NCBI RefSeq assembly: GCF_006334915.2
Contig: NZ_VDMA02000003.1
Location: forward strand, 1-64,000
Direction of reading: 5' to 3'
Length of the DNA: 64,000 nucleotides
Source of the DNA: Microbispora catharanthi
GTDB taxonomy: Bacteria > Actinomycetota > Actinomycetes > Streptosporangiales > Streptosporangiaceae
Made by a program: the position numbers and the translations under genes. The first letter of the stretch is position 1; each line of letters opens with the position of its first letter. A model generated the notes under the pieces. That model saw only the letters and a list, made by a program, of their open reading frames with translations, was not told where the DNA came from and ran no database searches. Shown here piece after piece: positions 1 to 64,000 of this stretch.

Positions 1-67
1 CAGAACCGAACTGGGCCGGCTCGACCTCGGCGATCCCGCCCTTGGGACGCGCCACCGCGACGGCTGA
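1..67 (+). CDS. possible 3' end of an upstream gene (partial)
   Basis: Reading frame 2 is open from the window edge to a TGA at 65-67 and would encode about 21 residues ending in a charged tail. It converges on the acyl-CoA dehydrogenase stop at 130. The piece is too short to assign to a family, and in sequence this GC-rich an open frame of this size can occur by chance. Confidence 0.3.
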   Translation, partial: RTELGRLDLGDPALGTRHRDG

Positions 68-129
68 CCCCCGGCCCGTGCCCACGGCTGTCGCGCCGCC
101 TGCGCGTACGTCCGCGCCGGCGGCCGGGG

Positions 130-2337
130 CTACTTGCCCGGCTCGGGGTCGCGGGGCAGGCCGAGCATGCGCTCGGCGATGATGTTGAGCTGCACCTCGG
201 TCGTGCCGCCGTAGATCGTCATCGCGCGGGTGGCGAGCACGGCGCGGTTCCAGTAGCCGGCGTCGCCGAGCTTCCAGTCGGCGGCGGTGACGGCGGCCGG
301 GCCCAGCAGCGAGACCGCCACCTCGGAGACGTGCTGCGCGTGCGCGGTGGACAGCAGCTTGCGCACCGACGCGTCGGCGCCCGGCTCGCTGCCGGCGAGC
401 TGCTTGAGGGTCACCCGCAGCGACAGCGCGTTGATCGAGTGCGCCTCGCAGACAACGCGGGCCAGGTCCTGCCGCTCGGCGGCGGTGAGCTCGCGGCCCA
501 GCCGGCCGGTCAGGCCGAGCAGGTCGGGCGCCGAGGCGCCGGTGCCGCCCGAGCCGGACGACAGCGAGACCCGCTCGTTCGACAGCGTGTTCCTGGCGAC
601 CCGCCAGCCCTCGTCGACCTCGCCGACGACCAGCTCGTCCGGCACGAAGACATCGTCGAGGAACACCTCGTTGAACAGGTTCTCCCCGGTCATCTCGGTC
701 AGCGGCCGCACGGTGACGCCGGGCCCCTTCATGTCCACCAGGAAGTAGGTGATGCCATCGTGCTTCGGCTTGGAGGTGTCGGACCGGGCGATGCAGATGG
801 CCCACTCGGCGACGTGCGCCACCGACGTCCAGATCTTCTGGCCGTTGAGCCTCCAGCCGCCCTCGACCTTCTCCGCCTTCATCTGCAGCGAGGCGAGGTC
901 GGAGCCGGCCCCCGGCTCGGAGAAGAGCTGGCACCAGATCAGCTCGCCGCTCAGCGTCGGCGGCAGGAACCGCTCCTGCTGCTCCGGCGTACCGTACGTC
1001 ACCAGCGACGGCACCACCCACGCACCGATGATCATCTGCGGCGGCTTGATCTTGGCCGCCCTGACCTCCTGGTGGATGAGCACCTGCTCCAGCGGGGAGG
1101 CCGCGCGGCCCCAGGGCGCGGGCAGGTGCGGCATGACGAAGCCCGCCTTGGCCAGGGCACGCTTCTGCTCGACGCCCTCCAGGGCGGCGATCTCGGCGAG
1201 CTCCGCCCGGATGGACTCGCGCAGCGGCTCCGACTCCTCCGGCAGGTCGATCTCCATCTCCCGGGCGACGCCCTGGAGTGCGAGCGCGGCCACCCGGTCG
1301 GACCACTCGGAGGAGGAGCCGAGCAGCGCGCGGACGGTCAGCGCCCTGCGGTAGTACAGGTGGGCGTCGTGCTCGAAGGTGTAACCGATGCCGCCGAACG
1401 TCTGGATCGCGTCCTTGGCGCACTGCACGGCCGCGTCGGGCGCCATGACGGCGGCGATCGCGGCGGCGTAGTCGCGCTCGGCGCCCTCCGCCCGGGTGGC
1501 GTCCCAGACCGTGGCCCGGGCCTGCTCCAGCGCCACGAGCATCCGCGAGATCTTGTGCTTGATGCCCTGGAACTGGCCGATCGGGCGGCCGAACTGCACC
1601 CGGACCTTCGCGTAGTCGGCGGCGGCGGACACGCACCAGGCGGCCACCCCGGCCGCGTCCGCGCCGAGGACGATCGCGGCGATGTTGCGCACCTCGGCGC
1701 CGGTCAGGCCGGTCAGCACCCGCTCGGCGGGCACCCCTACGCCGTCCAGCTCGACCTTGGCCACGCCGCGGGTGAGGTCGAGCGACTTCACCGCGGTGAC
1801 CGTCGCCTGGGCGGCGTCGACGGCCACCCACTCCTCGCCGCCGTCCGTCGCCACCGGCAGGACCAGCACGTCGGCGACCGCCGCGCCGAGGACATACCCG
1901 GCCGCGCCGCTGATCGACAGGACGTCGCCGTCGCGGACACCGGTGATCTCGCCGCCGAGCGCCACCGCGCCGGTCAGCGAACCGTCCGCGAGCCCGGGCA
2001 GCAGCTCGGCCTGCGCCTTGCCCTCGGAGGCGAGGATCGCGGCACTGGCGAGCACGGTCGGCACCATGGGACCGGGCGCCACCCGCTCCGACAGCGCCTC
2101 GATCGCCACGGCCGCCTCCAGGAGGCCGTAGCCGGAGCCGCCGAACTCCTCCGGGACGTGCAGCCCGAGCAGCCCCTGTCCGGCGAGAGCGGGCCAGAAG
2201 GCCGGGCGCTCCTCCGTTCCCGGATCGGCGAGGACACCCACCGTGCCTCGCACGACGTCGGCGGGCACGGCCCGCTCGGCCCATCCGGTCACCGACTCGC
2301 GAAGCGCCTCGTGCTCCTCGCTCAGCCCGATCGCCAT
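130..2337 (-). CDS. two-domain acyl-CoA dehydrogenase, FadE34-like
   Basis: The protein has about 735 residues, twice the usual size, because two acyl-CoA dehydrogenase units are fused. The first half carries QFGRPIGQFQGIKHK and FGGIGYTFEHD. The second half carries FSEPGAGSDLASL, NGQKIWTSVAHVA and a C-terminal IYGGTTEVQLNIIAERMLG. The enzyme should oxidise an acyl-CoA at the alpha-beta bond, using FAD and passing electrons to ETF. Mycobacterial FadE34, which acts on the cholesterol side chain, has this same fused plan, so a steroid or bulky-acyl substrate is plausible but inferred. A much longer open frame extends upstream, but ATG at 2337 is preceded by GGAGG at good spacing and begins the recognisable N-terminus. 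A palindrome lies just upstream. Confidence 0.85.
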   Translation of the reverse strand: MAIGLSEEHEALRESVTGWAERAVPADVVRGTVGVLADPGTEERPAFWPALAGQGLLGLHVPEEFGGSGYGLLEAAVAIEALSERVAPGPMVPTVLASAAILASEGKAQAELLPGLADGSLTGAVALGGEITGVRDGDVLSISGAAGYVLGAAVADVLVLPVATDGGEEWVAVDAAQATVTAVKSLDLTRGVAKVELDGVGVPAERVLTGLTGAEVRNIAAIVLGADAAGVAAWCVSAAADYAKVRVQFGRPIGQFQGIKHKISRMLVALEQARATVWDATRAEGAERDYAAAIAAVMAPDAAVQCAKDAIQTFGGIGYTFEHDAHLYYRRALTVRALLGSSSEWSDRVAALALQGVAREMEIDLPEESEPLRESIRAELAEIAALEGVEQKRALAKAGFVMPHLPAPWGRAASPLEQVLIHQEVRAAKIKPPQMIIGAWVVPSLVTYGTPEQQERFLPPTLSGELIWCQLFSEPGAGSDLASLQMKAEKVEGGWRLNGQKIWTSVAHVAEWAICIARSDTSKPKHDGITYFLVDMKGPGVTVRPLTEMTGENLFNEVFLDDVFVPDELVVGEVDEGWRVARNTLSNERVSLSSGSGGTGASAPDLLGLTGRLGRELTAAERQDLARVVCEAHSINALSLRVTLKQLAGSEPGADASVRKLLSTAHAQHVSEVAVSLLGPAAVTAADWKLGDAGYWNRAVLATRAMTIYGGTTEVQLNIIAERMLGLPRDPEPGK

Positions 2338-2362
2338 TAGATCCTCCAGCACTAGGTCCTTG

Positions 2363-2377
2363 TAGAACCATATTCTA
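2363..2377. promoter_or_regulatory. palindromic operator upstream of the acyl-CoA dehydrogenase
   Basis: TAGAACCATATTCTA is an inverted repeat of TAGAA/TTCTA arms around five bases, 26 bases before the ATG. It overlaps an A/T-rich stretch that could include the -10 region. It resembles, but does not equal, the TAGAAC-N2-GTTCTA site of KstR, the TetR-family repressor of steroid degradation genes. The spacing is one base longer. Confidence 0.45.
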
Positions 2378-2539
2378 GAGGAATATTCGCTGGCTAGGCC
2401 GTGGCCGTGCGCTCGGATTACTCGGAGCGCGGGTACTCGGAGCGCCCCGGGTATCGGCTGTCCCGGGCACCCGTCATGACCTGCGCCGGATCCGGCGTGC
2501 CGCCTTGCGGCGACCGTTCCCGCAGGTAGACAGGGGACT

Positions 2540-3622
2540 ATGCAGCTCTCACGGAAGGTCCTCCGTACGGTCGCTGCCCCGGCCGTGGCCGCGCTGGTCG
2601 CGGGGGGATGCGCGCCGGGAACCGCCCCGGGCCAGACCTCCCCTCCGGCGACGCCCCCCAAGACGGGGACGGCCGCGCCCGTGCCGACCCGCCCTGTCGA
2701 GCTCGAGACGGCCTACGAGCAGGTCATCAAGAGGGTCCTTCCGTCGATCGTGCAGATCACCACAGGACAGGCGCTGGGCTCGGGCATCGTCTACGACACC
2801 GACGGCCACATCCTGACGAACGCCCACGTCGTGGGCGCCGCCAAGGAGTTCCAGGTCACGCTGGCGACCGGCGGCAAGCCGAGGAAGGCCAGGCTGGTGA
2901 GCTCCTATCCCCCCGGCGACCTGGCGATCATTCAGGTCGAGAACAAGAACGGGCTGACACCCGCGACCTTCGGCCGCTCCGCGAACCTCAAGGTCGGGCA
3001 GATCGTGCTCGCGATGGGCAACCCGCTCGGCTTCTCCGGCAGCGTGACCCAGGGCATCGTGTCGGCCCTGGGCCGCACCGTGACGGGCGAAAGGCACGCC
3101 GGCGGCGGGGCCGCGACCATCACCAACGCCGTCCAGACCTCCGCGCCCATCAACCCCGGCAACAGCGGCGGCGCGCTGGTGGACCTGTCCGGCCAGGTCA
3201 TCGGCATCCCGACGCTGGCCGCCGTCGACCCCAACCTGGGCGCCGCGCCCGGCCTCGGCTTCGCGATCCCGAGCGACACCGCGACCGACATCGCCCGCCA
3301 GATCATCCGGTACGGCCGGGTCGTCAACAGCCATCGGGCGGCCCTCGGCGTACGGGTCGGCACGGCGGTCGACGCGGACGGCAACCCGATCGGCGTGGCC
3401 GTCGGCTCGGTGTCCCCCGGCGGCGGCGCGGACAAGGCGGGCATCCGCCCCGGCGACGTGATCGTGAAGGTCAACGGCACGCCCACGCCCACCGCCAGCG
3501 CTCTGTCGCAGGTCCTGGTGACGCTGAAGCCGGGCGACAGGGCCCGGGTCGAGCTGAGGCAACCGGACGGCACCAAGAGCACGGTCACCGTCGTGCTCAG
3601 CGAACTGCCGGCGGGGGGATGA
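2540..3622 (+). CDS. HtrA/DegP-type trypsin-like serine protease with PDZ domain, lipoprotein
   Basis: The protein has 360 residues. A signal peptide ends in a lipobox with Cys24, so it is probably anchored to the outer face of the membrane. A Pro/Thr-rich linker follows, then a chymotrypsin-fold protease with all three catalytic residues: His96 (NAHVVG), Asp127 (GDLAII) and Ser209 (GNSGG). One PDZ domain (about residues 265-355, with AGIRPGDVIVKVNG) should bind C-termini of substrates. The architecture is the standard actinobacterial DegP-like plan and suggests a role in extracytoplasmic protein quality control. It is transcribed divergently from the acyl-CoA dehydrogenase gene across a 200 bp gap. 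Confidence 0.9.
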   Translation: MQLSRKVLRTVAAPAVAALVAGGCAPGTAPGQTSPPATPPKTGTAAPVPTRPVELETAYEQVIKRVLPSIVQITTGQALGSGIVYDTDGHILTNAHVVGAAKEFQVTLATGGKPRKARLVSSYPPGDLAIIQVENKNGLTPATFGRSANLKVGQIVLAMGNPLGFSGSVTQGIVSALGRTVTGERHAGGGAATITNAVQTSAPINPGNSGGALVDLSGQVIGIPTLAAVDPNLGAAPGLGFAIPSDTATDIARQIIRYGRVVNSHRAALGVRVGTAVDADGNPIGVAVGSVSPGGGADKAGIRPGDVIVKVNGTPTPTASALSQVLVTLKPGDRARVELRQPDGTKSTVTVVLSELPAGG

Positions 3623-3700
3623 GCCCGATCCTGACAAAGTGGTGTGAGATACCGCGAATTCTCTTGGAGGGGGCTCCTACCTGGTTGTTACGGTCGGTCC

Positions 3701-4744
3701 GTGATCTCCCCGGAACTCAGCCGGTTCATCGCCGGGCTGCCCAAGGCCGAACTGCACGTGCACCACGTGGGCGCGGCGTCTCCGCGCATCGTCGCCGAAC
3801 TCGCCGCACGGCACGAAGGATTCACGCCCGTGCCCGCCGATCCCGCGCTGGTCGAGGCGTTCTACGACTTCCGCGATTTCCCGCACTTCCTGCAGGTCTA
3901 CCTGCAGGTCGTGGACCTGGTGAGGACGCCCGACGACCTGTGGACGCTGATCCACGGCGTGGGCGGCGACATGGCCGCCCAGCAGGTGCGGTACGCCGAG
4001 CTCACCATCACGCCGCAGCTCCATCTGGTGCGGGGCTTCGCCCCGCAGGAGTTCTGCGAGGTGATCGAGGACGCCCGTCACAGGGTCGAGGCGGACTACG
4101 GCACCGTCCTGCGCTGGTGCTTCGACATCCCCGGCGACTTCGGGGTCCCGGCCGCCGATCAGACGCTCTCCCTCGCGCTCGAGCAGCGGCCGGACGGGCT
4201 CGTCAGCCTCGGGCTCGGCGGCGGGGAGCACGGGGTGCCCCGGTCGCTGTTCGCCCCGCACTTCGCCGCGGCCCGCGCCGCCGGGCTCCACTCGGTGCCG
4301 CACGCCGGCGAGGTGACCGGCGCGCAGTGCGTCTGGGACGCCGTACGCGAGCTCGGCGCGGAGCGGATCGCGCACGGCATCCACAGCGTGGAGGACCCGG
4401 CGCTGCTGGAGCACCTGGCCGAGCACGAGATCACGCTGGAGGTCTGCCCCACCTCGAACGTGTGCACGCGGGCCGTGCCCAGCCTGGCCGAGCACCCGCT
4501 GCCCGCGCTGGTCGCGGCCGGGGTGCCGATCACGGTGAACACCGACGACCCGCCGATGTTCGGCACCGACCTGAACCGGGAGTACGCCGTGGCGGCCGAA
4601 CTGCTCTCCCTCGACGAGAAGGGCGTCGCCGACCTGGCCCGCGCCGCGGTGGAGGCGTCCTTCCTCGGCGCCGAGGGCACCTGGGCCCTGCTCGCGGAGA
4701 TCGACGCCTACGTCGCTCAGAACTCGTCGGCGCCGCTCACCTGA
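3701..4744 (+). CDS. adenosine deaminase family protein
   Basis: About 347 residues with the metal-binding signatures of the adenosine deaminase amidohydrolases: HxH near the start (ELHVHHVG, His19 and His21), HAGE in the middle, HGIHSV, and NTDDP near residue 278. It should deaminate a 6-aminopurine nucleoside. A subset of actinobacterial family members deaminates 6-amino-6-deoxyfutalosine in menaquinone synthesis rather than adenosine, and the HVHHVG variant leaves that possibility open. An in-frame GTG exists at 3644, but the 3701 GTG starts directly at the conserved ISPELSRFIAGLPKAELH region. Neither start has a strong ribosome site. The 3' end overlaps the convergent UTRA gene by 28 bp. 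Confidence 0.82.
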   Translation: MISPELSRFIAGLPKAELHVHHVGAASPRIVAELAARHEGFTPVPADPALVEAFYDFRDFPHFLQVYLQVVDLVRTPDDLWTLIHGVGGDMAAQQVRYAELTITPQLHLVRGFAPQEFCEVIEDARHRVEADYGTVLRWCFDIPGDFGVPAADQTLSLALEQRPDGLVSLGLGGGEHGVPRSLFAPHFAAARAAGLHSVPHAGEVTGAQCVWDAVRELGAERIAHGIHSVEDPALLEHLAEHEITLEVCPTSNVCTRAVPSLAEHPLPALVAAGVPITVNTDDPPMFGTDLNREYAVAAELLSLDEKGVADLARAAVEASFLGAEGTWALLAEIDAYVAQNSSAPLT

Positions 4745-5271
4745 ACGATGTCGAAGACGTGCCGTGAGGCGGCGCAGACCGTCTCCAGCACGTGGATCGG
4801 CAAATCCTCGGCCGAATAGGCGGCCCGCACGATCTGGACCACCCACTCGCGGGGATCCAGTTCCAGCGTGGCCGCCTCGTCGTCCCGGGGCGGCCGGGCC
4901 ACCAGGTGCTCCTCCGCCCGCCCGAACCGGTGGCCCAGCTCCTCGATGCGCGCCTGCAGGCTCGGCGCCAGGAAGCCCGGCTCGCACAGGGGCGTGTCCG
5001 CGAAGAGGTCGAGCCGCAGGAAGCTCGTGGCGACCCGCACCGGCACGTCGCCGGCGAGCAGAAGCTTGCGCCGGGCCAGCACCGGCGTGCCCGGCTCGAC
5101 CCGCAGCCCGGCGGCCACGTGCTCGGCGGCGGGCTCCGGGCCGACGTACAGCATCCTGCGCCCGGCCCGCACCCCCTGCCGTTCCGCCTCCGTCAGGAAC
5201 AACGAGGCCGATCCCCGCACGGCAGGCTCCGACGGCAACGACCGCCGCACCACCACTCTCGGCTCCCCCAC
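4717..5271 (-). CDS. stand-alone UTRA domain protein (GntR/HutC effector domain without HTH)
   Basis: About 184 residues matching only the ligand-binding UTRA half of HutC-type GntR regulators: an extended lipid-like beta sheet with EPGTPVLARRKLLLAGDVPV and the ending YSAEDLPIHVLETVCAASRHVFDIV. No winged-helix DNA-binding domain is present, and no such domain is encoded upstream on this strand. GTG at 5271 is chosen because GGGAGGGGG lies a few bases upstream. An upstream in-frame extension to 5367 looks non-coding. The protein could sense a small molecule and act through a partner, or be a remnant of a regulator. The adjacent deaminase suggests a nucleoside-like ligand, which is inference. 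Confidence 0.7.
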   Translation of the reverse strand: MGEPRVVVRRSLPSEPAVRGSASLFLTEAERQGVRAGRRMLYVGPEPAAEHVAAGLRVEPGTPVLARRKLLLAGDVPVRVATSFLRLDLFADTPLCEPGFLAPSLQARIEELGHRFGRAEEHLVARPPRDDEAATLELDPREWVVQIVRAAYSAEDLPIHVLETVCAASRHVFDIVQVSGADEF

Positions 5272-5433
5272 GGCAGACCCCCTCCCACGTACCGCCCCGA
5301 CAGTACTCGTCATACCTGAGAGCCACTCCGCAGGTGGGCCCCACGGGGTGACGCGGGTCAGGGACACCGATCCATAACTTCCTGCCCAGATCAGGCATCT
5401 GGAAGGGAGTCTCGCGATGACGATCCCCGCTCA

Positions 5434-5625
5434 TCGCCTCAGGTCGCGCTGATCGCCCACGGCCTGTCGAACGCCGAGATCGCCGGCCGCCTCGTCGTCG
5501 CCGAGCAGACCGTCTAGACCCACGTGGGCCGCATCCTGAGCAAGCTCCGGCTGCGGGATCGCACCCAGGCGGCCGTCTTCGCCCACGAGACCGGCCTCGT
5601 CACGCCCGGCCACACCGCGCCCTGA
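5434..5625 (+). pseudogene. remnant of a LuxR-type response regulator (HTH domain)
   Basis: The frame reads as a GerE/LuxR helix-turn-helix: VALIAHGLSNAEIAGRLVVA, then EQTV, an in-frame TAG at 5515-5517, then THVGRILSKLRLRDRTQAAV and a short tail ending at TGA 5623-5625. In intact family members the interrupted position is a Lys or Arg codon (EQTVKTHV). The receiver domain is absent. The only nearby ATG, at 5417, is in another frame and stops quickly. The gene is therefore broken by a deletion and a nonsense change. Confidence 0.75.
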
Positions 5626-5640
5626 TCCTGGCCGGAAACG

Positions 5641-5686
5641 GCGGAAGGGCGGGGAGGAAGCGTTCGCTTCCTCCCCGCCCTTCCGC
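5641..5686. terminator. strong hairpin terminator downstream of tmRNA
   Basis: A perfect inverted repeat of 22 bp arms (5641-5662 and 5665-5686) forms a very stable stem with a tiny loop. It starts eight bases beyond the tmRNA 3' end. No clear U tract follows, which is common for actinobacterial terminators. It may serve both strands. Confidence 0.8.
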
Positions 5687-5693
5687 GGAGATG

Positions 5694-6076
5694 TGGAGGT
5701 GGCGGGAATCGAACCCGCGTCCTTCAACACCAAGACAGGGCTTCTCCGGGTGCAGCCTGTTACGCTTTTCTCGGCCCCGGCAATCTCACAGGCGAGTCGC
5801 CGACGGGCCCAGTCACTGTTTGGTTTCCCGTACGGCCCCGTGACCGGGCCGGACGGTTGAGCCTCCTAGCGATGTCAGTTCCGGGCCGAAGGCACTCCCG
5901 GGCTGACAGAGGTTTCTCGCTGCTTAGGCGGCGAGAGCCAGGGAAGCCTGGCTCACCTCAGTGCTCTTCTTATTGGCACTTATTTGTTTGCGGTCACAGT
6001 GTTGACGGGGTTATGTCCGCAGTCCCCGACCCGCTTCCCCTGACTTGCAATGTCGAAGTCGAAACCGGTCACCCCC
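5694..6076 (-). ncRNA. ssrA: transfer-messenger RNA (tmRNA)
   Basis: The RNA is about 383 nt. Its 5' end (GGGGGUGACCGGUUUCGACU) pairs with the 3' acceptor CACCUCC, and the T arm GGGUUCGAUUCCCGCC is at the 3' side. The tag frame begins with a GCC resume codon at 5977-5975 and encodes ANKKSTEVSQASLALAA followed by TAA at 5926-5924. The ALAA ending is the usual protease recognition tail. The bases after the discriminator are CAT, so the terminal CCA appears not to be encoded and would be added enzymatically. It rescues stalled ribosomes together with SmpB, encoded 2.3 kb away on the same strand. Confidence 0.95.
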
Positions 6077-6393
6077 TGTGCAGTTGTCAATCCAGACCCG
6101 AGGGCCCGGCATCACAAGCTTACTCATGACAACACCGGCGACGCGACTCGAATTCCTTCCCCCCGGTACGCCGGTGGGCCGGTGAGACGCCGAAGCCCCC
6201 GGGAACGCGGCCTCTGGCACGCGCCCCCGGGGGCCGACCGGCAGGGTCGAGCCGGTCCGGACGGGCAGGGCTCCCCCCGAGATGGAGCCCTGTCCTCATC
6301 ACGGCGACTGGGCCCGCAACCCCCCAAGCGGGTCCCAGTCACCTAGAAAGACGCCGGTCGCCGCCCTGATGGTTGCTCGGCTCCGAGCATTTT
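6077..6393. other. intergenic region with hairpin, between tmRNA and PBP-like gene
   Basis: No convincing gene is seen. The stretch should hold the ssrA promoter next to 6076. It also holds a GC-rich hairpin, with GCCCCCGGG at 6195-6203 pairing with CCCGGGGGC at 6226-6234, which may terminate transcription coming from the PBP-like gene. Short open frames here lack ribosome sites and overlap on both strands. Confidence 0.5.
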
Positions 6394-8301
6394 TCAGATC
6401 TGGGGCTGGGCGTCGCGGAAGAAGCTCCCGGCGATCGCCGAAGCGGCCGCCGTATCGCCGCTCTGCGCCAGCACGGCGACCGCGACGTCTCCCTGCCAGC
6501 CCACGAACCACGAGAGCTTGGTGCGCTCCTTCTTCTCCGTCTGAGTGACCTCGGCGGCCACGCCGTACACGGGGTCGCCGGGGGCGGAGGCGGCGGAGGC
6601 CGCGCCGGACGTCACACCGGCCCGCATGAGCGTGCGCAGCTTCGCGGTGATCGCGGGATCGAGCGTCACGGGCTGCGCGGCGGCCGGCGTGACGCCGTCC
6701 CCGGCAGCCGGGTCGGGAGCGACGGGCGAGGTCACCAGCACCGGCGGCCGCCACGTGCCGGACTTGACGGCCGCGGCGACGAGGGCCATCGCCAGCGGGC
6801 TCACGCGGGCGCCCTGCCCAGCCATGATCTTCGCGATGGCGGCGTCGCCGTCGGGGGCGTCCATCGATCCGCTGAACGTCTTCAGCGGCAGCTTCCAGTC
6901 GCCGCCGATGCCGAACTGGCTCGCGCTGGCGGACAGCCGCTGCCCGCTGATCCGCCGCGCCAGCGACGCCAGGGCGGTCACGCAGCCCTGCGCGAAGTCG
7001 GTCTGGAAGGTGGGCGTCATCACGCCGTCGACGCCGGGCTGCTGGAATCGGGCTCCGCCCACGGTGCGATCGGCGCTGCACGGCACCTTCTGCTTCGGGT
7101 CGAGGCCCGACTGGAGCAGTCCTTCCGCGGCAACGACCGAGAAGGCGGTGCCGGCCGCGAACTTGCCGGCCAGTGCGTCCTTCTCCTGGTGCAGCTGGTT
7201 GGTGGAGACGGCGAGCAATTGGCCGGTGGATGCCTGCACCGCGACGAGCGCGGCCGGGCGGGGCCCCGCCACCGCGGCGTCCCCAACGCTCTGCAGGCGG
7301 CTGTCGATCGTGGTCTGGACCGACGAGTTCTCCCGCCCCGGCCACGCCTTGAGCTCCTTGACCAGTCGCCCGGTGGCGTTGTCGAGGACGACGACCCGGG
7401 TCTCGGTCGAGCCGGTGAGCTGGTCCTGGTAGGCCTTCTGCAGGCCGTCCCGGCCGAGCGTGTCGCCGGCCCGCTGCGGCCCGCCGAGCCGCTGCTCCGC
7501 CTCCGGGGTGATGGCCGTGACCACCCCGACGATCTGGGTGGGCGACTTGGGGGCGACCGGTGGGTTGTCGATCTGGAACTCCAGACCTTGGATGGCCTCC
7601 AGCTTGGACCTGATCTGGGCGAACTTCGTCCGCCCGAACGTCGCGAGAGGGACGAAGTCCTGCGGGGGCGACGACAGGATGCGGCTCAGCAGGCGGTCCT
7701 GGGCGAAGCCGGTGACCTTCGACAGCTGGTCGCAGAGCCGGCCGGGGTCCTTGACCTTGGCGGGGTAGACCCCGGCGACGTGCAGGACGGTCTCGTCCTG
7801 CAACGGGCTGCCGTTCCGGTCGAGGACCGGCCTGCGGCCCTTGGGGACGGTGGCGACCGCGAGCCGCTGCCCGGGGTGCAGGTCGGGGTGGACGACGCTC
7901 GGCGACCACCGCACCTTCCACTGGCTGCCGACCAGGTGCAGGGGCAGGTTCCCGTCGTACTGCCAGAGGGGGTTGTTCTCGCCGAGGTCCACCTCGGCGT
8001 GGTAGCCGGCCTGCGCAGCGTCGCCGTCCTGGCTGATGCCGCGCAGGGAGAAACGGATCGAGGCGGCGTCCAGTTGCAGCCGGGCGTCCTCAAGCGCCTT
8101 GCGCACCGCCGCCTGGTCGCCGTCGGCCCGCCGCGCGGCGGCCGCGTAGTCCCCCGTCTGCCAGCCGACGAGGAAGTCGCGCACCGCCTCGTGCGGCGAC
8201 GGCTCCTCGAAGCAGCCGGTCAGCAGGGGCGCGGTCAGCCCCAGCGCGAGCGCGGCCCGTACGGCTCTCGCCCGGACGACCCCGAATGATCGGAAGGACA
8301 C
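6394..8301 (-). CDS. penicillin-binding-protein-like lipoprotein, catalytic motifs lost
   Basis: The protein has 635 residues. A lipobox (LLTGC, Cys30) ends the signal peptide. Residues about 33-145 match an NTF2-like MecA N-terminal domain, 150-300 the PBP dimerisation region and 340-630 a transpeptidase fold. The fold is recognisable, yet the nucleophile motif SxxK is replaced by T385-A-F-S388 in the context KFAAGTAFSVVAAEGLLQSG, SxN appears as GCV (439-441), and KTG appears as VYG within VYGVAAEV (about 578-584). It is probably not an active transpeptidase and may bind muropeptide or a divisome partner. The stop of smpB lies only three bases upstream of this start, so the two genes are likely cotranscribed. 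Confidence 0.8.
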   Translation of the reverse strand: MSFRSFGVVRARAVRAALALGLTAPLLTGCFEEPSPHEAVRDFLVGWQTGDYAAAARRADGDQAAVRKALEDARLQLDAASIRFSLRGISQDGDAAQAGYHAEVDLGENNPLWQYDGNLPLHLVGSQWKVRWSPSVVHPDLHPGQRLAVATVPKGRRPVLDRNGSPLQDETVLHVAGVYPAKVKDPGRLCDQLSKVTGFAQDRLLSRILSSPPQDFVPLATFGRTKFAQIRSKLEAIQGLEFQIDNPPVAPKSPTQIVGVVTAITPEAEQRLGGPQRAGDTLGRDGLQKAYQDQLTGSTETRVVVLDNATGRLVKELKAWPGRENSSVQTTIDSRLQSVGDAAVAGPRPAALVAVQASTGQLLAVSTNQLHQEKDALAGKFAAGTAFSVVAAEGLLQSGLDPKQKVPCSADRTVGGARFQQPGVDGVMTPTFQTDFAQGCVTALASLARRISGQRLSASASQFGIGGDWKLPLKTFSGSMDAPDGDAAIAKIMAGQGARVSPLAMALVAAAVKSGTWRPPVLVTSPVAPDPAAGDGVTPAAAQPVTLDPAITAKLRTLMRAGVTSGAASAASAPGDPVYGVAAEVTQTEKKERTKLSWFVGWQGDVAVAVLAQSGDTAAASAIAGSFFRDAQPQI

Positions 8302-8304
8302 GGC

Positions 8305-8787
8305 CTAACGGCCCCCCCGGCGGCGGACCGCGTTCGACATGGCCCGCGCCATCTCCCGGCCGGCCTGCTTCTCCATGAGCGTCTGCCGCTTGTCGTAGTC
8401 CTTCTTGCCTCTGGCGATGCCGATCTCGATCTTCGCCCGGCCGTCCTTGAAGTACATCGACAGCGGGATCAGCGTGAGGCCCTTCTCCTTCAGCGTCGCG
8501 TCGAGCTTGCCGATCTCCTTGCGGTTCAGCAGCAGCTTGCGCGTGCGCCGGGCGGCGTGGTTGGTCCAGGTGCCCTGGCTGTACTCCGGGATGTACACGT
8601 TGATCAGCCAGACCTCGCCGCCCTCGACCGAGGCGTAGCCGTCGGTCAGGTTGGCCTTTCCCGCCCGCAGGGACTTGACCTCGGTGCCGGTCAGGACGAG
8701 CCCGGCCTCGTAGGTGTCCTCGATGAAGAAGTCGTGCCTGGCACGCTTGTTCTGGGCGATCAGCTTGCGCCCGGTCTCACGTGGCAT
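8305..8787 (-). CDS. smpB: SsrA-binding protein SmpB
   Basis: The protein has 160 residues, the normal length. The conserved core [36 protein letters not shown] and the GKKDYDKRQ segment leading to a basic C-terminal tail are present. It binds tmRNA and places it in the A site of stalled ribosomes, and the basic tail occupies the empty mRNA channel. It sits downstream of ftsE-ftsX in the same orientation, with a 57 bp gap after ftsX, and immediately upstream of the PBP-like gene. tmRNA lies on the same strand further downstream. This is the common actinobacterial arrangement. Confidence 0.97.
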
Positions 8788-8844
8788 AAGGGGAGCCTAC
8801 CGTCGCCGCGAAGGGCGGAAACGAGCTGCGCGGCCGGTGCGGGA

Positions 8845-9744
8845 TCACACCCGCAGGTAGCGGCGCAGGGTGACGAACGAGGCGAGCACACAGATCAGCA
8901 CGCCGACGGCCATGGTGCCGGTGATCACGCCGGCGACCGTGTCCCAGCCGAGGGGCGCGGCCATGTAGGTCTGGATCGACTCGAAGATGAAGACCTTGAC
9001 GATGATCAGGATCACACCGGACAGGACGCCGCCGATGAGGCCGGCGATCAGGCCCTCCAGCACGAACGGCAGCTGGATGTAGATGTTGGAGGCGCCGACC
9101 AGTCGCATGATGCCGGTCTCCCTTCGGCGGTTGTACGCCGACAGCCGGACCGTGTTGCCGATCAGCAGGGTGGCCGCGATCACCATGAGGATCGCGATGC
9201 CGAGCGCCACGTTGCGCAGCGTGTCCATGAAGCCGAAGACCGACTGGAGCAGGTCGCGCTCGTTGACGACGTTGGAGACGCCGGGCTGCCCCTTGAGGCT
9301 GCTCGCGACGGCCGCCGCCTTCTCCGGGTCCTTCAGCTTGACCCGGAACGACTCCGGCATGTCCTCGGGCTTGGTCACCGAAAGCAGCAGCGTGTTGCTC
9401 TCGGTGCTCTGGAAGTTCTTGAACGCCTGGGCCTGGTTCTCGAACTGCACCCGCTCGACGTCCGGGAGCGCCTTGATCGTCTGCTCCAGGGTGCCCTTCT
9501 CCTCCGGGGTGACCGCGCCCCTGTTCTTACAGGGTTCGAAGGGAGAGCCCTTGGTGCACAGGTAGACCGACAACTCGACCTTGTCGCTCCAGAAGCCGGT
9601 CAGCTTCGAGACCTGGGAGTTGATCATCAGTCCGACGCCGAGCAGCGCCATGCCGACCGCCACTGTCACGATCACCGCGATGGTCATCGTGAGGTTGCGC
9701 CGAAGGCCGATCCAGACCTCGGAGAAGATGAAGTTGGCCCGCAT
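8845..9744 (-). CDS. ftsX: cell division protein FtsX (ABC-type permease)
   Basis: The protein has 299 residues. A first membrane helix at about 18-42 is followed by a large extracytoplasmic domain containing the CTKGSPFEPCKN loop, and three further helices occupy about 170-299 (ALGIAILMVIAATLLIGNTV, GLIAGLIGGVLSGVILIIV, and a C-terminal helix). With FtsE it forms a mechanotransmission complex that activates cell-wall hydrolases at division. Its start lies 14 bp after the ftsE stop, so the two genes form an operon. The two cysteines in the extracytoplasmic loop could form a disulphide. Confidence 0.96.
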   Translation of the reverse strand: MRANFIFSEVWIGLRRNLTMTIAVIVTVAVGMALLGVGLMINSQVSKLTGFWSDKVELSVYLCTKGSPFEPCKNRGAVTPEEKGTLEQTIKALPDVERVQFENQAQAFKNFQSTESNTLLLSVTKPEDMPESFRVKLKDPEKAAAVASSLKGQPGVSNVVNERDLLQSVFGFMDTLRNVALGIAILMVIAATLLIGNTVRLSAYNRRRETGIMRLVGASNIYIQLPFVLEGLIAGLIGGVLSGVILIIVKVFIFESIQTYMAAPLGWDTVAGVITGTMAVGVLICVLASFVTLRRYLRV

Positions 9745-9758
9745 GGTCCCAGTTACTC

Positions 9759-10448
9759 CTAATACGCCTGGCCGTACACGCCGCGCGACTGGTCGCGGAC
9801 GATCTTGCCGTCCTCGAGCTCGACCACGCGCTTGCGCATGGAGTCGACGATCGCGGCGTCGTGTGTCGCCATGAGGACGGTCGTGCCGGTCCTGTTGATT
9901 CGGTCGAGCACCTTCATGATGCCGATGCTCGTGGCGGGGTCGATGTTTCCCGTGGGCTCGTCGGCGAGCAGAATCATCGGCCGGTTGACGAACGCGCGGG
10001 CCATGGCGACCCGCTGCTGCTCGCCACCGGACAGCTCCTCCGGCATGCGGTGCGCCTTGCCCTCGAGGCCGACGAGCTCGATGACCTCGGGCACGACCTT
10101 GCGGATGAAGCGGCGCGGCTTGCCGATGACCTCCAGGGCGAACGCCACGTTCTCGTAGACGTTCTTGTTCGGCAGCAGCCGGAAGTCCTGGAACACGCAG
10201 CCGATGCGGCGGCGCAGGTGCGGCACCTTGAAGTTGGACAGCTTCGACAGGTCCTTGCCGGCCACATGGATGGAGCCGCTGTTGGGCCGCTCCTCCTTCA
10301 GGACCAGCCGGAGGAAGGTGGACTTCCCCGACCCTGACGGACCGACCAGGAACACGAACTCGCCCTTGTCGACATCCACGCTCACGTGGTCGAGGGCGGG
10401 CCGGTTTTGGTTCGCGTAGACCTTGGTGACATTATCGAAATGGATCAC
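9759..10448 (-). CDS. ftsE: cell division ATP-binding protein FtsE
   Basis: The protein has 229 residues with a complete ABC ATPase set: Walker [10 protein letters not shown] loop in VFQDFRLL, signature LSGGEQQRV, Walker [11 protein letters not shown] and the H loop in MATHDAAIV. The N-terminus [14 protein letters not shown] is typical of FtsE. It powers the FtsX membrane partner encoded directly downstream. The promoter for the operon should lie in the 180 bp gap shared with the divergent small gene at 10628. Confidence 0.97.
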
Positions 10449-10627
10449 GGGCGCATCACGGCTAGCCAGTCTAGGGGGTGGGACGGCCGGTACGGGGGTC
10501 GCCGGTCACTTTGCTCTGGATCGACGTTCCGTTTGGCCAGAGGCCAGTCTAGGGGTAACACTGGCATGGAACGTCCATAACGGAAACAAAACGATTAGCC
10601 CTTGGGCGATGGGGCGGTAAAGCTGCT

Positions 10628-10816
10628 ATGAGCTGCGAACATCTGATCTGCGCCGCGTGCGCGGGCCCCGTGGTGGAGGGGCGCTGCCCCGTCTGCCGTG
10701 AGGGCCGCGCCAAGGTTCACCACCACGGATTCATGGGGCTGTCGCCCCTGGTCATCGCGCTAATCGTGCTACTGGTCGTGGCGCTCGTCGCGCTGACACA
10801 CGTCAGCGGTTACTGA
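10628..10816 (+). CDS. small zinc-ribbon-like membrane protein
   Basis: The protein has 62 residues. The N-terminal part has five Cys in [14 protein letters not shown] and CPVCREG, arranged like a small zinc ribbon. A His-rich link (VHHHGF) follows, then one hydrophobic helix of about 20 residues ([17 protein letters not shown]). The function is unknown. It lies between ftsE and prfB, facing away from ftsE, and overlaps the prfB stop by 7 bp. The ribosome-binding site is weak. The cysteine pattern and helix argue that it is real. Confidence 0.65.
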
Positions 10817-11928
10817 CCGTCACCGGACTCCTGGCGGCGCGTCCAGCGGATCTCGCCCTCGATGAACTCGTCGAGGTCGCCGTCCAGCACGGCGGTGGGG
10901 TTGCCCGCCTCCACACCCGTACGCAGGTCCTTGACGATCTGGTAGGGGTGCAGCACGTAGTTGCGGATCTGCGTGCCCCATGACGTCGTCGTCTCGCCGC
11001 GCAGCTCGTTCATCGCCGCGGCCTCCTCCTGGCGCTTGCGCTCCAGCAGCTTGGCCTGGAGGACGGCCATCGCCGTCGCGCGGTTCTGCAGCTGCGACCG
11101 CTCGTTCTGGCAGGAGACCACGATCCCGGTCGGGAGGTGGGTGATCCGCACGGCCGAGTCGGTCGTGTTCACGCCCTGGCCGCCCGGCCCGGACGACCGG
11201 TAGACGTCGATGCGCAGGTCGTCCTCGTTGATGTCGATGTGGTCGGTCTGCTCGACCACGGGCACCACGTCCACGCCCGCGAACGAGGTCTGCCGGCGGC
11301 CCTGGTTGTCGAACGGGCTGATCCGCACCAGCCGGTGGGTGCCGTGCTCGCCCCTGAGCGTGCCGTACGCGTAGGGGGCCTTCACGGTGAAGGTGGCGGA
11401 CTTGATGCCGGCCTCCTCGGCGTAGGAGGTCTCGTAGACCTCCGCCGGGTAGCCCTTGCGCTCGGCCCACCGCAGGTACATGCGCAGCAACATCTGGGCC
11501 CAGTCGGCCGCGTCGACGCCGCCCGCCTGCGCGTTGATGGTCACCAGGGCCTCGCGGGCGTCGTACTCGCCCGACAGGAGCGTGCGGACCTCGAGCGCGC
11601 CGACCTCGGACCTGAGCGCGGCGAGCTCCCTTTCCGCCTCGGCCAGCGCGTCCTCGTCGCCCTCCTCGGACGCCAGCTCGAACAGGACCGGCAGGTCCTC
11701 CAGGCGGCGGCCCAGGCCGTCCACCCGGTTGACCTCGGCCTGCAGGTGGGAGAGCCGGCTGGTGACGCGCTGCGCCTGATCGGGGTCGTTCCACAGGTCG
11801 GGCGCGGCAGCCTGGTCCTCCAACTCGGCGATCTGCTTGCGCAGGGCGTCGAGGTCGAGCACGTCCTGAATGCCCTTCAGCGTGCCGCTAAGCTCGTTGA
11901 TCTCTTCGGCTGGATCGATGACTGCCAC
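10810..11928 (-). CDS. prfB: peptide chain release factor 2
   Basis: The protein has 372 residues. It carries the stop-codon recognition tripeptide SPF ([11 protein letters not shown]), which marks RF2 and recognition of UGA/UAA, and the catalytic GGQ loop ([17 protein letters not shown]). The start is GTG at 11928, running directly into the [10 protein letters not shown] helical domain. There is no in-frame UGA near codon 26, so the autoregulatory frameshift known from E. coli is absent, as in other actinobacteria. It follows the usual synteny with ftsE. Confidence 0.97.
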
Positions 11929-12011
11929 GTCTGTAAAGGGTACGCGAATCGGAGACCCGGTCAGGCAGCACGCGTCGGTAGCATGTGGATCGATTGCATG
12001 GGGAGGCTGGC

Positions 12012-13073
12012 GTGAACGGGGTCGTTCGGAGTGCGCTGGCCCTTGCCCTCGTCACCTGTACGGCCGTCGCCTGCTCCGGCGGGGAGCCGGCCCGGCCGAC
12101 GGCCAGCCCGGCGGCGGCCACCTCCGCCCTGCCGAGTCCCGGCGACAGCCCGTCGCCGTCGCCCAGCCCCCCCGCGGTGACGCTTGAGGAGGCGTCCCGG
12201 GCGCTCGACGCGTTCCTCGACACCGACGACGTGCTGCGGCTGGCCGGGGCCGACCGGTGGGAGCTCCTGCTCACCCAGGACGGCCAGCGGCCCATCACGA
12301 TCGCCGACATCCACTCGCAGGAGGGCAAGCCCGCCCGCTACACCTGGGATCGCCGTACGGTGCTCGTGCCCCGGCAGAGCGGCCGCTCGACCGTCTGGTT
12401 CGCGGCCACCGCCCGGCGGCGCGACGCGTCCGGCGAGGTCCGCACGGGCGTGTTCACGTTCGTACGGCAGGGCCGGGACGAGCGGTGGCTCAACAGCTTC
12501 GCGTCCCTGCTCTACCCCGGCGAGAAACCGCCCTCGGTCGCCCTCGACGCGGACGGGTACGCCACGGCGCTGGAGTCGCGCGACGCCTCGGTGGCCATCA
12601 GCCCCAACCTCATGGGCCCGCTGCACGCCACGGTCGCCGAGGAGGGCCCCAAGGGCTACGCCTCCGGGCTGATCGCCCCCGGCCCGCAGACGACGGGCTT
12701 CTACGACGAGATCGTCAAGACCAAGGCGACGGCGAAGGACGACGACTGCATGGCCTACGAGTCGATCTTCGCCTCGGCCCCCAACTATCCGATCTTCGCG
12801 CTGCGCACGCGCGACGGCGGCGCGATGATGCTGTACACGCTGATCCGCACGTCCTCGTGGAACCCCATCCCGAAGTGCGGCGAGGGGCGCCCGGTGACGA
12901 TCCCCGCGGCGGCCCGCTGGCTGCTGGGCCACACCAAGGACCTGTTCATCCGGCAGAAGCGGCAGATCGTCGAGACCCAGCAGTACGTGAGCGCGGTGCC
13001 GCCCAAGGCGTCCACCGCGCCCGCGCACGTCGTCGGCTACGAGGGCATCGTCACCGGCGGCTCCAACCGCTGA
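12012..13073 (+). CDS. lipoprotein of unknown function
   Basis: About 353 residues. GTG at 12012 is preceded by GGGAGG with five bases of spacing and begins a clean lipoprotein signal ([14 protein letters not shown], Cys21). A Pro/Ser-rich linker at about 25-55 tethers a globular domain that starts around [22 protein letters not shown]. No enzyme motif was recognised. Homologous-looking secreted actinobacterial proteins of this layout are usually annotated as hypothetical. It converges on the glutamate dehydrogenase gene with 13 bp between stops. An in-frame start further upstream at 11985 would bury the signal peptide and is rejected. Confidence 0.75.
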
Positions 13074-13086
13074 TCGCCCAGCACGG

Positions 13087-16000
13087 TCACGCCTCCGCGT
13101 GCGGGAGGTTGCTGGTGGACACCAGCGTCCGCACCGCGCGCAGCGCGACCGACAGCGTCGCCAGGTCGAAGGTGTCGCTCTCCCAGATCTCCGACAGCGT
13201 CTGCCGCGACCGCGTCACCGCTGCCTGGTTGGCCTCCGTCCAGCTCGCCAGCCGCTCCTCCGGCGACAGGCCCGGCCGGCTGTGGATCAGCACGTCCCTG
13301 GTGAGCGTCGCGTGGGCCGCGTACAGGTCGTCGCGCAGCGCCGCCCTGGCCATGGAGTTCCACCGGCTGTCGCGCGGCAGCGCGATCACCCGCTCGCGCA
13401 GCCGGGCGAGCTGGAGCCGGTCGGCCAGGTCGAAGTAGACCTCGGCCACCTCGCTCACCGGCCGGCCGGTGTACGCCGCGATCTCCACGAGGTCGAACGT
13501 GGAGTAGGCCGGCACCATCGCGGCGACCCGCTCGGCCAGCTCGCCGGGCACGCCCCTGGCCACGAAGGAGTCCCTGCGCTCCTCGTACGCCGCCAGGTCG
13601 GGGCCGGTCAGCAGCTTGGGCAGGTGGGGCAGCAGGCCCCCGGCGCCCTCGATGAAATAGCGGGCCGTGGAGGCGAGGTCGAGCGGGGGGCGGCGGTTGC
13701 CGAGCAGCCAGCGGGTGCCGCGCTCGGACAGCTTGCGGCCCTCCAGCAGCATGGCGAGCTGGGTCGCGGTGTCCACCTCGTTGTCCAGCTCCTCGATCTG
13801 GCGCGTGAACGAGGGCAGGTCGAAGACCTCCCGCGTCACGAGGTAGGCCCGCACGATGTCGGGTGTCGAGGCGCCGGTCTCCTCGCCGAACCGGTAGACC
13901 AGGCTCGTCCCGCCGAAGTTCACCACGTCGTTGACGATCCGGGTCGTGATGATCTCCCGGCGCAGCGGGTGGGAGTCCATGTAGGCCCGGAACCGGTCGC
14001 GCAGGGCCGACGGGAAGTACGACACCAGCCACGACGCCAGCGACGGGTCGTCGGGGATGTCCGACTGCAGCAGCTCCGCGTCCACCACGAGCTTGGTGTA
14101 GGCGAGCAGCACCGCGAACTCGGGGTTGGTGAGCCCGAGCCCGGCCTGGCGCCGCTCGGCGAGCACCTTGTCCGACGGCAGGAACTCCAGCTCCCGGTTG
14201 ACCAGCCCCTCGCGCTCCAGCCTCCGCAGGTAGCGGGCGTGGATGTGCAGCATCTCCGGCGCCTGCGCCCGGGCCGCCGCGAGCACGACGTTCTGGGCGT
14301 AGTTGTCCTCCAGCACCAGCCTGCCCACCTCGTCGGTCATGTCGAGGAAGAGCTGGTTGCGCTGCTTGTCGGTCATGTCGCCGTCACGGACGACCTGGTC
14401 GAGCAAGATCTTGATGTTCACCTCGTGGTCGGAGGTGTCCACACCGGCCGAGTTGTCGATGAAGTCGGTGTCGATCAGCCCGCCGTTCAGCGCGAACTCG
14501 ATCCGGGCGCGCTGGGTGAAGCCGAGGTTGCCGCCCTCGCCGACGACCTTGCAGCGCAGGTCGGCCGCGTTGATCCGCAGCGCGTCGTTGGCCTTGTCCC
14601 CCACGTCGGCGTGGGTCTCCGACGACGCCTTGACGTACGTGCCGATGCCGCCGTTCCACAGCAGGTCGACGGGGGCCCGCAGGATCGCGCTGATCAGGTC
14701 GTTCGGCGCGAGCGCGGTGACGTTGTGCGGCAGGCCGAGCGCGGCGCGCGTCTGCGGCGAGACCGGGATCGACTTCGCGGTGCGCGGCCACACGCCGCCG
14801 CCCGCCGAGATGAGCGATCTGTCGTAGTCGTCCCAGGAGCTTCTGGGCAGCTCGAACAGCCGTCGCCGCTCGGCGAAGCTCCGCACGGCGTCCGGGTCGG
14901 GGTCGACGAACACGTGCCGGTGGTCGAAGGCCGCCACGAGCCGGATGTGCTCCGACAGGAGCATGCCGTTGCCGAACACGTCGCCCGACATGTCGCCGAC
15001 GCCGGCCACGGTGAAGTCGGTGCTCTGCACGTCCACCCCGAGCGTGCGGAAGTGGTACTTGACCGACTCCCAGGCGCCCCTGGCGGTGATGCCCATGGCC
15101 TTGTGGTCGTAGCCCACCGACCCGCCGGAGGCGAAGGCGTCGCCGAGCCAGTAGCCGTACTCCTTGGCCACCTCGTTGGCGATGTCGGAGAAGGTCGCCG
15201 TGCCCTTGTCGGCGGCCACCACGAGGTAGGTGTCGTCGCCGTCGTGCCGCACGACGTCGGGCGGCGGCACGACCTCCCCCGCGACCAGGTTGTCGGTCAG
15301 GTCGAGCAGGCCGGAGATGAACTGGCGGTAGCAGGCCACGCCCTCGGCCAGGAACTCGTCGCGCCCTGCCGCGCCGTTCTTGAGCTGGGGGGGCCGCTTG
15401 ACGACGAAGCCGCCCTTGGAGCCGGTCGGCACGATGACGGTGTTCTTGACCATCTGCGCCTTGACCAGGCCGAGGATCTCCGTGCGGAAGTCCTCCATGC
15501 GGTCCGACCAGCGCAGGCCGCCGCGGGCGACCTTGCCGAAGCGCAGGTGCACGCCCTCGACCCGCGGCGAGTACACGAAGATCTCGTACTTCGGCCGGGG
15601 CAGCGGCAGCACGCTGATCGACTGCGGATCGACCTTCAGCGAGATGTACGGCTTGCGCCTGCCGGTGACGAACTGGCTGCCCGCGTCCCCGGCGTCGCGC
15701 CCGTCGTCGCGCGCGGCCTGGAAGACGTTGGTGCGCAGCGTCGCCTGGATCATCTCCAGGTAGGCCCGCAGGATGCGGTCCTCGTCGAGCGAGGCCACCT
15801 CGTCCAGCGAGGCGAGGATCTCCTCGGTCAGCGCGTCGCAGACCTCCGGCCTGCCGTCGTCCGGCCGCCGCGGGTCGAGCCTGGCCTCGAACAGCCGCAC
15901 CAGCAGCCGGGCCAGCCGCACGTTGCCGCGCAGCACCCTCTCTATGTACGACTGGCTGAACGTGGTCCCGGCCTGCCGCAGATACTTGGCGTACGCCCGG

Positions 16001-18045
16001 AGGATCTCGGCCTGCTCCCAGGTGAGCCCGCCGGCCAGCACGAGCGCGTTGAAGCCGTCGTTCTCCACCTCGCCGCGCCACAGCACGGCGAACGCGTCCT
16101 GGAAGAGCCGCTTGAACTCGTCGCGGTGCACCTCCTCCGAGGGGGTGTACCGCAGGCCGAAGTCGTAGATCCAGGCGTCCCTGGTGTCGGGGTCGTGGTC
16201 GCGGTCGATCTCGTACGGCCGCTCGTCCACCACCTCGACGCCCATCCGCTGCAGCAGCGGGAGCACCCGCGACAGCGAGATCGGCGCGCCCAGCCGGTAG
16301 AGCTTGAAGCGCCGCTCCCCCTCCGCCGCGCCGTACGGCTCGTAGAGGTTCATGCCGATGGCGTTCGGGTCCTCGCCGAGCGCCTCCAGCCGCTTGAGGT
16401 CGGCGACGGCCGTACGCGCGGGGAAGTCGGCCTTGTAGCCCTCGGGGAAGGCGGTGCCGTAGCGGCGCAGCAGCCGGGGTGCGTCCTCCTCCGGGCACAG
16501 CTCGCCGATCGCGGCGGCGAGGTCGTCCTCCCAGGTGCGGGTGGTGGCGGCCAGCCGCGCCTCCAGCTCCTCGACGTCGACCGGCGTCTCGCCGAGCGGT
16601 TTTCCGCGCTCGCCGCGGATCACGACGTACAGCCGGGCCAGCGCCGACTCGCCGATCATCGTGCTGTAGTCGAGCGAGGAGCCGCCGAGCGCCTTCATCA
16701 GGATCCGCTGCATGTGCAGGCGGACCTTGGTGGTGTAGCGGTCGCGCGGCAGGAAGATCAGGCAGGAGATGTAGCGGCCGTAGTCGTCGCGGCGCAGGAA
16801 CAGCTTGACCTGCTTGCGCTCGCGCAGCCGCAGCACGCCGAGCGCGATGGGCAGCAGCTCGCCGACGGAGATCTGGAAGAGCTCGGTGCGCGGGTAGGTC
16901 TCCAGGATCTCCATCAGATCCTTGCCGTCGTGGCTGTCGGGCGACAGCCCGGCACGCTCCAGCACCTCGGCGAGCTTGCGCCGCAGGACCGGGATCCGGG
17001 AGATCGACTCGTTGTACGCCACGTGGGTGAACAGCCCGAGGAACCGCCGCTCGCCGATCACCTCGCCCTCGGGCGAGAAGACCTTGATCCCGACGTAGTC
17101 GAGGTAGTGGGGCTTGTAGACGGTGGCCCGGCTGTTGGCCTTGGTGACGATCAGCAGTTGCTTCTCCCGCGCCTTCGCCCGCACCTTCGGCGGCAGGGCG
17201 GCGAAGCTGGCCGATCCGGCCTTGTCGGCCCGCAGGATGCCGAGCCCGGTGCCGGGCAGGCCGCGCAGCGCGGCGCCGCCGTCGGTGTCCTCGAGCCGGT
17301 ATTCCCGGTAGCCGAGGAACGTGAAGTGGCCGTCGGCCAGCCAGCGCAGCAGCTCCATGCCGTCCTCGACCTGCGCGGGGTCGAGCGGCGGCGGGTTGAC
17401 CGCCAGGTCCTCGGCGGTCTGCACGGCCAGCGCCCGCATCTTGGCGAAGTCCTCGACCGCGCAGCGCACGTCGAGCAGCACCCGCTGCAGGTCGCTCTCC
17501 AGCTCCTTGAGCACGCCGTGATCGGCCTGCCGGTCGATCTCGATGTGCATCCACGACTCGCGGACGACCTGCCCGGTCACGTTCTCCCTGTCGGGGCCGA
17601 GCAGCTCACCGGTCATGTCCCTGCGCACCCGCATCTGGGGGTGGACGATCAGGTGGGTGCCGATCTCGTGCCGGTCCAGCTCGGTCGTCACCGAGTCGAC
17701 GAGGAACGGCATGTCGTCGGTGACGATCTGGACCACCGTGCGGCCCGGGTCCCAGCCGCACTCCTCAAGCGTGGGGGTGTAGACGCGGACCAGCGCGCGT
17801 CCCTGCGGCCGGTGCTGGGCCAGGTGGCGGTGGGCCATCGCGGGGCCGTACACGTCCACCGGGTCGCGGTCGGCCAGGTCCTCGACCGGGACGTTGCGGT
17901 AGTACCGCCTCAGGAAGGCCAGGGGGTCCTCGCCCTCCACGTGCAGCGCTCCCGGCGCGTGCGCGCACCTCTCGGCGGCGATGCGGAGAAGCTCGTCCAG
18001 CGCTTCATCCGATTCCTGCCGATTCAGCGCCATTTCGAGCGGCAT
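13087..18045 (-). CDS. gdh: large NAD-specific glutamate dehydrogenase (about 180 kDa class)
   Basis: About 1652 residues, matching the roughly 1650-residue class first described in Streptomyces clavuligerus. The long N-terminal half contains ACT-like regulatory segments. The dehydrogenase core around residues 840-900 holds ARGGLRWSDRMEDFRTEILG followed by VKAQMVKNTVIVPTGSKGGF, and a Rossmann region follows with VGEGGNLGFTQRARIE. It oxidises glutamate to 2-oxoglutarate and ammonium with NAD, a catabolic role. ATG at 18045 is chosen over an upstream GTG at 18057 because of the position of the GGGAG site. Large open frames on the opposite strand are shadows caused by high third-position GC. The gene lies 26 bp downstream of the tryptophan dioxygenase gene. 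Confidence 0.94.
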   Translation of the reverse strand: MPLEMALNRQESDEALDELLRIAAERCAHAPGALHVEGEDPLAFLRRYYRNVPVEDLADRDPVDVYGPAMAHRHLAQHRPQGRALVRVYTPTLEECGWDPGRTVVQIVTDDMPFLVDSVTTELDRHEIGTHLIVHPQMRVRRDMTGELLGPDRENVTGQVVRESWMHIEIDRQADHGVLKELESDLQRVLLDVRCAVEDFAKMRALAVQTAEDLAVNPPPLDPAQVEDGMELLRWLADGHFTFLGYREYRLEDTDGGAALRGLPGTGLGILRADKAGSASFAALPPKVRAKAREKQLLIVTKANSRATVYKPHYLDYVGIKVFSPEGEVIGERRFLGLFTHVAYNESISRIPVLRRKLAEVLERAGLSPDSHDGKDLMEILETYPRTELFQISVGELLPIALGVLRLRERKQVKLFLRRDDYGRYISCLIFLPRDRYTTKVRLHMQRILMKALGGSSLDYSTMIGESALARLYVVIRGERGKPLGETPVDVEELEARLAATTRTWEDDLAAAIGELCPEEDAPRLLRRYGTAFPEGYKADFPARTAVADLKRLEALGEDPNAIGMNLYEPYGAAEGERRFKLYRLGAPISLSRVLPLLQRMGVEVVDERPYEIDRDHDPDTRDAWIYDFGLRYTPSEEVHRDEFKRLFQDAFAVLWRGEVENDGFNALVLAGGLTWEQAEILRAYAKYLRQAGTTFSQSYIERVLRGNVRLARLLVRLFEARLDPRRPDDGRPEVCDALTEEILASLDEVASLDEDRILRAYLEMIQATLRTNVFQAARDDGRDAGDAGSQFVTGRRKPYISLKVDPQSISVLPLPRPKYEIFVYSPRVEGVHLRFGKVARGGLRWSDRMEDFRTEILGLVKAQMVKNTVIVPTGSKGGFVVKRPPQLKNGAAGRDEFLAEGVACYRQFISGLLDLTDNLVAGEVVPPPDVVRHDGDDTYLVVAADKGTATFSDIANEVAKEYGYWLGDAFASGGSVGYDHKAMGITARGAWESVKYHFRTLGVDVQSTDFTVAGVGDMSGDVFGNGMLLSEHIRLVAAFDHRHVFVDPDPDAVRSFAERRRLFELPRSSWDDYDRSLISAGGGVWPRTAKSIPVSPQTRAALGLPHNVTALAPNDLISAILRAPVDLLWNGGIGTYVKASSETHADVGDKANDALRINAADLRCKVVGEGGNLGFTQRARIEFALNGGLIDTDFIDNSAGVDTSDHEVNIKILLDQVVRDGDMTDKQRNQLFLDMTDEVGRLVLEDNYAQNVVLAAARAQAPEMLHIHARYLRRLEREGLVNRELEFLPSDKVLAERRQAGLGLTNPEFAVLLAYTKLVVDAELLQSDIPDDPSLASWLVSYFPSALRDRFRAYMDSHPLRREIITTRIVNDVVNFGGTSLVYRFGEETGASTPDIVRAYLVTREVFDLPSFTRQIEELDNEVDTATQLAMLLEGRKLSERGTRWLLGNRRPPLDLASTARYFIEGAGGLLPHLPKLLTGPDLAAYEERRDSFVARGVPGELAERVAAMVPAYSTFDLVEIAAYTGRPVSEVAEVYFDLADRLQLARLRERVIALPRDSRWNSMARAALRDDLYAAHATLTRDVLIHSRPGLSPEERLASWTEANQAAVTRSRQTLSEIWESDTFDLATLSVALRAVRTLVSTSNLPHAEA

Positions 18046-18071
18046 GTCGCTACTCACTCCCTTGTGAGGAT

Positions 18072-18893
18072 TCAAAGCCAGGCCCGGAGTTCCCAGAGCA
18101 GGGGAAAGAAGTGCAAACGCGTCCTTCCCCTCAAGTACGGTGCCCCGGAGGAGCCTCCCGTACCGGATTTCGTGCCGATCTGGCGCTCCACCATCTGCAC
18201 GTGCCTCATCCGCCAGAGCGCGGTCGTCTCGTCGTGGGTGAGGAGATCTTCGGCCAGGTCCCACAGATCGTCGTACGACCCCCGGTCACGGGCCACGGCC
18301 AGCAGGGATTCCATGATCTCCTCGTCGGAGACCGGCAGGCCGCGCTGGGAGAGGGCGGTGAGGAAAGCATCCCACAGCGTCGGCTCGGCGAGCCGCCGCC
18401 GGAGCCTGGCGAGTTCCGCCTCGCTCGCGTCCCTCAGCCGGCCGAGGTAGGCCGGGTCCTTGGCGCCCGAGAGGAACTCGAGCTCGCGGAACTGCACCGA
18501 CTGGAAGCCGCTCGCGGGGGCGAGCACCGACCGGAACTCCAGGAAGTCCTGCGGCGTCATGGTCTCCAGCACCTGGACCTGGTCGACCATGACCTTCTCC
18601 ACCGCGTGGACCCGGCGGAACAGATGCCGGGCGCGCCACAGCGCGCCCTCGATCATCGCGTCCCTGATCCGCTCCAGCTCGTGCAGGAGGAGCTTGAACC
18701 ACAGCTCGTAGACCTGGTGGACGGTGATGAACAGCAGCTCGTCGCTGGCCCCCGACCGCTGCTCCTGCTGGCCGAGCAGCTCGGGCAGGCGGAGATAGCC
18801 GCCATAGGACAGGCGCCCGCCCTCCTCACCGAAGCTGCGGGGCGGGGGAAGCACGTCCCCGGACCCGGCCCGGCCGTACGGCGTCGCAGGCAT
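18072..18893 (-). CDS. kynA: tryptophan 2,3-dioxygenase
   Basis: The protein has 273 residues, normal for the bacterial enzyme. His59 in FITVHQVYELWFK corresponds to the active-site base, His231 in LWRMRHVQMVERQIG to the axial haem ligand, and GTGGSSGAPYL is the family's substrate loop. It opens the indole ring of tryptophan to N-formylkynurenine. ATG at 18893 has GGAGGAG at ideal spacing, while the in-frame ATG at 18935 lacks one. No kynureninase or formamidase gene is next to it. It shares orientation with the downstream glutamate dehydrogenase gene across a 26 bp gap, which suggests a joint amino-acid catabolic transcript. Confidence 0.92.
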   Translation of the reverse strand: MPATPYGRAGSGDVLPPPRSFGEEGGRLSYGGYLRLPELLGQQEQRSGASDELLFITVHQVYELWFKLLLHELERIRDAMIEGALWRARHLFRRVHAVEKVMVDQVQVLETMTPQDFLEFRSVLAPASGFQSVQFRELEFLSGAKDPAYLGRLRDASEAELARLRRRLAEPTLWDAFLTALSQRGLPVSDEEIMESLLAVARDRGSYDDLWDLAEDLLTHDETTALWRMRHVQMVERQIGTKSGTGGSSGAPYLRGRTRLHFFPLLWELRAWL

Positions 18894-19202
18894 GCGCCAC
18901 TCCTCCACGATGGGCGCGTCCCTTCCGATCCCCATTGACCGAAAGCCCGGCACCACCGCCCCCGATACCACCCCATAACGGCACAAACGTCAACTTCGTC
19001 GCGCGCCCGCAATCAGGGGATTGACCTTGCCCCATTTAACCAGCCACGCCTCCGCCGAGGGGTCTCATGCGCATACAGCCGCCGGAGACGACCGTCCACC
19101 GACGGAGGCCCTCGCGCCGGGCATCGGGAAATCGCGAATGCCTGATCACAAAATGGCTTGGACTTCTCGAAGCTGCTTTCGATTCACGTACGATCATGCG
19201 CT
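18894..19202. other. intergenic region upstream of kynA and the divergent membrane gene
   Basis: The 309 bp between two divergent genes should contain both promoters. No gene with a ribosome site is seen. The stretch from about 19110 to 19200 is less GC-rich than the genes around it. No clear operator repeat was recognised. Confidence 0.4.
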
Positions 19203-19760
19203 GTGGAAGATCATCGTCCGGAGCGTGCGGCCGTCTTCGTGGACCAGAGCGGGCGCCGGGCCAAGATCTTGACAGCCGCCGCGGTCGGCGGGGCGATCGT
19301 CGTCCTCGCGCTGACTCTCACGCTGGTGAGCGGAGCACTGGCCGGTCCCGAGCTCCCTCCGATGGGATGGCTCGGCACGCAGGGACAGCAGGTCGTGGAA
19401 CGCTCCCCCACGGGTTCCCCCACCCCGTCCCGCGGGTCCGAGCACAGGCGTGTCCCTCGGGCGAGCGGCACGCCGCGCGCGACGGCGGCTCCCGCGCCGC
19501 GGACTCCCTCCGCGCGCAGGCCGCCGAGCAGGGTGCCCTCCGCCTCCCCTTCCAGCCGGAGGAGCCTGAGGCCGAGCACGACGCCTTCCGCGGTCCCGGA
19601 GCCGGATGTGGAGATCTCCGCGTCCGGTGAGTCCACGCCCGAGCCGTCGGCTCCCGAGGTCGAGCAGACCACGGCGCCGGCCGAGGAGGCGACGCGGACC
19701 CCGGCAGCGGAGCCCAGCACCGTCCAGACACCTCCCCAGCAGCCCGGGGCCTCCCAGTGA
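19203..19760 (+). CDS. single-pass membrane protein with Pro/Ser/Thr-rich extracellular tail
   Basis: About 185 residues. A short cytoplasmic start (VEDHRPERAAVFVDQSGRRA) leads to one hydrophobic helix (AVGGAIVVLALTLTLVSGAL) and a long low-complexity tail rich in Pro, Ser, Thr, Arg and Glu with no recognisable fold. GTG at 19203 is chosen because the helix then lies near the N-terminus. An upstream in-frame start at 19158 is possible. The stop lies seven bases before the deacetylase/glycosyltransferase start, so the genes are likely cotranscribed. The tail may span the wall and assist polysaccharide synthesis, which is inference from the neighbour. Confidence 0.65.
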   Translation: MEDHRPERAAVFVDQSGRRAKILTAAAVGGAIVVLALTLTLVSGALAGPELPPMGWLGTQGQQVVERSPTGSPTPSRGSEHRRVPRASGTPRATAAPAPRTPSARRPPSRVPSASPSSRRSLRPSTTPSAVPEPDVEISASGESTPEPSAPEVEQTTAPAEEATRTPAAEPSTVQTPPQQPGASQ

Positions 19761-19767
19761 TGCGTCG

Positions 19768-22002
19768 ATGAGACGACAGCGCAGAGCGGCCGAGCGGAGA
19801 CCTGCCGAGCCGCGCGGCCACTGGTTCCTCGCCGCGATCGCCGCGCTGCTCATGGCCGGAGCGCTGCTGCTCAACGCGTACGCGCACAACGTGGTCGGCG
19901 AGACCCAGCCGCCCCCGGCGGACTTCGGCGACTCCGCCGAGCTGGAACAGATTCGCTCCGGCGGCCCCCTGGTCAACGTCTCGGGATCCCGGCCGCTCAG
20001 CGCCCGGCCCAAGCCCCGCCGGGTGGCGCTCACCTTCGACGACGGACCCGATCCGCGGTGGACGCCCCGGCTGCTCGACCTGCTCCGCGAGCACCACGCG
20101 AAGGCGACCTTCTTCGTCCTGGGAGCCCACGTCGCCGACCACCCCGAGCTCACCCGCCGCATGGTCGCCGAAGGACACGAGATCGGCAACCACACCTACA
20201 CCCACGCCGACCTGGGTGCGGTGCCGGCCTGGCGGATCCGCGTGGAGATGTCCCTGACGCAGAAGACGCTGGCCGCGGCGGCCGGGATTCACACCCGCCT
20301 CGCCCGCATTCCGTACTCCTCGGGCCCGGGAGCGGTCGGGTACGGGCAGCTCGCCACCATGCGGCTGCTCGGCGACGAGGGATACCTCGTGACGTTCACC
20401 GACGTGGACACCCAGGACTGGAGCCGCCCGCCCGTGGACGAGATGGTCCTCGCGTCCCTCGCGCGCACGGTCGAGGGCGAGGGCGTAGTGATCATGTTCC
20501 ACGACTCGGGAGGCGACCGCGCCCGGACGCTGGCCGCCGTCGACCGGCTGCTCACCCGGCTGGAGAAGAAGGGATACACCGCCACCACCCTCACGGACGC
20601 CGTCGGGCTCCCCACGGCGCACACCGCCGCCTCCCCTGACGAGCGCGTCCTCGGCACGGTCCTGGGGTTCGCCCAGCGCGCCTCCTTCACCTTCGTCGAG
20701 GCGCTCGGCTGGTTCCTCGCCGCGGCCGGCGTGCTCACCCTGCTCCGGCTGACCCTCTTCGTCGCGCTGGCGTGGGCGCACGCCCGCAGGACGCGCGGGA
20801 GATCCGCGAACGCCGGCGTTCCCCACTGGGCGGCCACGCCGCCGGTCTCGGTGATCGTGCCCGCCTACAACGAGGCGGCGGGGATCGAGGCGACGGTCCG
20901 GTCGCTGGTCAGGACCGACTATCCCGGCCCGGTCGAGGTCGTCGTCGTGGACGACGGCTCGGCCGACGAGACCGGGCGGATCGCCGCCTCGCTCGGCCTG
21001 CCCGGAGTCCGGGTGATCCGGCAGCCGAACGCGGGGAAGCCCGCCGCGCTCACCACCGGCATCGCCCACGCCGCCCACGACATCCTGGTCATGGTGGACG
21101 GCGACACCGTCTTCGAACCCTCGACCATCGGGACCCTCGTACGGCCGCTCGCCGACCGCACCGTCGGCGCGGTCAGCGGCAACACCAAGGTCGGCAACCG
21201 GCGCGGGATGATCGGCCGCTGGCAGCACATCGAGTACGTCGTCGGGTTCAACCTGGACCGCCGGGCGTTCGACCTGCTCGGCTGCATGGCGACGGTGCCG
21301 GGGGCGATCGGCGCGTTCCGCCGCGAGGCGATCGCGTCGGCCGGCGGCGTCAGCGCGGACACGCTCGCCGAGGACACCGACCTGACCATGGCGATCAGCC
21401 GCAGGGGCTGGCGGGTGGTCTACGAGGAGCGGGCGCGCGCGTGGACCGAGGCGCCCGCCTCGCTCGGCCAGCTGTGGCGGCAGCGGTACCGGTGGTGCTA
21501 CGGCACGCTGCAGGCGATCTGGAAGCATCGCGGCGCGGTCGCGGAGCGCCGTCCCTTCGGCCGGCGATGCATCGGATATCTCACGCTGTTCCAGGTGATC
21601 CTGCCGTTACTGGCCCCCGTCGTCGACGTCATGGCCCTCTACGGGCTGTTCGTCGGCGATCCCCTGCCCGTGGTCGCGGTGTGGGCCGGCTTCGTCGCGG
21701 TGCAGGCGCTCACCGGCTGGTACGCGCTGCGCCTGGACGGCGAACGGGCCTCGGTGCTGTGGGTGCTGCCGCTGCAGCAGTTCGTCTACCGGCAGCTGAT
21801 GTATCTGGTCGTCATCCAGTCGATGGCCACCGCGGTCCTGGGGGCCCGGCTGCGCTGGCACACGGTCCGCAGGGAGGGCACGTTCACCCTGGCGGGACCG
21901 TCCGTCCCGAGACCGTCCGTCCCGAGACCGTCAGTCGCGGGCCGCCGGCGCGGGCCGGTCAGGGGTGGGAACGCTCCGAGGAGGAGACGGAGCCGTCCTT
22001 GA
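19768..22002 (+). CDS. polysaccharide deacetylase fused to family 2 glycosyltransferase
   Basis: About 744 residues. An N-terminal membrane helix (about 19-38) precedes an extracellular NodB deacetylase domain with TFDDGPD (Asp91, Asp92) and HTYTH (His142, His146). A second helix follows, then a cytoplasmic GT-A domain with SVIVPAYNEAAGIE, VVVDDGSADET, MVDGDT, EDTDLTMAISRRGW and QRYRW, and further C-terminal helices. This plan matches enzymes that polymerise and de-N-acetylate an exported amino-sugar polymer of poly-N-acetylglucosamine type. The last 50 residues are odd: a threefold PSVPR-like repeat (21895-21945) and an Arg-rich tail that overlaps the convergent anti-sigma stub by 44 bp. Confidence 0.88.
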   Translation: MRRQRRAAERRPAEPRGHWFLAAIAALLMAGALLLNAYAHNVVGETQPPPADFGDSAELEQIRSGGPLVNVSGSRPLSARPKPRRVALTFDDGPDPRWTPRLLDLLREHHAKATFFVLGAHVADHPELTRRMVAEGHEIGNHTYTHADLGAVPAWRIRVEMSLTQKTLAAAAGIHTRLARIPYSSGPGAVGYGQLATMRLLGDEGYLVTFTDVDTQDWSRPPVDEMVLASLARTVEGEGVVIMFHDSGGDRARTLAAVDRLLTRLEKKGYTATTLTDAVGLPTAHTAASPDERVLGTVLGFAQRASFTFVEALGWFLAAAGVLTLLRLTLFVALAWAHARRTRGRSANAGVPHWAATPPVSVIVPAYNEAAGIEATVRSLVRTDYPGPVEVVVVDDGSADETGRIAASLGLPGVRVIRQPNAGKPAALTTGIAHAAHDILVMVDGDTVFEPSTIGTLVRPLADRTVGAVSGNTKVGNRRGMIGRWQHIEYVVGFNLDRRAFDLLGCMATVPGAIGAFRREAIASAGGVSADTLAEDTDLTMAISRRGWRVVYEERARAWTEAPASLGQLWRQRYRWCYGTLQAIWKHRGAVAERRPFGRRCIGYLTLFQVILPLLAPVVDVMALYGLFVGDPLPVVAVWAGFVAVQALTGWYALRLDGERASVLWVLPLQQFVYRQLMYLVVIQSMATAVLGARLRWHTVRREGTFTLAGPSVPRPSVPRPSVAGRRRGPVRGGNAPRRRRSRP

Positions 22003-22159
22003 CGGCGTCGAGCATGCCGGGCAGCTCCTGGGTCTCCAGCAGTTCCGCCCGGCATGGAGCGCATTCGTCGAGGTGCCGCTCGAATGCCTCGGCGTCGGCG
22101 TCGTCAAGCACTCCCAGGGCGTACGCTGCCACGTCGAAGTGCGGCGACGTCGCGGACAT
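21959..22159 (-). CDS. zinc-finger anti-sigma domain stub
   Basis: Only 66 residues: FDVAAYALGVLDDADAEAFE followed by RHLDECAPCRAEL, the HxxxCxxC zinc motif of ZAS-type anti-sigma factors. Full-length relatives are usually about 200 residues, with a membrane helix and an extracytoplasmic domain that are missing here. The last 14 or so residues are antisense to the glycosyltransferase tail, so the gene was probably cut short by a rearrangement. No sigma factor gene is adjacent. It may be non-functional or act as a soluble sigma-binding mini-protein. Confidence 0.6.
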   Translation of the reverse strand: MSATSPHFDVAAYALGVLDDADAEAFERHLDECAPCRAELLETQELPGMLDAVKDGSVSSSERSHP

Positions 22160-22198
22160 CAGCTGGCCACTCCCCTCTCCTTCAGCTCGGCCAGGTTC

Positions 22199-22507
22199 GT
22201 GCTGTCGGCGCTGGACGCGTTCGCCGACGACGTGGAGGAGCATCGCTTCCACGGCGGTTGCGGGCGGGCGACGAAGGGCCTGCTGCCGCTGCCGATCGAG
22301 GACGCGCAGGACGCCAGGCTCGTCGTCGACTGGACTCGCTGCCAGGGCCACGGCCTGTGCGCGCACCTCGTGCCCGAGCTGGTCAAGCTCGACCGCCACG
22401 GCTTTCCGGTGTTCATGGACACCGGGGTGCCCTCCTGGCTGCTGGGCGAGGCGCAGAAGGCCGTGGAGATGTGCCCCGCGCTGGCCCTCCGCATAGGGAT
22501 GAAGTGA
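22199..22507 (+). CDS. ferredoxin domain, probable C-terminal remnant of a NuoF-like fusion protein
   Basis: About 102 residues from GTG 22199. The C-terminal part is a 3Fe-4S-type ferredoxin, with RCQGHGLCAHLVPELVKLD and later EMCPALAL supplying the Cys ligands. The preceding LSALDAFADDVEEHRFHGGC resembles the C-terminal end of NuoF-like iron-sulphur proteins that carry such ferredoxins in other actinobacteria. The flavin/NADH part is missing, upstream codons run into the divergent anti-sigma stub, and no good ribosome site is seen. It may be a truncated gene rather than an independent ferredoxin. Confidence 0.6.
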   Translation: MLSALDAFADDVEEHRFHGGCGRATKGLLPLPIEDAQDARLVVDWTRCQGHGLCAHLVPELVKLDRHGFPVFMDTGVPSWLLGEAQKAVEMCPALALRIGMK

Positions 22508-22579
22508 TGGGCTTGTTACCAACCGGACCGGTTCCATGAGCGTCTCAACGAGGTAGATCACCACCTCGGGAGTACGACC

Positions 22580-24040
22580 ATGATCGACAGACGGAGTTTC
22601 CTTCGCGTCTCGGCCCTCGCCGGGGCCGCCGCCTTTTCCGGCACGGCTTTCGCCGCCGCGGGTCCCCGTCCCGCCGACTGGTCCGCGCTCGGGCGGGGGC
22701 TGGACGGCAAACTGATCCGTCCCGGCGACGCGTCGTACGACAACGCGCGCCGCGTGTTCAACTCGGCCTTCGACTCCGTACGCCCGGCCGGGGTGGCCTA
22801 CTGCACGACGGCGGCGGACGTGTCGGAGTGCCTGGCGTTCGCCCGGCGATACGCCGTGCCGGTGACCTCCCGCGCTGGCGGGCACAGCTACGCGGGCTGG
22901 TCCACGGGCAGCGGGCTCGTCATCGACGTGTCACCGATGAGCGGCGTGTCCTACTCGGGCGGCCACGCCACGGTCGGGGCCGGGGCGCGCCTGGTCGACG
23001 TGTACGCCAAGCTCGCCGCGCACGGCGTCAGCATCCCGGCCGGTTCCTGCCCGACCGTCGGGGTGGCCGGGCTCACGCTGGGCGGCGGCATCGGCGTGGT
23101 GTCACGGCAGTACGGCCTGACCTGCGATGTGCTGGAGTCCCTGAAGGTGGTCACGGCGGACGGCAAGGTGGTGACCTGCTCGCCGAGCTCGCACCCGGAC
23201 CTCTTCTGGGCCTCCCGGGGAGGCGGCGGCGGCAACTTCGGCGTGGCGACGTCGTTCACGTTCCGGACTCATCCGACGCGTTCCGTGACCCTGTTCTTCC
23301 TGCACTGGCCCTGGTCGAAGGCCGCGGCCGTGCTGAAGGCATGGCAGGCGTGGGCGCCCTCCGCGCCCGACGCGATGTGGTCCAACTGCCACCTCAACCA
23401 CGATCCGTCGCTCGACGTGATGGTCGGCGGGCTGTACCTCGGCGGCAAGACGGCGTGCGAGAACCTGCTGCAGAAGCTCGTCGACCGCGTCGGCTCGGGC
23501 CCTTCGACCCGCTACGTCGCGACCTCGGCCTACGACCACGCGATGATGGTGGAGGCGGGCTGCGCGTCGATGTCCGTGGCCCAGTGCCACCGCCCCGGCA
23601 CGCTTCCCGGGCAGAACGCGAGCGGCAAGCTCGTCCGCGACTCGTTCTCGGCCAAGTCGCATTTCGCCTACACTCCGCTGTCGTCCGCCGGGATCAAGGC
23701 GCTGCTGGCCCAGGTCGCCGCGCCGGGACGGCACTCGGTGCTGCTCGACGCGCTCGGTGGCGCCGTCGCGAGGGTCCGCCCCGACGCCACCGCCTTCCCG
23801 CACCGCAAGGCGCTCTTCAGCGTGCAGTACTACTCCCACTTCTCCGGCGCCGCCGGCTGGGCCCGGACCGCCCACGCCGCCATGCGGCCGTACTTCGGCG
23901 ACCACGCGTACGTGAACTACGTCGATCCGGAGCTCAAGGACTGGCGGCAGCAGTACTACGGCGCCAACGCCGCCCGCCTGGCCCAGGTCAAGGCCGCGTA
24001 CGACCCCGGCCGCCTGTTCCGTCTGCCCCAGGGTGTGTGA
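22580..24040 (+). CDS. Tat-exported FAD-linked oxidase, berberine-bridge-enzyme family
   Basis: The protein has 486 residues. A twin-arginine signal (RRSFLR at 4-9, then a hydrophobic Ala-rich stretch) directs folded export. The PCMH-type FAD domain carries His102 (RAGGHSYAGW) and Cys157 (AGSCPTVGVAGLTLGGG), the pair that makes the bicovalent flavin link in this family. The C-terminus has the BBE signature YVNYVDPELKDW. The family oxidises sugars, alkaloids or other alcohols with oxygen, and the substrate cannot be told here. It is monocistronic by spacing, with about 70 bp before it and 39 bp to the next gene. Confidence 0.9.
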   Translation: MIDRRSFLRVSALAGAAAFSGTAFAAAGPRPADWSALGRGLDGKLIRPGDASYDNARRVFNSAFDSVRPAGVAYCTTAADVSECLAFARRYAVPVTSRAGGHSYAGWSTGSGLVIDVSPMSGVSYSGGHATVGAGARLVDVYAKLAAHGVSIPAGSCPTVGVAGLTLGGGIGVVSRQYGLTCDVLESLKVVTADGKVVTCSPSSHPDLFWASRGGGGGNFGVATSFTFRTHPTRSVTLFFLHWPWSKAAAVLKAWQAWAPSAPDAMWSNCHLNHDPSLDVMVGGLYLGGKTACENLLQKLVDRVGSGPSTRYVATSAYDHAMMVEAGCASMSVAQCHRPGTLPGQNASGKLVRDSFSAKSHFAYTPLSSAGIKALLAQVAAPGRHSVLLDALGGAVARVRPDATAFPHRKALFSVQYYSHFSGAAGWARTAHAAMRPYFGDHAYVNYVDPELKDWRQQYYGANAARLAQVKAAYDPGRLFRLPQGV

Positions 24041-24079
24041 ACGGTTGCCGATCGGGCCGGGCTGCGCGAACCTCACGAT

Positions 24080-24802
24080 ATGAGCGAGGAGCGGCGGACG
24101 ATGACGGGCGCCGACGGCGCCCCGGTGTTCAGTTACCTGGAAGGCGTCCGCGACGGCAGCCCCTGGGCGTACGCGATCGAGGACATCGGTCCGGGAGCCG
24201 CCGGCGCGATCACGTCGCGAATGCCCGGTTGGGCGGTCTCCGCGCCGGTCGAGCTCGGTCAGGCCCTGCTCGACCGGGGCGCGCGACTGCTGCGGCACAT
24301 GCACATGATGCGGTGCGACCTGTCGATCACCAGGCCGGTCGCGGACGTCGCTCCGGACGGCTTCCGGATAGTGCCCTGTGACCGGTCGCCCGCCGAGATC
24401 TTCCCCGCGTGGTTCGCGGCCTACCCGCCCGGCCATCCCGACTACCGCCCGCGTGACAGAGGGAAGGCTCTGGAGGAGGAGCTGGTTCCGCTCCTCAGTG
24501 GCGAGGAGATCGGCCCTCTGCTTCCCTGCAGCGTCCTCGCCGTACGGGATGAGGGAGAGGTCGTGGGGGGAGTTCTCGTCACCGACTCGAACCGGGGGCC
24601 GTGGATCGCGGACGTGTTCCGGCACCCGGACCGGTCCCCGCGAGGTCTCGGCGCGCTCATGCTGTCGACCACCCTGGCCCGGGCCGGCGCGGACGGGCTG
24701 ACCGGCGTCGGCCTGGTGGTCACCGAGGGCAACCCCGCCCGCCGCCTGTACGAGAGGCTCGGTTTCCGCGTCATCGACAGTGCGATGACGGTCATGATCT
24801 GA
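24080..24802 (+). CDS. GNAT-family N-acetyltransferase
   Basis: The protein has 240 residues. The C-terminal half is the GNAT fold: SVLAVRDEGEVVGGVLVTDS, then the acetyl-CoA loop PDRSPRGLGALML, and GLVVTEGNPARRLYERLGFR near the end. The N-terminal 90 residues (YLEGVRDGSPWAYAIEDIGP and after) are not recognised and may shape the substrate pocket. The acceptor is unknown. ATG at 24080 begins 39 bp after the oxidase stop, so cotranscription is possible. Confidence 0.8.
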   Translation: MSEERRTMTGADGAPVFSYLEGVRDGSPWAYAIEDIGPGAAGAITSRMPGWAVSAPVELGQALLDRGARLLRHMHMMRCDLSITRPVADVAPDGFRIVPCDRSPAEIFPAWFAAYPPGHPDYRPRDRGKALEEELVPLLSGEEIGPLLPCSVLAVRDEGEVVGGVLVTDSNRGPWIADVFRHPDRSPRGLGALMLSTTLARAGADGLTGVGLVVTEGNPARRLYERLGFRVIDSAMTVMI

Positions 24803-24850
24803 CAGCTGAACAGACGACCGGACATCGTGCTGCCGATGCTCGACCGGGAG

Positions 24851-25285
24851 CTACATGTCGTCCGGCAGCAGCCGGAATGCCTTGTGCGGTGTCAGAGGGC
24901 GCACCGCGCGGAAATCACGCCGGTCCAGCGTGAGCATGGCGTCCGTCCGGAACTCCGCGGCCAGCACGACATTGACCGCGTCGGCGAGGTCCAGGTCCAT
25001 TGACGCATAGCGGTGCCGCACCGCACATGCCGCCTCCAGGACCTCGGTCGAGACTTCCGGGACCTGAAAGCGCAGACGGCGCGCATTGGAGAGGATGAAG
25101 GCGATGATCTGCGCGCGAGCGGCAGAGCCGAAACGAACCTTGGCCAGGTGGTCGACTTCCGCCAACACCAAAGGAGAGATGACTACTGTCCCGGCCTCAC
25201 GGAGGATGCTCTGACAATCGGTACTCTCGGCCGCATCTCTATCAGAGGCGGCGATGATGCCGGATGTGTCCGCGATGACGATCAC
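24851..25285 (-). CDS. vapC: PIN-domain ribonuclease toxin, VapC-like
   Basis: The protein has 144 residues with the acidic PIN quartet: Asp6 (IADTSG), Glu43 (LAEVDHL), Asp99/Asp102 (MDLDLADAVN) and Asp121/Asp124 (LDRRDFR). Family members cleave specific RNAs, often tRNA or rRNA, when released from antitoxin. Its start overlaps the antitoxin stop by 4 bp (ATGA), the usual translational coupling. Confidence 0.88.
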   Translation of the reverse strand: MIVIADTSGIIAASDRDAAESTDCQSILREAGTVVISPLVLAEVDHLAKVRFGSAARAQIIAFILSNARRLRFQVPEVSTEVLEAACAVRHRYASMDLDLADAVNVVLAAEFRTDAMLTLDRRDFRAVRPLTPHKAFRLLPDDM

Positions 25286-25521
25286 CCGCCGACGGCCCTC
25301 TTGGCCACCACCGATGTGATCTCATCGTTGGTGACCGGCTCGCCGCTGCCTTCGAAGGTCGGCCAGTCCAACGGCTCGTCCCACACACGGTTCGCCATCG
25401 CAGCCAAGTGGATTCCCTCACGGATGATCTCCGCCTCCGGAATGCCCCGGCGCTTCGCAGCCTCCTTGATGAGGGCAAGGTCCTCAGGGTCGGCGTAAAC
25501 GTTCGTCCTCTTCATAGACAT
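25282..25521 (-). CDS. vapB: ribbon-helix-helix antitoxin, VapB-like
   Basis: The protein has 79 residues. The N-terminal RTNVYADPEDLALIKEAAKR with GIPEAEIIREGIHLAA fits a ribbon-helix-helix DNA-binding domain. The acidic, Trp-containing C-terminus (WDEPLDWPTFEGSGEPVTND) would wrap the toxin. Starts at 25521 and 25515 are both possible. TACCGGTA at 25541-25548, just upstream, is a palindrome that may be part of the autoregulatory operator. Confidence 0.85.
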   Translation of the reverse strand: MSMKRTNVYADPEDLALIKEAAKRRGIPEAEIIREGIHLAAMANRVWDEPLDWPTFEGSGEPVTNDEITSVVAKRAVGG

Positions 25522-25649
25522 GTACCAACGCTAACACACGTACCGGTATCGATGAGGGGCGCGGCGCGTGAGCCGTGCCGAGCCGCCGACCCTCCCGTTA
25601 CTCAATGTGATAAGTAGATTGCCGACAGCAATCACTCGGGGGGAAGTCC

Positions 25650-26297
25650 ATGAACGTATCTCGATCTCGCGTGTACCTGACCTGCGGTCTCGGCGCCGCC
25701 GCGGCGGGTGTGCTGGGCCTGGCCCTGACGGTCGTCCCGTCGGTCGCCGAGGGTGCGTCGAGTGGCGGTAGCCAGAGCACCAGGCCGGTCGCCGACCCCT
25801 CGCCGAAGCAGCCGGGCGGCCACACCGTGCTGACGTGCGCGGTGAGCACCAACGGCCAGCCGATCACCGCCGACCCCGCGGTGGGCAAGGAGGCCCGCGC
25901 GGTGACCGCCAAGGGCACCGTGACGCTCACCAACTGCGCCTCTCCCGACGGGAGCTTCCCCAACCTCCGCTCGGGGACGGCCACCTTCAAGGGCACCGGG
26001 CAGGCGTCCTGCACGAGCGTCCAGGACGTCGCCGGCACGGGCACCATCACCTGGAAGGACGCCCAGGGCCAGACGCTGGGCACCTCCACGGTCCGTCCCA
26101 ACCTCGACGCGATCAACGCGTACAACCCTGGCGACATGATGCTGGTCGGCGAGGTCACCCAAGGAAAGCTGAAGGGCAAGCGGATCGCGGGGAAGGCCGC
26201 TCCCACCTCGGACATCAGCCAGTGCTCAAGCAAGGGCGTGAGCAGCGCCCAGGGCAGCGGCACGGTCGCCTTCATCGCCGTCGACGCATCGAAGTAG
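25650..26297 (+). CDS. secreted protein of unknown function
   Basis: The protein has 215 residues. A signal peptide of about 35 residues (LGAAAAGVLGLALTVVPSVA, cleavage near AEGAS) is followed by a beta-rich, Gly/Thr-rich mature domain with four cysteines (LTCAVS, LTNCAS, ASCTSV, SQCSSK), likely two disulphides. No enzymatic motif is seen. ATG at 25650 is preceded by GGGGGAAG. It ends 32 bp before the ABC ATPase, so it could belong to the same transcript as the transporter and terpene genes. Confidence 0.72.
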   Translation: MNVSRSRVYLTCGLGAAAAGVLGLALTVVPSVAEGASSGGSQSTRPVADPSPKQPGGHTVLTCAVSTNGQPITADPAVGKEARAVTAKGTVTLTNCASPDGSFPNLRSGTATFKGTGQASCTSVQDVAGTGTITWKDAQGQTLGTSTVRPNLDAINAYNPGDMMLVGEVTQGKLKGKRIAGKAAPTSDISQCSSKGVSSAQGSGTVAFIAVDASK

Positions 26298-26329
26298 CCG
26301 ACGCGGGACCGGGTGGGGAAGGGTGCTGA

Positions 26330-26983
26330 ATGCCGTCGGATGAGCCCGTGCTGCGGGTGCGGGACGTACGGAAGAGCTACCGGGGTCGCCCGGTCCTGCA
26401 TGGAGTGGATCTCGATCTGCCGCCCGGCCGGGTGGTGGGGATCGTCGGGGAGAACGGCGCGGGCAAGACCACTCTGCTGCGCGTCCTCGCGGGCGACCTG
26501 CGGCCGGACGGCGGGTCGGTGCGCCACGGCGGGCGCATCGGTCACTGTCCGCAGGAGACGGTGCTGCACGACGCGTTCACGGTCGAGCAGCACCTGCGGT
26601 TCTTCCAGGTCGCCTACGGCCTGGAGAGCCTGTGCAGGGCCGAGGAGCTGATGGAGGCGCTGCGGTTCTCCGGCTCCCGCCAAGCCCGCCCCGCCACGCT
26701 GAGCGGTGGCACACGGCAGAAGCTCAACCTCGTCCTGGCTCTGATGCACGACCCGGACGTGCTCCTGCTCGACGAGCCCTACCAGGGCTTCGACTGGGAG
26801 ACGTACGTACGGTTCTGGGACCTGGCCGAGGAACTGCGCGCGCGTGGCCGCTCGGTGCTGGTGGTCTCCCATCTCGCCTACGACGCGGCTCGGCTCGACA
26901 TGTTGCATCGGCTGGAGGGCGGCGTGCTGCGCGAGCGGGAACGCGTGATCGCCAGTGGCGGAGACAGGGCGGCCGCGCCGTGA
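26330..26983 (+). CDS. ABC transporter ATP-binding protein
   Basis: The protein has 217 residues with Walker A GENGAGKTT, signature LSGGTRQKL, Walker B VLLLDEPYQGFD and the H loop in VVSHLAYD. The Glu after the Walker B Asp is present, so it should hydrolyse ATP. It overlaps the next gene by 4 bp (GTGA), a transmembrane partner of matching type. The pair resembles ABC-2-like exporters found beside secondary-metabolite genes. Confidence 0.9.
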   Translation: MPSDEPVLRVRDVRKSYRGRPVLHGVDLDLPPGRVVGIVGENGAGKTTLLRVLAGDLRPDGGSVRHGGRIGHCPQETVLHDAFTVEQHLRFFQVAYGLESLCRAEELMEALRFSGSRQARPATLSGGTRQKLNLVLALMHDPDVLLLDEPYQGFDWETYVRFWDLAEELRARGRSVLVVSHLAYDAARLDMLHRLEGGVLRERERVIASGGDRAAAP

Positions 26984-27768
26984 GACGCCATTGGGCCTGC
27001 TACGCCACCGCCGTGCGCATGACGTTCGTGGAGCACCTGCGCAACCGGCTGGCATTAGTGATCATCGTGGTCTTCATCCCGGTGTGGGCGATCCTCATCT
27101 ACGCCCTGTCCCTGGAGATCCCGCTCCCGTTCTACGTCCGGGCCGCCGACCGGACCGTCACGGTGCCGGCCGACGTCCTCAACCAGCTCGGCGGGGCGCT
27201 GCAGATCCTGGCGTTGATCACCGGGTTCATGATGTTCGTGACCACGATGAACTCGGCGTCCTTCGACCGCCGGCTGGTGCGATCCGGTTTCCCCCAGCTG
27301 TGCCTGATCGCCGCGAAGCTCACCGCCCTGGCGGTGGTCGCACTCTGCGTCGCGCTCTACGCGACCGGCCTGATCTGCCTGACCCATCCGACCGCGCAGC
27401 CCCTGCTGCTCGCCGCCGCCCTCGCCGGCGGGGCGCTGATCTACGGAGGGATCGGCATCGCGCTCGCCGCGGTGCTGACCAGCGACCTGGCCGGCTTGGT
27501 CCTCGTCACCGTGATCTGCTCGATCGACCTGGCCCTGCAGAGCCCCCTCGCCACCCCCGCCGCGGCCAGCGCCCTGGTGCGTTATCTGCCCGACTACGGC
27601 CCGATGCAGGCGGCCGTCGCGGCCGTGGCCATGGACACGGTGCCCTGGAACGCCGTCGGCCCGGCCGTGTGCTGGGCGCTGGGCACGGTGATCCTCGGCA
27701 TCTCCGCTTTCGCCGGCCGCACGCGCGCGCACCAGCCGGTGGGCGGGCCGGTGACGGCGCATTCATGA
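26980..27768 (+). CDS. ABC transporter permease
   Basis: About 262 residues with six likely membrane helices, the first at VIIVVFIPVWAILIYALSL and others at ILALITGFMMFVTTM, LTALAVVALCVALYATGLI, LLLAAALAGGALIYGGIGIA, LAGLVLVTVICSIDLAL and AVCWALGTVILGISAFAG. GTG at 26980 overlaps the ATPase stop. It forms an exporter with the ATPase. The terpene synthase fusion starts 19 bp after its stop, so the exported compound may be the terpenoid, which is inference from position. Confidence 0.85.
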   Translation: MRRHWACYATAVRMTFVEHLRNRLALVIIVVFIPVWAILIYALSLEIPLPFYVRAADRTVTVPADVLNQLGGALQILALITGFMMFVTTMNSASFDRRLVRSGFPQLCLIAAKLTALAVVALCVALYATGLICLTHPTAQPLLLAAALAGGALIYGGIGIALAAVLTSDLAGLVLVTVICSIDLALQSPLATPAAASALVRYLPDYGPMQAAVAAVAMDTVPWNAVGPAVCWALGTVILGISAFAGRTRAHQPVGGPVTAHS

Positions 27769-27787
27769 GTCCCCGTCTGGAGTATCC

Positions 27788-29839
27788 GTGACATCTGAGA
27801 GCGTTTCTCGTGCCTTCCCCGCCCTGGAGTCCGACCTGGATCGGGTGCGGGAGATCGTCGGCATGGCGGACGTGCCGAGCCGCTCCGAGCTGGCCCCGCT
27901 GACCAGGCAGCCGGCCGGTCACCGTCACCTGATCCGGCCCACCCTGGCACTGCTGTCGTACTACGTGCTCGCCGGGCCGGGACGGGCCGCCGACGTCCGC
28001 GCCGTGAAGGCCGCGGCGGCCGTCGAACTGCTGCACATGGCATCGCTCTACCACGACGACGTCATCGACGACGCGCGGCAGCGCAGAGGCAGGCCGAGCG
28101 TCAACATCGTGTGGGGTGCGCGCCTGGCGGTCCTGGCCGGGGACCTCCTGTTCATCAGCGCCAGCCGGATCCTGTCCGAGCTGGGCCGGCGTGAGGCCCT
28201 GATGGTCGCCGAGACCGCCCAGCGCACCTGCTCGGGAATGATCGCCGAGACGGCCGACCGCTTCCTGCTCTCCCGCACGGAGGAGGCCTATCTGGAGGTG
28301 ACCGGCGCCAAGACGGCCGAGTTACTGTCCCTGGCCTGCAGGCTGGGCGCCATGCAGGCCGGGCGGGACCCCGAGGCGGAGGAGGAGCTGGCGCGGTTCG
28401 GCTGGCATCTCGGCCTGGCCTACCAGGTGCGCGACGACATCCTCGACCTGACCGCGACGACCGGGGAGCTCGGAAAACCGGCCAACTCCGACATCACGGA
28501 AGGCGTCTACACGCTCCCCGTGATCAGGGCCCTGGGCCGCGAACCCGCGCTCGCCCGGCTGCTGCGCCGTGGCCTGACCTCGGCCGACGCCGAGCGCGCG
28601 CGGCAACTGGTCCTGTCCTGCGGAGCCGTGGAGGAAGCTCGGCAGGTCGCGGACTCCCACATGGAGACGGCTCTCCGGCGACTCGATCTCCTGCAGCTCC
28701 GGGGCCTCGGCGATCCGCGATCACGTGAGGGGCTCGCCGGCTACGTGCGGTCGGTCATGGGTTCCGGTGGAAAGGCCGCCCCGGCACCCGTCACCGTGCC
28801 CGCCCCCTCTCCCGTTCCCTCTCTCGCTCCGGCTTCCGCTCGGGCCGGCGTCCCGGCCGGGGAAAAGGAGCGCGTACAGGAGCGGTTGGACGCCTGGTTG
28901 CTGCACACCGGGCTGGCGGCCACGCCTGAGGAGGCCCGCCACCCGCGATGGAACGCCATGGCCTCGACCGCCGCACGGTTCTGGCCGGACGCCGACGCCG
29001 AACAGGCCGAGACATTGGCCCGGTGGATGCTGGTGATCGCCGTCGTCGACGACCTCTTCGACGAGCCAGGTCTCGCCGACCCTGGCGAGATCGTCCGGCT
29101 GCGACACCGGCTCACCCGCCTCGTCCGCGGGCTCGACGACACCCCGCCGACCGGCGGAGCGGTCGCCACGGCCATGGCTCAGGCATGGGAGCGGATCCGT
29201 CTGATCCAGCCGCGCTCATGGCGGACGCGCGCTCTCGGCCACCTCGAGGAATGGCTGGAGGCGGCCGAGCGGGAGGCATGCCACCGGCTCAGCGGGTTCA
29301 TCCCCAGCCTGCGGGACCAGTTCGCGCTGCGCCTGGGGAGCTCCGGGGCGCCCGTCTTCCTGGACAGTGTCGAGATCACGTACGGCAGGGAGTTCGAGCC
29401 GGCGGTACGCGACCATCCGCTCTTCCGGCGACTGCTGGACGTCGCCACGGCCGCGGCTCTCGCGGAGAACGACCTGCGGACCCTGGACGAGGACGAGGCC
29501 GTCGGCGCTCCCTACAACCTGGTCAGGGTGCTCCGCCACGAGACCGGCTGCTCCAGGCAGGAGGCGATCGACGAGGTGACCCGCCAGGTCGAGGACGGCT
29601 TCGCCCAGGTGGACGCCATACTCGCCTCCGCACCCGCCATCCTGCGCTCCGCCGACGGCGGCGCCGGCTCCGTGGCCGGGATGGGTCTCCTGCGTCTTAC
29701 CCAGAAGCGGCTACCGGGCTGGCGCACCCTCCACGACATCGACCGCTACAGCCGCTCGTCCGCAGGCAGCGAGACGTACCTGACCCGGCTGCGCCGGGAA
29801 CTCCTGCTCGAGTACGCCGAGACCGGCGCGGCACGCTGA
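27788..29839 (+). CDS. polyprenyl diphosphate synthase fused to class I terpene synthase
   Basis: The protein has 683 residues in two complete domains. The N-terminal prenyl synthase has both Asp-rich motifs: first DDVID (Asp90-Asp94) in LYHDDVIDDARQRRGRPS, second DDILD (Asp216-Asp220). A Pro/Ala linker (about 328-358) follows. The C-terminal domain is a class I terpene cyclase with DDLFD (Asp421-Asp425), the Mg-binding triad NDLRTLDED (Asn561, Thr565, Asp569), a pyrophosphate-sensing Arg515 exactly 46 residues before Asn561, and an Arg-Tyr pair (653-654). It should build a prenyl diphosphate and cyclise it in one polypeptide. GTG at 27788 has GGAG five bases upstream. The order is the reverse of fungal fusions. 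Chain length is unknown, and the residues before the first Asp-rich motif are small, which favours longer products. Confidence 0.9.
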   Translation: MTSESVSRAFPALESDLDRVREIVGMADVPSRSELAPLTRQPAGHRHLIRPTLALLSYYVLAGPGRAADVRAVKAAAAVELLHMASLYHDDVIDDARQRRGRPSVNIVWGARLAVLAGDLLFISASRILSELGRREALMVAETAQRTCSGMIAETADRFLLSRTEEAYLEVTGAKTAELLSLACRLGAMQAGRDPEAEEELARFGWHLGLAYQVRDDILDLTATTGELGKPANSDITEGVYTLPVIRALGREPALARLLRRGLTSADAERARQLVLSCGAVEEARQVADSHMETALRRLDLLQLRGLGDPRSREGLAGYVRSVMGSGGKAAPAPVTVPAPSPVPSLAPASARAGVPAGEKERVQERLDAWLLHTGLAATPEEARHPRWNAMASTAARFWPDADAEQAETLARWMLVIAVVDDLFDEPGLADPGEIVRLRHRLTRLVRGLDDTPPTGGAVATAMAQAWERIRLIQPRSWRTRALGHLEEWLEAAEREACHRLSGFIPSLRDQFALRLGSSGAPVFLDSVEITYGREFEPAVRDHPLFRRLLDVATAAALAENDLRTLDEDEAVGAPYNLVRVLRHETGCSRQEAIDEVTRQVEDGFAQVDAILASAPAILRSADGGAGSVAGMGLLRLTQKRLPGWRTLHDIDRYSRSSAGSETYLTRLRRELLLEYAETGAAR

Positions 29840-29862
29840 TCCCGGTCCCCTACGCGGAGTTG

Positions 29863-30585
29863 TCAGGCGGATCCGTCCGCCGCGAGGCGGTCGAGCCATT
29901 CGCCGAGCACGTGACGTTCCCCGTCGGTGAGAGCCGTGGCGTCGGGCAGCGCGGCGCGCAGTGCCATCGCCGCCGTGGCGGGTCCGGGGGTTTCGACCGC
30001 GGGGGCATCGGTGGTGATGGCGGCTGTCACCGCGTCGCGGGCCACCTCCGACAGGCGCGGGTCACGCCGCTCCTCGGGCAGGGCGAGCAGCGTGAAGACC
30101 GTGCCGCAGCCCGCGGCGTGCACGAGGTCCGCCGCCAGGCGCTCGCCGACCTTCAGCCGGCCGGCGGCGGCGATGGCGCGGATGCGCTCCCCCAGCATGC
30201 GGAAGGCGGCGACGGCGGCGGGCGACTGCCGTCCCGGCGTGGGATCGCCGTACATGAGCGAGAACAAGGCGGGATTCGCCAGCCCGAAGCCGACGTGCAG
30301 GTCCCATCCGGCGCGCAACGCCTCGACCGGGTCGTCGGCAGGCGGGCTCGCCTTCTTGTCCTGCAGATATGAGCTGAAGCCATACTCGGCGACCGCGTCG
30401 AGCAGGCCCTCCTTGTCGCCGAACAGCCGGTAGATCGTCGGGGCCTGTGTCCCCGCCGCGGCGGCCACCGCTCTGGTCGAGAGGGCGTCGCGCCCGCCGC
30501 TCGCGAGCAACCGGGCCGCGACCGACACGATGTGGGCCCGCGTCCTGTCGCGGCCGCTCGCCGCCTCGCTCTCCGGATCGCTCAT
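29863..30585 (-). CDS. TetR-family transcriptional regulator
   Basis: The protein has 240 residues. The N-terminal HTH is clear (TRAHIVSVAARLLASGG, then STRAVAAAAGTQAPTIYRLF followed by GDKEGLLDAV), and a helical ligand domain follows. It is divergent from the NmrA-type gene at 30670, with a 14 bp inverted repeat in the 84 bp between them, so it probably represses both. It converges on the terpene synthase gene with 23 bp between stops. Confidence 0.9.
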   Translation of the reverse strand: MSDPESEAASGRDRTRAHIVSVAARLLASGGRDALSTRAVAAAAGTQAPTIYRLFGDKEGLLDAVAEYGFSSYLQDKKASPPADDPVEALRAGWDLHVGFGLANPALFSLMYGDPTPGRQSPAAVAAFRMLGERIRAIAAAGRLKVGERLAADLVHAAGCGTVFTLLALPEERRDPRLSEVARDAVTAAITTDAPAVETPGPATAAMALRAALPDATALTDGERHVLGEWLDRLAADGSA

Positions 30586-30606
30586 GCTTCCAACGATATC
30601 AGCTTG

Positions 30607-30659
30607 TTGCTATCGGCGATTTTCCAGTGTTAGCGTTCAGCCGATATCGCCGATAGCAA
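30607..30659. promoter_or_regulatory. TetR operator: 14 bp inverted repeat between divergent genes
   Basis: TTGCTATCGGCGAT at 30607-30620 and its exact reverse complement ATCGCCGATAGCAA at 30646-30659 flank a 25 bp spacer. The right arm overlaps a second palindrome, CGATATCG. The right arm runs into the AAGGAG ribosome site of the 30670 gene, so binding would block its expression. The adjacent TetR gene is the obvious ligand-responsive repressor. Confidence 0.7.
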
Positions 30660-30669
30660 GGAGTGGATC

Positions 30670-31518
30670 GTGATCGTCATCACCGGAGCGACCGGCCGGC
30701 TCGGCCGCGGCGTCGTCGAGCGCCTGCTCGCGCGTCTCCCCGCCGACCGGATCGGCGTCAGCGTCCGCGACCCCCTCAAGGCCCAGGACCTGGTGGACCT
30801 CGGCGTACGAGTCCGGCAGGGCGACTTCGACGACCCCGCGAGCCTGGCGCACGCGTTCGAGGGCGCGTCGCAGGTGTTGGTCGTCTCCGGCCCGGCGGAC
30901 GCCCGCCCGCACCGGACGGCGATCGAGGCCGCCAGGGCCGCGGGCGCCGAGCGGATCCTCTACACAAGCCACATGGGCGCGAACCCGGCCTCCCCTTTCG
31001 CCCCGATGCCGTCCCACGCCGAAACCGAGCAGGACCTGCGCGCATCCGGGGTCGCGTTCACCGCGCTGCGCAACGGCTTCTACGCGACCACCGCGGTCCA
31101 TTTCGTGAGTCAGGCGCTGCAGAGCGGCACACTCGTCGCCCCCGAGGACGGCCCGGTCTCCTGGACCGCCCACGCCGACCTCACCGAGGTGGCCGCCGTC
31201 GCGCTGACGGAGGAGGGCCGGCTCGACGGGATCACCCCGCCGCTGACCGGTCCCGAGTCACTCGACCTCGCGGACGTCGCCGCGATCGCCTCCGACCTGA
31301 CGGGACGCGTGATCACCCGCGTCACCGTCCCGGACGACGAGTGGGTCGCGGGCATGGTGTCGCACGGCGCGCCCGAGCAGCAGGCCCGCTTCTTGCTGGG
31401 CATGTTCGAGGCCAGCCGTCGGGGAGAGTTCGCCGAGGCCGGCCCCGCCCTCGGGGAGCTGCTCGGTCGTAAGCCGATCGCGTTGCGCGAGCTGCTGGCG
31501 GCCACGCTGACGAACTGA
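30670..31518 (+). CDS. NmrA-like NAD(P)-binding oxidoreductase
   Basis: The protein has 282 residues. The N-terminal Rossmann motif is TGATGRLGRGV, and the fold continues with the SGPADARPHRTAIEAARAAG and LYTSHMGANPASPF segments of atypical short-chain dehydrogenases such as the quinone reductase QorB group. It likely reduces a quinone or senses the redox ratio of NAD(P). GTG at 30670 has AAGGAG at good spacing. The regulator is the divergent TetR gene. Confidence 0.87.
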   Translation: MIVITGATGRLGRGVVERLLARLPADRIGVSVRDPLKAQDLVDLGVRVRQGDFDDPASLAHAFEGASQVLVVSGPADARPHRTAIEAARAAGAERILYTSHMGANPASPFAPMPSHAETEQDLRASGVAFTALRNGFYATTAVHFVSQALQSGTLVAPEDGPVSWTAHADLTEVAAVALTEEGRLDGITPPLTGPESLDLADVAAIASDLTGRVITRVTVPDDEWVAGMVSHGAPEQQARFLLGMFEASRRGEFAEAGPALGELLGRKPIALRELLAATLTN

Positions 31519-31615
31519 CCTGCGCGGCGTCCGGCCCTTTTGCGCCTGATTCCGCCCGTTCGATTCGCGTGATCGTTACAGTACGTCGGACGGAGCGTTC
31601 CCAGGGAGTGCAGGC

Positions 31616-32536
31616 ATGGGCAGGCGCAAATACCGGAACGAACGTCGTCACTACAGATACATCGAGGCCGTGGTGCTCGGCCGTGTTCTCGACGAGAACA
31701 CGCAGTCGGTGCTGCGGATGCTGCCCGGGCAGCCGATGGTGACGGCCGACCATTTCTCCGCATCCGTGGATTGGGACGACTACACGCGGGAGATGGAGGA
31801 ATTCGTCGAGCAGACGTTCGACGCCTGGCTGTTCTTCGACAACGACGGTCCCCGTACGGTCGCCTTCCGGATCCCCGGCGAGGCGCTGCCGGCGCAGGCC
31901 GTCGCCCCGCACCTGCACGGCGACGTGCTTCAAGGCCTGCGCATGGAAACGAGCGACGACGACCTGCTCCTGCGGTTCAGCATGTACGCCGAGGACTCCG
32001 AGCTGTTCAACCTGCACGAGTCGGGCACGGGATGGCTTCGGGACATCCTTCCGGTCCGCGAGGAGCTGATGTCGGGCAGGCTCGACGCGCTGGAGCTGGG
32101 GCGGGTGGTCGGCACCCACTGGGACGAGGTCGACCGCGACCTGTCCGCCGAATATGGGCTGTCGAAGGCGTCACGCGTCCTGGCGGCGTACCTGCTGGTC
32201 GCTCCCCGGGAACTGGCACGCTTGGCGGCCGAGCGGGCGGAAGCGGGGGGCGGGGAGCTGCCCCCGGGGTGGCTGTCCACCTGCTCCGGTCTCGAACCGG
32301 TGACCCGATGGGAGTTCGCCGCCGCCGATCCGCGCAAGTCCTTCCAGATCACCCTGGGCCGACTGCCGAGCGGCTGCGAGTACGGCGGCTGGTACGTGAC
32401 GTCGTCGGAGCCCCGCGGCAGGCCCCTGGCCTTCCGCACGGAGGACGACGCCCGTCGTGGCTACCACGACGAGGCGCTACGACTGCAACGGCTCAACGAC
32501 CCCGGCCGATGGCGGCAGCTGGACCCCACTGTGTGA
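31616..32536 (+). CDS. protein of unknown function
   Basis: The protein has 306 residues and is probably cytoplasmic, with no signal peptide or membrane helix. It starts with a very basic stretch (MGRRKYRNERRHYRYIEA), and later parts are mixed alpha/beta with many acidic residues (YAEDSELFNLHESGTGWLRD). No catalytic motif was recognised. ATG at 31616 has AGGGAG upstream. Coding bias is normal for the region, supporting a real gene. It stands alone between the NmrA gene and the secreted repeat protein. Confidence 0.65.
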   Translation: MGRRKYRNERRHYRYIEAVVLGRVLDENTQSVLRMLPGQPMVTADHFSASVDWDDYTREMEEFVEQTFDAWLFFDNDGPRTVAFRIPGEALPAQAVAPHLHGDVLQGLRMETSDDDLLLRFSMYAEDSELFNLHESGTGWLRDILPVREELMSGRLDALELGRVVGTHWDEVDRDLSAEYGLSKASRVLAAYLLVAPRELARLAAERAEAGGGELPPGWLSTCSGLEPVTRWEFAAADPRKSFQITLGRLPSGCEYGGWYVTSSEPRGRPLAFRTEDDARRGYHDEALRLQRLNDPGRWRQLDPTV

Positions 32537-32744
32537 GCCACTACGGGCTCGGGACGAGGGTGCGGAAACTTTCATCGGCCGAGATCGCCCACCAGCACGT
32601 CCATGCCGCCCACGCCGCCGAGGATGGCCGCCGGAAAACGGCAAATCTACGATGACTTCGCGCGCCCCGAGATCACGCCCATAAGCGGGGATCAGAGCAC
32701 ATCCTGCACTGTCGCTATGCATCAGGCGCTCATAGGAGGCGCGA

Positions 32745-33311
32745 ATGACTCAGCACGATGAACCGTACGGGAAATCCCGGCGTGGTTCGCTCGCCGGGCG
32801 ATTGATGATCCTGGTGGCGCTCGTCGCGGCGGGGATCGGCCTCAGCCCGGCGGCGGCCCACGCCGACACCTGGCGGACGGCGACCGGCTCGGCATGGGGC
32901 CAGACGCAGGCCACGGCTTCGGCGGCGGCCCAGGCGAGCGCCCGCACCGCCCTCGCCAATCTGGCCACCCAACTGGGGGAGGTCTGCACGAACGTGACCT
33001 CGTCGGCCACCCTCGTGTACGTCGTACCGAGCGGAGGTGGCTACCAGTACAGCGGAACCGCGACCGGCCTGTGCGCTCCCGCGCCGCCACCGCCCTCCTA
33101 CACCGTGTCGCGCACCGCGACGGCTCGCGGTGAGGCGAGCACGTACTCGGCGGCTGTGCAGAACGGCGCGGCAGCGGCCCGTGCCGCCATCCTCGCGGCC
33201 GGAGGCGACTGCACCGGCTATCAGACGACCGCCGTGAACTATGTGTACGTGACTCCTACCGGAAGCTGGTACATCTACGACGTGACCGTGTCCGCTCTCT
33301 GCGTGCAGTAA
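32745..33311 (+). CDS. secreted protein with two internal repeats
   Basis: The protein has 188 residues. The signal peptide runs to about residue 41 (LMILVALVAAGIGLSPAAAHA). The mature part contains two related units of about 65 residues, each with an Ala-rich helical segment (ATASAAAQASARTALANLAT and STYSAAVQNGAAAARAAILA) followed by a Tyr/Val-rich strand region and a Cys pair, and separated by a Pro run. AGGAGG lies upstream of the ATG. The function is unknown. An adhesive or wall-associated role is possible but unsupported. Confidence 0.72.
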   Translation: MTQHDEPYGKSRRGSLAGRLMILVALVAAGIGLSPAAAHADTWRTATGSAWGQTQATASAAAQASARTALANLATQLGEVCTNVTSSATLVYVVPSGGGYQYSGTATGLCAPAPPPPSYTVSRTATARGEASTYSAAVQNGAAAARAAILAAGGDCTGYQTTAVNYVYVTPTGSWYIYDVTVSALCVQ

Positions 33312-33451
33312 CACCTCTCGGTGTCGATCGCGGGGCGCGGTCAGCCGAATTAGGCGGCCCCGTTTTCCGGGCCGATTTTCATGTCGGGACATCCGGCGAC
33401 CTCACCATGGCCAGATATAAAGTGTCATGAAAACATGTGAGGAGGCCGAAA

Positions 33452-33883
33452 ATGCTGGTCGAATGGCTGGCAGCGGTGGCCGCGGCGGGCGGAACCGCGG
33501 TGGTGCAGGCCGCGGGCACTGACGTGTGGGTGAGCGTGCGGCAGCGGGTGGCGCATGTACTCGGCCGCGACGATCCCGAACGTGAGCAGGCGGAATTGAT
33601 GCGGCTGGATCAGACCGCGACGGATCTCGCCTCACTCGCCCCGGGGGAGGCGGCGCTGATGCGGGCCCGGCAGGAGGCGTCCTGGACGGCCCGATTCGAG
33701 ATGCTGCTGGAGAGTCTCGGCGAGGCCGAACGCGAACGGATCGCCCACGAACTGAACGACATCGCCGACGAGGCTCGTCACGCGTCCGTGGGAGGAGTGT
33801 CGGGGAACGTTTTCCATGGACCGACCGCGTTTCAGGTCGGGGACCGCAACCGTCAGGACAACCACTTCGGGCCGAGGGCATGA
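33452..33883 (+). CDS. small helical protein with C-terminal amyloid-signalling-like motif
   Basis: The protein has 143 residues. An N-terminal hydrophobic helix (LVEWLAAVAAAGGTAVVQAA) and a further helical region to about residue 112 make a small alpha-helical domain. It resembles the putative membrane-active effector domains that carry bacterial amyloid signalling sequences. Residues 117-140 form the motif SGNVFHGPTAFQVGDRN followed by RQDNHFG. Nearly the same motif opens the next protein. GAGGAGG precedes ATG 33452, and the stop overlaps the next start by 4 bp (ATGA). The best inference is an effector that is seeded by templating from the downstream partner. No experimental relative was recognised with certainty. 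Confidence 0.7.
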   Translation: MLVEWLAAVAAAGGTAVVQAAGTDVWVSVRQRVAHVLGRDDPEREQAELMRLDQTATDLASLAPGEAALMRARQEASWTARFEMLLESLGEAERERIAHELNDIADEARHASVGGVSGNVFHGPTAFQVGDRNRQDNHFGPRA

Positions 33884-35508
33884 CCCGCGACTCCGAATCA
33901 GGAAGAGACGGAGTATCGGGAAACGTCTTCCACGGCCCGGCCCCCTTCCAGCTCGGCGATCGCAACGTCCAGATCAATCACATCCATCAGCCGGCGCCGC
34001 AGCGCCGCCCGCTGGTCCTCGCAGGTGTGGCGGTTACGACCCGAGAAGAACTGGCCGCCGCCATCCGCGGCGACTGGACCGCCGCGAGGCGTCAGTTCTT
34101 CGAGGGCGCCGCCACGACCGGCGCACCCTCCGACGGTTGGCTCAGCCTTCTCGCCTGGCTGCACGAGCTCGACGGTCTCACCGCCGATGACCTGACCGCT
34201 CAGATCGAACTCATCGACCATCGGCTCCGAGACGACGGACTCCCGGCTGACCTGAAACTGCTTCACCTGCTGGGCTGGCTCGATCCGGAGGGAGAAGCCG
34301 TCTGGCGAGGAACGGTCGTGACCCCGGAGTCGCTTTCCGAGGCGCTCAGGATCGGTCGTCTGCGCGAAAGCGGCCCCGAATGGGAGCTCTACCGCGACCT
34401 CTGCGAGGGCGGCTTATTGGACGCCCTCTCCAGATTCACTGTGCTGAGCGCGCTCCGCGGAACGCAACGGACCTGGGACGAGGTCTGGGATTCGTGGCGG
34501 CAGCTGGCCGCTCGGGTGCCCGACCTGCCACCCGAAGCCCGGGAGTGGGCCGGGAGCGGGGCGCGCGGGCTGCTGCTGGCGGCCCTTCTGCCCTACTCGG
34601 AGAGCAAGACGTGGTTGCGCGCCGGCTGCGAGAGCGTGGCACCACCCCCCACTGGTGAGATCACCTGGTACGACTGGTTGCGCGCGCGGGATGGCGGCTC
34701 CGACACCCCTATCGGGTGGCTCGTGCGCGCCGACTTCACCGCCTTCGCCGCGGCCCAGGCGGAACAGCGGCGTCGGCAGGCGGCGGTCGACCGGCAGAAC
34801 CAGCAGGCGATGACCGCGCTGGACGCCGCCTCCGCTCTGCGGGACCGGCAGTGGGCCGACTATGAGAGCCGGCGGCTCTCGCCCACCGCCCGATCGGGAG
34901 CGGTCATCCGCGCGGCGCTGTGGCTCGGGACCTGGGGCGCGGCCACGATCCCGGTGGCCTGGATCATGTGGGGCTGGGCTCGGCCGGACATCGCCGCGAC
35001 GCTGTCCTGGTATCTCGTCGCGCTGACCCTGGCGGCGTACGCGGGCTGGCTACCAAGAGTCATACGGCTCGGCGCGGCGTACCAGCCTCCGCTGCGGCGC
35101 ATGCGCGAATGGGCCGAGGAGGCCCGGGCCGACCCCGGAAGCGTTCGGAGGGGTCTGATCAGAGCCGGCGCCGTGGTCGCAGCCCTCCTGATCCTTGGGG
35201 TGCTCCTTCACGACATCGGCGTCATCGCGACAACGGTTCTCGTCACTCCCTTGCTGGCCGCGGCGTTCTATTTCGCCCGCATCGGGGCGCTTCACGACTG
35301 GGCGGACGAGCATAAGGAGCGACTGCGGGACTACAAGTCCAGGCGGCCCGGTTCCGGCGGCATTCCTGAGAGCATCGTCCGAGGCGTTCAATCGCCGTCG
35401 GCCAGAGTCCGGGCCGACGCCTACCAGGCGTACATGCGACAGTTCATCGGCCTCGACCACGGTGGGAAGGACGACGCCGACCGCGAGAACGACCGCCGCA
35501 GCCGCTGA
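33880..35508 (+). CDS. membrane protein with N-terminal amyloid-signalling-like motif
   Basis: The protein has 542 residues. Residues 12-33 carry the motif VSGNVFHGPAPFQLGDRN followed by VQIN, matching the C-terminus of the preceding protein. Residues about 45-285 are a helical, Trp-rich domain of unknown family. Residues 290-331 look like a coiled coil. Four membrane helices follow at about 343-366, 370-391, 426-444 and 447-468, with a basic cytoplasmic tail. Coupled to the upstream gene by a 4 bp overlap, it could act as the sensor that exposes the motif and templates the small partner. Recognition of the middle domain was not possible by eye. Confidence 0.68.
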   Translation: MTRDSESGRDGVSGNVFHGPAPFQLGDRNVQINHIHQPAPQRRPLVLAGVAVTTREELAAAIRGDWTAARRQFFEGAATTGAPSDGWLSLLAWLHELDGLTADDLTAQIELIDHRLRDDGLPADLKLLHLLGWLDPEGEAVWRGTVVTPESLSEALRIGRLRESGPEWELYRDLCEGGLLDALSRFTVLSALRGTQRTWDEVWDSWRQLAARVPDLPPEAREWAGSGARGLLLAALLPYSESKTWLRAGCESVAPPPTGEITWYDWLRARDGGSDTPIGWLVRADFTAFAAAQAEQRRRQAAVDRQNQQAMTALDAASALRDRQWADYESRRLSPTARSGAVIRAALWLGTWGAATIPVAWIMWGWARPDIAATLSWYLVALTLAAYAGWLPRVIRLGAAYQPPLRRMREWAEEARADPGSVRRGLIRAGAVVAALLILGVLLHDIGVIATTVLVTPLLAAAFYFARIGALHDWADEHKERLRDYKSRRPGSGGIPESIVRGVQSPSARVRADAYQAYMRQFIGLDHGGKDDADRENDRRSR

Positions 35509-35537
35509 ACGGACGACAGCGGCCCCAGTGCTGGGCG

Positions 35538-35569
35538 ATGGCCGCGCCCGGCGGCGGTCAATAGGATCC
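35538..35569 (+). promoter_or_regulatory. conserved upstream element of kinase gene 1
   Basis: A 32 bp block beginning ATGGCCGCGCCCGG and ending GGTCAATAGGATCC recurs upstream of the second kinase at 39234-39265 with a single difference (ATAGG versus ATAAG). It lies about 40 bp before the start codon. TAGGAT/TAAGAT within it could serve as a -10 hexamer. Its conservation outside the coding region suggests a shared promoter or regulator site. Confidence 0.55.
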
Positions 35570-35606
35570 TTGTCGATCTGTCGAAAAGCATTCCAGCGGG
35601 GGCGAT

Positions 35607-37781
<2,175 letters not shown>

Positions 37782-37845
37782 ACTACGGCCATCGTGGGAG
37801 ACGACGGCGAACGAGTAAATCAACAAATCGGGAGAATGCTGTCCA

Positions 37846-38535
37846 ATGGCGACCTATGTGTTGATCCACGCTGCGGCGGTCGATTCCTGGTATTGGGGAC
37901 CGCTCTCGGCCGCTTTACGAGACCGGGGCCACGACGTGGTGGCACCGGACCTGCCGTGCGACGACGAGTCGGCCGGGCTCGAAGAGTACGCGGACACGGT
38001 GGTCGAGGCGATCGGCGGGCGCACAGGTCTGGTCGTCGTCGCCCACTCGTTCGGCGGGTTCACCGGCCCGCTGGTGTGTGACCGGGTGCCTGCCGACCTG
38101 CTCGTGATGCTCCAGGCCCAGATCCCGGCTCCCGCCGAGTCGCCCGGCGAATGGTGGGGCAACACCGGCTACTGGGCGGCACGGGAGGAAGCCGACCGGC
38201 GCCGAGGCGTCCCGGGCGGCACGGAGGAGGACACGCTTTCCCTCGTGCTGCATGACACCCCGGCCGACCTGGCCGCCGAGTTCGTCGCCCGACACCAGCG
38301 GCACCAGGCGCCTACCCCATTCGGCAAGCCGTGGCCGCTGGCGTCCTGGCCGGACGTGCCGACCAGGTTCCTGCTGGCCGCCGGCGACCGCTTCTTCCCG
38401 GCCGAGTTCATGCGCGGGATCGTCACCGAGCGTCTCGGTTTCCAACCGGACGAGATGCCTGGTGATCACTGTCCGATGCTCGGTCACCCGAAGGAACTGG
38501 CCGACCGCCTTGAGGCGTACCGCACCGGGCTCTGA
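37846..38535 (+). CDS. alpha/beta hydrolase
   Basis: The protein has 229 residues. The nucleophile elbow is VAHSFGGF (Ser68), the acidic residue is in LLAAGDRFFP, and the catalytic His is in GDHCPMLGHP. The start TYVLIHAAAVDSWYW carries the oxyanion-loop HA instead of the common HG. The family includes esterases, lactonases and C-C hydrolases, and the substrate is unknown. GGAGAA lies upstream of the ATG. It lies between the two kinase paralogues, 64 bp after the first and 14 bp before the convergent TetR stop. Confidence 0.87.
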   Translation: MATYVLIHAAAVDSWYWGPLSAALRDRGHDVVAPDLPCDDESAGLEEYADTVVEAIGGRTGLVVVAHSFGGFTGPLVCDRVPADLLVMLQAQIPAPAESPGEWWGNTGYWAAREEADRRRGVPGGTEEDTLSLVLHDTPADLAAEFVARHQRHQAPTPFGKPWPLASWPDVPTRFLLAAGDRFFPAEFMRGIVTERLGFQPDEMPGDHCPMLGHPKELADRLEAYRTGL

Positions 38536-38549
38536 ACAGTGCTGACTCG

Positions 38550-39179
38550 TCAATCGCCGTTGGCCTTGCGGAGGCGGGCGCGGACCGTGCGGCGAACCAG
38601 CGGGCCCATGTCCTCCAGGACGGCGACCAGGCCGGCGAGCTGCTCCAAGCTGTCGAAGGCGCGCTCCGCGCCGTCCTTGTCGACGCCCTCGTACAGTTCG
38701 AGACCGACGAAGGCCGCCGCGGTGGCGCGGGCCAGCCCGGCGACGTCCACGAACTCCGTCAGCGGGGTGCCGGCCAGCACTCGGTGGAGGACGTCCTCGA
38801 CCTCGGCGACCCACATGCCGAGGCCGGCCGCGGTGGCGGGGGCGAGTTTGTCGTCCATCTGGCTGCCCGCGAGCATCTGGGCGAGCACGGCCAGGCTCCC
38901 CGCCTCGCGCTCCTCGGCGTGCAGGGAACGGCCGAGGTCGAGCAGTTCCTTCAGGGAGTTCACGGCCGCGAACCGAGCCCGATAGACCGCCACCCGCTGT
39001 TCCGACCCGTGCCGCAGGGCCGCGGCGAGGAGGTCGTCCACGCTGCCGAAGTGGTAGAAGACGAGGGCCTGGTTGACCCCGGCCGCGGAGGCGATCGCCC
39101 GCGCAGAGGCCCCCGCGATGCCCTGGGTCCGCAAGGTCTCCAGAGCGCCTTCGAGCAGCCGCGTACGGGTGTCACCCAT
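38550..39179 (-). CDS. TetR-family transcriptional regulator
   Basis: The protein has 209 residues. The HTH reads TRTRLLEGALETLRTQGIAG followed by ASARAIASAAGVNQALVFYH, and a helical ligand domain follows. ATG at 39179 with AAGGGGAG upstream is preferred to the longer open frame, which runs back across the kinase 2 leader. It is divergent from kinase 2 and convergent with the hydrolase. It may control the hydrolase or the second kinase. Confidence 0.88.
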   Translation of the reverse strand: MGDTRTRLLEGALETLRTQGIAGASARAIASAAGVNQALVFYHFGSVDDLLAAALRHGSEQRVAVYRARFAAVNSLKELLDLGRSLHAEEREAGSLAVLAQMLAGSQMDDKLAPATAAGLGMWVAEVEDVLHRVLAGTPLTEFVDVAGLARATAAAFVGLELYEGVDKDGAERAFDSLEQLAGLVAVLEDMGPLVRRTVRARLRKANGD

Positions 39180-39233
39180 CGTCTCCCCCTTCGTTCCTCT
39201 TCGCGGCTTCACCGTAGCGGCACGTGTTCGGCC

Positions 39234-39265
39234 ATGGCCGCGCCCGGCGGCGGTCAATAAGATCC
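39234..39265 (+). promoter_or_regulatory. conserved upstream element of kinase gene 2
   Basis: This is the second copy of the 32 bp block described at 35538-35569, about 40 bp before the GTG start. The neighbouring leader GAGCGGGGGCGATGTG, with its ribosome site, is also shared with kinase 1. It lies in the divergent gap between the TetR gene and the kinase. Confidence 0.55.
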
Positions 39266-39304
39266 ATAGTGACCTGACCTTCCGGACATCCGAGCGGGGG
39301 CGAT

Positions 39305-41407
<2,103 letters not shown>

Positions 41408-41409
41408 GC

Positions 41410-42084
41410 TCACAGGCGTGCCTCTTCGCGCCGCGGCTTCAGGGCGGCGGGCACGCCGTGCTCCGACACGTCGACGTACCGGGCTTTGAATGCGCCCCAG
41501 TAACCGAACATCGGGCCCAGTGTGTGGTGCGAGACCGTCACCCCGACGCGGAACTCCTCGGCTTCGTCGTCGTATGACTCCCTGACGACGGCCGTGCCGG
41601 TCATGAGCGCGGGAAGACGGCACGAGAACCAACCCTCGTGCAGGCGGAACCCACTGGAGCGGATGACGAGGCCCCCGCGCTCGTCCACCTGAAGGTCCAG
41701 ATCCACGGCCAGATGCTGGTGCGAGCCCAGGTAGTCGACGATGCCTTTGGCGGGGTCGTACACCATCTGGGCGTCGAACCGCCTGGGGCGGCCTGGCAGG
41801 TCGAACGTGCGGACGAAGCTGACCGTCTCCCGCCCGTACGAGTCGACGTACGGGTAGTTCTCGATAGTGAACGGCACCTGCCGCCCCTGCTCGGGGATCA
41901 GGATGTTGCGGGTTCCGCCGAGGGCGAGGAACGGCCGGGTGAAGCCCGCGTGCCAGATGTGCTCCATCACCCCCGTGCCGACGCAGGCCTGCCCGTCGGT
42001 GACGCTGACGCCGAACCGGCGCCGCAGTTGCGGGTGCAGGCGGGCGAAGTCGGTGCCGAGGGCGCGTTCGAAAATCGAGGTCAT
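41410..42084 (-). CDS. DUF4166 domain protein
   Basis: About 224 residues. The sequence SIFERALGTDFARLHPQLRR, GVMEHIWHAGFTRP and the closing GPMFGYWGAFKARYVD match the DUF4166 family, which is often found with epimerases or fused to lipid-binding-like domains in actinobacteria. The molecular function is unknown. ATG at 42084 overlaps the upstream gene stop by 4 bp and has a TGGAG site, so translation is coupled. Confidence 0.82.
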   Translation of the reverse strand: MTSIFERALGTDFARLHPQLRRRFGVSVTDGQACVGTGVMEHIWHAGFTRPFLALGGTRNILIPEQGRQVPFTIENYPYVDSYGRETVSFVRTFDLPGRPRRFDAQMVYDPAKGIVDYLGSHQHLAVDLDLQVDERGGLVIRSSGFRLHEGWFSCRLPALMTGTAVVRESYDDEAEEFRVGVTVSHHTLGPMFGYWGAFKARYVDVSEHGVPAALKPRREEARL

Positions 42085-42764
42085 GGCATCTCCAGGTGGG
42101 TCAGGGGAGCTTTGAACGCCAGCCGATCGGGCGGACGGCGCAGGCATCGGCGGGCAGCGGGAGTCGACGGAAGCGGCGGCAAGAGGACAGCCGCCGCGAC
42201 GACCATGCAGGCGATGACGGCCGGGGTCGCCTGTATGGCGATGCCGGCGGCGAGCACGCGTACGCACAGTTCGGCGAGGGCCTGCCACAGGGAGCGCTCG
42301 GGCGTCTGGCCGGCCTCCAGCCAGAGGCGAAGCCGGTCGAAGGACCAGGCAGTCGCCCAGCCGATGAGCGGCCGGAAGACGAGGTCCACGGCCTTGCCCC
42401 AGCCGGGGCGATAGCTGTACCGAGTGATGAAGCGGACCCCGTCGTTGGTGGGGACGTATCGCCAGTAACCGGAGCCGGAGCGGATCAGCGAGAGCGGATG
42501 GCCCGAAGAGAACCGCAGCGCCGACGTCCTGCCGTCGGTGTCGTGACGGTCCCCGGTCGTGACGCCGGTGCCGTTGATGACAAGCCCAGGCAGGAGGCGA
42601 AAGACGTACCGGAACCGCTGCGGCCCGTCGTCGGCACGCGGCAGGTAGTCGATCTCCGTAAACCGCAGATCCCACCGTTTGTGCAGCTCAGGCCCCTGCG
42701 TCCGCTCCCACAAGGCCTCCATGTCGGCCCGGACCAAGCACTCGACGTACACAGACCGACCCAC
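42081..42764 (-). CDS. SRPBCC/START-like protein with C-terminal membrane segment
   Basis: About 227 residues. The N-terminal 150 residues look like an SRPBCC ligand-binding fold (RSVYVECLVRADMEALWERT, RFRYVFRLLPGLVINGTG, FITRYSYRPGWGKAVDLVFR). A hydrophobic stretch (AIQATPAVIACMVVAAAVLL) near the C-terminus is a likely membrane anchor. GTG at 42764 is preceded by GAGGAGG. The open frame runs further upstream but crosses two palindromic operators, so the shorter form is chosen. It is coupled to the DUF4166 gene downstream. Confidence 0.75.
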   Translation of the reverse strand: MGRSVYVECLVRADMEALWERTQGPELHKRWDLRFTEIDYLPRADDGPQRFRYVFRLLPGLVINGTGVTTGDRHDTDGRTSALRFSSGHPLSLIRSGSGYWRYVPTNDGVRFITRYSYRPGWGKAVDLVFRPLIGWATAWSFDRLRLWLEAGQTPERSLWQALAELCVRVLAAGIAIQATPAVIACMVVAAAVLLPPLPSTPAARRCLRRPPDRLAFKAPLTHLEMP

Positions 42765-42779
42765 AAGCCACCTCCTCAG

Positions 42780-42829
42780 TTTGAGCAACTGCTCAAACTG
42801 AGAGTAGGTCGATTTGAGCGTTCGCTCAA
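42780..42829 (-). promoter_or_regulatory. tandem TetR-type operators
   Basis: Two palindromes, TTTGAGCAACTGCTCAAA (42780-42797) and TTTGAGCGTTCGCTCAA (42813-42829), lie directly upstream of the SRPBCC gene. Both fit TTGAGC-N4-GCTCAA, a common form of TetR-family operator. No TetR gene adjoins them. The next gene upstream is the 3' end of the defence island. Confidence 0.75.
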
Positions 42830-42976
42830 GCACGAGCCGGAACGCAGGTGCACCCACTTCCTCGTCCGACGCCCCCGTGCCAGCTTCCAGGCACACCCGG
42901 ACCGCTCAGTCGAAACACCGAAGGGGTGCCACGAGGTCGGCGTCCGGCATGGCCACCCCGGCCAAAGTCCTTGCCG

Positions 42977-44725
42977 TTACCCGCTCTGTGCTCCCGCAAA
43001 AAATCCAAGAGTTGGATTATCTTGCGTCCCAACCAGAAGGGCACGATCAAGAAGGACGTTGAATTCCTCACAACTGGTCTCGGGAAGCAATACGCACGAA
43101 TGACAGGCAGCACGATTCAAGTTATCGGTGCCGCTACTGTCCGACTCGATGCACAGAGGATCGGCCGAGCACCATGAAATTCTGTCGAGTGCGGTACGGA
43201 TAGAGGTTGCAAGCCTACCCGATTCTACTTGCGCCACAATTCCGCCGAGACTGCCCGCAGAGTCGCTAGTAGCCGTGTAAACAAGGAATCCGGACATCTC
43301 ATCCGATACATACAGCCGCTCACGCAAGGAGGCAGCAGGATAGCCAGAGTCGAGACTCCACTCGTTGATGATTGCATGAGCAAGAGTGTGGATCATAACC
43401 AGGCGAGGCGTGATCTCTCGATCCGGTGGTAGGCCAAAGCGAGTAAAGCGCTCTTGGTACGCTGCGTCCATCGGTGCGACACGCGCCAGAACATCTGAAC
43501 GTTTTTCCCATTCTGCGAGTCGAGCGCCATCCAGGCGCAAGAAGACTCCTTCGCCGATGACTTCGATCGCCGGCAACCAGTCGGGACGGCTCTCCGCCGT
43601 GTAGAGCGACGCCCGTTGACGCGGATTCACGGAGCTGGGCGCAGCCAAACGACTGAATCCCCGGAGCACTCGGACCTCCCGCAGCCGCTTAACCCGCATG
43701 ACCTGATCGATGGCTAATTCCGTACCAACCGAATCGTCGTGCCATGGTACGCAAACAAAGTCCTGCTTCTCGGGCTTCTCCTCAGTGGTCCTGTTGAGTG
43801 CCTGGTACTCCTCGAATTTCAACGCCTCCTCGGAGGTGTCCGTGTGACCTGCCTCGTCCTGACGGCGCCTCTCTACGGCCTGAATAATCTGCTCAACGCT
43901 GTACATACGATTCGCCAGTTCAAGCTCTTCAATGCGATCGCGAAGGTCAGCAGCCCTCCTAAGCGAGTTCCAGTTACGCTCCACAAGCTTCTGAACGCCT
44001 TCTGACCACGGCGGAATGGAAAGGGCGGAGCGGACGTCGGAAAACCACACTCCCGACGCACCTCGCTGCATCGCTCGTGGAAGCTCCTGGCACTCTTCCC
44101 GCGGAACGTCACCCAGCCATGGACGCCTACCCGTGCATGAACTGATCCCACTCAAGGCGCCCTTGCTGAGAGCGCCTTCCATCGTTACGGGACGCACGCC
44201 GCAGGTACACGAGATCTCGATGTCGCCGAGCGATGCGCTGCGTCCCGAAGCCTTGAGCTTCAGCTCATGCTTGGGACTATCGCTACCAGGCGACCCACCG
44301 CCCTTATGGAGCCAGCGATAGTAGGGAAAGTCGTCGATGTGACCAGCGGCGCAGCATACGACGAACCTGGATGGCACTAGCTCACGATTACATTTCTGGC
44401 ATTTTGCCGGACTACGTGTAGCACCAAAGAACCGAGCCTGGGCGAGCCGGTTACAGCTCATGCAGGACTGCATCTCTGGAAACCGAACAACCGGGACATC
44501 GCCGTATTTTTCGCTGTCGGACGCCGGGGGGAGGCGGAACCTCTTAACTCCGAGTTCCCTCTCAAGCCGTCGTTCGTGGATGATCTGATCGTAGGGACCG
44601 AACTCAGACCAGAGGTCAAGGCCGGCAACCATAAACGACTCGCTACCGACTGCGATCAAGGAGCCGACCCCGTAAGTGGTGATGAGCTGGGCGCGGCGTA
44701 CGCCGCCGATTGGCTTCCCCTTCAC
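42977..44725 (-). CDS. drmB: DISARM-type DrmB, DUF1998 protein
   Basis: About 582 residues. The N-terminus IGGVRRAQLITTYGVGSLIA is characteristic of DrmB. Zinc-binding cysteine pairs occur at CMSC, CQKC and CCAAGH, and the C-terminal DUF1998 region includes RLVMIHTLAHAIINEWSLDS, then CSADPLCIE and a CHSC motif. In DISARM, DrmB works with the DrmA helicase to block incoming phage DNA. GTG at 44725 overlaps the drmA stop by 4 bp. Codon and base use are less GC-rich than the flanking genes, suggesting transfer. Confidence 0.88.
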   Translation of the reverse strand: MKGKPIGGVRRAQLITTYGVGSLIAVGSESFMVAGLDLWSEFGPYDQIIHERRLERELGVKRFRLPPASDSEKYGDVPVVRFPEMQSCMSCNRLAQARFFGATRSPAKCQKCNRELVPSRFVVCCAAGHIDDFPYYRWLHKGGGSPGSDSPKHELKLKASGRSASLGDIEISCTCGVRPVTMEGALSKGALSGISSCTGRRPWLGDVPREECQELPRAMQRGASGVWFSDVRSALSIPPWSEGVQKLVERNWNSLRRAADLRDRIEELELANRMYSVEQIIQAVERRRQDEAGHTDTSEEALKFEEYQALNRTTEEKPEKQDFVCVPWHDDSVGTELAIDQVMRVKRLREVRVLRGFSRLAAPSSVNPRQRASLYTAESRPDWLPAIEVIGEGVFLRLDGARLAEWEKRSDVLARVAPMDAAYQERFTRFGLPPDREITPRLVMIHTLAHAIINEWSLDSGYPAASLRERLYVSDEMSGFLVYTATSDSAGSLGGIVAQVESGRLATSIRTALDRISWCSADPLCIESDSSGTDNLNRAACHSCVLLPETSCEEFNVLLDRALLVGTQDNPTLGFFAGAQSG

Positions 44726-47700
44726 CTTGTTCCCCTGTCCAGGTAGAGGGTGGACTCCACGTCCACATCCCGCAGACTCCAGAGAGTCTCGAAGGAATAA
44801 GCAAGTTGATCGTCTGACTCGTCCCAGCGGCCGGCATCCACGAGGAGCCCGGGCTGTCGGTAAGTACCGTATTTGAGCTCCGGGTCTGCCTCTGCTGCCT
44901 CTCGCCACCGTGCAATTATTTCGTCGATTTGTTTGGCCGCCATGTCGCGCTCGGTCTGTCCGGCGACCCTCTCGACGCGGGCCAGAATCTCATCGCAGTG
45001 GTTCCGTAGGTCTTCCTCGAACTCAGCGATGAGCGCGGCCGCCTCTTTGGGGCGTGCCATGGGAATCAGTAGGCGCGCCAGGCCGACGACGACCGCGTGC
45101 AGGCCACGGTCGCGGGCGCGGGCGGAGAACGGCGTCACGCTTGTAGCTTCAACCTGGCGATACAGGGCTGAGTGGTAGGCGGTGAAGTTCTCGTAGTGCG
45201 AGCGGTCCCTGGATCTTGCTGCGTTGAACAGGGTGACCACCAGGCCTGGCCATTTTCGTCCGACACGGCTGGTGGCCTGGATGTACTCGGAGGTGGACTG
45301 AGGCTGACCCATCATGACCATCAACCCGAGCCGATCGACGTCGACTCCCACGGAGATCATGTTCGTGGCGAGGATCACGCCGAGAGCATCAGGCAGGGGC
45401 GTGGCCATGTCCTGGAGATGGCCCGGTATAGCACTTGACGGCTCCCGACTGGTCAGCTCGATATCACGGCCGATGTCACGTCGCTTCTGAGGTAACCCCT
45501 CACTCAATAGATCAAGGCGGTCATTAACGTCGTCCTGAACCTGAAGCTTGGCGCCGCCGAGGACCCGCAGGCTGTTGAAGTATCCGAGGAGCGTCCAATA
45601 CGCATCTCGAACCGCGTCGTCGCCTTCTATCGCCTGGGCATGGTGAAGAAGCGCGGCATAGGTCCGCACCATCAAACTGGCTTGGCTGGTTGCCGGCGCC
45701 ATGAGGCCCACATACAGCCTGCTAGCCTTCCGGGACGGCGCCGTCTCGACCGAGAAGTAGGAGTCACGAGCGTCGAGTCCAGGCGGTGGAAACTGCTCCA
45801 CCTGTCGGTCGAACAGCGCACGTCCCTGATGCACCGCACGGCGGATGGTGGCCGTCGACGCCACCACCTTCGGGCGACAACCGATGAGGTCAACTGCCGT
45901 CTCGTAGAGACCGGCCAGAGTGCCCAAGGGACCGGAAATGAGGTGCAGCTCGTCCTGAATGATCAATTCAGGAGGGGGCTCGGCACTGAAGTGGTTGAAG
46001 AGGTGCCCAATCTCCGGTTTCCAGGGCAGCCCGGCAAACTTGTCCGCTGTCGCGATGATCAGTGTGGGCCGCGCGGCGTAGATGACCTCGTCTACCACAT
46101 GGATCGGAAGGCCGTCGGCAAAGTCACAACCCGGCGTACCACAGGCAATGACCAGACGGTCGTCCGAAACCTTGTAGTTGTAGTGATCGAGGGCAGTCCC
46201 GCACCAGCTGCAGGATCGAAGCTGGACAGGGTTTTCTTCCTGCACCACTTCATTCTTCGCCAGCTTTCGAAGCGACCGTTTCGCTTCGTCCAGAGTATTT
46301 GGAGTGGATCCGCGACCCACCCACATACCGATAGAAATCTCACTCCATCCCAGGCGGTCAGTTCGATCCCGACGGAGCCGCTCCATACAACACATAAGGA
46401 GAGCCGCACGTTCGAACTGCTGAACCGTGAGCAGGCGGAGCGTATAGCGCATGAGAACGGTAACGCCACCACCGTCTTTCGGATCACGCAGCCGTCTCAG
46501 GAACGTCGAGAAAGCGATCAGGCCCAGGTAAGCCTCCGTCTTGCCACCACCTGTGGGAAACCACAGCACGTCGGCAATGTCACGATCGGCGGACTCCCGC
46601 TCAGCCAGACCACGCAGCGACAGGAGAATGAAGGCTATCTGAAAAGGTCGCCATACGCCTTCTTTATCGTCAGGAGACGTACTCTTCCGTACAGATGACC
46701 TCAGCCACTCTGTCCGAGATCGCTGCATGGCCATCGCTTGATTGGTAAGACGAAATGCCTCCATAGGGATCGGGTCTGCAGTGTCTGCGAGAAGTTCGAT
46801 CCCCGCCTCCATGCGATCGCAAGCTGCGTTGCACCTGTCCAAGTGCTCCCGAGCGGTCTTACGGAGGCTCTCGGTGGCGATGCTTTCAGCCTGAGCGGCC
46901 CTTAACCTGATCCACTCCCGATACCCGGCCGTGAGCGCCTTCAAGGCGGAAACAACCTCGGCATCAGATGACGTCGCCAGATGATGCATTCCAAGTCGGC
47001 GAACGTCGATGGTTGGGTTGGAGTCGGCAAGGCGAAGATCGTGTTCTGGAACGAAGGTCGTGCGTATCCAGCCGGTCGAAGTAATCGAAGTCATATCATT
47101 GATGGCAACTTCCGAAGGTTGCCATTCCACAGCGCAACCGTGGCCTGTAGCGAATGTCGGCGCGTGCCTATACAGGAGTCGGTACGAGTTGAGTTCCTCG
47201 TCCGCATCGGTCGCCAGTCCGAGCGACGGGCGTTCCACGAAGGGAGCAGCACCGTCGGCCCCCCTGACTGTGATTCGAGGCTGAAAGAAGGCCATCGCAT
47301 CTCGGTCAGCGGTTTTCGCCGCCGATCGATGCTTGTTCGAAAGCGCCAATGTAACGGCCGAAACCATGTTGGAATCCGCTGGCCTTACACGAACGAACAG
47401 TTCCAGATCGTCAGCAAGTGGTATCTGGTCCTGAAACGCGGCCGAGACCCTGATTCTCCGAGGCGCGATCGAAAGTGGCTCACGCCGCCAGGAACCCTCG
47501 GCGACAGTACCGGTGCGCCCACGACGTTCTTCGAGAGTCGTCTCGGGCACATAACGTGCAGCCTCCACCTCCACGAGGATGCTGTCCGCTGCCCTGATGT
47601 CAACAGAGAAGGTCATGCCCATCGAGGAGGGGTACCGGATGTTGGCCATAGTGATGGCCGGGTCCGGAACCTCGCTCTGGTGCTTGTTCTCTGGCTCCTC

Positions 47701-47880
47701 GTCCAAGGCATTGACGTCGGCCACCACGTCCTGGGACTGAGGGAAGAGGATGCCGGCCGCGTACTTGGTGATCGGCGGGTCTGTGATCGTCTCCCTCGTG
47801 GAACCGCTAGGTCCGATCAGGTCTTGCTCTAGCCGCGAAACCAGTTCCTGCCGAAACGCATAGTGCTTGTCGAAACTCAC
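44722..47880 (-). CDS. drmA: DISARM-type helicase DrmA
   Basis: About 1052 residues. Superfamily 2 motifs are WFPTGGGKTEAYLG (residues 440-453), IIQDELHLISG (640-650), STATI and GVDVDRLGLMVMMGQPQS followed by QATSRVGR. An insertion with four cysteines (CSWC and CGTPGC, 557-585) forms a likely zinc ribbon between the lobes. DrmA binds and moves on DNA, and with DrmB it forms the DISARM core. GTG at 47880 lies two bases after the stop of the UvrD-like gene, with GGTGGG as ribosome site. A longer frame to 47937 overlaps that gene and is less likely. Confidence 0.88.
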   Translation of the reverse strand: MSFDKHYAFRQELVSRLEQDLIGPSGSTRETITDPPITKYAAGILFPQSQDVVADVNALDEEPENKHQSEVPDPAITMANIRYPSSMGMTFSVDIRAADSILVEVEAARYVPETTLEERRGRTGTVAEGSWRREPLSIAPRRIRVSAAFQDQIPLADDLELFVRVRPADSNMVSAVTLALSNKHRSAAKTADRDAMAFFQPRITVRGADGAAPFVERPSLGLATDADEELNSYRLLYRHAPTFATGHGCAVEWQPSEVAINDMTSITSTGWIRTTFVPEHDLRLADSNPTIDVRRLGMHHLATSSDAEVVSALKALTAGYREWIRLRAAQAESIATESLRKTAREHLDRCNAACDRMEAGIELLADTADPIPMEAFRLTNQAMAMQRSRTEWLRSSVRKSTSPDDKEGVWRPFQIAFILLSLRGLAERESADRDIADVLWFPTGGGKTEAYLGLIAFSTFLRRLRDPKDGGGVTVLMRYTLRLLTVQQFERAALLMCCMERLRRDRTDRLGWSEISIGMWVGRGSTPNTLDEAKRSLRKLAKNEVVQEENPVQLRSCSWCGTALDHYNYKVSDDRLVIACGTPGCDFADGLPIHVVDEVIYAARPTLIIATADKFAGLPWKPEIGHLFNHFSAEPPPELIIQDELHLISGPLGTLAGLYETAVDLIGCRPKVVASTATIRRAVHQGRALFDRQVEQFPPPGLDARDSYFSVETAPSRKASRLYVGLMAPATSQASLMVRTYAALLHHAQAIEGDDAVRDAYWTLLGYFNSLRVLGGAKLQVQDDVNDRLDLLSEGLPQKRRDIGRDIELTSREPSSAIPGHLQDMATPLPDALGVILATNMISVGVDVDRLGLMVMMGQPQSTSEYIQATSRVGRKWPGLVVTLFNAARSRDRSHYENFTAYHSALYRQVEATSVTPFSARARDRGLHAVVVGLARLLIPMARPKEAAALIAEFEEDLRNHCDEILARVERVAGQTERDMAAKQIDEIIARWREAAEADPELKYGTYRQPGLLVDAGRWDESDDQLAYSFETLWSLRDVDVESTLYLDRGTR

Positions 47881-47882
47881 GC

Positions 47883-49679
47883 TTACCCACCAGTCCAGTC
47901 GAAACGCCCTAGTCCTCCGATTCGTGGCCGAAGCCATACACCTGACCAGCCAAGGCCAGCGTTGAGGCCGGCGGCCTCCCGTCCGATGACAGTCTCCACA
48001 TCGTCCACCCGAAGATCCTCGATGGATGGAGGCAGCTGGCGGCCCCGACCGGGAACGAGCGTCCGGAGCGCTCTGCCGAAAGAAGCCGTGGTCACGCCGA
48101 TGCGGTGGCCCTCATGCTCCACGATGTATTGGGGAGCCTCTTCAGAGGCACGTTCAGGCGCCGCAACGAACCTGACCAGATCACCGCTTCGCACCATGGT
48201 GGCCAGATAGTTCTGGATCTCTTGGGGATCTTGTACAAAGCCGACCGCGCCTGCGGGTTCCTCCGCATTCACATCCTCTGGACGTATTTCCATGCCCAGA
48301 TATCGCCCTGGCTTGAAGCCCAGTTCGGCCCACCGGCCGTCGTTTTGCCGTTTGAGATAACCAGCGGAGAGTTTGCCGACCGGTTTCACGTGCATCAGCA
48401 GGTCCCTTGGGCGGGTCATCGCCACATACATCAGACGTGCACGCTCGGCCTGCTCGATAGGGTCGTCGTCCGGTGCGTCACCTGGATCAACGAGAACGAC
48501 CTGATCGAACTCAATGCCTTTGACCCGATGGATAGTCGAGACGACGAGCTGCTCTGGAGGTTGCTGAGGGAAATCCCCGCCGAGCAGCAGTCTACGGACA
48601 GTCGTGAGATCGAGCGTCTCCCCACGGCGATTGGAATCCATACGGCGCAGGATCCGCCAGGCTTCTTCCGCGTCCATGCCGGCTTTGCTGACCACTGCCA
48701 GAACAGCGTCCTTGGTCGGCTGCTTGGAGTCGAGTTCGCGGAAGATCGCAGCGACCCACGACGGGATTACCTGATCCTGAGCCGAGCGTTGGAGGCGATG
48801 AGGCACGCCAAGCGCGTGAAGCCGCCGTGAGACCAGGAGAACCTCGTGGTTCGCACGGCAGAGCACCGCGGTTGGCACCACCACTCGTGACAGCACCGGC
48901 GCGGCCTGGTCCAGCGTACCGAGGGAATCGCCTTCCAGAAGCGCGGTCCGCAGCCCTCGTTGGATGGTGGCGAAGGGGGCGTCAACTGCACCCAGTGCGT
49001 CACCGAACGAGAGCGCTACCTCGGCCTCTGGCTCGCGGGCACGGAAGTTGCCGCGGAGAGAGATCTCCTCAAGCTCGGTTCCAAAGCTACTGCGCACGTA
49101 CTGATACAGCCGAGCCGCCCCGGCCAAGCGCTCCTGTGGATCGTCGAGTTGGAAGCCGTAAATGCCTTGGGCTGGATCGCCCAACAGGGTGAAGCCCTCA
49201 AGATCGGTCTCGAGAAGCGCCTGCACGAGCTGTGCTCGAACGCCGACCAGATCCTGGACTTCGTCCACTACCAGGTGCCTGACTTCACCTATCTGCTCCG
49301 CTCCCTCCGGATCCTCCTTGATCAGCCGAGTCGCCTCCCGGATGCGCTGATCGAAGCTCACGCGTTGCCAAGGACCGTCCGGCACGAGCTCCGACAAGAG
49401 CCAGGTCGCATAAGAGTCGAATGTTCGGACCTCGACCTGGGCGGCAGCACTGTCAAGCGCAACGAGCCTCTTCCTTATCTCACGGACCGCTGCGCGGGAG
49501 AAGCTCAGGACAAGAAGTTCTGATGGTTCCAGACCTTCCTCGTCGATGAGATACGCAAGACGGTGTATGAGCGAAAAGGTCTTGCCGCTACCTGCAGGAG
49601 CCGTCACCAGGAGACGAGCATCAGCCGGCTCTTCGATCAGCCGCTGCTGCGCCTCCGTCCAGTGCGCAGAATTGATCAT
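47883..49679 (-). CDS. UvrD/PcrA-like superfamily 1 helicase
   Basis: About 598 residues. Motifs: APAGSGKT (27-34), LVLSFSRAAVREI, HLVVDEVQDL, LGDPAQGIYGF, LRGNFRA, TIHRVKGIEFDQVVLV and YVAMTRPRDLLM. All are intact, so it should unwind DNA from a 3' end. It is shorter than typical UvrD (about 720). ATG at 49679 overlaps the stop of the giant fusion gene (ATGA), and the drmA start lies two bases after its own stop, so the three are translationally linked. It is not a standard DISARM component to my knowledge. Confidence 0.87.
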   Translation of the reverse strand: MINSAHWTEAQQRLIEEPADARLLVTAPAGSGKTFSLIHRLAYLIDEEGLEPSELLVLSFSRAAVREIRKRLVALDSAAAQVEVRTFDSYATWLLSELVPDGPWQRVSFDQRIREATRLIKEDPEGAEQIGEVRHLVVDEVQDLVGVRAQLVQALLETDLEGFTLLGDPAQGIYGFQLDDPQERLAGAARLYQYVRSSFGTELEEISLRGNFRAREPEAEVALSFGDALGAVDAPFATIQRGLRTALLEGDSLGTLDQAAPVLSRVVVPTAVLCRANHEVLLVSRRLHALGVPHRLQRSAQDQVIPSWVAAIFRELDSKQPTKDAVLAVVSKAGMDAEEAWRILRRMDSNRRGETLDLTTVRRLLLGGDFPQQPPEQLVVSTIHRVKGIEFDQVVLVDPGDAPDDDPIEQAERARLMYVAMTRPRDLLMHVKPVGKLSAGYLKRQNDGRWAELGFKPGRYLGMEIRPEDVNAEEPAGAVGFVQDPQEIQNYLATMVRSGDLVRFVAAPERASEEAPQYIVEHEGHRIGVTTASFGRALRTLVPGRGRQLPPSIEDLRVDDVETVIGREAAGLNAGLGWSGVWLRPRIGGLGRFDWTGG

Positions 49680-52600
49680 TGGGTCTTCCACAGGTATTCG
49701 AACTGGCGGAACGCCAATTCCTCGCCATACTGTGCGATGTTGTCAGCGACGTTGATGATCAGACACTCATCCTTGCCCCCGTTCAAACGCCCACGCAACC
49801 CTCGTCCGATCATCTGCTGATACACATTAGGGCTGTAAGTGGGGCGAGCCACAATCACCGCTCGTGTCGCAGGCGCGTCGAAGCCTTGGGAGAGAACGTT
49901 GTAGTTGGTGAGGACTCGAATGCCCCGATTCTTGAACTGTTCGATGACATATCGCCGCTGGCCAAGGTCGGTGTCACCTGACACCGCGGCGGCCGTAACC
50001 CCCCTGCGGTTGAGAAGGGCCGCCATGGCCTGGGCATGGTTGACCGAAGTGGCGAAGAGCAGGATCTGCCAGTCATCTGGCAGGGCAAGAATCTTGTCGA
50101 TAAGGATTCGATTGCGGGCACTGTCGAGGCCAAGCCGCTCCTCCGCCGTTGGAGGAAGGCGGCGCAGTTGTTGCAGCGTGTCACGCTCACGAGCAGTGAG
50201 GTCGAGCGTCGCGCCTGGTAGCTCCTCATGCCTGACGCGAGCCAGCACGCCGAGCTCCTGTAGCGTCCGGTACGGCTGAGGGCCCAGGATCTCAGTGCCG
50301 TCCCGATTGTGATCGAGCCTGTTCCTTCCGTACCGGGCAACCAAACGTTCGGTTTCTACTGTGTTCGCTCCGCGGAAGGGCGTCGCGCTCAAACCGATGA
50401 GTGGGCAGCGGGATCGATGCGGAGTCAGCCCCAGAGCAGCCAGCACCTGCGTGTAACGAGGGCTGATTGACGTGTGAGCCTCATCGACGATAACGGCCTG
50501 AGCCCCTCGTAACCATGCATATTCATGGGTTTCGATGATCTTTTCTAGCTTGGCGTCGGTTGCGACAACGAGGTGATAGCCCTCCACAACGGGGTCAGCC
50601 TCGTTCGTGCTCCACAGCCTGCTGATGGTCAGCTGCTGTGACGGGCCGGTATGGCGCCAGATTGACTGCCAGTTCTGCACGGCCTGCTCACACAGCTCCT
50701 CCGTCTGAGCCACCCAGAGAACCGGAACCGAGATCGCCTCAGGTGGAAGTGCCCGCAGCCGTCGGATGAGAGCCTCGACGGCCACCCGCGTCTTACCTGC
50801 CCCTGTGGGGAGACTGACCATTCCTCGTTGTGCTGGCCGGCTCTGTAGCACCTCCAGGATTCGTCCGACCATGAGCTCCTGGTACTCGTGGAGGGGTGGG
50901 AAGTCCACCGGACCCTGGACAGTTAGCAAGGGCTCAAGCCCTGGCTGCCGGAACCCGGCGTACTCCGCAGGAAAGCCAAGATCGGAGACAAACGCCTTGG
51001 CCTGATGACTGCCAGCCATCTGGACTGGCACCGGGAAGCCCCTTTCCTCCAACTCCTGCCGGAACTCACGCAGCACACCGGGGCCATGAACGGCCATCGC
51101 GAGTTCGGCAATGCCTCGATCGTCAATCGGCCCTTCCTCGGACTCGACAGCATCGATGAGGCCGTAGGGCAATCGTTCACGGAGCACGTCACCACCGAGC
51201 ATGGCCACCAGCTTGTCCCGTAGGTCCGGCATTTGCCGGACCTTGACGATCTGCTGGTCTCGCTGGACGTCCTTACGGTGCCGAAGCACCTCTCGGCAGC
51301 GCTCTTCCGACAGCCCGAGTCTAAGTAGGTGGTTCAACTCCCTCAGCAGGGCCAGATCGTCCCCGAGGTCATGCCAGAAGATGGTGTCCTCACGCCGGCC
51401 GATGTCCACCGGTTCCGAGGTCTGGCCGGATGGGGTACGGACGAGCTGATCCAACTCGTCGCACCGCACGAGGGCGAGACCTCGCAGAGGGCGCCCAGGC
51501 TCGAACTTGAGCTGAGGAAACACGTCTTCAAGGGGAGTCGGCTCACCCTGTCGGGTCGCGCGCAATTCAGTGATGTAGACCTCATCAAAGGTCTTCATCC
51601 CCCATGCGTCCACGAGCACTGCGACATCATCTGACTGCGGGACCAGGATCGCGGCCATGCCACCGGCTTGCAGACGCCGGTACTGCATAGGATCCGCAGT
51701 GGCGACCACGTCCCCTGGAGGAGAGGACACCCACTCAGAGCCCTGCTGGCAGCGAATTTTCGGAGGCGCGCTCAATTGCGTCGCCGCAACCGCGTACAGG
51801 CTGCCCAGCTCTATGTGATTCTCACTCGAAAGTGCGTCTTTCAGAAGGGAGAACCACAGAACCCCCTTGATGGCTTCCAACGTGTTGGGCAGTCCGAGAG
51901 CACGAGCTAGACCTGGGTCCACGTCGGCGACCGGCAGGACGCGAGCGTACTCCTCTAAGCCCGGGCCCACACAGTCGGCAATACGGCGGATGCCCATCGA
52001 AGTGGCCAGCCTGCCGTTTTGTTCAATAACCCAGATCAACGGCGACGGTATGGATAGCGGGGTTTCATTCGAGCGAGTCAGCGCGTAGACGGTCCAGGTC
52101 GTCACCAATCCTTCAGAAGGGAGCTGCTGGATGTAACGAGCGCGCGCACCGGGCGTAAGGCCGTACAACAGACCCAAATGGCCAGCGGGATGAGGACCTG
52201 TGACTACGATCTTACCTGCCTGAGGCCTTCGGACATCTGGCGGCAAAGCCTTGTAGTACCGCTCAATCATGCTCGACCGGTAGTCGTCGTACCACGAGGC
52301 AGAGGATGGATCCACGCCGGTGCTGGGGCTGTCGGACATGCCGAGGAGGCGGAGCATCCTCATGTCATCGTGATGGAAGTCCTCATCAACCACGAAGTCA
52401 CCGTCGTCAGGGCTTCCGGAAGGAATGACGGCGCCGGGAAGAAGGAGCTGGCTCAGCCGCTTGTATGTCCCATAGCGGTTGCGGACTTTGAGTTGTGTGC
52501 TCACGCCTTGGCTCGTCAGGTGTTCCACTGCCCGCTCCGCCCCGGTCTGCCGTGCGAGTAGCCAGAAGCGATCCCAGTCGGCGTTTCGGTAGGAGACAAA

Positions 52601-54391
52601 GCCTCCGGAGACGGCAGCAGCGAGGCGGCCAAAGGCGTCGGCCTCTCGAATGCCGAGAATGTCAAGGAATCGAGATGTCGCGGAGTCGTTCTCCAAATCG
52701 GAGTCGACGTAAACAGTGACTTCACTGGACGGGTCCATGGACGTGCGCCTGAACACGCGGTCCCCCTGTGGGGGAACCATTCGTCCACTTGCCGTCCTGA
52801 GAATGGCCGACTCGCGTGCCTGTTCCGCGTACGGATGTCCCTCTGCGACCATCTCCGCCACGATGGACAGTGCTACGGCAGAGGCAGCGACAGTTCCGTC
52901 GGAGACCAGTGCCTCCAGCCACTCCTGGACGCTACTCACCCTGGCGCCGGCCGACTCAATCAACGACTCGGCGCGGGCTCGGCGGGTCGCAGAGCTCTCA
53001 ACCGTGGAATGGCACCAGTTGGTTGGACGACCCGGGTAGCCAGCCCATCTCTCGACCCAGGTCTTCCAATGTCTGTCATCTGCCGCTGCGCCCCGAGGGT
53101 GGATCTTGATCGCGCTCGGGCGCTGGAATCTGCCCAATTGATCAGGCAGAGAGGGGTTTCGCGTGGCCTCCTCGTGGACGCAATTGGTAAGCAACGCGTC
53201 TGCCCAGTTCCGCGTCTCTCGTCCACGTGCCGTCATGAGCGACAGAGGTCGTGCCGGGTCTTCCGGGGTAGAAAGCGCGGGAAGCGAGGCCACAACGAGG
53301 CGGGCGGCCTCTTTCATCAGAGCTTCATTGAAACGGTTTCCCTCAAGAAGATGTTGGCGATCCTCATTGGTTTTCCACGCGGCGTTCAAGACTCCGCGGA
53401 GGGTGGTCGCATACGTAGTGGGGAAGAATGCCCAGAACTCCCCCAGCTCCCGTTCCCGAGACCCGGAAGACGGAACTGCCCACGCTATGGGCACCTCGAC
53501 ACGGTTACGATACTCACCGGCATCGGCCCAGGCTTCGTCAGGGGGCTGGAAACTGCTCTCGAAAACCGCCCACTCTTCGGATACGTACTCGCCATCGCTC
53601 TCGCGAACCCTCAGCGACCGACGGTGGCCCTCGCCGCTAACACTGATCTCCCTGAGTTTGGAAGCCTGCCTGTTCTCCAAGACTACCTGGCCGGCATGCG
53701 GGGAAAAGACGGCAAAGACTGCAGGAAAGAGTTCGAGGTCCTCAGCAAGGCGAGTAGCGTGGTCATGCGTCGCCAGTGGAAGCTTGATCACCGTCGAGGC
53801 CCAGGTCATCAATTCATCAAGCGTCTTATCCGCAGCGCGTTCCTTCTTAGCATCGAGGAGGTGAGCGATGCGGAGCACAGGAGTGGGGCCCGTCCCAGGA
53901 ACACGTTCCCGGATGCGTTGAGCAGACAGCGTGGCGGACCAACCGAAGGACCCGCTACGGCTGAAGAACTGGGGCTGATCGGAGACGCTCAACACAGATT
54001 TGAAGCCGAGGCCGAACCGTCCGATCTCCGCACCCTTCTTACGCGACAGGTGCGAGGCGAGGATCGTTCCAACTCCGGATGGCGTAACCGGCCTACCACG
54101 GTTCGCGCAGTAAAGCGTGTCCGCCGTCAGGACAACGTGAATGAGACCGTTGGGCGTTTTCCGGAGCTCGTCGGCGCCGTTCTGAATCAGCTCATACAGC
54201 TGTCGGTGCCCGTAGCCGCCCTCCTTAACGGAGCGCTCGATGTTCGCGTGCTCCTCGATCAGAGCGGAGTTTGCCTCGTACGACTGGAGGCAGGCTTCTG
54301 ACTGTTGGAGGACGACCTGCGAGACAGGGCTGTCCGCGCCGGCCCAGTCGGAGGGGCCAGCCGCGAACTTGTCCTCGTCTGGATCGACCAC
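49676..54391 (-). CDS. Hsp90-type (GHKL) ATPase fused to a superfamily 2 helicase
   Basis: About 1571 residues. The N-terminus holds a sacsin/Hsp90-like ATP site: QLYELIQNGADEL (65-76, with Asn71 and Asp74), DTLYCANRGRPVT and GRFGLGFKSVLS (124-135). About 900 residues of unrecognised sequence follow. The C-terminal 400 residues are a DEAD/DEAH helicase: SLPTGAGKTRVA (about 1195), VIVDEAHTS (about 1300), GLSATPFRG and QQMIGRGLRGR. Two ATP-driven modules in one chain suggest a large conformational machine that senses and remodels DNA. GTG at 54391 is 11 bases after GGAG, though an upstream GTG at 54418 is possible. Known DISARM operons do not, to my knowledge, contain this fusion. Confidence 0.85.
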   Translation of the reverse strand: MVDPDEDKFAAGPSDWAGADSPVSQVVLQQSEACLQSYEANSALIEEHANIERSVKEGGYGHRQLYELIQNGADELRKTPNGLIHVVLTADTLYCANRGRPVTPSGVGTILASHLSRKKGAEIGRFGLGFKSVLSVSDQPQFFSRSGSFGWSATLSAQRIRERVPGTGPTPVLRIAHLLDAKKERAADKTLDELMTWASTVIKLPLATHDHATRLAEDLELFPAVFAVFSPHAGQVVLENRQASKLREISVSGEGHRRSLRVRESDGEYVSEEWAVFESSFQPPDEAWADAGEYRNRVEVPIAWAVPSSGSRERELGEFWAFFPTTYATTLRGVLNAAWKTNEDRQHLLEGNRFNEALMKEAARLVVASLPALSTPEDPARPLSLMTARGRETRNWADALLTNCVHEEATRNPSLPDQLGRFQRPSAIKIHPRGAAADDRHWKTWVERWAGYPGRPTNWCHSTVESSATRRARAESLIESAGARVSSVQEWLEALVSDGTVAASAVALSIVAEMVAEGHPYAEQARESAILRTASGRMVPPQGDRVFRRTSMDPSSEVTVYVDSDLENDSATSRFLDILGIREADAFGRLAAAVSGGFVSYRNADWDRFWLLARQTGAERAVEHLTSQGVSTQLKVRNRYGTYKRLSQLLLPGAVIPSGSPDDGDFVVDEDFHHDDMRMLRLLGMSDSPSTGVDPSSASWYDDYRSSMIERYYKALPPDVRRPQAGKIVVTGPHPAGHLGLLYGLTPGARARYIQQLPSEGLVTTWTVYALTRSNETPLSIPSPLIWVIEQNGRLATSMGIRRIADCVGPGLEEYARVLPVADVDPGLARALGLPNTLEAIKGVLWFSLLKDALSSENHIELGSLYAVAATQLSAPPKIRCQQGSEWVSSPPGDVVATADPMQYRRLQAGGMAAILVPQSDDVAVLVDAWGMKTFDEVYITELRATRQGEPTPLEDVFPQLKFEPGRPLRGLALVRCDELDQLVRTPSGQTSEPVDIGRREDTIFWHDLGDDLALLRELNHLLRLGLSEERCREVLRHRKDVQRDQQIVKVRQMPDLRDKLVAMLGGDVLRERLPYGLIDAVESEEGPIDDRGIAELAMAVHGPGVLREFRQELEERGFPVPVQMAGSHQAKAFVSDLGFPAEYAGFRQPGLEPLLTVQGPVDFPPLHEYQELMVGRILEVLQSRPAQRGMVSLPTGAGKTRVAVEALIRRLRALPPEAISVPVLWVAQTEELCEQAVQNWQSIWRHTGPSQQLTISRLWSTNEADPVVEGYHLVVATDAKLEKIIETHEYAWLRGAQAVIVDEAHTSISPRYTQVLAALGLTPHRSRCPLIGLSATPFRGANTVETERLVARYGRNRLDHNRDGTEILGPQPYRTLQELGVLARVRHEELPGATLDLTARERDTLQQLRRLPPTAEERLGLDSARNRILIDKILALPDDWQILLFATSVNHAQAMAALLNRRGVTAAAVSGDTDLGQRRYVIEQFKNRGIRVLTNYNVLSQGFDAPATRAVIVARPTYSPNVYQQMIGRGLRGRLNGGKDECLIINVADNIAQYGEELAFRQFEYLWKTQ

Positions 54392-54477
54392 TGAGGCTCG
54401 CTCTCCTTGCGAATACACACTCGTTGGCGTAGGACCCTACGCCAACCGCGAGGGCAGACAAAAGCGTAGGACTGGAC

Positions 54478-55134
54478 CTAAGCCTCAAGATTCGCGAGCC
54501 GATAGTGCCCAGGTGGGACATCGGGGTCGTCGTCATGCGACTGAATGAGCCACCCCTGATCAATGAGCTCCCGGACCTCCTGCCGCCACGTGGGTGTCTT
54601 GGCGACACGTTCGAGCTGCTGCGGGCTTGCCGGCCAAGGGCTGATGTGAAGGAGATACTCGATCAGTCGCTCTGCAGGGCTTCCGCCACCGATCGACTCG
54701 ATGGTTTCCTCGCTTGAAGCCACGGCCTCGTCCAGCTGGGACACGGTGAGCCGGTAAGGGGCGCCGGCGCCTGCTCCCAGGGTTTCGATGTCCCAGCCAA
54801 CCTGGCGAAGTTCCCTGATGCGTCGCGCCCATGCACGGATCGCCGCGACCCCCTCTAGCTGATGCGGCGAGAGAGCCTCCCCCGGGTGATTACGGAAGTA
54901 GAGGAGAAGTGCCGTTCGGGCACCGCCGAGAAGGTCTTGACGTACTTCGGCCAAGGCCTCCCTTGACTCGGCGAGATGAGTCCCGACTCGGGCTGCTGTC
55001 TCCAACCACTCCTGTGGTTTCAGCTCCTCCCGAGGAGCGGCCTGCACGATGGCGAGGGCGTCCTTGAGCGACTTTTCGAGCCGTGCGAGCTCCACACGCT
55101 GTCGCCCGTGGGTGTTTCCGCCTGACACTGCCAT
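54478..55134 (-). CDS. protein with tandem winged-helix domains
   Basis: The protein has 218 residues. After a helical N-terminus (about 10-70) come two similar units, LLLYFRNHPGEALSPHQLEG to PYRL (about 75-130) and LIEYLLHISPWPASPQQLER to GHYRL (about 155-215). Each is a winged-helix with the pattern of HNH-nuclease-associated DNA-binding modules, but no nuclease motif is present. It is likely the DNA-recognition or regulatory subunit of the downstream machinery. It is the first gene of the minus-strand defence operon, separated by 86 bp from the giant fusion gene. Confidence 0.75.
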   Translation of the reverse strand: MAVSGGNTHGRQRVELARLEKSLKDALAIVQAAPREELKPQEWLETAARVGTHLAESREALAEVRQDLLGGARTALLLYFRNHPGEALSPHQLEGVAAIRAWARRIRELRQVGWDIETLGAGAGAPYRLTVSQLDEAVASSEETIESIGGGSPAERLIEYLLHISPWPASPQQLERVAKTPTWRQEVRELIDQGWLIQSHDDDPDVPPGHYRLANLEA

Positions 55135-55583
55135 AATTCACTTAACCCTTAGGTCCGAGACGGCTAGCGGATTCCCCGGTCTTTGGGGGAATTACTGAGG
55201 CCGCGGCACGCCAACGCAGAGCCAGGTGACTTGTTGTCGAGAAACATGGCTCGTTGTTGTGGCGTCACGCAATCCAGTTAGGCGGTCCGGCCTTCAGGCT
55301 TCTAGCTCATCCGGGCAGAACATTTGGTGCCCTTGAGGAACACCTGCCCTGCAGACTAGATGGTCATCGCAAGAGATGTCAAGACATGGTAATTCGGACG
55401 CCACGCATGATGGGTCACATGGGGCAAAGATACACAAAATGGGCATGCGGCCCTAACAACCGCTTAGGGGGTTGCTGTATGCCACAAGGTGTATCTAGGG
55501 CATATTCCGTGATCACCTCTTGTGCCCACTTTCCAGGTAGGCCATCCTGAACGCATCCACGGTTTCGCCGGGGGCGACTGTGG
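55135..55583. other. 449 bp non-coding region inside the defence island
   Basis: This is the start region of the minus-strand defence operon. It holds two inverted repeats: ATTCCCC/GGGGAAT at 55171-55177 and 55186-55192, close to the operon start, and a nested structure at 55442-55483 with GGCAT/ATGCC outer arms and CCCTAA/TTAGGG inner arms. The composition is clearly more A/T-rich than the chromosome average here. No protein-coding frame with a ribosome site was found. A regulatory RNA is possible. Confidence 0.45.
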
Positions 55584-55751
55584 ATGATGCGGAACCATAA
55601 TGCCATTGCACAGGGGTACCTGCGTGCGCTGCCGGACGAGCGTAAGCCGAAAGTGGTGTACTACAAGAACCTCGACACCAATGGCAAAATAGTGATCCAG
55701 AGAGAAGGGTGTTGGTGTAGAGCCATGATGATTCCGTGCCGGGGAGCTTGA
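55584..55751 (+). CDS. small ORF, unknown function
   Basis: 55 residues from ATG 55584: an N-terminal MRNHNAIAQGYLRALPDE, then a strand-like KVVYYKNLDTNGKIVIQREG and a Cys pair (CWC). A GGGGGCGA stretch precedes it. It is short, yet the ordered mix of residues and synonymous-looking codons suggests a real product or the 3' part of an older gene. It overlaps the next small ORF by 16 bp in another frame. Confidence 0.4.
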   Translation: MMRNHNAIAQGYLRALPDERKPKVVYYKNLDTNGKIVIQREGCWCRAMMIPCRGA

Positions 55752-56020
55752 AGCGCCGATTCGGCGCAGCGCGTAAGACCATTCAGCCCACTGTTGGAGT
55801 CGCGGGGTACTCCCTGACTTCCCTCTTATCAGGCGCACCACTGCCATCCGTATGGGCGCTCCTTGTTGTCGGCCTGGCGTGCGCAATCCCCGAGACCGTC
55901 GAGAAGATTGCCTATCTATGGCTGGGGAGCATGCTAATCAGGAGGTTCCCGAAGCAAAGCGGCGCCAAGGATTACATCGCGATGTGTCGCGAGCTTTTTA
56001 AGCGATCGCGAGGCGATTAG
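55736..56020 (+). CDS. small membrane protein, unknown function
   Basis: 94 residues from GTG 55736, or shorter from the TTG at 55748. A basic start (KRRFGAARKTIQ) precedes hydrophobic stretches at about 22-50 (SLTSLLSGAPLPSVWALLVV) and about 56-70, and the end is basic (MCRELFKRSRGD). No family was recognised. It lies on the plus strand between two minus-strand parts of the defence island. The start has no clear ribosome site, so its extent is uncertain. Confidence 0.45.
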   Translation: MPGSLKRRFGAARKTIQPTVGVAGYSLTSLLSGAPLPSVWALLVVGLACAIPETVEKIAYLWLGSMLIRRFPKQSGAKDYIAMCRELFKRSRGD

Positions 56021-56070
56021 GGGAAGCGTTCACAACTCCGGCGAGACTCCCTAATATCTCCCCGAATTGG

Positions 56071-57159
56071 CTATGGGCATTCGGAGGCAAAAGCCAGGTC
56101 ATATACAAATTGGGCAAGCTTCTGGCCAAGTAGGGGTGGCACGGCGTTGCCGATCTGACGAGCAACCTCGATCTTCGAACCCACGAAAACGAAGTCGTCC
56201 GGGAAAGACTGGATCCTCGCGGCTTCGCGGTGAGTGATGGGTCGATCGTGAACGGGGTGAAGGTAGCGCCCTTTTTCCGGCTTGTAGAACTCGGTCCGGA
56301 TCGTCACACTGGGACGATCCCACCAAAGCCGCCCCATGACGTCGGTTGTTCCCGTCGCCTTCTCTGCCCAGCAACGGGGCTCCAGGTCTGGTCGGTTTCG
56401 CCGGAGATCGAATCGGTTTCCGCCGGGAGGGATCGCACGATATCGTTCTAGGGATTTCTGTGTCGGAGTCCGCCGAATATGGAGGTCCTGCCGGCCGGAC
56501 TCATCGACTGTTATTTCTGTTCGCTCGGGATAGTCGGGTAGATCTGCAATTGTGGAGCGTAGAGAAACATAGGGCGTGTTACCAGATGAGTTCGGACCAT
56601 GGGTCGGTTCTGGAGGCCAGGGCACCTCCTCGACGTCGCGTACGGCGACAAAAATTCCCCGCCTCCGGTTCTGCGGGACTCCATAGTCGGCGGCGTTGAG
56701 GACTCCGTATCCAAACTTGTAGTCCTTGAGGTCCTCGTCCGTCTCCATGAGTTGTAGCAGACGGGCGAACTGCGCCGATTTTTGGAACTCCGGCACATTT
56801 TCGATCACAAACGCCTTGGGCCGTACTAACCGTACGGCTCTCAGATACTGCTGCCACAGCTCGTTGAGCACGGCTCGGCTGGCGTCGTCTCGATCACGCC
56901 CGAGCGGGCTGAAACCCTGACAGGGAGGGCCTCCGATGATCACGTCTGCCTTGGGGTAGTCCTCGTCGGAGACCTTCTCGATCGGCCCGTCGTAGACGGG
57001 ACATCCGAAGTTCTGCTTGAAGGTTCGTGCCGCAGCCGGATCTATCTCGACCGCAAACACGGTCTGGTAACCGAGCTTGGCCTGCTTGAACCCTTGGGCA
57101 AGGCCCCCTGCGCCTGCGAACAGGTCGATCACCGTGAGCGCCTCAGTCGTCAACGCCAC
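56071..57159 (-). CDS. DNA (cytosine-5-)-methyltransferase
   Basis: About 362 residues with ordered C5-methyltransferase motifs: I VIDLFAGAGGLAQGF, IV GGPPCQGFSPLG (the catalytic Cys), VI FVIENVPEF, VIII VPQNRRRGIFV and X RQIGNAVPPLLGQ. It would methylate a specific site, protecting host DNA from the island's own defence, as DrmMII does in class 2 DISARM. The target cannot be read from sequence. The start is ambiguous between GTG 57159 and TTG 57153, and the latter has the better-placed GGGAGG. The long upstream extension is not coding-like. Confidence 0.9.
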   Translation of the reverse strand: MALTTEALTVIDLFAGAGGLAQGFKQAKLGYQTVFAVEIDPAAARTFKQNFGCPVYDGPIEKVSDEDYPKADVIIGGPPCQGFSPLGRDRDDASRAVLNELWQQYLRAVRLVRPKAFVIENVPEFQKSAQFARLLQLMETDEDLKDYKFGYGVLNAADYGVPQNRRRGIFVAVRDVEEVPWPPEPTHGPNSSGNTPYVSLRSTIADLPDYPERTEITVDESGRQDLHIRRTPTQKSLERYRAIPPGGNRFDLRRNRPDLEPRCWAEKATGTTDVMGRLWWDRPSVTIRTEFYKPEKGRYLHPVHDRPITHREAARIQSFPDDFVFVGSKIEVARQIGNAVPPLLGQKLAQFVYDLAFASECP

Positions 57160-57377
57160 CCTCCCCGCGAACTCAACCCCCCCGTAACTATAGGGGCGAT
57201 CGTCGCCACAACTGGCGAATGATGCCCCACAGCCCGCGAGCGAGCAGGCGAGCCCAGAGGTGCTGAAGACACAGTCTCCACGGCCGTCCAGGAAAAATCG
57301 AGCACCAGTTCGCAACATCTCTGCGTTGGCCGTCCCGCTGAGATGCCTGAAGCGCCCCGCCGCTCTAACGTGGCCTC

Positions 57378-57815
57378 GTGGGCATGCAGACCAAGTCGTG
57401 GGCGTCGAGCGAGGCCGTTCGCAGGAGCATGCGATCGAACAAGGGGCGCGATACCAAGCCGGAGCTGGCCCTTCGTCGCGCTGTTCACGCCCTCGGCCTT
57501 CGATATCGCGTCGCCATCCGTCCGGTGAAGTCAGTCCGCCGGACGGCCGACATCGTCTTCACGAAGGCCAAAGTTGCCGTCTTCCTGGATGGCTGTTTCT
57601 GGCATGGCTGTCCTCTCCACCACACGGTCGCCGTGACAAACGCCGGCTTCTGGGCCGAGAAGGTTCGTCGCACCCGTGAGAGGGATGCGGAGACCGATCA
57701 GTTGTTGAAGGAAGCCGGCTGGCGTGTTCTCCGCGTTTGGGAACACGAGGATCCGGGGGACGCCGCCAAGCGCGTGGCGATCTTGCTCGGAAGAGCAGTC
57801 GAGCGCCCCTCGTAG
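57378..57815 (+). CDS. vsr: very short patch repair endonuclease, Vsr
   Basis: The protein has 145 residues, the normal size. The family core is present: MRSNKGRDTKPELALRRAVH, RRTADIVFTKAKVAVFLDGC with the catalytic Asp, FWHGCPLH with zinc ligands, and WRVLRVWEHE. It nicks T:G mismatches that arise by deamination of 5-methylcytosine, so its pairing with the divergent cytosine methyltransferase makes sense. Both GTG 57378 and ATG 57384 are possible starts. It marks the right end of the island. Confidence 0.92.
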   Translation: MGMQTKSWASSEAVRRSMRSNKGRDTKPELALRRAVHALGLRYRVAIRPVKSVRRTADIVFTKAKVAVFLDGCFWHGCPLHHTVAVTNAGFWAEKVRRTRERDAETDQLLKEAGWRVLRVWEHEDPGDAAKRVAILLGRAVERPS

Positions 57816-57874
57816 ATTGAGCGCCTCCTGTAGGTCCTTACGACCCTATTCTTCGTGCTGAGCTGCTGATCAGC

Positions 57875-58183
57875 TCAGGTCGCTTCGGCACCATGGCCCG
57901 CGGCGATCATGTCGATGTGGCGGGCGAGTTCGAAGTCCTTGGCGGTTAGGCGGTTACCGGCGTCGTGGGTGGTGATCATTAAGCGGATGCGCTGCCAGGT
58001 GATGTGGATGTCGGGGTGGTGGCCGATCTCTCGGGCCTTGGCGGCGACGTACATCGCCAGGTGAACGCACTCGTGGTACGTGTGCTTGAACGTGCGGGCA
58101 ATGGTCTCGCCCTCGCGTTCCCATCCCGGCAACTCGCTCAGGCGAGCGGCTATCTCCTCTTCTGCCAGCGGCTCAGGGGGCAT
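57875..58183 (-). CDS. 4a-hydroxytetrahydrobiopterin dehydratase (PCD/DCoH)
   Basis: The protein has 102 residues. The family signature EIGHHPDIHITWQRIRLMIT followed by THDAGNRLTAKDFELA is complete, with the conserved His-His-Pro. It dehydrates the carbinolamine form of tetrahydropterin to recycle the cofactor. No aromatic amino-acid hydroxylase is next to it. Its start lies 24 bp downstream of the XRE regulator stop, so a joint transcript is possible. Confidence 0.92.
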   Translation of the reverse strand: MPPEPLAEEEIAARLSELPGWEREGETIARTFKHTYHECVHLAMYVAAKAREIGHHPDIHITWQRIRLMITTHDAGNRLTAKDFELARHIDMIAAGHGAEAT

Positions 58184-58207
58184 CGGGCGTCTCCAAGTCC
58201 GACGAGG

Positions 58208-59488
58208 TCAGGCGAACTGGGCGACGATATCGGCCAGATCGCGGCCGGGACCAGTGCCAGCCCAGGCGGTCGCGTGTCGCGAGACGGCCTTGATCTCCTT
58301 GCGCAACCTGGCCGACCCGGTCCCACCGACGACGGACGCGGCGGCTGACGCGATCTGCACTACGCGTTCCGGCTCGGGGACGGCGGCCAGAGCAGCGGCC
58401 TGGCGTGCCCAGAACACGCCGTTGTCGCGGCGCGCCGATTCCGGAGCGGTGCCGAGAATCCGATCCCACAGGGCGACGGCCTCGCGATACGCACCCAGCC
58501 GCAGATAGGCGGTCGCCCGCTGGACGTCGATGTACCCGAGAGTGCGACGGCAGGCGTTGCCCCAGGGATATTCATCGTCGACCCGGTCGACGAGCACCGC
58601 CGCCCGGTCCAACAACCGGTCGACGAGATCCTTGTTTTTGGCGGGCAGCATCGAGTGTCCGTGCGCCTGGTGGACCAGCGCGAGGATCCGTACCTTCGGG
58701 CATAGCTTGGCCTCGTCGGCCAGGGCCGCCTCCGTGTAGTCCACGACCATACGGCCATCGTCGAGATCGACCGCGAGCATCGCCTTGTTCGTGAGCGCGT
58801 AGCTGATGAGCTGCGGGTCCTGCGAACGATGCGCCATGTCGAGGGCGACGGCCCGCCAGGCTCGGGCACGACCCAGGTCACCGGCGTCCTGGTACAGCCA
58901 GCCGAGCAGTGCCGCGTACGCGACGCCGGCGCCCAGAAGGCCGCGGCGTACGGGCGCGTCGGCGGCTTGCGCGAGCTCCTTGATTAGCTCCGCCTGCGTC
59001 GCAACGGTCGGGATGAGGTGGCGGGGGCCGAGCCACATGTCCGCCCTGTAGTGGCCGGGAAGCTGTTCGAGGAAGTACATGACGACCTCCGGGGCTACGG
59101 GACCGTGATGGGGTAGGTGCGTCGTGACGCCGGCGTCTGCCGGATCCATGGGGATGTCGTATCGCGCGGTGACGCACTGGCGCCACCCCACGACGCCGCA
59201 GCCTTCGTCGGCGTCACGGGAACCATGCCCACGGTCCTCGCCGAACAATTCGGCCTCAGTGAGCCCGAAGGCTCGGGCGTACAGCACGCGGTAGGGGTCG
59301 CCGGGGCGGTTGTGGCCGGCCTCGTACGCCTTGATGCGACGGATCATCGTCTCCCGGGAAGGCAGACGGGGACGCACGTCCTCGTCGGCGGCCTCGACCA
59401 GGCGGCGGGCCATCTCACGCTGGCTCCACAAGCGGTTGCGCCGCTCGGCGCGCAGCCGTACGGCCCATGCGGGTAGGTCGTCGCTCAT
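58208..59488 (-). CDS. XRE-family regulator with TPR-like C-terminal domain
   Basis: About 426 residues. The N-terminal HTH (WAVRLRAERRNRLWSQREMA to IKAYEAGHNRPGD) is of the type common in actinomycetes. The rest is helical and TPR-like (YAALLGWLYQDAGDLGRARA, YALTNKAMLAVDLDDGRMVV, YLRLGAYREAVALWDRILG), probably for binding a peptide or protein partner. Such regulators are usually paired with a DUF397 protein, here encoded divergently at 60197. GTG at 59497 is an alternative start. Confidence 0.85.
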   Translation of the reverse strand: MSDDLPAWAVRLRAERRNRLWSQREMARRLVEAADEDVRPRLPSRETMIRRIKAYEAGHNRPGDPYRVLYARAFGLTEAELFGEDRGHGSRDADEGCGVVGWRQCVTARYDIPMDPADAGVTTHLPHHGPVAPEVVMYFLEQLPGHYRADMWLGPRHLIPTVATQAELIKELAQAADAPVRRGLLGAGVAYAALLGWLYQDAGDLGRARAWRAVALDMAHRSQDPQLISYALTNKAMLAVDLDDGRMVVDYTEAALADEAKLCPKVRILALVHQAHGHSMLPAKNKDLVDRLLDRAAVLVDRVDDEYPWGNACRRTLGYIDVQRATAYLRLGAYREAVALWDRILGTAPESARRDNGVFWARQAAALAAVPEPERVVQIASAAASVVGGTGSARLRKEIKAVSRHATAWAGTGPGRDLADIVAQFA

Positions 59489-59648
59489 CGCCTGCACCTC
59501 TGCTCGGATCCGGGGGTGATCCCTGGGCGCCCTCAGTTTCCCTCATCCGCACCTGTGCCGGGAAGGTTACGCAGCGCTGTCATAGCAGGTGACAGGGAAC
59601 GGGTCCACGCTCCGCAAGGACCCCTGATCAGGAATCGAGGTCCGAGCT

Positions 59649-59858
59649 GTGACGAACCGGAAGGGCACCGCACCGACCGAGGGCTGGCGGGTGATGACGA
59701 GCGATCACGGACGACTGTGGGCGACCCGCGAGCGGCCCTTTCCTGTGGCGGCCGAGGAGGCGGGTGCCGCCCGCACTGTCGACGGCGACGACCTGGCGGA
59801 GCTTTGCCGGGTAATCGCCGAGCAGGAGAGCCTGGCCGCCCTTGCATCGGCTTCCTGA
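59649..59858 (+). CDS. small protein of the XRE/DUF397 cluster, unknown function
   Basis: 69 residues from GTG 59649 (GAGGTC upstream). The sequence GWRVMTSDHGRLWATRERPF reads like a ligand-facing strand pair, then an acidic helix (DGDDLAELCRVIAEQES). It is the first gene of a plus-strand set of four small genes divergent from the XRE regulator. It overlaps the next frame by 17 bp. Confidence 0.6.
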   Translation: MTNRKGTAPTEGWRVMTSDHGRLWATRERPFPVAAEEAGAARTVDGDDLAELCRVIAEQESLAALASAS

Positions 59859-60141
59859 CGAAAGCACCTGTCCCGGGCTGCATGTGGCGCCGGAGCAGCC
59901 GGGGCATGTCGCGATCCGGTGGATGCGCGAGACCAGGCGCACTGTCCGGGCCCGGGTCGTGGCCCACACCTGTGACTACTGCTCGGCGCTGGCGTACGAA
60001 CTGTGCTCTTCCGGCGGGCTGCTGTTCGTCCGCCGTATGGACCGAAGCGGCGACCAGCCAAAGACCGGGGAGACCGAACGGCTGCCTGACGCTCGGGCGC
60101 GCCGGCTGTGGATGGATCTGTTGCTCGGCAAGGCCCGATGA
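59842..60141 (+). CDS. small cysteine-pair protein, unknown function
   Basis: Up to 99 residues from TTG 59842, or about 85 from GTG 59884. The core HVAIRWMRETRRTVRARVVA is followed by HTCDYCSALAYELC, whose three cysteines could hold a metal or disulphide, then by FVRRMDRS and a C-terminal RRLWMDLLLGKAR. Proteins of this form accompany XRE/DUF397 pairs in several actinomycetes as far as I recall. The start is uncertain. Confidence 0.55.
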   Translation: MHRLPDESTCPGLHVAPEQPGHVAIRWMRETRRTVRARVVAHTCDYCSALAYELCSSGGLLFVRRMDRSGDQPKTGETERLPDARARRLWMDLLLGKAR

Positions 60142-60196
60142 AGACGCCCGCCTGGCGAACCGTCCGAGGCGGGACCACCAACAGGAAAGGAACGCG

Positions 60197-60409
60197 ATGG
60201 ACCTGTACGACCGCGACCTCGCCGGAGTGCGCTTCCGGCGGCTGTGCGGCGGCAACCAGCAGGAGGAAGACATGGAGTCCTGCGTCGAGCTGGCCCCGAT
60301 TCCGGGTGAGGCCGACGCCTTCGCCCTGCGTGACAGCAAGAACCCGGATGCCGGGACTCTCCGGTTCACCGGTGCCGAGCTTCGCGCGGCCGGCCTGACC
60401 ACACTGTAG
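60197..60409 (+). CDS. DUF397 family protein
   Basis: 70 residues. ESCVELAPIPGEADAFALRD followed by SKNPDAGTLRFTGAEL is the DUF397 core (CVEVA...VAVRDSKDP...L.F....W pattern). DUF397 proteins partner with XRE regulators of the WhiJ/BldB type in development and secondary metabolism. ATG at 60197 has AGGAAAGG at good spacing. The extra N-terminal part RDLAGVRFRRLCGGNQQEED is longer than usual. Confidence 0.85.
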   Translation: MDLYDRDLAGVRFRRLCGGNQQEEDMESCVELAPIPGEADAFALRDSKNPDAGTLRFTGAELRAAGLTTL

Positions 60410-60470
60410 GAGCACGGTGGCCCCTGCCCGGTGATAGCAGGCAGGGGCCACCCCCACTGTACGGAGCGCC

Positions 60471-60890
60471 ATGCACCTGCACTGCTACATGTGGAGCGGG
60501 TTGGGGGAAGACCTCCGCAACGAGGCCGAGCGGCGACCACCGCTACCGCCCGCCGACCCCGGGCCTTTCACGAGCTCCCCGCTGCCGCCGATGCGGACCT
60601 GCGACTGGCTTCTGAAGCCGGCCCGCCGGATCGACGCCTCTCCGGCCTCACTCGACGACGCGCTCGCGTGGCTGGCGGAGCGCCACCGTACGGCCCAGGG
60701 CTCCTTCCTTCACCCGGCCGACGAGGCCCGGATCGGGCTCGACTTCAGGCTGAAGACCGCCCGCGAGGCGCTCACCAGCGGCGTGGACGTGCAGTGGGGC
60801 ATCTGGCTGACCGGCGGCCGGTTCCTCACCTGCGGCGTGGTGTGCTGCTCCCCCAACCGCCACGCCGCCTACCGCTGCCCCGCCTCCTGA
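60471..60890 (+). CDS. protein of unknown function
   Basis: 139 residues if started at ATG 60471. ATG 60591 (MRTCDWLLKPARR) is an alternative that begins the better-ordered part. The C-terminal half (HPADEARIGLDFRLKTAREA, VDVQWGIWLTGGRFLTCGVV, CCSPNRHAAYRCP) resembles short actinobacterial hypothetical proteins. No function can be assigned. It follows the DUF397 gene by 61 bp. Confidence 0.6.
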   Translation: MHLHCYMWSGLGEDLRNEAERRPPLPPADPGPFTSSPLPPMRTCDWLLKPARRIDASPASLDDALAWLAERHRTAQGSFLHPADEARIGLDFRLKTAREALTSGVDVQWGIWLTGGRFLTCGVVCCSPNRHAAYRCPAS

Positions 60891-60899
60891 CCTTTCTCA

Positions 60900-61406
60900 T
60901 CAGTCCAGGACGAGGAACTGCCTGCCATCGATCAGCTCGCGGACCGCGTCGAGGTGGCCGGCGTGGGTCGCCGTCTCGACGAGGACGTGGAGGATCGCCG
61001 CACGCAGGTCGCGCGGCGGCCGGTCGTCGCGGTAGTCCGGCCACCAGCGCGGCGCCTGGTCCAGGTCGCTGGAGGCGATCACCTCGTCGGCGTGCGCCGT
61101 CTCCTCGCGGTAGAGGTCGAACACCTCCGAGGCGGGCCGATCACCGGGCACCCGCCATGCGTCCGTCGGGGTGGCGAACGAGGCGACCGCTTCGGGGTCG
61201 GCGCCGAAGACCGCGCGGAACCAGAAGCGCTCGACGTCGAGGGCGAGATGGTGGACGAGTCCGACCGGGGTCCAGGCCGATGGAAGGACCGGGCGCCGGA
61301 GGTCGGCCTCGTCCAGGCCATCCAGGATGTCGAGGACGTGCTGCCGCTTCCAGTTCAGGTAGCCGAGGAGGGACGAAACCTCACTCGACGCCGATGACGG
61401 GCTCAC
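60900..61406 (-). CDS. DinB/DUF664 family protein
   Basis: About 168 residues forming a four-helix bundle: LLGYLNWKRQHVLDILDGLD, TPVGLVHHLALDVERFWFRA with metal-ligand His, and ILHVLVETATHAGHLDAVRE with the second His pair, ending in a short LIDGRQFLVLD. DinB-like proteins include thiol-dependent enzymes such as mycothiol transferases. GTG at 61406 overlaps the HxlR gene stop by 4 bp, so the two form a coupled operon. Confidence 0.87.
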   Translation of the reverse strand: MSPSSASSEVSSLLGYLNWKRQHVLDILDGLDEADLRRPVLPSAWTPVGLVHHLALDVERFWFRAVFGADPEAVASFATPTDAWRVPGDRPASEVFDLYREETAHADEVIASSDLDQAPRWWPDYRDDRPPRDLRAAILHVLVETATHAGHLDAVRELIDGRQFLVLD

Positions 61407-62053
61407 GTTTGATCTCCCGGATGAAGGGCGTCCAGCAGTCGCTGGAGGGTCACGCGGTCGCCGGTGATCTCCAGCCGCTCCCCGACCTGGCGGGCTGGCG
61501 TTCCGTCGATCACCAGGGCCTTGAGGACGGCGGGATCGGTCCGCAGGGCCGCGTCCCACCGATCCGGCTCGCCCCGGCGGATCGCGAGTTCGCCGCCGGA
61601 CACGCGGAGGGTGAAGACGTCCCCGCCGACGTCGACCAGGAACGTGGCGTCGAGGTCGCCCAGCTGGGCGGATTCGAGGTGGCTCTTCACAGCGAGCATC
61701 AGCGAATCGGTCCCCAGAGGCGTCGTCGTCTCCTTCGGCGGGGAGTGACGACCCCATCGGCCCAGGTGCACGAGGATCGGCTCCAGGTCGTGGCCCCACT
61801 CGGTGAGCTCGTAGACCCACGCGCGCGCCGGCGGGCCCAGCTTGCGCCGCCGGATCACCCCGCCCTCCTCCAGATCGCGCAGCCGCTGCGAGAGCACGGT
61901 GGGACTGGCGTTGGGCAGGCCGCCCTGCAGGTCGCTGTAGCGCTTCGGGCCGAAGAGCAGATCCCGCACGATCATCAACGCCCAGCGCTCGCCGAGCAGG
62001 TCGAGAGCGCGCGCCGCGGCGCAGGGGTCGCCGTACGTGCGTGCCGTGGTCAC
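61403..62053 (-). CDS. HxlR-family regulator with C-terminal SCP2-like domain
   Basis: The protein has 216 residues. The N-terminal winged helix is of HxlR type (ARALDLLGERWALMIVRDLL, FGPKRYSDLQGGLPNASPTV, LSQRLRDLEEGGVI). The C-terminal 100 residues (LMLAVKSHLESAQLGDLDAT, FTLRVSGGELAIRRGEPDRW, LQRLLDALHPGD) resemble a sterol-carrier-like pocket, which would sense a small hydrophobic ligand. It is the first gene of an operon with the DinB-like protein. Confidence 0.88.
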   Translation of the reverse strand: MTTARTYGDPCAAARALDLLGERWALMIVRDLLFGPKRYSDLQGGLPNASPTVLSQRLRDLEEGGVIRRRKLGPPARAWVYELTEWGHDLEPILVHLGRWGRHSPPKETTTPLGTDSLMLAVKSHLESAQLGDLDATFLVDVGGDVFTLRVSGGELAIRRGEPDRWDAALRTDPAVLKALVIDGTPARQVGERLEITGDRVTLQRLLDALHPGDQT

Positions 62054-62231
62054 GCGCTCATCCTACTCATCCCGGAGCAGATGCTTGCTTTCCCGTAGTC
62101 CGGCGGTGGGTGAGGCGGTGACGGTCCGCCACAGCCTCACCCACAAAGGCGTCAGCCGGGCATCCCGGCCCGGCAGCTGTGATACGCCGTCACCGCGAAC
62201 AGGGCCCGTACGGCGCGCTCCTCGACCGGCC

Positions 62232-63119
62232 TCATATGGCCGCGTGCCCGAGGAACGCCGCCGCGTGGACGCGGGCGAACTCGGCGAAGCTCGTGGGCCG
62301 CACTCCGAAGGTCCGGTGGGTTTCCAGCCGCACGTGGGACTCGGGTCGCCGCCCGCGCTCGGCGAACAGCTCCCTCAGGATCCGGATGGACGGTTCGGGC
62401 ATCCCCGCCTCTGCGCACTCGCGCAGCTTGTCCTCCAGGGGCAGCTCCACATGACGGAAGGCGGTTCCCGTCGCCGCCGAGATGTGCTCGACGACCTCCT
62501 TCATCGTCAGCGCCTCCGGCCCGGTCATGTCGTACGCCCTGCCCTCGTGGCCGTCGGAGTTCAGCAGCGCGACCGCGACCTTCGCGACGTCCTCGATGGC
62601 GACGGGCGACAGCCTGCTGTCGCCGATGGACATGCGCAGCTCCCGCCGATGCGGATCCACGCCCGTGAGGGTGCCGGGCAGGTAGAACTCCATGAACTGG
62701 CTCGGGCGCAGATGGGTCCAGGCCAGGCCGGAGGCCTCGAGGTGGCGCTCGATCTCCAGATGCTCGTGCGTCCCGATGAAGCTGTCGGGATCGAACCCGA
62801 CGCCGGACTCCTTTCCGGAGTACTTCACGATGTGCGGCACGCCCGCGGCCTTGGCCGCGTCGATGAAGGTGCACTGCGTCTCCACCATCCGCTCCCTCGG
62901 GGAGGAGATCATGAGCACGCGCTCCACGCCGCGCAGGGCGGCCGTCAGGGTCTCGGGGCGCAGCATGTCGCCCTCGACCAGTTCCACACCCGGCAGCCCG
63001 TGGAGTTTCCGGGCCTTGTCCGGGTTCCTGACCAGCGCTCGGACGGGAGCGTTCTGCCGGGCGAACTCCTGGACGACGATCGATCCACTGAGCCCCGTGG
63101 CTCCGGTGACAAGAATCAT
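62232..63119 (-). CDS. NmrA-like NAD(P)-binding oxidoreductase
   Basis: About 295 residues. The Rossmann start MILVTGATGLSGSIVVQEFA and the SGKESGVGFDPDSFIGTHEH loop fit the NmrA/QorB group of atypical short-chain dehydrogenases. It likely uses NADPH or senses its oxidation state. ATG at 63119 opens directly with the nucleotide-binding strand and has no strong ribosome site, so it may be leaderless or start slightly upstream. It is a second, unlinked member of the family also represented at 30670. Confidence 0.86.
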   Translation of the reverse strand: MILVTGATGLSGSIVVQEFARQNAPVRALVRNPDKARKLHGLPGVELVEGDMLRPETLTAALRGVERVLMISSPRERMVETQCTFIDAAKAAGVPHIVKYSGKESGVGFDPDSFIGTHEHLEIERHLEASGLAWTHLRPSQFMEFYLPGTLTGVDPHRRELRMSIGDSRLSPVAIEDVAKVAVALLNSDGHEGRAYDMTGPEALTMKEVVEHISAATGTAFRHVELPLEDKLRECAEAGMPEPSIRILRELFAERGRRPESHVRLETHRTFGVRPTSFAEFARVHAAAFLGHAAI

Positions 63120-63417
63120 GGCTACGACGCTAGTACCAACAGCTACAGAAAAACAAGTAACTAGTCTTGAATGTGTAGCATCATGCAAACCGGCGAGGAC
63201 AAGCGATGGGAAGAGGACCGATGGGCGGAAGTGATCGGTAGGACGCGCACGACCGGAGCGCTACGCGGTTTCCCGCCCGGATCGGGGGTACGGCGTTACG
63301 CGGTCAGGGTGGCCGGGGTTGCACACGCGCCGTCGAGCCGTCCCGACCCACAGGCGGTGCCGGGGTTCCCTCCGGCCGCCCGGAAAATCCGTCCCCCATT
63401 GGTGAAGGAGCATTTCA
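63120..63417. other. divergent intergenic region between NmrA and HesB-like genes
   Basis: The part near 63120-63180 is A/T-rich for this genome and has CTAGT/ACTAG half-sites, so it is probably the promoter of the minus-strand gene. A plus-strand frame runs from 63171 to 63458 but shows no family, overlaps the HesB-like start and lacks a ribosome site, so I do not call it. Confidence 0.35.
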
Positions 63418-63699
63418 ATGCTGACGCTGACCGACAACGCCGTCATGGCGATTCGTGATCTGACCGTCGGTGAGAACATTCCCGACCATGCGGGCCTGCG
63501 GCTGGCGGCGAAGCCCGGCACGGAAGCCGCGCTCGAACTGTCTCTGGTGAGTGCGCCGCAGGCCGGCGACCAGGTGATCGAGAAGGCGGACACCCGGGTC
63601 TTCGTCGAGGCGGGGGTGGCACCCGCGCTCGACGACAAGACGCTCGACGCCGAGATCGGCGCGGAGGGGGAGCACACCTTCAAGCTCATGCGCCGGTAG
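63418..63699 (+). CDS. HesB/IscA-like protein lacking cysteines
   Basis: 93 residues. MLTLTDNAVMAIRDLTVGEN, LRLAAKPGTEAALELSLVSA, DTRVFVEAGVAPALDDKTLD and the ending match the A-type iron-sulphur carrier fold. The three cysteines that bind the cluster in IscA/ErpA are all absent, so it cannot carry a cluster in the usual way. AAGGAG precedes the ATG. The role is unknown. Related cysteine-free proteins are widespread in actinomycetes. Confidence 0.8.
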   Translation: MLTLTDNAVMAIRDLTVGENIPDHAGLRLAAKPGTEAALELSLVSAPQAGDQVIEKADTRVFVEAGVAPALDDKTLDAEIGAEGEHTFKLMRR

Positions 63700-63820
63700 A
63701 TCCGCCTCTCCAGCGGTACGACACCGCGGCCCGAGTCGTGCGGGCCCGCAGGTCGTCCGGCATCAGACCAGCCGGCGGCTTCAGCGCGGGCTCGCATCGG
63801 GTCGTCACGGCGAACGGGTG

Positions 63821-64000
63821 TCAGGCCCCGCCGGTCACCTTGATGGCCTGTCCGGTGATGCCGGTGTTGGCGGCCGAGCCCAGATAGACGACGGCGCCCG
63901 CGACCTCGGCGGCGTCGAGCAGGCGGCCGATCGGAGCCCGCGCGCTGTAGTGCCCGCCTGCCTGCTCGACCATCGCGACGTTGGTCTCGGTCCTGGTGAA
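63821..64000 (-). CDS. short-chain dehydrogenase/reductase, C-terminal part (partial)
   Basis: The last 59 residues of a gene that runs off the window edge. The sequence RAPIGRLLDAAEVAGAVVYL followed by GSAANTGITGQAIKVTGGA is the typical C-terminal helix and Thr-Gly-Gly ending of SDR oxidoreductases. The catalytic Tyr-Lys part lies beyond 64000, so the substrate class cannot be judged. Confidence 0.85.
   Translation of the reverse strand, partial: FTRTETNVAMVEQAGGHYSARAPIGRLLDAAEVAGAVVYLGSAANTGITGQAIKVTGGA

Follow-up and report, generated by a model that had tools for sequence, protein, structure and literature searches.

Two overlapping genes of the soil actinobacterium Microbispora catharanthi, referred to here as A and B, each carry one copy of a common 24-residue motif, near the C-terminus of the A product and near the N-terminus of the B product. 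This raises the question whether the pair is an amyloid-signalling system and, if so, what kind of receptor B would be. The first-pass annotation of the window (the whole stretch of DNA analyzed, 64,000 nucleotides) had claimed an effector with an adjacent partner that is not an NLR. We consider it likely that A and B form a two-gene cassette of the bacterial amyloid signalling sequence (BASS) type, in which a non-NLR membrane receptor, B, templates a membrane-attacking, Bell-like effector, A. The features of the locus are the following:

33439..33445, + strand: GAGGAGG, read from the sequence as the likely ribosome binding site of gene A
33452..33883, + strand: gene A, 143 aa, coding for a candidate Bell-like effector whose C-terminus carries an amyloid-signalling-like motif
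33452..33763, + strand: A domain, residues 1-104, of which the first 26 residues form a strongly conserved Ala/Gly-rich hydrophobic segment (conservation, hydropathy)
33797..33868, + strand: motif on the effector side, residues 116-139, inside GVSGNVFHGPTAFQVGDRNRQDNHF
33880..35508, + strand: gene B, 542 aa, membrane protein with an N-terminal motif
33910..33981, + strand: motif on the receptor side, residues 11-34, GVSGNVFHGPAPFQLGDRNVQINH
34000..34899, + strand: B core ahead of the membrane segments, residues 41-340, without Pfam match, common to trypsin- and kinase-fused relatives
34900..35292, + strand: B membrane region, residues 341-471, with three to four hydrophobic segments

Alignment of the A tail with the B head gave 24 ungapped columns, starting at 'GVSG', with 19 identical residues. 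The local score was 104, while shuffled sequences scored 23.9 on average and 49 at most (5000 shuffles). Ten of the identical residues are encoded by the same codon and nine by synonymous codons. Chance and recent copying were ruled out as origins of the motif by this shuffle score and by the synonymous codon differences. The count reported earlier, 16 of 20 residues identical and 8 of these 16 differing synonymously, described a slightly shorter stretch of the same match, and the shared C-terminal and N-terminal motif is confirmed. A protein search of the organism's own genome with the motif (E<=10; 9.25 Mb, 68 contigs) returned no third copy. The overlap of the two genes by ATGA is present as had been claimed and was kept in all 8 Microbispora loci that were parsed (near-duplicates included; L086 unparsed). 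One TAG lies within the B match of genome G065.

Five Microbispora loci (L086 unparsed; L003-L005 excluded as near-duplicates) were compared in all 10 pairings. The summed, uncorrected pN/pS was 0.07 in the B copy of the motif, compared with 0.33 in the A copy and 0.32 in the A domain. These values indicate that the B copy of the motif is under strong purifying selection and that the A copy is constrained just as its domain is.

The gene directly downstream of B in the window (35607-37781, + strand) encodes a protein in which Pfam recognizes a Ser/Thr kinase and a GH6 glycosidase-like domain, connected, by eye, through a hydrophobic stretch. It has the same position in L003, and similar stretches were also seen in L003, L004 and L005. 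Both this gene and the 32745 gene were rejected as parts of the system, as the neighbours vary across three Microbispora loci while A-B is constant. No known defence gene was recognized among three neighbours put to Pfam, and no Rfam match was found within 30000-39000.

Among the relatives of A, the best 120 of 315 were examined. Of these, 99 end in the motif type of the window (88 by pattern, 11 by eye), 5 from M. bryophytorum break off inside the motif and 16 have other tails, one of which (P0085) closely matches the Frankia BASS3 peptide discussed below. The nearest relatives of A, as well as those of B, are from Microbispora wherever the source is named. In 79 chosen motif-bearing rows the conservation amounted to 3.65 bits for residues 1-26, 2.79 bits for the remaining domain, 1.76 bits for the linker and 3.41 bits for the motif. 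The linker is 10-15 residues long and poorly conserved, which indicates that the motif is a separate element and not the edge of a globular domain. The first-pass annotation had named the possibility that the motif belongs to a longer conserved globular domain. This was ruled out by the variable linker together with the B cores that occur free of the motif.

The A domain has no family match in Pfam, NCBIfam or PADLOC, and its best match in a PDB sequence search, considered with the HeLo/MLKL four-helix domains in mind, was to an iron-compound binding protein (E=0.044). Since none of these identifies the domain, the term Bell-like is used for layout only: like the Bell effectors, A is small and begins with a hydrophobic segment, a linker leads to the motif at its C-terminus, and its gene lies beside that of a receptor. 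The hydropathy maximum of A, 1.46 at residues 1-19, is borderline. A-family matches were found in 0 of 50,697 phage records and in 50 of 72,556 plasmid records, all below 60% identity. Three reading frames (P0065; L242:3046-4869 on plasmid NZ_CP109239.1; L169:3255-6809) join receptor-type parts (TPR, or NB-ARC and TPR), effector domain and motif, and are perhaps fusions of the two genes. In L169 the receptor side comes first and lies 3.3 kb from the other motif side; effector-like domain, motif and NB-ARC/TPR part stand in one reading frame (by eye; Pfam), a natural fusion of parts.

The motif was found to be paired in other genomes as well. The motif profile, A5, was built from both sides of known pairs; it favours similar two-sided finds and cannot create adjacency. 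In 394 genomes of the class, the motif-only profile gave 30 matches in 14 genomes, and 26 of these lie in same-strand pairs at most 500 bp apart, in 11 of the 14 genomes. In 297 genomes of the family of G437, which is Streptomyces-like by its proteins, 74 matches were found in 34 genomes, with 58 in such pairs in 27 genomes. G437, G268, G526 and G547 are among the genomes hit in both samples. The neighbouring gene pairs for which a motif-profile search had been proposed at first pass are thus present elsewhere.

A-family loci, of which at least 79 came from named genomes, were also scored for pairing. An A ORF was found in 78 (the 79th is without A match) and a usable next gene in 58. In the 20 loci omitted from the 78 the next ORF is missing, short or frame-ambiguous; several of them (L007, L008, L011, L032, L057 and L060) bear the motif in the next gene by eye, so that the omission does not favour the pairing reading. 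The tails and heads of the 58 pairs scored 48.6 on average, compared to 29.5 (sd 1.42, maximum 34.9) in 10000 re-pairings. Individually, 27 of the 58 pairs match at p<=0.01, and the 31 unmatched pairs belong mostly to a AVGGDVHVRADHGSIAAGV-like tail class. The A domain also occurs with tails of the SQVLGSGT, RIYQLGQGE and SVQSGDHNHMVNN types, several of them with a matching head in the next gene. A tail of the SQVLGSGT or GSGTQ type recurs as a motif near the start of the next product in L028, L053, L054, L055, L058 and L076, and represents a separate motif class. A different arrangement was observed in L178, where the motif pair is carried by divergent, not overlapping genes (1771-2694, - strand, and 2852-3223, + strand) whose products both have membrane segments; this is possibly an all-membrane version.

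The partner proteins were typed in 46 fetched regions (13 + 33, 25 of the 33 chosen as pairs), 37 of which contain both motif sides. On the receptor side, a P-loop pattern, as judged by a loose pattern, was found in 29 loci, a membrane segment without P-loop in 7 (L168, L175, L176, L212, L230, L231, L232) and a short untyped product in one (L217). L231 was moved by eye from the NTPases, where its pattern is weak, to the membrane proteins; the script alone gave 30 P-loop, 6 membrane and 1 other. No NTPase family was found by Pfam in the 7 membrane partners. Pfam analysis of 14 of the 29 P-loop partners showed that 6 pass the cut-off for NB-ARC or NACHT (L169, L170, L211, L215, L226, L227). Sub-threshold matches to the NB-ARC, NACHT or nSTAND families were seen in L172, L218 and L224, there with TPR repeats, and in L239 (NACHT). 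L222 showed WD40 repeats among the matches listed (25 of 52 families), L166 had one sub-threshold AAA match, and L167 and L209 had nothing at E<=0.001. Two further loci of the A-family set, L006 and L010, have NB-ARC and NACHT.

On the effector side, the A family accounts for 17 of the 37 two-sided loci and at least two other families, by eye, for the rest. The partner in these 17 loci has a P-loop pattern in 14 and is a membrane protein in 3. A would therefore be the effector of the pair, since NLR-type proteins and B share it as a partner. The effector/partner layout with a non-NLR partner, claimed for the window at first pass, is thus present here and generalizes to other loci. Single-pass proteins (hydropathy) with an N-terminal motif and a ricin-type lectin past the membrane segment (Pfam) were encountered beside A-family effectors at L014:6459-7172 and L037:6477-7217.

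The motif itself resembles BASS3, a RHIM-like bacterial amyloid signalling sequence as far as described in excerpts of three sources (PMC7889193, PMC9815663, PMC8086366). A Frankia BASS3 effector peptide, ORT49035.1_103_123, is reported to be amyloid-like by FTIR and Congo red in an excerpt of PMC8086366. This peptide scored 22.5 bits against profile A5, while the best of 1000 shuffles scored 11.0; aligned pairwise, it matched A with p=0.0010 and B with p=0.0002, the lowest value attainable with 5000 shuffles. Two glutamines seven apart are present in 72 of 79 A rows and in 15 of 15 motif-bearing B rows. Two glutamines with the same spacing were mutated in the BASS3 motif of S. atratus, and both Q113P and Q120P abolished foci (PMC9815663, in excerpt). 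Judging from their spacing, the glutamines of the A/B motif may correspond to Q113 and Q120. The motif appears BASS3-like by comparison with the Frankia peptide and is not a new one, which corrects the first-pass annotation.

An unlikely alternative, though the most probable of the three considered, is that the motif serves for docking: a short element, folded solely within a stoichiometric A-B complex by beta-arch pairing without fibres, which would make A and B an ordinary two-component assembly. The two motif copies are indeed non-identical, and the far stronger constraint on the B copy (pN/pS 0.07, versus 0.33 for A) suits a receptor site over a homopolymer. However, such docking is at odds with the resemblance to a BASS3 peptide reported to aggregate in an amyloid-like manner and with the conserved glutamine pair. 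It also fits poorly with the range of proteins that bear this motif class, which by eye comprise at least three effector families together with NLR-type and membrane proteins. Amyloid templating of A by B is the reading preferred here.

Gene B was described at first pass as a four-helix membrane protein. Three hydrophobic segments, with peaks at 371-389, 431-449 and 453-471, are above the cut-off, while the fourth, around 345-363, is weaker. B has neither a P-loop pattern nor a Pfam NTPase match, and a hidden NLR was ruled out accordingly. B as a TctB transporter, after the name given in one database record, was rejected as well (Pfam 14.8 bits versus a cut-off of 29.1). B is a further, multi-pass, non-NLR kind of partner.

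Searches for relatives of B yielded 34 among 7996 scored candidates. Of these, 21 have the N-terminal motif, 12 have a trypsin-like domain instead and one has neither. The common part of P0142, a trypsin form, and B shows 46% identity. In genome searches, B-family relatives with an N-terminal Ser/Thr kinase were also found (L090 by Pfam, others by eye). Finally, L089 combines the B core with a different motif, GVHNEITGDAHSVVQARDIHGDVVFH, of the VVQARD type, with no effector recognized alongside. The N-terminal module of B is thus exchanged on one core. The first-pass annotation had called this core an unrecognised helical domain; there is indeed no Pfam match, but the family bears a trypsin-like protease or a protein kinase N-terminally elsewhere. 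A trypsin-like or Trypco2 match by Pfam was found in neither A nor B.

In both of the trypsin-form loci examined, a Trypco2 gene overlaps upstream (L113 by Pfam, L124 by eye). The kinase-form cores of L114, L125 and L126 stand in gene rows with an AAA ATPase (Pfam for L114; by eye for L125 and L126), and such rows also hold a radical SAM-type protein (L114) and a DUF4282 protein (Pfam, L126). The VVQARD-type core of L089 (L112:5404-7788, - strand) has a transposase upstream, which we take to be IS110-like, and at least two other proteins of this genome, NLR-like by eye, have similar motifs. The VVQARD motif of L089 and L024 may be of the BASS2 or the BASS3 kind: it could not be matched to the Frankia peptide, and BASS2 is reported, in an excerpt of PMC9815663, to contain an ARD triplet.

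In a phylogeny of 37 B cores, a motif-bearing group lies on either side of the trypsin forms; the forks concerned are weakly supported. The tree needs three module changes, the minimum possible for four states. The motif-bearing B rows fell into one group in 20% of the bootstrap trees, and a single origin of the motif-bearing form is possible.

As a protease or kinase stands at the place of the motif in its relatives, B would act as the receptor. The same relatives could be taken to favour reversed roles, with B as the effector and A as a sensor or adaptor that activates it. This is quite improbable: the motif-bearing form of B lacks an enzyme and has A instead, and A occurs as a common output of unlike receptors (14 P-loop and 3 membrane partners among 17 loci). 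A reading of B as receptor and A as effector is therefore retained.

Co-occurrence of A and B was analyzed in 15 selected genomes, 5 with a motif-bearing B, 6 with other B forms and 4 of Microbispora without B, each searched for A. A adjoins B in all 5 genomes with a motif-bearing B. At E<=1e-6, A is absent from all 6 genomes with other B forms (G007, G176, G182, G079, G098, G037). It is also absent from 3 of the 4 Microbispora genomes without B; in the fourth, G097, A is broken off within the motif. The G097 sequence passes directly from within this motif into a fragment of B, the remainder of which is missing, so that this joint loss was probably one event, decay rather than independent evidence. 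Within the 15 genomes, A with its motif was found only beside a motif-bearing B. An additional, distant A-like stretch (38% over residues 8-124) lies away from B in G187. In genomes other than these 15, members of the A family are frequent without B, and then lie next to NLR-type genes. In the genus Microbispora, B is present in 6 of 10 genomes listed, its own included. This patchiness, with decay in some strains, might suggest that the tags are left over from a gene that was once fused or duplicated and now serve no function. Such a remnant is very improbable, as both motif copies are under purifying selection, all 8 parsed Microbispora loci retain the ATGA overlap and other families show the pairing too.

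It is hypothesized that the cassette works as follows. B would be located in the membrane with its motif on the cytoplasmic side, and would be activated or clustered by a signal, for which phage infection and envelope damage are guesses. The N-terminal motifs of B may then stack to form a beta-arch nucleus, which would template A molecules, produced from this one overlapping gene pair, through their C-terminal motif. Polymerized A would push its conserved N-terminal hydrophobic segment into the membrane, by which the cell would be killed or sealed off, and such a pair may serve in defence. Nucleation of an effector motif by a receptor motif is assumed here by analogy with published pairs, as described in part of PMC7889193.

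A wider reading, towards which we lean slightly, is that bacteria have a class of membrane-anchored amyloid-signalling receptors. In these, a signal from outside or in the membrane would start amyloid formation inside the cell and set off a cell-death effector, and the B core would be a general switch with its output exchanged among protease, kinase and two kinds of amyloid motif. Several apparently unrelated proteins also carry this same motif N-terminally, followed by a membrane segment and a further domain, which is a ricin-type lectin in L014 and L037 and an unnamed domain in L032/L212, L175/L176, L178, L230, L231 and L241. In these proteins the further domain probably lies outside the cell. 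In bacterial amyloid signalling the nucleating job is described for NLRs, which act on the effector (PMC12261475, PMC7889193, both in excerpt). If membrane proteins indeed nucleate, the principle would reach cell-surface signals and resemble the receptor-driven signalosomes of animals. As one core bears either the motif or a protease or kinase, it offers a direct test of whether amyloid templating replaces receptor-effector fusion, and the Microbispora pair is compact, consisting of two genes only.

Several known systems share parts of this arrangement. Trypsin-Trypco2 conflict systems, as described in part of PMC7159879, include trypsin-like proteins overlapping a Trypco2 gene, as relatives of B do. 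The B of the window, however, has no protease, and its partner is A and not Trypco2. In the fungal NWD2/HET-S and HELLP pairs, according to part of PMC7889193, one amyloid motif is likewise present on a receptor and an effector encoded by neighbouring genes, but the fungal receptors are NLRs, whereas B is a membrane protein without NTPase. BASS-type motifs are described at NLR receptor N-termini or effector C-termini in the excerpted PMC12261475, to which the review PMC7889193, also in excerpt, adds CHAT and TIR associations. A membrane-type receptor side was not found in the literature on such motifs, as covered by parts of PMC12261475, PMC7889193, PMC7159879, PMC8195603, PMC12881547, PMC10907252 and PMC7885112. 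The closest likeness is to BASS3. The core FQ(V/L)GDxNxQxNxF of A and B matches VQVGDGNVQINRF of the Frankia peptide, including the glutamines seven apart, and the motif is found at the C-terminus of a small effector and at the N-terminus of the product of the adjoining, overlapping gene. The A/B motif differs in its extended N-terminal half, SGNxFxGPTA versus VDLRDAKG. The BASS pair layout, in which effector C-terminus and adjoining receptor N-terminus both bear the motif, is thus present with a receptor that is not an NLR, and we rate the A-B pair as known in its motif type and layout and new in its kind of receptor.
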